Below, one piece after another: positions 1 to 24,532 of a stretch of DNA of 24,532 nt. The translations under genes and the position numbers were made by a program. Each line of letters begins with the position of its first letter. Position 1 is the first letter of the stretch. Under the pieces are notes generated by a model that saw only the letters and a program-made list of their open reading frames with translations, was not told where the DNA came from and made no database searches. Source of the stretch: a virus; the IMG/VR virus record IMGVR_UViG_3300042914_000241, positions 1 through 24,532 of that record, one strand, 5' to 3'.

Positions 1-314
1 CGTCAACAAGCAACCAAACATTTAATTTTGTACCGAGAAAATCGCAGTACAATACTATGCTGATTACAGACGAAATCGAAAACGAAACTATAACCGTTGC
101 TATTGTTAGCTCGGCCATTTCCGGATATACAAATACAATTACGGCGGCGTTTACTTTAAAGGAGGCGCGCAGTTATATGCTAACCCTAAAACAAGGCAGC
201 GAAATTATATACAGAGACAAGATATATTGCACTAATCAGGCAGTAACTAACTACACTATAAACCAAGGGCAGTACGTATCGCATACGTCTAATAACGAAT
301 TTATCGTAATATGA
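1..314 (+). CDS. C-terminal part of a tail or neck protein, truncated at the left edge
   Basis: The frame is open from base 3 to the stop at 312-314 and gives 103 residues. An internal ATG at 57 could start an 85-residue protein, but the coding frame continues upstream to the window edge, so I treat the gene as 5'-truncated. The protein is rich in Thr, Ile and Tyr with a beta-strand pattern and ends in EFIVI, as small beta-rich tail or neck proteins of Bacteroidota phages often do; that resemblance is from memory. Its stop overlaps the portal start (ATGA). If the window is circular, this frame is continuous with the gene that leaves the right edge, and the joined protein would be about 753 residues. 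The role is probably tail or baseplate structure; no catalytic motif is visible. Confidence 0.6.
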   Translation, partial: STSNQTFNFVPRKSQYNTMLITDEIENETITVAIVSSAISGYTNTITAAFTLKEARSYMLTLKQGSEIIYRDKIYCTNQAVTNYTINQGQYVSHTSNNEFIVI

Positions 315-2107
315 GCAGCAACATACAATTTGTAAATTTAAGTCAATACGAACCACCTATAATCACGGAAAGTAAGCGCGATAACTGGGTAGAATTTGGC
401 GGAGAAAATAACTTCTTTCAGTTCCTTATAGACCGCTACAATAATAGCACAACCAACGCAGCAATTATAAACAACGTTTCTCGCCTGATCTACGGACGAG
501 GTTTAAGCGTTTTAAATGCAGATAGAAAACCAAATGAATACGCGCAAGTCAAAACCCTCTTTCACGACGATTGCGTCCGTAAAATCGTTATGGACCGCAA
601 GTTATTGGGACAATTCTCAATCCAAGTTCACTACAACGCAAATAAAACCAAAATAGTCAAGGCTTATCATATGCCGGTAAACCTTCTACGCGCTGAGAAA
701 TGCAACAAAGAAGGCGATATTGAAGGTTATTACTACTCGGATAATTGGGAAGATGTTAAGAAATTTAACCCTGAGCGATACCCTGCATTTGGTTACGGAG
801 GTAAAAACGAATTAGTTGAAATCCTGTATTCTAAGCCTTACAACGTAGGGATGAAGTACTACGCTTATCCAGACTATCAAGGCGCGCTTCCGTATTGCCT
901 GCTCGAAGAAGAAATAGCGCAGTACCTGATCAATGACGTTCAGAACGGCTTTTCTCCTACGATGATCGTGAACTTTAACAATGGTACGCCTTCTGAGGAG
1001 CAGATGAGTATCATTGATTCTAAAATTAAATCTCAACTAACAGGCGCCAGAGGCAACAAGATCGTAACATCATTTAATGATAACGCTGAGCAAAGAACTA
1101 CGGTTGAACCTATTGCTTTAAACGATGCGCCGGAGCACTATCAATACCTATCTGAGGAATGTATGCGCAAAATTATGCTTGGGCATAACGTTACCTCTCC
1201 TTTGCTTTTCGGAGTGGCTTCTACAACCGGATTTAGCTCCAATGCTGATGAGCTTAAGAACTCGGCTATTTTATTTGACAATATGGTAATTCGTCCGGTA
1301 CAGGATGAGTTGATTTCCGCTTTTGATCAGATCCTGCATTTTAACGGAATTACGGTTAAATTATTCTTTAGAACTTTACAACCTTTAGAATTTACAGACC
1401 TAGAAAACGCAATGACTGAAGAACAGGTGCAGGAAGAAACCGGAACCGAGTTAAGCAGCCAAAACGCAGAACTTGAGGCTATCCTTTCGGAAGTTGATTC
1501 CGCGAACCTTTCCGATGAATGGGTTGAGGTTGATTCTAGAGAGGCTACAGACGAAGATGAGGCGTTAGATGAGGTATTATATCAGAAGGACGCAGAAATG
1601 CAGCCAGAGAGCCTTTTAAGCAAGGTTTATAAATTTGTTTCTGCAGGTTCAGCCAACGCAACCGCTCGCTCATCGCAGGATAAAGAAGTTAGCCGCGTAG
1701 ATTCTTTGAAGTTTTTTAAAGTTCGCTACAGGTATACAGGCAACTCAGCACCTGATCGCGCTTTCTGTAAAGCTATGATGGCCAAACAAGATCGTTTATT
1801 TCGCAAAGAAGATATAGATGCAATGAGCCAGCGCGCTGTCAATCCGGGCTTTGGTGAAGGCGGCGCAAATACATACGACATTTTCAAGTACAAGGGCGGC
1901 CCTAGATGCCACCACAAATGGGAGCGCGTAACTTTTATGCGTAACGTAAAAGGAAGCAATAGAAAGTTTGAACAAGTAGGTACCCGAGCTGCTGAGATTA
2001 AAGGCTACAAAGTTACAAACCCTTTTGAGGTTTCTATTTACCCAAATAACCTTCCATTGAAAGGCTTTTCGCCTAATAACCCTAACTTACCTAAAGACGC
2101 AAAATAA
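311..2107 (+). CDS. Phage portal protein with C-terminal head-morphogenesis-like domain
   Basis: This 598-residue protein has the layout of a Bacteroidota siphophage portal, the ring at the capsid vertex through which DNA is packaged and ejected. The N-terminal ~365 residues hold the portal-like region, including the stretch around residues 280-325 (YLSEECMRKIMLGHNVTSPL, then GFSSNADELKNS). An acidic linker follows at about 366-435 (many Glu, Asp and Gln). The C-terminal domain at about 465-545 has a Cys/His-rich segment (PRCHHKWER near 531-539), which resembles the Mu gpF-like minor head protein motif. A portal fused to a head-morphogenesis module would account for the size, which is larger than a typical 400-500 residue portal. 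It starts by ATGA overlap with the previous gene and ends by overlap with the connector gene. The assignment is from recognisable family features, not a search. Confidence 0.8.
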   Translation: MSSNIQFVNLSQYEPPIITESKRDNWVEFGGENNFFQFLIDRYNNSTTNAAIINNVSRLIYGRGLSVLNADRKPNEYAQVKTLFHDDCVRKIVMDRKLLGQFSIQVHYNANKTKIVKAYHMPVNLLRAEKCNKEGDIEGYYYSDNWEDVKKFNPERYPAFGYGGKNELVEILYSKPYNVGMKYYAYPDYQGALPYCLLEEEIAQYLINDVQNGFSPTMIVNFNNGTPSEEQMSIIDSKIKSQLTGARGNKIVTSFNDNAEQRTTVEPIALNDAPEHYQYLSEECMRKIMLGHNVTSPLLFGVASTTGFSSNADELKNSAILFDNMVIRPVQDELISAFDQILHFNGITVKLFFRTLQPLEFTDLENAMTEEQVQEETGTELSSQNAELEAILSEVDSANLSDEWVEVDSREATDEDEALDEVLYQKDAEMQPESLLSKVYKFVSAGSANATARSSQDKEVSRVDSLKFFKVRYRYTGNSAPDRAFCKAMMAKQDRLFRKEDIDAMSQRAVNPGFGEGGANTYDIFKYKGGPRCHHKWERVTFMRNVKGSNRKFEQVGTRAAEIKGYKVTNPFEVSIYPNNLPLKGFSPNNPNLPKDAK

Positions 2108-2607
2108 TGGCGCAGGCACTATTAATTACAGATACAGATCTAAAGAAGTTTACTGCTACCAACGGTAACGTTGACGTAGATAAATTCGTGCAGTTTATCA
2201 AAATCGCGCAGGATATTCATATACAAAATTACTTAGGTACCAAGTTACTAGAAAAGATTGAAGCGGATATTATCGCAGGAACGCTCTCAGGCAACTATCT
2301 AAGTTTGGTAAATACCTACGTTAAGCCGATGTTGATCCATTGGGCTATGGTCGAATACTTGCCTTTTGCGGCCTATACCATCGCTAACAAAGGAGTTTAT
2401 AAACATTCGTCTGAGAATAGCCAGAACGTAGATAAAAACGAAGTTGATTTCTTGACTGAAAAGGAGCGCTCAATTGCCCAGCATTACACCGAGCGTTTTA
2501 TCAATTATATGTGTTTTAACAATAACTTATTTCCGGAGTATAATAATAACTCAAACGATGATATGTACCCGGATAGAATGAACAACTATACGAGCTGGTA
2601 TATATGA
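2107..2607 (+). CDS. Head-tail connector protein, DUF6712-like
   Basis: This 166-residue, mostly helical protein begins with the ALLITDTDLKKF type of N-terminus seen in DUF6712 and gp6-like connector proteins of Bacteroidota phages. The central part (YVKPMLIHWAMVEYLPF, about residues 71-87) is a hydrophobic helical core, and the tail is rich in Asn, Asp and Tyr. Such proteins form a ring under the portal that joins the head to the tail. Its position directly after the portal, with a one-base start/stop overlap, fits that role. The downstream tiny gene overlaps its stop (ATGA). It is not an enzyme, and the family assignment is by recognition of its general pattern. Confidence 0.7.
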   Translation: MAQALLITDTDLKKFTATNGNVDVDKFVQFIKIAQDIHIQNYLGTKLLEKIEADIIAGTLSGNYLSLVNTYVKPMLIHWAMVEYLPFAAYTIANKGVYKHSSENSQNVDKNEVDFLTEKERSIAQHYTERFINYMCFNNNLFPEYNNNSNDDMYPDRMNNYTSWYI

Positions 2608-2699
2608 AAAAAAGAACAAAGGTAGGAAGCTACAAACCGCGAAAGGAGAACGTAGAAAAACTGATCACATACTTAAAGAAACAAGAAAATGGCAAATAG
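2604..2699 (+). CDS. 31-residue basic miniprotein in the structural operon
   Basis: A short open frame starts with ATG overlapping the connector stop (ATGA) and ends at TAG 2697-2699, overlapping the next gene by 11 bases. The product is very basic (starts MKKRTKVGSYKPRKENVEKL) and ends in a short helix. Both ends are embedded in the overlapping gene chain, which supports real translation or at least translational coupling between the connector gene and the next one. No function is recognisable. It could also be only a re-initiation relay for ribosomes. Confidence 0.5.
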   Translation: MKKRTKVGSYKPRKENVEKLITYLKKQENGK

Positions 2700-2940
2700 C
2701 AACGGATGGGGAGATGGCGCAGCAAACAACGCAATAGGTTGGGGGCAAGGCGCAGTCAACAACTTGATATCTTGGGGATATTCTCACTTTGTATCTTGGG
2801 CAGGATTGACTGACATCGTAGGTTCTCCTGTACCTTCATTAATTTCAAACTTCCAAACGAGAGTAGCAAATGATGGGGGTGCTTTTGAGGCATCTTCGTG
2901 TTTAACTACGACTCTTAACAACCTTAAAAATATCGCTTAA
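2689..2940 (+). CDS. Small structural protein with GWG repeats
   Basis: This 83-residue protein begins with imperfect repeats of about 11 residues built around Gly-Trp-Gly (GWGDGAANNAI, GWGQGAVNNLI, then SWG), followed by a Ser/Trp-rich segment and an Ala/Asn-rich C-terminus. GWG-repeat proteins of this kind recur in structural operons of Bacteroidota phages, usually near tail or fibre genes, and have no assigned biochemical role that I know of. The gene overlaps the upstream miniprotein by 11 bases and shares its stop with the start of the fibre-like gene (TAATG). The repeats suggest a virion component or a linker for the adjacent fibre. The function is unknown. Confidence 0.55.
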   Translation: MANSNGWGDGAANNAIGWGQGAVNNLISWGYSHFVSWAGLTDIVGSPVPSLISNFQTRVANDGGAFEASSCLTTTLNNLKNIA

Positions 2941-4187
2941 TGAGCCTACTTGACGACGCATCACTATTAGTAACACCCAACGCAGAGAAGGCTACCAAGC
3001 TTTATAGCATTATCCCTACAAACGGAAACGGGGATTTCTCCGTAACTCGTGCGACTACTGCAACACGAACTAACTCAAGCGGACTGATTGAAAGCACACC
3101 TATCAATGAGCCTCGCCTTGACTACTCACTTGGAAGCTGCCCTAACATTCTTTTAGAGCCGCAAAGGACTAACCTTGCGTTGAGAAGCGAGGAGTTTGAT
3201 AATGCTTCGTGGATAGTAAATGCCACAACTATTTCAGCTAACTCAACTACTTCACCAAGTGGATTGAATAACGCAGATACACTAACGGCAGATGGTACTT
3301 CGTCAAATCATAGAATCTCTCAAAACATAAGTATTTCAGCAACTACTTATAGTTATAGTATTTACGCTAAAAAAAATACGAATAATTTTATCCAAATCAA
3401 TACAGGTAATTCATTTGGGGGTATGTGGGCAAACTTTGATATAAACAATGGTGTGGTTGGAACGTTAGGAACTACAACAGGAACTACTCCAACTTCAAGT
3501 ATTACAAGCGTTGGAAATGGTTGGTATCGCTGCAATATAACTTTTACATCAACTGCATCTGGCAATTCAGGAACTATTGTTTGTTCAATTGTTACATCTG
3601 CAAGTGCTGCAAGAGCCGAAGTAAACACCCTTTCAACCTCCGTCTTTCTATGGGGCGCACAACTCGAAGCGGGCGCTTATCCAACCAGTTACATCCCGAC
3701 AAGCTCGGCTTCAGTTACTCGAAATGCTGACGTAATCAGTAGAGGCAACATCTTCACCAATGGGCTGATAACTGCTTCGGGTGGAACTTGGTTTGTGGAT
3801 TTGAGGGATAATGTTCCCATAGCGAGAGAAATCACAACGGGTGGAATATATTTAAACACAGGCACTATATCAACAATTGGCAGCGGATTTGTTTTAAGAA
3901 ATGCGGGAAGTGCTGCGGCTCGAATGACAATAAATAAGGTAGAGTCAGGAACACTAACCAACCTTTACACTACCATTACTGACAATCCTAAAATTGCCAT
4001 TAAATGGAACGGCACAACTGCTGACGTATTTGTAAACGGAATTAAACAAGTAAGCGCAACTGCATTTACTGCAACAGCAATGCAAAACCTAATAACGGAC
4101 GGAATTAATAGAGCCGCGCAATATAACTCAATGGCGCTATTCCCAACACCGCTTACTGACACTCAATGCATCGCCTTAACAACGTAA
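2940..4187 (+). CDS. Fibre or head-spike-like protein with carbohydrate-binding-type domains
   Basis: This 415-residue protein is rich in Thr, Ser, Asn and Gly and has no signal peptide. Residues about 33-86 carry a recognisable phage fibre and head-spike block (FSVTRATTATRTNSSGLIE, NEPRLDY, CPNILLEPQRTNL, RSEEFDNASW). The middle has GWYRC and WGAQLEAGAYPTSYIPTS (about residues 235-255), typical of a jelly-roll, carbohydrate-binding-like domain, and the C-terminal ~150 residues look like a second LamG-like sandwich. Proteins of this type attach to virions and bind surface glycans, so this is a good candidate receptor-binding or adhesion protein. It follows the GWG protein by TAATG overlap and precedes the lysis genes. 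The exact location on the virion is not clear from the sequence. Confidence 0.7.
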   Translation: MSLLDDASLLVTPNAEKATKLYSIIPTNGNGDFSVTRATTATRTNSSGLIESTPINEPRLDYSLGSCPNILLEPQRTNLALRSEEFDNASWIVNATTISANSTTSPSGLNNADTLTADGTSSNHRISQNISISATTYSYSIYAKKNTNNFIQINTGNSFGGMWANFDINNGVVGTLGTTTGTTPTSSITSVGNGWYRCNITFTSTASGNSGTIVCSIVTSASAARAEVNTLSTSVFLWGAQLEAGAYPTSYIPTSSASVTRNADVISRGNIFTNGLITASGGTWFVDLRDNVPIAREITTGGIYLNTGTISTIGSGFVLRNAGSAAARMTINKVESGTLTNLYTTITDNPKIAIKWNGTTADVFVNGIKQVSATAFTATAMQNLITDGINRAAQYNSMALFPTPLTDTQCIALTT

Positions 4188-4189
4188 CA

Positions 4190-4471
4190 ATGAACATCTA
4201 CAAACTCACTTATCCAAACAAGGCAGCCGCAATAGCTGACCTCGAAAGCAAAGGAATACTAACCGCTGAAGGCTACGGCATCGGAGTACAAGCTGTGGTT
4301 GAAATCGGAGTTATTGCAATTGACGAAAACACGAACGCTGACGGCTACCACTACGACGTTATGAGCATTGAGAGCTACGACTTTGGCAGTAACCTCGTGA
4401 CACCGAAGAATCCTAAACACGCATTTGCGGGCTATCCTATAAACCAAGAAATTGTAACTGATGAAATCTAA
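4190..4471 (+). CDS. Small conserved-looking phage protein next to the fibre gene
   Basis: I chose ATG 4190 rather than the upstream in-frame ATG at 4166, because 4190 lies three bases after the fibre stop and gives a natural N-terminus (MNIYKLTYPNKAAAIADLES). The 93-residue product has an alpha/beta look with an early helix and a loop rich in Gly and acidic residues (about 45-70). Fibre-adjacent small proteins of this type can act as fibre chaperones or tail accessory proteins, but no motif here proves it. It ends 11 bases into the holin gene. The function is unknown. Confidence 0.6.
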   Translation: MNIYKLTYPNKAAAIADLESKGILTAEGYGIGVQAVVEIGVIAIDENTNADGYHYDVMSIESYDFGSNLVTPKNPKHAFAGYPINQEIVTDEI

Positions 4472-4886
4472 ATCCTTATTATTCGTGTTTTCACTCTTTG
4501 CCGTACTCGCACCTGTAAAGCCTATGGTACTAATGGCAGTTGCTACTATCATTTTGGATATGGGATTCGGAGTATGGCGCAGCGTAAAGAAAAACGGATG
4601 GGCATCAATACGCTCACGGAGGCTATCTAACACGATTTCTAAAAGCCTTTTGTATAGCGGAGCGATAGTATTTATCTTTCTGCTTGAAAAGTTCATCCTT
4701 GCTGATTTATTAGCCTACTTCATTTCGGTAGACCTTCTACTAACAAAAGCATTTACTGCCTTTTGCGTATTCACGGAAGTTAAGAGCATTAACGAAAACT
4801 ACTTCTCGGTTACTGGTATCAATGTTTGGGAAAAATTTATGCAATTTGTTAAGCGTAGCAAAGAGCAAGTAGAAGAATTGAAATGA
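4461..4886 (+). CDS. Holin
   Basis: This 141-residue protein is strongly hydrophobic, with three likely membrane segments at about residues 5-36, 64-88 and 91-105. Between the first two lies a basic cytoplasmic-type loop (GVWRSVKKNGWASIRSRRLS). This layout, and the FTEVKSINENY stretch after the third segment, match Bacteroidota phage holins related to the toxin-secretion/phage-lysis holin family. Holins accumulate in the inner membrane and then open holes, which gives the endolysin access to the cell wall. The next two genes are a candidate spanin and an M15 peptidase, so the three form a complete lysis cassette. The gene overlaps both neighbours by a few bases. Confidence 0.8.
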   Translation: MKSKSLLFVFSLFAVLAPVKPMVLMAVATIILDMGFGVWRSVKKNGWASIRSRRLSNTISKSLLYSGAIVFIFLLEKFILADLLAYFISVDLLLTKAFTAFCVFTEVKSINENYFSVTGINVWEKFMQFVKRSKEQVEELK

Positions 4887-5371
4887 AAAGGATCATAATT
4901 TTGTCGCTAATATCTACTATACTTGCGACATCTTGCACGCTGAATTACCACCTGAATAAAGCGATTAAAAAAGGATATAAGCCGGCGGTATACGATACGA
5001 TCAGAATTAATACAGTGGATTCCTTTCCGGTTATTGTTCACGATTCGATAGTATGGGAAAAGTACGTAACGCAAAAAGATACTTTCATACAGATCAGAAC
5101 GGAATACGTACCTAAACCGCGATATATTGAAAGATTCGATTTAAAGCGTTTTAACGATAGTTTAAAGCATATCCGAACTATCTATGCGGATTCGCTACAA
5201 AACGCGCTTAGAACGCATAAAACCAAGTTAAAAACGGATTTAAAGCATCAACGAGTAGTTAAGGATAAAACATTTACCGATTCTATGAAGTTTCTGGCCG
5301 TTAGTTTATTCCTGTTATTAATGATCCTGATCTTTTTTAAAGTAAGTAAATACCTAAATATCCAAGAATGA
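4883..5371 (+). CDS. Candidate unimolecular spanin (lipoprotein with C-terminal membrane segment)
   Basis: This 162-residue protein starts with a short lipoprotein signal (KR, hydrophobic stretch, then LATSC with Cys18 as the lipidation site; the lipobox is slightly off consensus but acceptable in Bacteroidota). A charged periplasmic region of about 115 residues follows, rich in beta-like and then helical segments, and a clear C-terminal transmembrane helix spans about residues 137-153, with a short tail after it. A lipid anchor at one end and an inner-membrane helix at the other is the defining layout of u-spanins such as T1 gp11, which connect and fuse the two membranes in the final lysis step. 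Its place between holin and endolysin supports this. No homologue was searched, so the call rests on architecture and context. Confidence 0.6.
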
Positions 5372-5832
5372 TAACAACTGCGCAGGCAATAGCAAAATAC
5401 GGACAACCAAACGAATCCGGTACCTACTTAAAAACTATCAACCTACCGTACCCAATGCGTATTGCTTGGGACACAAAGACAAAAGTAATGCGGATGAGAT
5501 GCCACAAGATGGTTGCTGATGCGTTTTTAAGCGTGTTTAAGGAGCTTTTGGCCGTCTATGGGTATGAACGTATAGTTGAGCTAGGGATTGATTTGTACGG
5601 AGGTTGTTTTAATTACAGGAAAATGCGCGGCGGTTCGTCTTGGTCTAAACACGCTTTTGGTATTGCAATAGATCTGGATCCGGCAAGAAATACTTTAAAG
5701 GAAACAAGTAAGACTGCGCGCTTTGCTCGTCCGGAATACGCTCCTATGATTGAGATCTTCTATAAACACGGATTTATTTCGTTAGGAAAAGAGAAGAACT
5801 ACGATTGGATGCACTTTGAGATCGCAAAATAA
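5368..5832 (+). CDS. M15-family peptidase endolysin
   Basis: This 154-residue protein is a zinc peptidase of the VanY/M15 type. The SxHxxGxAxD motif is present at residues 93-102 ([10 protein letters not shown]), giving zinc ligands His95 and Asp102, and the third ligand is His149 in DWMHFE. Enzymes of this family cut peptide bonds in peptidoglycan stem peptides (L-Ala-D-Glu endopeptidase or D,D-carboxypeptidase activity; the exact bond cannot be told from sequence). There is no signal peptide, so it would need the holin for release. It overlaps the spanin gene by ATGA and is the last gene before the non-coding region with a terminator at 5892-5926. Confidence 0.85.
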
Positions 5833-5833
5833 A

Positions 5834-5864
5834 TTTGCAGGATAGAAAAAAACGACTACATTTG
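5834..5864 (+). promoter_or_regulatory. Bacteroidota-type promoter
   Basis: TTTG at 5834-5837 is followed after exactly 19 bases by TACATTTG at 5857-5864, matching the -33 TTTG and -7 TAnnTTTG elements of Bacteroidota promoters. It starts directly after the endolysin stop and points into the short unit that ends at the terminator below. Confidence 0.6.
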
Positions 5865-5869
5865 TAGCG

Positions 5870-5926
5870 CATAATTGTTTTAGTGTTAGAGAAAGGGTTG
5901 CCAGATGAACGCGGTAACCCTTTTTT
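5870..5926 (+). ncRNA. Candidate short transcript between promoter and terminator
   Basis: A transcript starting a few bases after the promoter at 5834-5864 and ending at the terminator T-run (5921-5926) would be about 55 bases long and contains no credible open frame. It could be a small phage RNA, or the terminator may simply serve the upstream lysis operon while the promoter gives low-level read-through into the early region. No known RNA family is recognised. Confidence 0.35.
5892..5926 (+). terminator. Intrinsic terminator after the lysis cassette
   Basis: AAAGGGTTGCC (5892-5902) pairs with GGTAACCCTTT (5913-5923), an 11-pair stem with one G-U pair and a 10-base loop, followed by six T residues (5921-5926). 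It ends the lysis operon and the short unit from the promoter just upstream. Confidence 0.75.
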
Positions 5927-5937
5927 GTTTAATATAA

Positions 5938-5996
5938 TATACCTAATCGGGTATAAAGCGACTAAATGCATAATATATTACACCTTTTCGGGTATA
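5938..5996 (+). repeat. Two operator-like dyads, 41 bases apart
   Basis: TATACCTAATCGGGTATA (5938-5955) is an inverted repeat with half-sites TATACC and GGTATA and a six-base centre. A second copy, TACACC-N6-GGTATA (5979-5996), keeps the spacing with one half-site mismatch. The 15-base cores ACCT(AA/TT)TCGGGTATA are otherwise identical. Dyads with about four-helical-turn spacing, located between the late and early blocks and upstream of the early promoter at 6097-6127, look like binding sites for a phage regulator, possibly the small HTH protein encoded at 14865. This link is an inference. Confidence 0.5.
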
Positions 5997-5997
5997 G

Positions 5998-6057
5998 AAT
6001 CAGGCTAAAACCTTACAGAAGTCACAGTAAAATCAGGGTAAAACCTTACTGATCAGA
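5998..6057 (+). repeat. 19-base direct repeat and short palindromes
   Basis: AATCAGGCTAAAACCTTAC (5998-6016) and AATCAGGGTAAAACCTTAC (6031-6049) differ at one base and are 33 bases apart. The second copy is flanked by an inverted repeat, CAGTAA (6025-6030) with TTACTG (6046-6051), and is followed by the palindrome CTGATCAG (6050-6057). An A-rich tract follows. The arrangement could be operator sites or iterons of a replication origin next to the early genes; I see no canonical DnaA box. Confidence 0.5.
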
Positions 6058-6096
6058 AAAAAAAGTTAAAAAAAATAAAATATTTTGTTGAGAAGT

Positions 6097-6143
6097 ATTG
6101 TTTATTGAAAAAGTTATATTATATTTGTCCTATAATTAACAAC
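6097..6143 (+). promoter_or_regulatory. Early promoter with duplicated downstream block
   Basis: TATATTTG at 6120-6127 is a strong -7 element, and ATTG at 6097-6100 sits exactly 19 bases upstream as a near-match to the -33 TTTG. The 28-base segment 6116-6143 matches 12489-12516 at 25 positions, so the same promoter block also precedes the ERF gene. It drives the small early genes that start at 6159. Confidence 0.65.
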
Positions 6144-6158
6144 GCAAAACGCAAAACA

Positions 6159-6332
6159 ATGAAAACACAAAACTTAAACATCGAAAGACAAATCGTAGCA
6201 AACGAAATCAACAATTTAAAATCAATGATTTTAGATTTATCAAAATACGATAGCATCTCTGCAAAATTCCAAGTAGAAGATTTTACTGAAATCTTAAATG
6301 ATAAAATCAAATACGAAAAGACATTATATTAA
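6159..6332 (+). CDS. 57-residue early phage protein
   Basis: I start at ATG 6159, because the only longer in-frame start is a TTG at 6105 that lies upstream of the promoter at 6120-6127, so a transcript from that promoter could not include it. The product is a charged helical protein (starts MKTQNLNIERQIVANEIN) with no recognisable motif. It is the first gene after the early promoter and has an A-rich leader, as many Bacteroidota genes do in place of a Shine-Dalgarno site. It is followed by a hairpin with a T-run. Very early small proteins of phages often modify host processes, but nothing here shows which. Confidence 0.55.
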   Translation: MKTQNLNIERQIVANEINNLKSMILDLSKYDSISAKFQVEDFTEILNDKIKYEKTLY

Positions 6333-6343
6333 TCAAACGAGGG

Positions 6344-6368
6344 GTGCGACTCGGTAACGCACATTTTT
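6344..6368 (+). terminator. Hairpin with T-run between early genes
   Basis: GTGCG (6344-6348) pairs with CGCAC (6358-6362), with a nine-base loop and then ATTTTT. The stem is short, so this may be a weak terminator or attenuator, or an RNA stability element, ahead of the next small gene. Confidence 0.4.
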
Positions 6369-6381
6369 AAAACACAAAACA

Positions 6382-6549
6382 ATGCAAACATTTAGACTAA
6401 CAATTTTAGATTACAAACGCGAAACGCTTTTCTTTATGAACATCAACGCAGATGGTTATTTAGAAGCTAGCCAGAAAGCTCGCAGAACTTTAGAAACAAC
6501 AAACGACAACCGCGCGTTTGCTTTTGAATTAGAACAATTAACATTTTAA
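6382..6549 (+). CDS. 55-residue early phage protein
   Basis: An open frame from ATG 6382 to TAA 6547-6549 gives a protein that begins MQTFRLTILDYKRETLFFMN and contains an Ala/Arg/Leu helix (about residues 28-40). It has an A-rich leader (AACACAAAACA) nearly identical to that of the preceding gene. It resembles small alpha/beta proteins found often in Bacteroidota phage early regions, but I do not know a function. The next gene starts three bases after its stop, in the same run of genes. Confidence 0.55.
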   Translation: MQTFRLTILDYKRETLFFMNINADGYLEASQKARRTLETTNDNRAFAFELEQLTF

Positions 6550-6551
6550 CT

Positions 6552-6812
6552 ATGAAAACAATTAAGCATTACGCAACTTGGTTTAAGGAATTAAACTCAG
6601 ACGAAAGAGATACGCTAGCAGGCGCAGTCATTGCAGTTTTATTCGTGTTTATTTTGATTTGGCTGCAGAGTACAAATAGCTATCCTGTACTAGATGCTAA
6701 AACACGAAACCATCAAACGTACCAAAAGCAAAGCTACGAGCTTAAACCGTCTTTTGATAAATACGTCAATCACGTTTACAATGATAAATTCGGATCAGAT
6801 GAGCAACGTTAA
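6552..6812 (+). CDS. Small single-pass membrane protein
   Basis: The 86-residue product has one clear transmembrane helix (about residues 21-39, TLAGAVIAVLFVFILIWLQ) after a charged N-terminus that contains DERDTLAG. The C-terminal ~45 residues are polar and Lys/Tyr-rich. It starts three bases after the preceding stop and overlaps the next gene by 14 bases. Small early membrane proteins of phages may act in superinfection exclusion or membrane remodelling, but no motif here indicates which. The function is unknown. Confidence 0.6.
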   Translation: MKTIKHYATWFKELNSDERDTLAGAVIAVLFVFILIWLQSTNSYPVLDAKTRNHQTYQKQSYELKPSFDKYVNHVYNDKFGSDEQR

Positions 6813-7200
6813 TTTAGATTTAGTTATTCAGTTCATTAAAGAAAAAGGATTGGATAAAAAATGCCGGAAGCGAGAAAAGGCGTATGTTAGGCAATACTTA
6901 ATTTATAAGTTAAGAAATACAAACCTATACGCTTGGTCGGAATTAGGCAAATTGTTTAACAGGGATCACGCTACAATGATTTACTCCTATAGGCAGCACG
7001 AAGCGCTTAAGAACGATCGCTTTTATCTCAGAACTATTCAAGAAGCTGCAAATGTTTTTGACGATGCTACGTTGCAATACGTTCCGGAGCCAAGAGATAT
7101 CTTTGTAGATATTCAGAAAGCAAACAACTTAGATGGCCTGCGCAGAATTAAGCGCTGGATCAAAGAAGGATTGTACGAACTACAAACAGAAAAGCTATGA
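6799..7200 (+). CDS. DnaA domain IV-like DNA-binding protein
   Basis: I start at ATG 6799 (133 residues) rather than the further upstream start at 6694, because the extra 35 residues lie in the frame overlapping the preceding gene. Residues about 27-72 look like DnaA domain IV: a basic helix (KREKAYVRQYLIYKL), then YAWSELGKLFNRDHATMIYS with the RDHAT element (55-59) that in DnaA contacts the DnaA box. No AAA+ domain is present. A stand-alone DnaA-like DNA-binding domain may bind phage origin sites or compete with host DnaA. The C-terminal ~60 residues are helical and unassigned. It overlaps the next gene by ATGA. Confidence 0.7.
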   Translation: MSNVNLDLVIQFIKEKGLDKKCRKREKAYVRQYLIYKLRNTNLYAWSELGKLFNRDHATMIYSYRQHEALKNDRFYLRTIQEAANVFDDATLQYVPEPRDIFVDIQKANNLDGLRRIKRWIKEGLYELQTEKL

Positions 7201-7373
7201 CACCGAAAGAAAAAGCATTAGATTTAGTAGAGCAATTTGCATCCGTGTTGATGCACGATGAGTTCTATGAGGATTCTATTATGTGCGCAAGAATTGCAGT
7301 TGAATTACTATTGCAAGAATTTTATGTAGATGAGTTTTATACCGAAGTTAAACACGAATTAGAAAAGTTATGA
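7197..7373 (+). CDS. 58-residue phage protein, paralogue of the next gene
   Basis: A frame from ATG 7197 (ATGA overlap with the DnaA-like gene) to TGA 7371-7373 gives a helical protein starting MTPKEKALDLVEQF and ending VKHELEKL. The next gene's product starts MTPKEKAIELVDKM and ends VKNEIEKL, so the two are tandem paralogues; this copy is shorter in the middle. Proteins with this pattern are common, often repeated, in Bacteroidota phages and have no known function. The matching ends and the gene overlaps support real translation. Confidence 0.6.
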   Translation: MTPKEKALDLVEQFASVLMHDEFYEDSIMCARIAVELLLQEFYVDEFYTEVKHELEKL

Positions 7374-7573
7374 CACCGAAAGAAAAAGCAATAGAGTTAG
7401 TAGATAAAATGAAATATCCTATGAATGGTGTTTATGTAATAAGTCACGTTGCTAACGAACTTGCATTGATTTTAGTTGATGAGATAGTTGAGGCTTTAGA
7501 TAATCACCATTGGCAAAATAGAAATGTTACAGAATATTATAGAGAAGTAAAAAACGAAATCGAAAAGCTATGA
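7370..7573 (+). CDS. 67-residue phage protein, paralogue of the preceding gene
   Basis: The product is helical, begins MTPKEKAIELVDKM and ends REVKNEIEKL, sharing both ends with the preceding protein. The middle contains a hydrophobic helix (VANELALILVDEIVEAL, about residues 27-43) and a His/Trp/Asn segment (NHHWQNRN) that the paralogue lacks. It overlaps both neighbours by ATGA. The family recurs in Bacteroidota phages and has no established role; small paired helical proteins of this kind may form dimers. Confidence 0.65.
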   Translation: MTPKEKAIELVDKMKYPMNGVYVISHVANELALILVDEIVEALDNHHWQNRNVTEYYREVKNEIEKL

Positions 7574-7752
7574 CAAAAGAATTAGCCCGCGATATTCTAT
7601 GGAATTTCTGCGAAGAAAAAATCAAAGACGGAAAAGACCTTCCGATATATGACACAAGAGTAACTACAACTTATGAAAATAATGTTTTAGCTACGTGGAC
7701 ATTTAGAGGCTTATTAAAATATATTTACGAATTAGAAGATAAAAAACTATGA
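7570..7752 (+). CDS. 60-residue early phage protein
   Basis: The protein starts MTKELARDILWNFCEEKIKD, an amphipathic helix, followed by a small strand-rich part with YDTRVTTTYENN, and ends in a Leu/Glu helix (LLKYIYELEDKKL). It overlaps the preceding gene (ATGA) and the following gene (stop shared with the next ATG). No motif is recognisable. Its end resembles those of the two preceding proteins only in composition (Glu, Lys and Leu), so I do not call it a third paralogue. Confidence 0.55.
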   Translation: MTKELARDILWNFCEEKIKDGKDLPIYDTRVTTTYENNVLATWTFRGLLKYIYELEDKKL

Positions 7753-8042
7753 ACCAAGAACAATACTCAGAAGCGGTAAAACGCAATTTAGAAAAGCTAA
7801 TCGTACTAACTGCCATACTTCCGGTGTTAGGTGATTATATCGAAGATTTAAACGATGCTAACGTATTTAAGCATAACATCAAACGCAAGGCCTCAATGTT
7901 TCTGGAGGAGATCCAAAAGACGGACAGGTTGATAATTAACTATTCTGATCCTAAAGCAATGGAGCAGCAGGTAGATATCCAACGCGCGTTTCGTGTTTGG
8001 GTAAAAGAAAACTTTAGCTTTGAGAAGTTGTTAGAAGAATAA
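7749..8042 (+). CDS. 97-residue helical early phage protein
   Basis: The protein is almost entirely helical, with a hydrophobic first half (NLEKLIVLTAILPVLGDYIEDL) and a charged second half that ends VWVKENFSFEKLLEE. It starts by ATGA overlap with the previous gene and its stop lies only a few bases before the -7 element of the promoter at 8047-8054. It is the last gene of the first early operon. It resembles conserved small proteins of flavobacterial phages, but no function is known to me. Confidence 0.6.
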   Translation: MNQEQYSEAVKRNLEKLIVLTAILPVLGDYIEDLNDANVFKHNIKRKASMFLEEIQKTDRLIINYSDPKAMEQQVDIQRAFRVWVKENFSFEKLLEE

Positions 8043-8046
8043 TTAT

Positions 8047-8054
8047 TATATTTG
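8047..8054 (+). promoter_or_regulatory. Promoter -7 element of the nucleotide-metabolism cassette
   Basis: TATATTTG at 8047-8054, within ATTATTATATTTGTT, matches the -7 consensus and the other early promoters here. There is no TTTG at the ideal 19-base spacing; the nearest candidates are TTTG at 8019-8022 and GTTG at 8027-8030. It points into the structured leader and the four-gene cassette. Confidence 0.6.
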
Positions 8055-8139
8055 TTGACGACGTGCAGGTCGCATAAAACATTATTGAAAGCTCTTTTAG
8101 TGAGTACCGCTGCACCGGGAAAACTGAAAGGGCTTTTTT
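8055..8139 (+). ncRNA. Structured leader RNA with possible pseudoknot
   Basis: Between the promoter and ATG 8157 the RNA can form a large hairpin (8088-8101 with 8123-8136) whose 21-base loop contains CTGCAC (8110-8115). That loop segment is perfectly complementary to GTGCAG (8063-8068) near the 5' end, so a loop-to-leader pseudoknot is possible. The 5' segment can instead fold locally as CGAC (8059-8062 region) with GTCG (8069-8072 region). Alternative pairings just ahead of a T-run are typical of riboswitches and attenuators. No known RNA class is recognised. Confidence 0.5.
8088..8139 (+). terminator. Terminator-like hairpin in the cassette leader
   Basis: AAAGCTCTTTTAGT (8088-8101) pairs with ACTGAAAGGGCTTT (8123-8136) as a 14-pair stem with two G-U pairs, followed by T residues to 8139. 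It lies 17 bases before the first cassette gene, so it would attenuate transcription unless read-through is controlled. Confidence 0.65.
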
Positions 8140-8156
8140 ATTTAAAAATAAAATCA

Positions 8157-8423
8157 ATGAATATTTTAGAAAAAGCAAATGAAATTGTAAATCTTCGTCA
8201 AGAAGAAAAAGAAAGGCAATATGGTGATTTCCATTTGTCAATGCAAAAAACAGCTGAAATAGCTTCTTTAATGTCAAATAAACAAATATCAGTGCGAGAG
8301 TGCTATAATGTTTTAATAGCTTTAAAATTAGCCAGACAATCAAATGCTCATAAAGAAGACAACTTGCTAGATGCTGTTGCATATATGGGTTCTTTAAATG
8401 ACTATTTAAATAAAATTTTATGA
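8157..8423 (+). CDS. DUF6378-like phage protein
   Basis: I use ATG 8157 (88 residues) because the earlier in-frame TTG (8052) lies inside the promoter and structured leader. The protein is helical and carries the pattern seen in DUF6378-type phage proteins: EKANEIVNLRQEEKERQYGD near the start, then LIALKLARQ (about 54-62) and HKEDNLLDAVAYMG (about 66-79). The HKEDNxLD motif recalls all-alpha nucleotide-hydrolase folds, but no catalytic claim can be made. It is the first gene of the cassette and overlaps the next gene by ATGA, so it may act together with it in nucleotide metabolism. Base composition is AT-richer than in the genes before it. Confidence 0.65.
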   Translation: MNILEKANEIVNLRQEEKERQYGDFHLSMQKTAEIASLMSNKQISVRECYNVLIALKLARQSNAHKEDNLLDAVAYMGSLNDYLNKIL

Positions 8424-9199
8424 ACAATTTTGAACAAATGTATTCGGCTGTAATGTCAGCTTGTATGAAAACAGGAATTAAGGTCAACGGTAGGAATGGC
8501 CGTGTGCGGCAAATAACAGCAGCCCAAATTAGAGCGAATGTTAATGAAGGTTTTCCGGTAGTTACTGGCAAACAAATATTTCCTAGATCTTGTTTTGTTG
8601 AAACCGAATGGCTTTTATCTGGGAATACTAATATTCAGTTTTTAAATAATAATAAAGTGCACATTTGGGATCAATGGGCAAATGAAAATGGCGATTTAGG
8701 CCCTGTTTACGGACATCAATTAAACAACTTTAACGGTATTAACCAAGTATTAAGTGTTTTAAGTGACTTTAAATTAAATAAACACTCAAGAAGATTACTG
8801 TTCACAATGTGGAATCCTACTCAATTGCAGGACATGGCTTTGCCACCTTGCCATTACGCTTTTCAATTTGTAATTGCAAATGATAAAGTTGACGTTGTAG
8901 TTTCAATGCGATCGCTAGATTTGTTTGTTGGATTGCCTTATGACGTTGTTATGTATGCTTCAATATTGTGCGCTTTTGCTAATGAGTTTAATTTAAAAGC
9001 AAATGAAGTAGTTATAAATGCTGCAAATGCTCACGTTTATGAAGAGCACGTAAGTTCTGCTGCTATATATTGTAGCCGAAAAAAATTAAAGCTACCTGTA
9101 TTAACTTCTTGCAGCACTTTTACAAATTTTAAATTTGATGAAATGAAAATTGAAAATTATAAGTATGAACCAAGATTAATTGTTAACGTTATAAAATAA
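8420..9199 (+). CDS. Thymidylate-synthase-fold enzyme, probable dCMP hydroxymethylase-type
   Basis: This 259-residue protein has the full thymidylate synthase fold pattern: ETEWLLSGNTNIQFL (about 61-75), IWDQWANENGDLGPVYG (82-98), phosphate-binding SRR (123-125), the catalytic loop PPCHYAFQF with Cys144, RSLDLFVGLPYD (164-175) and HVY (205-207). In thymidylate synthase the position of residue 175 is an Asn that selects dUMP (E. coli Asn177); here it is Asp. Asp at this position is the hallmark of dCMP hydroxymethylases (T4 gp42 Asp179), and engineered Asn-to-Asp thymidylate synthases prefer dCMP. The likely reaction is therefore methylene-tetrahydrofolate-dependent 5-hydroxymethylation (or methylation) of dCMP. 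The neighbouring MazG-like gene could supply dCMP. Ordinary thymidylate synthase remains possible but less likely. Confidence 0.75.
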   Translation: MNNFEQMYSAVMSACMKTGIKVNGRNGRVRQITAAQIRANVNEGFPVVTGKQIFPRSCFVETEWLLSGNTNIQFLNNNKVHIWDQWANENGDLGPVYGHQLNNFNGINQVLSVLSDFKLNKHSRRLLFTMWNPTQLQDMALPPCHYAFQFVIANDKVDVVVSMRSLDLFVGLPYDVVMYASILCAFANEFNLKANEVVINAANAHVYEEHVSSAAIYCSRKKLKLPVLTSCSTFTNFKFDEMKIENYKYEPRLIVNVIK

Positions 9200-9204
9200 A
9201 AAAT

Positions 9205-9507
9205 ATGAAATTAAAAAATGAGTTTAGGCCTATAAGAATTTGGGCTACTGAAAAAGGCATTTATGCAAAAGGAGACATTAAAACGCAATATGTTAAACTG
9301 CAAGAAGAGGCTGGCGAATTAGCTAAAGCAATTATAAATAATGATAAAAACGAAATTATTGATGCTATTGGGGATTGCGTTGTTGTTTTAACTAGTTTAG
9401 CCCATTTTTCTGATATAACTATAGAAGAATGTATAAACTCGGCTTATAATGTAATTTCAAAAAGAAATGGTAAAATGGTTAATGGTAGTTTTATAAAAAA
9501 TAAATAA
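9205..9507 (+). CDS. MazG-like nucleotide pyrophosphohydrolase
   Basis: This 100-residue helical protein has the MazG metal-binding pattern: QEEAGELAKAI (residues 33-43, with Glu34, Glu35 and Glu38) followed by EIIDAIGD (50-57, ExxD), and it ends in a typical KRNGKMVNGSFIK tail. Such enzymes cut nucleoside triphosphates to monophosphates and pyrophosphate. Next to the dCMP-type synthase, an attractive substrate is dCTP, which would lower unmodified dCTP and supply dCMP, as the unrelated dCTPase gp56 does in T4. Substrate preference cannot be read from sequence. It lies five bases after the preceding gene and one base before the nuclease-like gene, all in one AT-rich block. Confidence 0.7.
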   Translation: MKLKNEFRPIRIWATEKGIYAKGDIKTQYVKLQEEAGELAKAIINNDKNEIIDAIGDCVVVLTSLAHFSDITIEECINSAYNVISKRNGKMVNGSFIKNK

Positions 9508-9508
9508 T

Positions 9509-9928
9509 ATGAGAGAGTACTTAGCAAAAATTAGAATACCTGAAGAGCTAAAAAATGAGTCAACAGGGTTTATTGGTGAAAAAATATTTGAATTATGGTT
9601 TACATATAACTATCAGGACGAGCCATTGTTTAAACAAAAAGCTGATATGGATTTAAATGGAGTAGATTTTGCTGATTCTCAGGGAACTACCTATCAAGTT
9701 AAAACAACAAAAGCAAAGACATACACGTTTAATTGCGATTTAGAGCACGCTGGACAGCATTTAAAATGTTCAAGATACATATTTATACAATTAACCGATA
9801 GGCACGCTTATATTGAGCCTATTTATGAAAAAGAAAATATTTTAACCAAATTAAAAAAGTCTTTTAAAGAAGAAAAACAATGTTTTGTATATTGCAAAGA
9901 TTTGTTACAGAGAGACCTCTTTATTTAA
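9509..9928 (+). CDS. PD-(D/E)XK-like nuclease
   Basis: This 139-residue protein has the restriction-endonuclease-fold signature: a helix with Glu (GEKIFELW, Glu24), then GVDFAD (Asp53) and a strand YQVKTT where Gln63 and Lys65 form a QxK variant of the (D/E)xK motif. It matches small phage and restriction-associated nucleases in outline. It sits downstream of the dCMP-type synthase and MazG-like genes. If phage DNA contains a modified cytosine, this nuclease could degrade unmodified host DNA, as T4 endonucleases do; this is an inference. Other possibilities are a recombination or DNA-degradation role without modification dependence. The coding sequence is AT-rich like the rest of the cassette. 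Confidence 0.6.
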   Translation: MREYLAKIRIPEELKNESTGFIGEKIFELWFTYNYQDEPLFKQKADMDLNGVDFADSQGTTYQVKTTKAKTYTFNCDLEHAGQHLKCSRYIFIQLTDRHAYIEPIYEKENILTKLKKSFKEEKQCFVYCKDLLQRDLFI

Positions 9929-9950
9929 ATTTAAATTTTAGTGCAGTAAA

Positions 9951-10535
9951 ATGGCAAAAGATAAAAAATCATTTATTTTATATAGTGATATAATTTACAC
10001 TGTAGAAAAACTTTCAGACATAGAGGCAGGGCAATTGCTCAAGCACCTGTTGAGATATGTAAACGACCAAAATCCTACAACCGAGAATCCATTGGTAGAG
10101 ATTGCGTTTGAACCAATCAAGCAGCAGCTCAAACGAGACCTTGTAAAGTTTGAAGATGTCAAAGGAAAGCGAAGCGAAGCAGGTAAAGCAGGTGCTATTA
10201 AGAGATGGCAAGATATAGCAAATGCTAACAAAGGCATACAAACTATAGCAAACATAGCTGTAAATGATAATGATAATGTTAATGTTATATCTAAAGATAT
10301 ATATAGGAGCTTCGCTCACCTGTCTATCTCAAATGCTGATATTGAAAAGCTATTGGATAAATACTCTATAAACGAAATTGATGAAGTATTAGACTCCATA
10401 GAAAATTTTAAAGGCAACAAGAAATATACTTCACTATATTTGACGGCTAATAAATGGCTATCTAAAAACAAGAAATCTACGGAAGTTGAAGAGCCTAAAG
10501 AATTATTATTAGCACGAAAATTAGGACTATGTTAA
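9951..10535 (+). CDS. Replication initiator or helicase-loader protein, DUF6291-like
   Basis: The N-terminal part (residues about 6-90) carries the pattern of DUF6291-type phage proteins: SFILYSDIIYTVEKLSDIEA, GQLLKHLLRYVND, AFEPIKQQLKRDL, then KRSEAGKAGAIKRW. A low-complexity linker rich in Asn/Asp/Val (about 88-112) follows, and the C-terminal half is helical with LTANKWL. Proteins like this precede DnaB-like helicase genes in Bacteroidota phages and are thought to act in replication initiation or helicase loading. The gene overlaps the helicase gene by seven bases, which supports a functional pair. Its composition returns toward the phage-wide style after the AT-rich cassette. Confidence 0.65.
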   Translation: MAKDKKSFILYSDIIYTVEKLSDIEAGQLLKHLLRYVNDQNPTTENPLVEIAFEPIKQQLKRDLVKFEDVKGKRSEAGKAGAIKRWQDIANANKGIQTIANIAVNDNDNVNVISKDIYRSFAHLSISNADIEKLLDKYSINEIDEVLDSIENFKGNKKYTSLYLTANKWLSKNKKSTEVEEPKELLLARKLGLC

Positions 10536-11473
10536 GTAAGCAAGGAGACGCACTACAATACCTCTTGGATGTGCGAGATGGTAAAATCAAACAAGGACTC
10601 GGTCTTGACTGCTTTTTAGACGAGCATTTAAGATTTAAGCCTAAACAACTAAACATCATTTTAGGACACGACAATGTTGGAAAGACATATTTTATAAACT
10701 GGTACTTTCTATCGCTTGCGCTTAAGCACAATTTAACGTTTTGCATTTGGTCTGGAGAAAATCAAAAAGGTCAAATACTGCGTGATATGATTCAGATGTA
10801 TAGAGGTAAACATTTTAGTAAATTAAGCCATTCTCAAATTAGCGGAGACCTTGCTTATTTGGAGCAGTTTTTTACGTTTATAGACAACTCAAAACTTTAC
10901 AAACCTGATGAGATACTTGAGCTATTTAAAAAGAGCGGAGCGGATGTTGGATTGATAGATCCGTTTACAGGTTTAGATCGAGAGATGACCTATGCTGGCA
11001 ATTACGAATTTATGAACCGAGCAAGACAGTTCGTTAATCAAACAGGGATGACTATCTACATAAACACGCACCCTAACTCCGAATCAGGTAGAACAGGTAA
11101 CCTATATCAAGACGGAGAATGGAAAGGGCATTTAAAGCCGCCCCTTAAAGATCACATTGAAGGTGGTAAGGCATTTTTGAATCGTTGTGATGATATGTTT
11201 GTGATACATCGCCTAATCAAACACGAAACAATGAAATTGATAACTTGGGTAGGAGTAGAAAAAGTCAAAGACACTGAGACAGGCGGCAAACACACGGCAT
11301 TAAATGAGCCAGTCTACTGCAACTTTAATTCAGGCATTGGCTTCCAAATAAACGGAGTAGATCCTTTAGCACCATTTAGACCAAACGAAAAGCAAATGAC
11401 GCTACCAAAAGACGGACAGATAGAAACCACTTCGGAAAAGCTCCGTAGAATGTCACAACAAACACCTTTTTAA
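10529..11473 (+). CDS. DnaB-like replicative helicase ATPase
   Basis: This 314-residue protein is a RecA-fold ATPase. The Walker A motif is GHDNVGKT (residues 46-53), Walker B is VGLID (140-144), and a strand with THPN (180-183) corresponds to a sensor region of SF4 helicases. KDHIEGGKAFLNRCDDMFVI (208-227) fits the loop and strand after it. There is no N-terminal DnaB dimer domain or primase domain, so this is a short core helicase that would depend on a loader, probably the overlapping upstream gene. It would unwind phage DNA with host primase and polymerase, since no phage polymerase or primase is seen in the window. Confidence 0.7.
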   Translation: MLSKQGDALQYLLDVRDGKIKQGLGLDCFLDEHLRFKPKQLNIILGHDNVGKTYFINWYFLSLALKHNLTFCIWSGENQKGQILRDMIQMYRGKHFSKLSHSQISGDLAYLEQFFTFIDNSKLYKPDEILELFKKSGADVGLIDPFTGLDREMTYAGNYEFMNRARQFVNQTGMTIYINTHPNSESGRTGNLYQDGEWKGHLKPPLKDHIEGGKAFLNRCDDMFVIHRLIKHETMKLITWVGVEKVKDTETGGKHTALNEPVYCNFNSGIGFQINGVDPLAPFRPNEKQMTLPKDGQIETTSEKLRRMSQQTPF

Positions 11474-11474
11474 A

Positions 11475-11771
11475 ATGGATTTATCATTAAAGTTATTATG
11501 GGCCAAAACAACCGTTTGGACGGTAGCCCAAAGAATCAAAAACGTCAGAGAAAAACTCGAACAAGAAAAGCCTACCGCAAAAGATTATATACAAGGAGGT
11601 AAGGAAAGCGAGCAGTATTTACTTGAAACGCTAAACGTAATTAACCTGCTAGAGGATGAGATAACAAGCCTAAACCGAGAACTAAACCAGCTAGCGAGAA
11701 GAAACGCGCAGCTCCGGGTAGCATACGACGAACTAAAAAACGAAATGAAATTTAAAGATATTGAACTATGA
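11475..11771 (+). CDS. 98-residue coiled-coil protein
   Basis: The protein is nearly all helical, with a hydrophobic N-terminus (SLKLLWAKTTVWTVAQRI) and a long coiled coil (about residues 40-95) containing many Leu, Glu, Asn and Arg in heptad-like spacing (LLEDEITSLNRELNQLARRN). It starts one base after the helicase stop and overlaps the next gene by ATGA. A coiled-coil partner for the replication or recombination proteins is possible, but no family is recognised. Confidence 0.6.
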   Translation: MDLSLKLLWAKTTVWTVAQRIKNVREKLEQEKPTAKDYIQGGKESEQYLLETLNVINLLEDEITSLNRELNQLARRNAQLRVAYDELKNEMKFKDIEL

Positions 11772-11947
11772 AAAAAATAGGAGGCATAGTAAGCGTAACA
11801 ATAGGTGAACAAACTTTCAATATAGAAGATTTTGAAGATTCAAAACCTATGGGATTTAAAGTTACTTTATGTAAAGAATATTGGGAGCAATACGCTCAAA
11901 AACAAAAAGAAAAATTATTTAAAAACGCAAAAAATGCCCAGATGTAA
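11768..11947 (+). CDS. 59-residue phage protein before NinG
   Basis: A frame from ATG 11768 (ATGA overlap) to TAA 11945-11947 gives a protein with a strand-rich start (MKKIGGIVSVTIGEQTFNIE) and a Lys-rich helical end. It overlaps the NinG start (11934) by 14 bases, so translation of NinG is probably coupled to it. No motif is recognisable and the function is unknown. The start context and matching operon overlaps are the main evidence that it is coding. Confidence 0.55.
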   Translation: MKKIGGIVSVTIGEQTFNIEDFEDSKPMGFKVTLCKEYWEQYAQKQKEKLFKNAKNAQM

Positions 11948-12452
11948 AAACTGCAAAGAGAAGTTTGAGCCTGTACGCTTTAACCAAAAGTTTTGTTTGG
12001 ATCCGCAATGCGTTGCCGTTTGGGTATCTGAGGCTAAAGATCAGAGTTGGAAAAAGACGAAAAAGAAAATGCAATCAGAAATTGAAACCGTACAGGAACT
12101 GATGAAGGCAGCGCAAATAGTTTTCAATAAGTATATACGGATCAGGGATAAAGACAAGCCTTGCGTTAGTTGCGGGTCTAAGCTAGGCGATAAATTCGAT
12201 GCAGGCCACTATTTTAGCTCAGGCGGACACAAGCCAATTACATTCGATGAAGATAACGTACACGGCCAATGCGTAGCTTGCAATCAATGGAAACACGGAA
12301 ACCTGATCAACTATCAATTAGGAATACAGGAGCGCATCGGAGCAGATAGATTACTACAACTTCACGCAAAAGCTAATCAAACAAAGAAGTACACCAGAGA
12401 AGAACTACGCAACCTAATCGCAGTTTATAAGGAAAAAATAAAAAAAATGTAA
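11934..12452 (+). CDS. ninG: NinG-like recombination nuclease
   Basis: I choose ATG 11934 (172 residues) because it gives the conserved start MPRCKNCKEKFEPVRFNQKF; the longer in-frame extension lies over the previous gene. Zinc-binding pairs are Cys4/Cys7 and Cys21/Cys26, then CVSCG (77-81) and CVAC (113-116), with DAGHYFSSGGH (89-99) and QWKHGNL (118-124). These match lambda NinG (Rap), an HNH-like protein that acts on Holliday and D-loop junctions and promotes recombination. It is the last gene of its operon: an 82-base gap with a promoter follows before the ERF gene. Family assignment is strong; biochemical activity in this phage is inferred. Confidence 0.8.
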   Translation: MPRCKNCKEKFEPVRFNQKFCLDPQCVAVWVSEAKDQSWKKTKKKMQSEIETVQELMKAAQIVFNKYIRIRDKDKPCVSCGSKLGDKFDAGHYFSSGGHKPITFDEDNVHGQCVACNQWKHGNLINYQLGIQERIGADRLLQLHAKANQTKKYTREELRNLIAVYKEKIKKM

Positions 12453-12488
12453 ATTATTTTATTCGAAGCTGTTTTATATTAAAAAAAT

Positions 12489-12516
12489 ATATTATATTTG
12501 TTTTATAATTAATAAC
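12489..12516 (+). promoter_or_regulatory. Promoter upstream of the recombination genes
   Basis: TATATTTG at 12493-12500 is the -7 element, within a 28-base block (12489-12516) that matches 6116-6143 at 25 positions. The upstream region is T/A-rich without a clear TTTG at the ideal spacing. It lies 35 bases before the ERF gene start and follows the NinG operon. Confidence 0.6.
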
Positions 12517-12534
12517 TCTAAAAACAAAAATGCA

Positions 12535-13062
12535 ATGAAAAATTTATTTAAACATTTAGCAGCCTTCCAACAAGAAGTACCTGTAATTCACAAAGCTACT
12601 CAGGGCTTCGGCTATTCTTACGCTGATCTCCCGGCTATCTTTGAAAAAATCAATCCGTTGTTAGCTAAACACGGACTAGGATTCACTCAGTTGATTGAAA
12701 CTATTGAAGGATCTAACTACATTAAAACTATTGTATACCACGCTGAAACAGGCGAGAACCTAACAAGCAGCGTTTTAATACCTTACGTTCAACTGAAGGG
12801 TATGAATGACTATCAGTCGTTTGGTTCGGGCGTGACCTATTTTCGTAGGTACGCATTGGCAAGCTGCCTTGCTTTAGTGACGGATAAAGACACCGACGGA
12901 TCAGGAGAGCAAGTAAAAAGCGAAAAGAAGCTACCTGCTATTGATGCTAAGCGCTTTCAAGAGGCCGTTAAGGCAATCGGTACCGGAAACTTTTCCAGAG
13001 CTAATCTAGAGAAGCATTTTAGCTTAACTGCTGAGCAAGCTGAAATACTAAACGCGCTATGA
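12535..13062 (+). CDS. ERF-family single-strand annealing protein
   Basis: This 175-residue protein has the ERF core: YSYADLPAIFEKINPLLAKHGLGFTQ as short blocks, then MNDYQSFGSGVTYFRRYAL (about 90-108) and LVTDKDTDG (114-122). ERF proteins bind single strands and anneal complementary DNA during phage recombination. It lies 35 bases downstream of the promoter at 12489-12516 and overlaps the exonuclease gene by ATGA, so the two form a two-component recombination module like lambda Red. A short C-terminal helical tail (about 136-175) may contact partners. An out-of-frame ATG at 12530 is not used. Confidence 0.8.
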   Translation: MKNLFKHLAAFQQEVPVIHKATQGFGYSYADLPAIFEKINPLLAKHGLGFTQLIETIEGSNYIKTIVYHAETGENLTSSVLIPYVQLKGMNDYQSFGSGVTYFRRYALASCLALVTDKDTDGSGEQVKSEKKLPAIDAKRFQEAVKAIGTGNFSRANLEKHFSLTAEQAEILNAL

Positions 13063-13727
13063 AAGTAAGAGCAAGCGCCCTAGCAAAAATGATGGCTACT
13101 CCCCGATCAAAAGGGGAGCTGCTTTCTCAAACTGCAAAAAGCTACATCAAGGAAGTAGTATTGCAGGATAAGTACGGTATTTACAAAGAGTTCAATTCCA
13201 GATACACAGACAAAGGCAATCAAACAGAAGATGAGGCAATACAGTTGGTTTCTGAGGTAATGGATTTAGGATTCGTACTAAAAAACGAACAGAAGTTTGA
13301 AAACGAATATATCAAAGGGACCCCGGACGTAATTACAGAACATCTAATAATTGATACAAAGGTAAGTTGGTCGGCTGCTACGTTTCCTTTCTTTGAAAAT
13401 GAGCTACCTAATTCCGATTACTATTGGCAGATGCAGGCTTATATGTGGATGACAGGTAAACGTCAGGCCGTTGTAGCTTACTGCCTGGTCAATACGCCTT
13501 ATTTGATTCTGGAGGATGAGGTACGCCGCGAACATTGGAAGCAGAATGTAATCGGAGAAAGCGATGAGATACGCGCATACGTAGAAGCTCAACATAACTT
13601 TGATCACATACCAAAAGACGAAAGAGTAAGGTTATACCTTGTAGATTATAATGAGCAGGATATTGAACGCGCTAAAGAAAAAATAGAAATAGGAACGGTA
13701 TTATACAACCAACTAATGAACCAATGA
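13059..13727 (+). CDS. YqaJ/lambda-exonuclease-like PD-(D/E)XK nuclease
   Basis: This 222-residue protein has the nuclease pattern of the YqaJ family: an early helix with Glu57 (GNQTEDEA), then KGTPDVI (Asp90) and IIDTKVSW (Asp99 and Lys101, the DxK motif), and YYWQMQAYMWMTG (121-133) with the conserved Gln124. Exonucleases of this kind chew one strand from the 5' end to make single-stranded tails for the annealing protein, here the upstream ERF. The two genes overlap by ATGA, so they are probably coupled. The C-terminal ~70 residues are helical. A role in host DNA degradation is also possible but less likely given the pairing. Confidence 0.8.
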   Translation: MKVRASALAKMMATPRSKGELLSQTAKSYIKEVVLQDKYGIYKEFNSRYTDKGNQTEDEAIQLVSEVMDLGFVLKNEQKFENEYIKGTPDVITEHLIIDTKVSWSAATFPFFENELPNSDYYWQMQAYMWMTGKRQAVVAYCLVNTPYLILEDEVRREHWKQNVIGESDEIRAYVEAQHNFDHIPKDERVRLYLVDYNEQDIERAKEKIEIGTVLYNQLMNQ

Positions 13728-13924
13728 CAAAGAAAGTAAACCGGTATTTTGTAGCTACTATAAATATCTACGATGATAATTTCGAATTATTAGAAGAACG
13801 CATAAAAGACCTGCTGCAGGAAATGCGAGTACAGTATATAATCAATTACAGTAATCAGGATCCGGTTTTAATTCAAGAGGTTACCGAGTTGGTATTTAAA
13901 GACGAACTTTCACAATTTAACTAA
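13724..13924 (+). CDS. 66-residue phage protein after the exonuclease
   Basis: The product begins MTKKVNRYFVATINIYDDNF (strand-like) and continues with an Arg/Leu/Glu helix and a second strand (YIINYSN), giving a small alpha/beta fold. It overlaps the exonuclease gene by ATGA and precedes the next gene by one base. No motif is recognised. Genes in this slot of recombination operons may modulate nucleases or host SSB, but that is speculation. Confidence 0.55.
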   Translation: MTKKVNRYFVATINIYDDNFELLEERIKDLLQEMRVQYIINYSNQDPVLIQEVTELVFKDELSQFN

Positions 13925-13925
13925 T

Positions 13926-14183
13926 ATGAACTTAAAACTACTAGTAGAAGACCCAATCGTACTCAAAGTGATGACCAAGTTTTATGACCGCTCAAAACGA
14001 GGGATAGAGAAGTACGGCACTATGCTAACACGAACTGATTTAGACTTCATTGACTGGGTTACGCACTTACAGGAGGAAATGTTAGATGCAGCTTTGTACT
14101 GCGAGCGACTAAAACACGAATACAAAAAGAACCAAAAAGCCGCTTTAATTGAGTTGAGCAATATGGAAAAGGATAAGGGGTAA
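13926..14183 (+). CDS. 85-residue helical phage protein
   Basis: Residues about 18-60 carry a repeated phage pattern: FYDRSKRGIEKYG, LTRTDLDFIDW, then HLQEEMLDAALYCERL (47-62). EExxD pairs on two helices recall MazG-like and other all-alpha nucleotide hydrolases, but the evidence is weak and this may be a structural helical protein. The C-terminal ~25 residues are Lys/Glu-rich. It starts one base after the previous stop and is followed by a gap with several hairpins. Confidence 0.5.
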   Translation: MNLKLLVEDPIVLKVMTKFYDRSKRGIEKYGTMLTRTDLDFIDWVTHLQEEMLDAALYCERLKHEYKKNQKAALIELSNMEKDKG

Positions 14184-14222
14184 AAATTGCCACATAAGTA
14201 AACACGAAATGTAAAGAAATAA

Positions 14223-14290
14223 GGGATAGGCGCAACAACTCCCGTTTTCAATAGAACGCTGACGGCTCGGAAAGACGAGCATATTTTTTA
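14223..14290 (+). terminator. Run of hairpins ending in a T-tract
   Basis: GGGA (14223-14226) can pair with TCCC (14240-14243), CGTT (14243-14246) with AACG (14255-14258), and GCTCG (14265-14269) with CGAGC (14276-14280), the last followed by ATATTTTTT. The final stem looks like a terminator of the recombination operon. The clustered hairpins could also make a structured leader for the small gene at 14308. Each stem is short, so confidence is limited. Confidence 0.45.
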
Positions 14291-14307
14291 ACTAAACAAC
14301 AAGAACA

Positions 14308-14535
14308 ATGAAAGCAACACTACACTTTGACCACGACGAAAGGGATGAGCTACAAGATGCGATAAATGCGTGGAAATGGAAGCTCATTTGTCACGAGCTT
14401 GACCAAGAAATGCGCTCGGTGGTGAAACACGGATACATCGGAAACCGAGAGGCAACTGAAGCAGAAATGGAAGTAACCGACTATTGGAGAGATAAACTCC
14501 GCGAATTAATAAACGAAGATAACTTAAATTTATGA
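14308..14535 (+). CDS. 75-residue phage protein
   Basis: The protein starts MKATLHFDHDERDELQDAINAWKW and continues with helices rich in Leu, Glu and Arg (CHELDQEMRSVVKHGYIGNR, then YWRDKLRELINEDNL). An initial Thr/Leu/Phe strand followed by acidic helices resembles a family of small proteins often seen in phages, with no assigned function. It follows the hairpin region and an A-rich leader (AACAACAAGAACA), and overlaps the next tiny gene by ATGA. Confidence 0.55.
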   Translation: MKATLHFDHDERDELQDAINAWKWKLICHELDQEMRSVVKHGYIGNREATEAEMEVTDYWRDKLRELINEDNLNL

Positions 14536-14630
14536 GTCCTGAAAAAGAATACCTCGCAGCTATCTGCACAATGCTACTTGTAACGGCAGTAGCAATTATT
14601 TTAGTAATCAATTTAATCTATAATTTATAA
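14532..14630 (+). CDS. 32-residue membrane miniprotein
   Basis: A frame from ATG 14532 (ATGA overlap) to TAA 14628-14630 gives a protein that starts MSPEKEYLAA and then forms one hydrophobic helix (about residues 8-31), including TMLLVTAVAIILVINLIYNL. The next gene starts by TAATG overlap at 14630. Single-pass miniproteins of this size are common in phages and may act on membrane proteins. Function is unknown; the embedded start and stop support translation. Confidence 0.5.
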   Translation: MSPEKEYLAAICTMLLVTAVAIILVINLIYNL

Positions 14631-14863
14631 TGGAAAACAAAACAAACACAGGAGCAATCTTTAAGAACGACCACAAAAAAGCGGAAAACCACCCAGACTA
14701 TAAAGGAAAGGTAAACGTAAACGGCAAAGAGATGGAAGTAGCTCTATGGGTAAAGCAAGGCAAAAACGGAAGTTTCTTCTCAGCTGCATTTAGCGAGCCG
14801 TATGTTGCACCAGTTGAACGTGCGCCAATCGGAGATAGTATTGATTCTGATCTGCCATTCTGA
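14630..14863 (+). CDS. Small protein with SSB-like C-terminal tip
   Basis: This 77-residue protein has a strand-rich, Lys/Gly-rich core (NHPDYKGKVNVNGKEMEVAL and LWVKQGKNGSFFSAAF) and ends in an acidic tip, DSIDSDLPF (residues 69-77). The last residues strongly resemble the DDDIPF C-terminal tip with which bacterial SSB recruits its partner enzymes. The core resembles phage DUF736-type beta-rich proteins, with NHPDYKG at about 20-26. It could be a phage single-strand binding protein or a decoy that captures SSB partners. The gene starts by TAATG overlap and ends two bases before the HTH gene. Confidence 0.6.
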   Translation: MENKTNTGAIFKNDHKKAENHPDYKGKVNVNGKEMEVALWVKQGKNGSFFSAAFSEPYVAPVERAPIGDSIDSDLPF

Positions 14864-14864
14864 T

Positions 14865-15074
14865 ATGAATAGAGAATTAGAAATAATCGGGAGCGGCGCG
14901 GATATTGTTCGCGCTGCCCTTATTAAGCACTTAGAACTATCTGGAAGGAGCCTAACGTCATTCTGCGTAGAGAACCAGCTTTATCAGTCAAACATTTATT
15001 TATTTGTACGCGGCAAAAACCTATCAACGCCAACCCTGCAGCGATTAGCAAATATTTTAAAAAGATTAGTATAA
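14865..15074 (+). CDS. XRE-like helix-turn-helix protein
   Basis: I choose ATG 14865 (69 residues) because it follows the previous stop by one base. Residues about 28-62 fit a Cro/CI helix-turn-helix pattern: GRSLTSFCVEN, QLYQSNIYLFVRGKNL, then LQRLANIL. Such proteins bind operator dyads, and the operator-like sites at 5938-5996 are natural candidates, which would make this a regulator of early promoters. That link is an inference. It is a short protein with no other domain, and the ATG starts in an operon with the SSB-tip gene; the next gene has its own promoter at 15088. Confidence 0.6.
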   Translation: MNRELEIIGSGADIVRAALIKHLELSGRSLTSFCVENQLYQSNIYLFVRGKNLSTPTLQRLANILKRLV

Positions 15075-15087
15075 TTAAAATTATTAT

Positions 15088-15095
15088 TATATTTG
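15088..15095 (+). promoter_or_regulatory. Promoter -7 element before the Cys-rich gene
   Basis: TATATTTG at 15088-15095, within TTATTATTATATTTGTT, matches the other early promoters in the window. No TTTG is present at the ideal spacing upstream. It lies 24 bases before ATG 15120 and after the HTH gene. Confidence 0.55.
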
Positions 15096-15119
15096 TTCAA
15101 ACAATTAAAACACGAAACA

Positions 15120-15533
15120 ATGATTGCAATTAGTTATTTAAAATGCGAAATGTGTAACGGCGAAGGCTGTTATATGGAAGAAATTACAGGAAATCACGAG
15201 CCTTACTTTCAAGATTGGAGAGATTGCGCCTGCGATAAATGCCACACTAAAGGCCGTTTTATTGATCTGGATAGCACGTTAATGAAGATTAATTACGAGC
15301 ACGATGTTAATTTTACGGAGCTAAATGATATTGTATCTGCAACAGATAGATATTTAAGCGGTTTTAAACAAAGAAAGGAAGTAATTTTGTATTCAATCAA
15401 TGCTTTAAAAATGATGGGCCTGACGGATGAGCTATATAAAAGATACGCAAACCGGTTGGATTCAGTTAACCGAGCTATTGAAAGAGTAAATAATTACAAA
15501 CAAATATTAGAGACGTATGAAGCGACTTACTAA
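15120..15533 (+). CDS. Cys-rich zinc-ribbon-like phage protein
   Basis: I choose ATG 15120 (137 residues), downstream of the promoter. The N-terminus has CEMCNGEGC (Cys9, Cys12, Cys17) and CACDKCHTKGR (Cys36, Cys38, Cys41), an arrangement with CxxCxGxG repeats like the zinc domain of DnaJ. The C-terminal ~70 residues are helical (LYKRYANRLDSVNRAIERVNNY). DnaJ-like zinc ribbons often mediate protein interaction, so this may recruit host factors. The function is unknown. It overlaps the next small gene by 17 bases. Confidence 0.6.
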   Translation: MIAISYLKCEMCNGEGCYMEEITGNHEPYFQDWRDCACDKCHTKGRFIDLDSTLMKINYEHDVNFTELNDIVSATDRYLSGFKQRKEVILYSINALKMMGLTDELYKRYANRLDSVNRAIERVNNYKQILETYEATY

Positions 15534-15645
15534 ACTAAAGGCTAAAGTTCACATAGATGACAACTTTGGCTTTGGATTGTTGATCAGCACCGGAGGTATT
15601 GGTTTAATGATTTTAAACGTTATTTTTGAATTAGATTGGAAGTAA
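15517..15645 (+). CDS. 42-residue membrane miniprotein
   Basis: A frame from ATG 15517 to TAA 15643-15645 gives MKRLTKLKAKVHIDDN and then one hydrophobic segment (about residues 17-37, GFGLLISTGGIGLMILNVIF). It overlaps the previous gene by 17 bases and the sigma-like gene by 10 bases. It has a positive N-terminus and one membrane helix, like other phage miniproteins. Function is unknown, and translation is supported only by context. Confidence 0.45.
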   Translation: MKRLTKLKAKVHIDDNFGFGLLISTGGIGLMILNVIFELDWK

Positions 15646-16175
15646 CAAAACATAATTGGATTCAGGTAATGGCCGCTCATCATAACGAATGGGTGGCCAT
15701 TGTGCGTTCATTCGGTACCGATTACCCAGATGACATAGTACAGGAATGCTACATTAAATTAATGAGGATAGGCAACCCTCAAAAGTATTTTGAAAAAGGT
15801 CAAATCAACCGCGCTTTGATGTGGGTAACGCTTCGCAATATGTTTTACGACATAACGAAAAAAGAAGCTAAAAATACAATTCCATACGATAGCATACAAA
15901 ACACCGTTAGAACGCAAGAAAACACGGAAAAATGGGAAGCATTAGAACGCTTTGAGGATAAGATCAAAGAGGAAATGAAAAGCTGGGAGTATTACGATAG
16001 GCAAATATTTATGCTTTACCGCGATACAGGATACTCTTTCCGGAAGTTAAGCAAAGAAGTTGGCATAGGAACGCGCAGTATATTCTACACGATTAAGAAA
16101 TGCAAGGAAAAGCTCAACGAAGCTTTAGGCGAAGATTGGGAAGATTATAACAATAACGATTTTGAATTAATTTAA
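15636..16175 (+). CDS. Sigma-factor-like protein
   Basis: The 179-residue frame starts with TTG at 15636; the next in-frame ATG at 15669 would drop HNWIQV, which fits the start of this family, so I keep TTG. Residues about 15-78 resemble sigma region 2 (HHNEWVAIVRSFG, DDIVQECYIKLMRI, INRALMWVTLRNMFYD), and residues about 118-162 resemble region 4, with a helix-turn-helix (YRDTGYSFRKLSKEVGIGTRSIFYTIKKC). Small phage sigma-like factors redirect host RNA polymerase to phage promoters, perhaps late ones, since late genes here lack an obvious TAnnTTTG promoter. This is an inference. The start overlaps the previous miniprotein by 10 bases. Confidence 0.7.
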   Translation: MEVTKHNWIQVMAAHHNEWVAIVRSFGTDYPDDIVQECYIKLMRIGNPQKYFEKGQINRALMWVTLRNMFYDITKKEAKNTIPYDSIQNTVRTQENTEKWEALERFEDKIKEEMKSWEYYDRQIFMLYRDTGYSFRKLSKEVGIGTRSIFYTIKKCKEKLNEALGEDWEDYNNNDFELI

Positions 16176-16186
16176 AAGTAAGCAAA

Positions 16187-16543
16187 ATGGCAAGACCAAG
16201 AAAAGCAAAAGGACTAGGCGATACGGTAGAAAATGTATTAGAAGCAACCGGAATAGCTGCAGTAGTGAAATTTATCGCAGGAGATGACTGCGGATGCAAT
16301 GAACGTAAAGAGAAACTAAACCAAAGGTTCCCTTATTTCAACTGCCTAACGGAAGACGAATATAACTACCTTACCGAAATGGATATCAATAAAAAGTATA
16401 GCCTAACGCCAACAGAGCAGGCAGCTATCCTTTCAATGTATCAACGCGTATTTAACAAAAGAAAATCTCCTACAACCTGCCCGAGCTGCTGGATAGAAAT
16501 AATAAACGACCTTAAAGAAGTTTATAACTCTTACGAAGGATGA
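16187..16543 (+). CDS. 118-residue Cys-containing phage protein
   Basis: The product starts MARPRKAKGLGDTVENVLEA and has CGC (35-37) in a DDCGCNERKEK motif, Cys53, and TTCPSC (96-101). The paired Cys suggest zinc binding. Between them is a helical part ending YSLTPTEQAAILSMYQRVF. Similar proteins with the MARPRKAKGLGD start occur in flavobacterial phages; the function is not known to me. It follows the sigma-like gene and overlaps the phosphoesterase gene by ATGA. Confidence 0.6.
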   Translation: MARPRKAKGLGDTVENVLEATGIAAVVKFIAGDDCGCNERKEKLNQRFPYFNCLTEDEYNYLTEMDINKKYSLTPTEQAAILSMYQRVFNKRKSPTTCPSCWIEIINDLKEVYNSYEG

Positions 16544-17415
16544 AGCTAATAAAACACGGTCGAAATGTCCACGAATTAAATTTTGATTCTAAGGACGTTA
16601 AAATTGCTTTCCTAAGCGATATACATTGGGACAACCCTAAGTGCGATCAGGAGCTATTAAAACAGCATCTGGAGTATTGTTTAAAGCACAACATTAAAGT
16701 TTTTTTAAACGGAGACACATTCTGCCTTATGCAGGGGCGCGGAGATAATCGCCGCAATAAGGCGGACATTAGACCAGAACATAACAACGCACGCTATTTG
16801 GATTCAGTTGTAGAAACTGCCGTGGAATGGTTTGCGCCTTACGCTAGCATCTTGACTGTCATCGGATACGGCAACCACGAGACAGGTATTATTAAATGGC
16901 AAGAAACGGACGTACTTATGCGCTTTGTTGATTTACTTAACTATAAATGCAAGTCGAATGTAATGACAGGAGGCTACGGTGGTTGGTTGATTATTCGTAA
17001 TAGCTATTCAAACACGAACCTAACAACAAAAGTAAAATATTACCACGGATCAGGAGGTGGAGGTGTAGTTACAAAAGGCGCCTTGAACCTAACGCGAGCT
17101 ATTGAAATGTACGAAGACTTTGATGTATTTACAATGGGGCATATACACGAAAATGCAGCACGTAATGACGTAAGGGAAATGATTAAGCACAGTACCAAAA
17201 GCGGATATTCAAGCTCTCAAAGACCTTTACATATGATGTTAACCGGAACTTACAAAGAAGAATACGGAGACGGGGACCACGGCTGGCACGTTGAACGCGG
17301 AGCGCCTGCAAAACCTTTAGGCGGTAGGTTGCTGACAATTAAGATGATACGCAAATCAAAAGACGGAACAAATCACTATTATAACAAAGTAGATTCACAC
17401 CAATTCAATATCTAA
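16540..17415 (+). CDS. Calcineurin-like metallophosphoesterase
   Basis: This 291-residue protein carries the metallophosphoesterase motifs in order: SDIH (26-29, metal ligands Asp27 and His29), NGD (57-59, Asp59), GNHE (111-114, Asn112 and His113), YHGSGG (168-173, His169) and GHIH (200-203, His201 and His203). The family includes Mre11/SbcD nucleases and nucleotide or phosphoprotein phosphatases. In a phage between a sigma-like gene and a ParB-like gene, a DNA-end nuclease or a nucleotide phosphatase are both plausible, and the sequence does not choose. It shares a stop/start overlap with the next small gene. Confidence 0.75.
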   Translation: MKLIKHGRNVHELNFDSKDVKIAFLSDIHWDNPKCDQELLKQHLEYCLKHNIKVFLNGDTFCLMQGRGDNRRNKADIRPEHNNARYLDSVVETAVEWFAPYASILTVIGYGNHETGIIKWQETDVLMRFVDLLNYKCKSNVMTGGYGGWLIIRNSYSNTNLTTKVKYYHGSGGGGVVTKGALNLTRAIEMYEDFDVFTMGHIHENAARNDVREMIKHSTKSGYSSSQRPLHMMLTGTYKEEYGDGDHGWHVERGAPAKPLGGRLLTIKMIRKSKDGTNHYYNKVDSHQFNI

Positions 17416-17591
17416 TGCCGATACCAAAAATATTACCAAAGGAGCAGGCCGGAGAATTTATGCAGCGTTGCATAATGGATCCGGTAATGGTACGCGAATA
17501 CCCAAACATAGACCAAAGAATAGCAATTTGTCAAAACCAATTAACAGAAAATGCAAGTAAACAAAGTAAAAATTACATAAGTAAAAATTAA
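17415..17591 (+). CDS. 58-residue phage protein with QR-IC motif
   Basis: A frame from ATG 17415 (TAATG overlap) to TAA 17589-17591 gives a protein with MPIPKILPKEQAGEFMQRCI and REYPNIDQRIAICQNQ. Short motifs like EFMxRCM...EYPxxxQRxAIC recur in Bacteroidota and other phages near head genes; no activity is known. It ends six bases before the ParB-like gene and has a Lys/Asn/Ser-rich tail. The overlap and the conserved motif make a real gene likely. Confidence 0.55.
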   Translation: MPIPKILPKEQAGEFMQRCIMDPVMVREYPNIDQRIAICQNQLTENASKQSKNYISKN

Positions 17592-17597
17592 AGTTGA

Positions 17598-18122
17598 ATG
17601 ATAATTGAAAAAAGGAAGCTCAGCGAATTAAATGCCGCTCCTTACAACCCAAGACAAAGCACGGCTAAACAAGAAAAGCAATTAAAAGCAAGTTTAGAAA
17701 AGTTTGGTTTAGTAGAGCCTGTAATTTACAATAAGCGAACAGGCTATATTGTAGGAGGCCATTTCAGAGTTAGAGAATTACAAAAACTCGGATGCAAAGA
17801 AATAGACTGCGTTATAGTAGACCTAAGCAATGAAGACGAAAGAGAATTAAACATACGTCTTAATGCAAACACAGGCGAATGGGATTGGGACATGCTAGCT
17901 AACGAATGGAATGATAAGGATTTAAAGGATTGGGGTTTGAATATTCCCGTAGTAATAGACGAATTAAAATTAGACCAAACAACAATAGACAATAATAAAC
18001 CTGCATCTTTAAAAATTACATTTAAAACAATAGAGCAATTACAGGAAGCTGAAAACGATATACTAGAACTAATCGATAGAAAATATTATGGAGCAACCTA
18101 TAAGCTACATATACCAAAATAA
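17598..18122 (+). CDS. ParB-like nuclease/partition-domain protein
   Basis: This 174-residue protein has the ParB N-terminal fold: LSELNAAPYNPRQ (8-20) with NPR at 17-19, and GGHFRVRELQKLG (53-65), the GGHxR-type phosphate-binding motif. Residues about 78-115 include an acidic-helical segment (EDERELNIRLNAN and EWDWDMLANEW). Phage ParB-like domains are found in front of terminase genes, often near methyltransferases, and may act in packaging site recognition, DNA cleavage or nucleotide binding (CTP in true ParB). No methyltransferase is visible here. It precedes the small terminase by 19 bases. Confidence 0.7.
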   Translation: MIIEKRKLSELNAAPYNPRQSTAKQEKQLKASLEKFGLVEPVIYNKRTGYIVGGHFRVRELQKLGCKEIDCVIVDLSNEDERELNIRLNANTGEWDWDMLANEWNDKDLKDWGLNIPVVIDELKLDQTTIDNNKPASLKITFKTIEQLQEAENDILELIDRKYYGATYKLHIPK

Positions 18123-18141
18123 TTAGAATAAAATTAGAACA

Positions 18142-18474
18142 ATGGCAAACGAACAAAACTTAATACCTGCACAGAAAGGTGAGGTAAGAAATCCAAACGG
18201 AAGGCCTAAGGGAGCAAAAAACAGAAGCACGATAGCGCGCAGATGGTTAGAAGTTAATCAATCGCTAAAGAACCCTTTAACAGGCGAACAGGAAACGATG
18301 AGCCAAGAAGATCTAATGACTTTAGCGCTGATCAAGAAAGCTCGCGAAGGAGATGTAACTGCATACAAGGCATTAATGGATTCAGGTTATGGCGCGCCGC
18401 TTCAGCAGATAGAACAAACAAACATAGAGCAACCTTTATTTCCAGATGTTCAAGAGAACGACGTCAATCAATAA
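18142..18474 (+). CDS. Small terminase subunit-like protein, DUF5681-like
   Basis: The 110-residue protein starts with the basic, Asn/Gly/Pro-rich block GEVRNPNGRPKGAKNRSTI (13-31), typical of DUF5681-type proteins in phages, followed by TGEQETMSQEDLMTLALI and AREGDVTAYKALMDSGYG (about 69-86). Its place just before the large terminase, with a 29-base overlap, supports a DNA-recognition role in packaging. The basic N-terminus probably binds DNA. The call is from family pattern and position; it could alternatively be a separate DNA-binding accessory protein. Confidence 0.7.
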   Translation: MANEQNLIPAQKGEVRNPNGRPKGAKNRSTIARRWLEVNQSLKNPLTGEQETMSQEDLMTLALIKKAREGDVTAYKALMDSGYGAPLQQIEQTNIEQPLFPDVQENDVNQ

Positions 18475-19606
18475 AATACTTTCGTTAAAAAAACGGATAA
18501 AGATTATACAGGGAGGAACCTCAGCAGGCAAGACCTTCGGTATATTGCCAATCCTTATAGACCGAGCAATTAAACAACCCAACTTTGAGATCAGCGTAGT
18601 TGCTGAATCAATACCACATTTGCGCCGCGGAGCCCTTAAAGATTTCTTGAAAATTATGCGCTGGACTAACCGGTACGTAGATGGGCAGTTTAACAAATCG
18701 CTATTAACCTATACGTTTAAAAACGGATCTTACATTGAGTTCTTTTCCGCAGATGATTCCAGCAAATTGCGAGGCGCAAGGCGCGACGTTCTGTATATAA
18801 ACGAGTGTAACAATATTACGTTTGAATCTTACAATGAGCTTTCAATTCGTACCAAGCGCGAGATATATTTAGACTTCAACCCTGCTAATGAATTTTGGGT
18901 ACACACCGAACTCAAACACGAACCGGATGTGGATTTCATAATCTTAACGTACAAAGACAATGAGGCGCTAGATCAGAGTATTGTCACACAAATTGAGAAG
19001 AATCGTGACAAAGCAGTTACTTCTAACTATTGGGCAAATTGGTGGCGCGTTTATGGTTTAGGCGAAGTCGGTATGCTTGAAGGAGTAATCTTTGAGAATT
19101 GGAAAGAGATTGACAAGGTGCCAGAAGATGCACGTTTAGTAGGCATTGGCTTAGACTTCGGATATACTAACGACCCAACGGCGGCTATTGAGATTTATAA
19201 TTGGAACGGCAAGCGAATAGTAAACGAACTTGTTTACCGTACAGGGATGCTAAATTCAGACATAGCAAAGGTGCTACCGTCTGGCGTTATTATTTATGCC
19301 GATAGCTCAGAACCGAAATCAATTGATGATATTAAACGCTACGGAAAGACGATCAAAGGCGTAACGAAAGGGAAGGATTCAATTAACTACGGAATTGACG
19401 TAATGCAGCAACAGGAGTATTTAGTAACCAAGCAAAGTACCAACCTAATCAAAGAACTTCGCGCTTACTGCTGGGATGTTGACAGATCAGGAAACAGAGG
19501 TAGAAATCCTGCAGGCGGATTGGATCACGGTATTGATGCGCTGAGATACCACGAGATGGAAACGCTCGGCTTAAAGAAAAACTACGGTAACTATAACATA
19601 CGCTAA
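18446..19606 (+). CDS. Large terminase subunit
   Basis: This 386-residue protein has an ATPase domain with Walker A GGTSAGKT (23-30) and Walker B DVLYINEC (114-121, Glu120), and a nuclease domain with GLDFGYTNDPTA (235-246, Asp237), YADSSEPKS (284-292, Asp286) and LDHGIDALRY (359-368, Asp360 and Asp364) as acidic metal ligands of the RNase H-like fold. It powers DNA packaging into the prohead and cuts concatemers. It overlaps the small terminase by 29 bases and ends by TAATG overlap with a small gene. Length and motif order fit a complete enzyme. Confidence 0.9.
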   Translation: MFKRTTSINKILSLKKRIKIIQGGTSAGKTFGILPILIDRAIKQPNFEISVVAESIPHLRRGALKDFLKIMRWTNRYVDGQFNKSLLTYTFKNGSYIEFFSADDSSKLRGARRDVLYINECNNITFESYNELSIRTKREIYLDFNPANEFWVHTELKHEPDVDFIILTYKDNEALDQSIVTQIEKNRDKAVTSNYWANWWRVYGLGEVGMLEGVIFENWKEIDKVPEDARLVGIGLDFGYTNDPTAAIEIYNWNGKRIVNELVYRTGMLNSDIAKVLPSGVIIYADSSEPKSIDDIKRYGKTIKGVTKGKDSINYGIDVMQQQEYLVTKQSTNLIKELRAYCWDVDRSGNRGRNPAGGLDHGIDALRYHEMETLGLKKNYGNYNIR

Positions 19607-19773
19607 TGGCAGAAAATTACACAGAAGCAATGTGCCATTTGGTAGAGCTTTATATACAGAAGCATACAGGAAGACGAATCAAAATAGTTTTCAATGACCC
19701 TAACAGATTAAGGGAACATTTAACAATGCTTAGGGAAGCATTTAATTACGTGCAACAACAAAACAAAAAATAA
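19606..19773 (+). CDS. 55-residue protein after the terminase
   Basis: A frame from ATG 19606 (TAATG overlap with terminase) to TAA 19771-19773 gives a helical, His/Arg-rich protein (MCHLVELYIQKH and NRLREHLTMLREAFNYVQQQ). No motif is recognised. The overlap and position between terminase and tail genes support it. It could be a packaging accessory or a tail assembly protein. Confidence 0.55.
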   Translation: MAENYTEAMCHLVELYIQKHTGRRIKIVFNDPNRLREHLTMLREAFNYVQQQNKK

Positions 19774-19784
19774 GTTATACAGAT

Positions 19785-20540
19785 ATGGAATTGCAAATAA
19801 ACGTACCTACTTCATTAAACGAAATTCCGTTAAAGAATTACGTAGATTTCTTAAAAGTACAGGAAGGTTCAAACGATGAGGAATTTGTAGCCCAGAAGAT
19901 GATCGAAATCTTTTGCGGCATCCAGTTGATTGATGTAGCTAAAATAAAGCTTACTTCACTAAATGAAATGGTAGCGCACTTCACGCAGCTATTCGAACAG
20001 AAGCCTAAATTTCAGCAAACCTTTAAAATTGGAGATATTGAGTTTGGTTTTATTCCAAACTTAGAGGATATTACTTTTGGCGAGTACGTAGATTTAGAAA
20101 ATCATTTGCAAAGCTGGGATAGTTTTAACAAGGCAATGGCAGTTATGTACAGGCCTATTAAAAAACGAATCAAAGACAAGTACGAGATACAGGAATACTC
20201 CGGAACAAAAGAATATCAGGAGTTGATGCAGTACGCTCCGCTTGATGTTTGTATAGCAGCATCGGTTTTTTTTTACAATTTAAGCAACGAATTACTAGCG
20301 GCTACCCTGAACTATTTGGAGAAGGAAATCAAGAAGGATCCGAACCTATCAACGACTTTAGCGAAACAACTCAATTTGCAAAACAATGGGGATGGTATCA
20401 AAGTATATATGGAATCGCTAAGGGAGACGTTACTAAATTCGATGAAGTTACCAAGCTCGGACTACTTAAATGTCTCACGTATCTCACCTTTGAGCACCAA
20501 AAAAACGAAATTGAAAAAAGAATCTTTGAACGCCAACTAA
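19785..20540 (+). CDS. Tail assembly chaperone, zero-frame product
   Basis: The 251-residue zero-frame protein starts MELQINVPTSLNEIPLKNYV, a pattern of Bacteroidota tail assembly chaperones (G-like), with helices and strands up to about residue 163 (DVCIAASVFFYN). At 20266-20274 the frame meets nine T residues. Slippage by -1 at T TTT TTT would replace the last ~88 residues by those encoded at 20273-20548. The zero-frame tail after the slip (SLRETLLNSMKLPSSDYLN and a Lys-rich end) has low-complexity features and may be only a by-product. These proteins guide tail tape-measure assembly. The start ATG at 19785 follows an A-rich leader. Confidence 0.65.
   Translation: MELQINVPTSLNEIPLKNYVDFLKVQEGSNDEEFVAQKMIEIFCGIQLIDVAKIKLTSLNEMVAHFTQLFEQKPKFQQTFKIGDIEFGFIPNLEDITFGEYVDLENHLQSWDSFNKAMAVMYRPIKKRIKDKYEIQEYSGTKEYQELMQYAPLDVCIAASVFFYNLSNELLAATLNYLEKEIKKDPNLSTTLAKQLNLQNNGDGIKVYMESLRETLLNSMKLPSSDYLNVSRISPLSTKKTKLKKESLNAN
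20265..20274 (+). promoter_or_regulatory. Slippery T tract for -1 translational frameshift
   Basis: In the zero frame the codons are GTT TTT TTT TAC at 20265-20276, giving the heptamer T TTT TTT at 20267-20273, a perfect X XXY YYZ slippery site with only T. A -1 slip joins codon TTT to TTA at 20273. Nine T residues are also prone to sequencing or polymerase slippage, so a mutation or assembly indel is a rival explanation. No clear downstream stimulatory structure was found by eye. Confidence 0.6.
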
Positions 20541-20548
20541 GACGATGA
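20273..20548 (+). CDS. Tail assembly chaperone, -1 frame extension (GT-like)
   Basis: The -1 frame after the slippery site is open from 20273 to TGA 20546-20548 and gives 91 residues, so the fused product (from 19785) would be 254 residues. It contains a recognisable phage chaperone domain (QWGWYQSIYGIAKGDVTKF, then EVTKLGLLKCLTYLTFEH). It has no ATG of its own; the earliest start in this frame is a TTG at 20249. Codons in this frame show the usual purine-first pattern, unlike those of the zero frame. Its stop overlaps the next gene's start (ATGA), which also fits real termination in this frame. This is the classical G/GT arrangement used to set tail length. Confidence 0.65.
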   Translation, partial: LQFKQRITSGYPELFGEGNQEGSEPINDFSETTQFAKQWGWYQSIYGIAKGDVTKFDEVTKLGLLKCLTYLTFEHQKNEIEKRIFERQLRR

Positions 20549-20997
20549 ACTACTACCAAACATTAGAAACCTTGCGCCTGCATTTTAGCGGAGATCCGAT
20601 AGTCAACCAAATTTCTCAGGGCGATATCTTTGGAGTTGATCTGGACAAGAAAACAATCTTTCCGTTAGTTCACATAATGGTAAACAGTTCAACTGCTGAG
20701 GAATTTGTCATCCGTTACAATGTTACTATTATGGCTATGGATATAGTTGACATAACAAAGGAAAACGATACAGACCTGTTTTACGGTATGGATAACGAAA
20801 CGGATGCGTTAAACGCAATGCATTCCGTATTGATCAGAGCCTACAAACTAATGAAGGCAGGCAGCATTTGGGATCAGAAAGTACAGATTGAAGAAGCGGT
20901 AACGTTAGAACCGTTTGCTGAACGCTTTGAGAATAACCTTGCAGGTTGGGCAATGACTTTTGATTTAGTGGTACCTAATGAAATGACTATCTGCTAA
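20545..20997 (+). CDS. Tail completion or tail-terminator-like protein
   Basis: This 150-residue protein begins MNYYQTLETLRLHFSGDPIV and has strands and helices with FPLVHIMVNSSTAEEFVIRY, MDIVDITKEND and HSVLIRAYKLMKAGSIW, resembling tail terminator or minor tail proteins of siphophages. It overlaps the -1 frame chaperone stop by ATGA and shares its stop with the next start (TAATG). The assignment is from general pattern and position only. It may complete the tail tube end toward the head. Confidence 0.5.
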   Translation: MNYYQTLETLRLHFSGDPIVNQISQGDIFGVDLDKKTIFPLVHIMVNSSTAEEFVIRYNVTIMAMDIVDITKENDTDLFYGMDNETDALNAMHSVLIRAYKLMKAGSIWDQKVQIEEAVTLEPFAERFENNLAGWAMTFDLVVPNEMTIC

Positions 20998-21536
20998 TGG
21001 AAAAGCAGGAGGTACAGAAGGCGCTTGAAAGATTCCGTAACCACGTTGTTAGCGTTTCTAAGCGCAATTTAACGAACGGAAATAGGAATGTATCAAAGAA
21101 GCTATACAACTCCATTAAAGGGGATGTAAAAGCAATGCCTAACAGTTTCTCGCTGCAGTTTTATATGGAAGATTACGGAGCCTATCAAGATTTAGGCGTT
21201 CAAGGGAAAAATAGCATATCGAAAGCTCCTAATTCGCCATTTAGATTTGGTAAAGGTACCGGAAAAAAAGGAGGACTAACCGAAGGTATTAAAGAATGGG
21301 TACGAAAGCGCAGGTTTCAATTTAAGGATAAAAAGACAGGTAAGTTTTTAAGCTACGAATCAACTGCTTTTCTGATCACTCGCGGAATTTACAATAAAGG
21401 AATCAGGCCCAGTATGTTTTTTACTAAACCTTTTGAAGCTGCTTACAGAAACCTTCCGGATGAGTTAGTACAATCTTTCGCTCTGGATACTCAAAAACTA
21501 TTTGATCAACAAATTGACAATATACTTAAGAAATAA
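20997..21536 (+). CDS. HK97 gp10-like tail or head-tail joining protein
   Basis: The 179-residue protein has Lys/Arg-rich helices at the start (EVQKALERFRNHVVSVSKRN), a Gly/Tyr-rich middle (EDYGAYQDLGVQGKN, then FRFGKGTGKKGGL), and GIRPSMFFTKPFEAAYRNLP near the end. This order (LYNSIKGD strand, Y/G loop, RPxxF pattern) matches HK97 gp10-type proteins that join the tail to the head or cap the tail. It lies between two other tail genes with short start/stop overlaps on both sides. The assignment is moderate. Confidence 0.55.
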   Translation: MEKQEVQKALERFRNHVVSVSKRNLTNGNRNVSKKLYNSIKGDVKAMPNSFSLQFYMEDYGAYQDLGVQGKNSISKAPNSPFRFGKGTGKKGGLTEGIKEWVRKRRFQFKDKKTGKFLSYESTAFLITRGIYNKGIRPSMFFTKPFEAAYRNLPDELVQSFALDTQKLFDQQIDNILKK

Positions 21537-22585
21537 TGGCAACAATTAACGCAAGAAACCCATACATAGTAACAATTAACGAAACCTCGCAGATAGAGAC
21601 AAAGCTGCAGATCTTTCTTTGGAACGGTACAGGCTCAATGCCTGCTTCACCTACTTACACATTAAGTAAGAAGATACCAAGCTCAAACAATCCTGCGACT
21701 TACTACGATGTTTCGCCTTATATCCGTGAGTACATAGACCACGACACACTTCAAACGATTACAAACGTATTTACGGCTACTCCTTCAGCGCAATGGTGCA
21801 ACGTAGGCTTAAAGTTATTCAAGAAAATTACTACGTCTTTTACTCAAGTCGGAAGCACTCAAACGCATTTTGGTGTTGACGGCTACGGCTACTATGAAGA
21901 AGGCTATAACCCTGCGCTCGGAAGCTATCTACTTTCATCAGGTACATACACCTACAACTATGATTTAAGCGGGGAGTACGGATGGCTAACGCTATACACA
22001 GGTAGCGGCAACTCGGTTAAATACACGAACCTATCTACAGGAGCTACAACAACGACAGGTCTTACTAATAACGTGTGGAGAGATATCCCAAGAGTTCTAT
22101 CAGCCTATGCTGCAGTAGGGAATAAATTAGAAATCATTGATGGCAGCGCAGCAGTATTGTTTACGGCTACGTTTCAACCTAAAATCGAATGTAAGTATAC
22201 TCCGGTTCAATTAGACTTTGTCAACAAATTTGGAGCTTGGCAACGCGAATGGTTTTTTAAAGCAAGCAACGATAGCTTGGGAATTGAAAACACGGAGTAT
22301 AATTTGATGCAAACTCGTTACCCTAACTACTCAACTTTGGAAGGTCAGAGAGCGGTATTTAATGCCAACGGAAAGAAGATGATTCGAGTTAACACGGATT
22401 GGGTAAGCGAAAGTTTTAAGGAGGTAATTCAGCAGTTGATGCTATCTGAAAGAATCCTAATAAACAAGAAGCCTGCTAAACTAAATACCAAAAACACGGA
22501 GCTATTCAAAAGCATAAATACAAAGCTGATCAACTACCAACTTGAGTTTGAATTTGCTTATGACGTTATCAATTCCGTAGTCTAA
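21536..22585 (+). CDS. Baseplate or tail-tip protein
   Basis: This 349-residue beta-rich protein begins MATINARNPYIVTINETSQI and has PATYYDVSPYIREYIDHDT (about 53-71), then many Thr/Ser/Tyr strands and QREWFFKASNDSLGI near residue 240. Similar proteins lie just downstream of tape-measure genes in Bacteroidota phages and form part of the tail tip. It overlaps the preceding stop and shares its stop with the next start (TAATG). In this window no tape measure precedes it. The family assignment is by resemblance. Confidence 0.6.
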   Translation: MATINARNPYIVTINETSQIETKLQIFLWNGTGSMPASPTYTLSKKIPSSNNPATYYDVSPYIREYIDHDTLQTITNVFTATPSAQWCNVGLKLFKKITTSFTQVGSTQTHFGVDGYGYYEEGYNPALGSYLLSSGTYTYNYDLSGEYGWLTLYTGSGNSVKYTNLSTGATTTTGLTNNVWRDIPRVLSAYAAVGNKLEIIDGSAAVLFTATFQPKIECKYTPVQLDFVNKFGAWQREWFFKASNDSLGIENTEYNLMQTRYPNYSTLEGQRAVFNANGKKMIRVNTDWVSESFKEVIQQLMLSERILINKKPAKLNTKNTELFKSINTKLINYQLEFEFAYDVINSVV

Positions 22586-24532
22586 TGAGAAAGGTACAAC
22601 TCTACATAGAAGGCAACCGCATTGAGCTATTCAATGACGAGCAGATACAGGTAACAAGCTCTATCCAAAACGTCCAAGACATTTCTAAAACGTTTACTGA
22701 TTTCTCTCAAGGCTTTACGGTCCCGGCTTCTGATCACAACAACGTATGCTTCGAGCATTGGTATAATAGTGACATTGATTTCACAACGGATAACAACCTA
22801 CGAAAAGACGCATACATTGAAATCAACCTAACTACCTTTCGTAAGGGAAAAGTACAATTAGACGGAGCAACGCTAACCAACGGCAAACCGAGTTCCTACA
22901 AACTAACTTTCTACGGAGAAGGAGTAACGCTGAAAGATACCTTTGGAGAGGATTTACTTTCGGATTTAGACTATACTGATTACGCTCACGAATTTACTTC
23001 TGCGGAGGTTTTAGCGCGCATTGAGGATGGAGGTAATACCTACGATGTAAAGTACCCGCTAATCACTTCAAATCGCATTTGGGAGTATCAGGCAGTGCCT
23101 CCAAACGCACCGCTACCAAACTGGCTTACTGCGGTATTAACTCAAAACGATATCCATACAAATTCGGGGGCTATAAATAAAAACGAATTATTCCCTGCAT
23201 TCCGAGTTGCAAGAATATTTGATTTAATTGCAGCAAAGTACGGCATAACATTTTCGGGCGCTTTCTTACAAGATGAGCGGTTCACTGATTTGTTTTTGTG
23301 GTACAAAGGCAAGGAGGTTTTAGTTCAGTATTCCCTTGCATACGGATTGACTGCTGATACAATTACGCCTACGTTTACAAACTACGATTTAACGAACGCT
23401 TACACATCAGCTACAAACACAATACAAGTTCAAGAACTAGCAGGTGTTATTACTCACCGATTGGTTTACGAGGTAACGGCAACGACAACTTCGGCTAATT
23501 ATAGCATTGATATTTACCAAAACGGAAACCTATACAACACTATCACAGGTTTTGGAACGGGAACTTATACGCTTGACGCTATAAACCAAACTACGGGCTT
23601 AAATGTTGCGTATACTTTCAATATTAGAACGGAAGGCGCAAACGTTATTGATTCGGAATTAAGATACGAAGTTGATTATATTACGGCAGGTTCATTAAAC
23701 ACGGACTACTTAACGGTAGTTTATGATGCGCTAACAGTAACGCTAACAGTTGATCTTGCAGCAAATGCGCCTGTTATGAAGATAGCAGATTTCTTTGCAG
23801 GGATTCTCAAGGTGTTTAATATGACAACCTACTCAATCACGGACGGAGAGTATTGGGTAGAGCCATTAGATGACTGGTATAGCAAAGGCGCGGTTGTAGA
23901 CGTTAGCGAGTACGTTGACGTAAATACGATTGAACACGCAAGGATGCCGCTCTACAAAAAGATTGCATTTAAGTACCAAGATTCCGAGTGCTTTCTAAAT
24001 AAAAACTTTTCGCAGACCTTTAGCAGAAGCTACGGAGATACAAGTTACCAATATAACTACGACGGCGGTGAATTTACGGTTGAGTTGCCTTTTGAAAACC
24101 TGCTACAACAAAAGTTTAACGGAACGCAGCAACTGCAGGTAGGATATTCGCTAAACTCTGAATTTACGCCATACATACCAAAGCCTGTTTTGCTTTATCA
24201 GTACCGAGTTTTAGATTGCGATTTCAAATGGGATAACGATGGCGGAGGACATTCAACAGTTGTAAACTATACTCCATTTGGGCAGGATTTGCTCTACAAT
24301 AACACGGACTATACTTTGAACTTTGCGCCTGAAACAAGCACGATACTTGACTACCCTGTACAAAACACGCTATTTGCTAATTACTATTTCAGCTACCTGT
24401 ATAATCTTTACAATTTAAAGCAGCGTTTGGTTAACATCAAAGCCAAACTACCTGTGAGCTTATTAACAGGATTGCAATTAAACGACAGGCTTGTAATTAG
24501 AGATAGAAGGTACATAATCAACGAGATGAAAA
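22585..24532 (+). CDS. Large minor tail or hub protein, truncated at the right edge
   Basis: The frame starts at ATG 22585 (TAATG overlap) and is open to the window end, giving 649 complete codons and one extra base. The protein begins MRKVQLYIEGNRIELFNDEQ, has many beta strands and aromatic/Thr blocks, and near the end includes PVSLLTGLQLNDRLVIRDRR before the edge. Such sequences recall large minor tail or hub proteins of Bacteroidota phages. If the ends join, the next codons (from base 3) continue in frame, and the full protein would be about 753 residues including the left-edge piece. The role is tail-tip structure and perhaps host contact. Confidence 0.65.
   Translation, partial: MRKVQLYIEGNRIELFNDEQIQVTSSIQNVQDISKTFTDFSQGFTVPASDHNNVCFEHWYNSDIDFTTDNNLRKDAYIEINLTTFRKGKVQLDGATLTNGKPSSYKLTFYGEGVTLKDTFGEDLLSDLDYTDYAHEFTSAEVLARIEDGGNTYDVKYPLITSNRIWEYQAVPPNAPLPNWLTAVLTQNDIHTNSGAINKNELFPAFRVARIFDLIAAKYGITFSGAFLQDERFTDLFLWYKGKEVLVQYSLAYGLTADTITPTFTNYDLTNAYTSATNTIQVQELAGVITHRLVYEVTATTTSANYSIDIYQNGNLYNTITGFGTGTYTLDAINQTTGLNVAYTFNIRTEGANVIDSELRYEVDYITAGSLNTDYLTVVYDALTVTLTVDLAANAPVMKIADFFAGILKVFNMTTYSITDGEYWVEPLDDWYSKGAVVDVSEYVDVNTIEHARMPLYKKIAFKYQDSECFLNKNFSQTFSRSYGDTSYQYNYDGGEFTVELPFENLLQQKFNGTQQLQVGYSLNSEFTPYIPKPVLLYQYRVLDCDFKWDNDGGGHSTVVNYTPFGQDLLYNNTDYTLNFAPETSTILDYPVQNTLFANYYFSYLYNLYNLKQRLVNIKAKLPVSLLTGLQLNDRLVIRDRRYIINEMK

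Follow-up and report, generated by a model that had tools for sequence, protein, structure and literature searches.

The window analyzed here, that is, the whole stretch of DNA examined, is a 24.5-kb IMG/VR viral contig (24,532 nucleotides). An open reading frame at positions 8420-9199 of its plus strand encodes, from an ATG start and without internal stop, a protein of 259 amino acids that resembles thymidylate synthase (TS) and is called the query below. The upstream DUF6378 gene overlaps this gene by 4 bases, a MazG/PRA-PH gene starts 5 bases after it, and a minus-strand ORF opposite its start (8014-8571) is taken as a shadow ORF. The features concerned are the following:

8160..8423, plus strand: DUF6378 protein, a possible accessory, directly upstream in 19/22 query-clade loci
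8420..9199, plus strand: TS-fold protein with Asp175, predicted dCMP C5-methylase (Pfam, alignments, AlphaFold model)
8840..8842, plus strand: codon of Leu141 (E. coli L143; T4 gp42 Asp145), the residue separating methylases from hydroxymethylases (alignment, PMC6400193)
8849..8854, plus strand: codons of the catalytic Cys144 and of His145 (E. coli C146, H147) (alignment)
8942..8944, plus strand: GAC codon of Asp175, the base-selecting position (alignments)
9205..9507, plus strand: MazG/PRA-PH all-alpha nucleotide pyrophosphohydrolase, proposed to perform the dCTP-to-dCMP step (PF03819 1.7e-7, PF01503 3.5e-7)

Three further genes on the plus strand are recorded as separate observations. Two genes downstream of the TS-like gene, a conserved 139-amino acid protein (9509-9928), present in 14 of the 22 query-clade loci, has a D...QVK pattern (D53...QVK) resembling PD-(D/E)XK nucleases; its AlphaFold model is of low confidence (pLDDT 71), with neither a PDB fold match nor a family match above cut-off. 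The gene at 17598-18122 encodes a ParB N-terminal-like protein of 174 amino acids; type II methyltransferase models (PADLOC MTase_II 9.8e-25) match it with their N-terminal portion, and it has no methyltransferase part. A DnaA C-terminal DNA-binding domain (PF08299, 7.1e-9) is present in a small protein encoded at 6694-7200, close to where the early region starts; this protein is possibly a phage origin-binding or replication decoy protein.

The query matches PF00303 (Thymidylat_synt) over residues 7-256 (E = 3.5e-68), and its AlphaFold model (pLDDT 96.7, pTM 0.93) resembles E. coli TS (1tys) with TM scores of 0.94/0.92. With a full-domain match and a model of the same fold, it is a member of the TS fold superfamily. 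Alignment to E. coli ThyA (~35% identity) pairs R25 with R21, E61 with E58, W83 with W80, W86 with W83, Y97 with Y94, R124/R125 with R126/R127, L141 with L143, C144 with C146, H145 with H147, R164 with R166, S165 with S167, D167 with D169, D175 with N177, H205 with H207 and Y207 with Y209. ThyA is thus like the query in fold (TM 0.94), in L143, H147, W80, W83, Y94, E58 and R126/R127 and in tail length, but differs in Asn177 and in the end of its tail (PVAI versus NVIK). The original prediction, made from the DNA letters, had named Cys144, Arg124-Arg125 and His205-Tyr207 as catalytic residues, had noted a constant offset of two at Cys144 and Arg164, and had placed Asp175 where the dUMP-selecting Asn sits in E. 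coli; the alignment bears out each of these points. The check that it proposed, an alignment combined with a structure model, puts Asp175 opposite N177 within a TS fold. Positions 143, 147 and 177 are hereafter numbered as in E. coli ThyA and correspond to Leu141, His145 and Asp175 of the query.

The exchange at position 177 is conserved. The gene is found at 85-99% identity on ten contigs of viral_contigs, and all ten proteins of one alignment, made up of the query and nine relatives at 85-99% identity, have Asp175; it is likewise present in ten further, more diverged relatives, down to 39% identity (12-member alignment), so that about 20 viral contigs show it without exception. This conservation rules out a sequencing error or a one-off substitution. 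The equivalent residue is Asn in 80/80 of the nearest TS genes of bacterial and archaeal genomes, and Asn177 is the mark of dUMP-specific TS (EC 2.1.1.45), in place of which the query has Asp. In the MetaGPA study, N177D TS is described as shifting its preference from dUMP to dCMP with 5mdCMP as product, published N177D/N229D mutants are cited as favoring dCMP, and, among TS residues, Asp177 shows the main enrichment in contigs whose cytosine is modified (PMC8670742). The earlier statement that Asn-to-Asp TS variants switch to dCMP agrees with this study. The engineered dCMP methylases ThyA N177D and L. casei N229D are direct points of comparison, as N177D yields the residue combination of the query. 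Cytosine rather than uracil is therefore the likely base of the predicted enzyme, a specificity that is well supported, and with the base-selecting residue exchanged, the cytosine building block of DNA is probably what is methylated. That the protein still acts as a thymidylate synthase, tolerating Asp175 and converting mainly dUMP to dTMP for phage DNA, appears quite unlikely: all but residue 177 is TS-like and the gene is the sole TS gene in each long Asp177-clade record, yet Asp is fixed in the clade down to 39% identity against Asn in all 80 nearest cellular enzymes, the cited mutants favor dCMP (PMC8670742), and the gene is linked to a pyrophosphohydrolase that is missing from Asn-type phage TSs.

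Whether such an enzyme would add a methyl or a hydroxymethyl group can be judged from position 143. In T4 gp42, Asp145, located three residues before the Cys, activates the attacking water and the D145N variant makes no 5hm-dCMP; the T4 ternary complex yields a hydroxymethylase signature of Asp at Cys-3, Ser94 and absence of the C-terminal tail (PMC6400193). Asp145, Ser94, Thr149 and Asp179 are invariant across the 81 T4-type dCMP hydroxymethylases checked. SPO1 gp29, a dUMP hydroxymethylase, pairs Asp at Cys-3 with Asn at the 177 position, so that in T4 gp42 and SPO1 gp29, the two characterised phage hydroxymethylases, the Cys-3 Asp tracks hydroxymethylation whichever base is used. The pairs at positions 143/177 are Leu/Asn in TS, Asn/Asp in the XP12-like phage DLP4 and Leu/Asp in the query, and from the combination of Leu143 with Asp177 the enzyme is predicted to methylate dCMP reductively, giving 5-methyl-dCMP. 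The query shares with T4 gp42 the Asp at the base position, the Cys nucleophile and the fold superfamily. It has a tail, which gp42 lacks, and differs further in Leu141, Pro95-Val96, His145 and Trp86, where gp42 has Asp145, Ser94, Thr149 and Val85. Neither Asp/Glu at Cys-3 nor Ser/Thr at T4 position 94 occurs in the query; it retains Trp83, Trp86, Leu141, His145 and Tyr97 as the base, and its tail is as long as that of TS, ending level with E. coli I264 instead of being absent as in the T4 type. Leu143, Trp83, His147 and the TS-length tail are conserved in the query clade, and among the 123 Asp177 proteins with TS-like motif context Leu143 is kept in 118 and His147 in 116.

The original prediction of a probable dCMP hydroxymethylase consequently stands in part: the TS fold, the Asp at the base position as in T4 gp42 (D175 aligns with D179), cytosine as the likely base and the option of 5-methyl-dCMP are retained, and the hydroxymethylase assignment, for which the T4 signature is missing, is not. 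On the Leu at Cys-3, the absence of Ser94, the Trp residues and the tail, we rejected a reaction in which water instead of hydride adds to the methylene intermediate to give 5-hydroxymethyl-dCMP and THF. This reading is unlikely, in spite of the match of Asp175 with D179, the divergent final tail residues, which might admit water, and the fit of a clade without dihydrofolate reductase (DHFR) to a THF-producing enzyme. The lack of a Cys-3 Asp/Glu and of a Ser94 equivalent, the presence of Leu141, Trp86 and a full-length tail, the inactivity of T4 D145N (PMC6400193) and the absence of a glucosyltransferase or carbamoyltransferase among the window genes examined all argue against it. 'dCMP methylase' is the better name, and 'hydroxymethylase' is probably wrong. 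Two features count against the methylase reading: the last tail residues, NVIK, depart from the TS consensus, and His147 is kept even though position 147 comes second among the residues that distinguish modified from unmodified contigs (PMC8670742).

The MetaGPA modified-cytosine contigs carry TS genes that are like the query in Asp177 and in the co-occurrence of a PRA-PH pyrophosphohydrolase (PF01503), but that also differ at position 147, where the query keeps His; methylase-type and hydroxymethylase-type active sites are not separated in the sections of the study used here (PMC8670742). The query itself combines Asp177 with a non-Asp143 active site (D175, L141, W83, W86, tail), which are the residues expected of a deoxycytidylate C5-methyltransferase (EC 2.1.1.54). 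This activity is known from phage XP12, in whose DNA all C is replaced by 5mC. The XP12 lineage is represented in our comparison by its close relatives DLP4 and AXL1, which are like the query in Asp177, a non-Asp residue at Cys-3 and an adjoining nucleotide pyrophosphohydrolase, but unlike it in Asn143, Pro147, Phe83, the lack of a TS-like tail, an operon with dCMP deaminase and DHFR, and their position in a separate clade.

The gene following the query encodes a protein in which the acidic metal-binding residues E34, E35, E38, D53 and D57 conserved in the MazG/PRA-PH family are present. Of 129 Asp177 loci, 116 have a MazG-like gene no more than 1.5 kb away, compared with 0/120 Asn177 loci, and PF03819 occurs in 21/21 long Asp177-clade records versus 0/25 Asn177 records; these counts are clade-dependent and not phylogenetically independent, and thus describe an association rather than many independent events. 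The exceptions among the Asp177 loci are mostly cut contigs or other Asp lineages. Two of these other Asp lineages, the XP12-like one and that of L101, likewise have a PRA-PH gene next to the Asp177 TS. PF01503 is found in 3/37 Asn177 records, and in two of the three its distance to the TS gene is ~5 kb and 34 kb, respectively. Counting against a specific role, MazG homologues are common in phages generally, being present in 1,120 phage records, some without a TS nearby; a Riemerella-type phage, for instance, has a MazG relative with no TS annotated nearby. We infer the role as dCTP-to-dCMP supplier, and with it a module leading from dCTP over dCMP to 5-methyl-dCMP, from the gene linkage. The proposed role is similar to that of T4 gp56, which supplies dCMP from dCTP and limits plain dC. 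The HKEDNLLDAVAY region of the DUF6378 protein appears MazG-like by eye, so that two pyrophosphohydrolase-type genes may flank the TS-like enzyme. In the larger Asp177 clade (e.g., L048:7979-8746, minus strand), the MazG partner is ~250-280 amino acids long and has an extra conserved N-terminal domain fused to the pyrophosphohydrolase domain; this extra domain begins YYIYHIPGKKIGVTR... and is GIY-YIG-like by eye.

The genes that are absent have to be weighed as well, although the window is a fragment and gene absence is therefore weak evidence. DHFR is found in 0/21 long Asp177-clade records versus 6/25 Asn177 records (Fisher p about 0.02), which counts against the methylase reading because a methylase produces DHF; a DHFR gene is present in DLP4, which is related to the 5mC phage XP12. 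No thymidylate-kinase-type kinase was found in the window, and phosphorylation of 5-methyl-dCMP to 5-methyl-dCTP would accordingly depend on host kinases or on an unrecognised gene. A dCMP deaminase was found in none of the 21 long records of the query and larger clades. This bears on a detour to thymidylate, in which dCMP would be methylated and 5-methyl-dCMP then deaminated to dTMP with no modified base in the DNA; a dCMP deaminase does adjoin the Asp177 TS in the L096, XP12-like and L101 loci, but its absence from all 21 long records means that a host deaminase would be needed, and we regard this route as very improbable. In an early-branching relative of the query clade (L096:603-2259, minus strand), dUTPase and dCMP deaminase flank an Asp177 TS with Phe at 147, an arrangement that is possibly an intermediate pathway.

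At least 120 stretches of viral_contigs match the DNA pattern for Asp177 in a TS-type motif context, so that Asp177 TS-like enzymes are common in phages. In a FastTree phylogeny, the 12 proteins of the query clade are grouped inside TS, with a support of 89, with a larger clade of 57 proteins, for which we use the working label 'marine clade' without assigning a habitat. A mixture-model tree of fewer rows retains both clades without joining them and requires at least four Asn/Asp changes; the two trees thus conflict on whether the clades are sisters. The T4-type group forms a separate clade (support 100). A small Asp177 TS lineage (L051, L059, L081, L115; QRSADAFLGLPFD) is separate and long-branched and represents a further Asn/Asp exchange; its loci, too, contain MazG-like genes. 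A DNA search with a relative from the larger clade returned mostly T4-type phages matching at the thymidylate synthase gene, and the whole window gave no match in a nucleotide search against phage records. The nearest isolate terminases are those of Flavobacterium psychrophilum phages (54.5% identity), a similarity that suggests a Bacteroidota host, albeit only as a lead. No published description of the query clade or of its MazG pairing was found in a search of openly available literature.

In our best explanation, held with moderate confidence, the gene encodes a natural dCMP C5-methylase (5-methyl-dCMP synthase) derived from TS by an Asn to Asp exchange, with MazG supplying dCMP and 5-methyl-dCTP entering the phage DNA. 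The dUMP-selecting Asn of a TS ancestor would have been exchanged for Asp while the remaining methyl-transfer machinery was retained. Cys144 would attack C6 of dCMP, Asp175 would hold the cytosine and protonate N3, and methylene-THF would provide the one-carbon unit, after which the closed, Trp/Leu-lined active site would permit hydride donation by THF to give 5-methyl-dCMP and DHF. The adjoining MazG-type pyrophosphohydrolase probably converts dCTP to dCMP and would thereby lower dCTP, and 5-methyl-dCTP could then replace some or all dC in the phage DNA and block restriction. Within this explanation, fold, residues, conservation and gene linkage are observed in the present analysis, whereas substrate, product, MazG role and the base in the virion DNA are predicted from them.

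More tentatively, environmental viral contigs may hold a large undescribed phage group with a two-gene module of dCTP pyrophosphohydrolase and dCMP methylase and genomes containing 5mC for much or all C, the methylase being the natural counterpart of the 1992 N177D TS mutant, with an origin of its own, apart from those of the T4 and XP12 enzymes. To our knowledge, very few phages are known in which 5mC replaces C completely, XP12 being the textbook case. If this clade replaces C by 5mC, pre-replicative cytosine methylation would be far more widespread than known. If the reading is true, two residues would allow prediction, 177 for the base and 143 for methyl versus hydroxymethyl; the clade would put the classic N177D specificity switch to a natural test, and caution would be due in annotating every Asp177 TS as a hydroxymethylase. 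For the phages themselves, methylated cytosines of this kind could make their DNA resist restriction enzymes.
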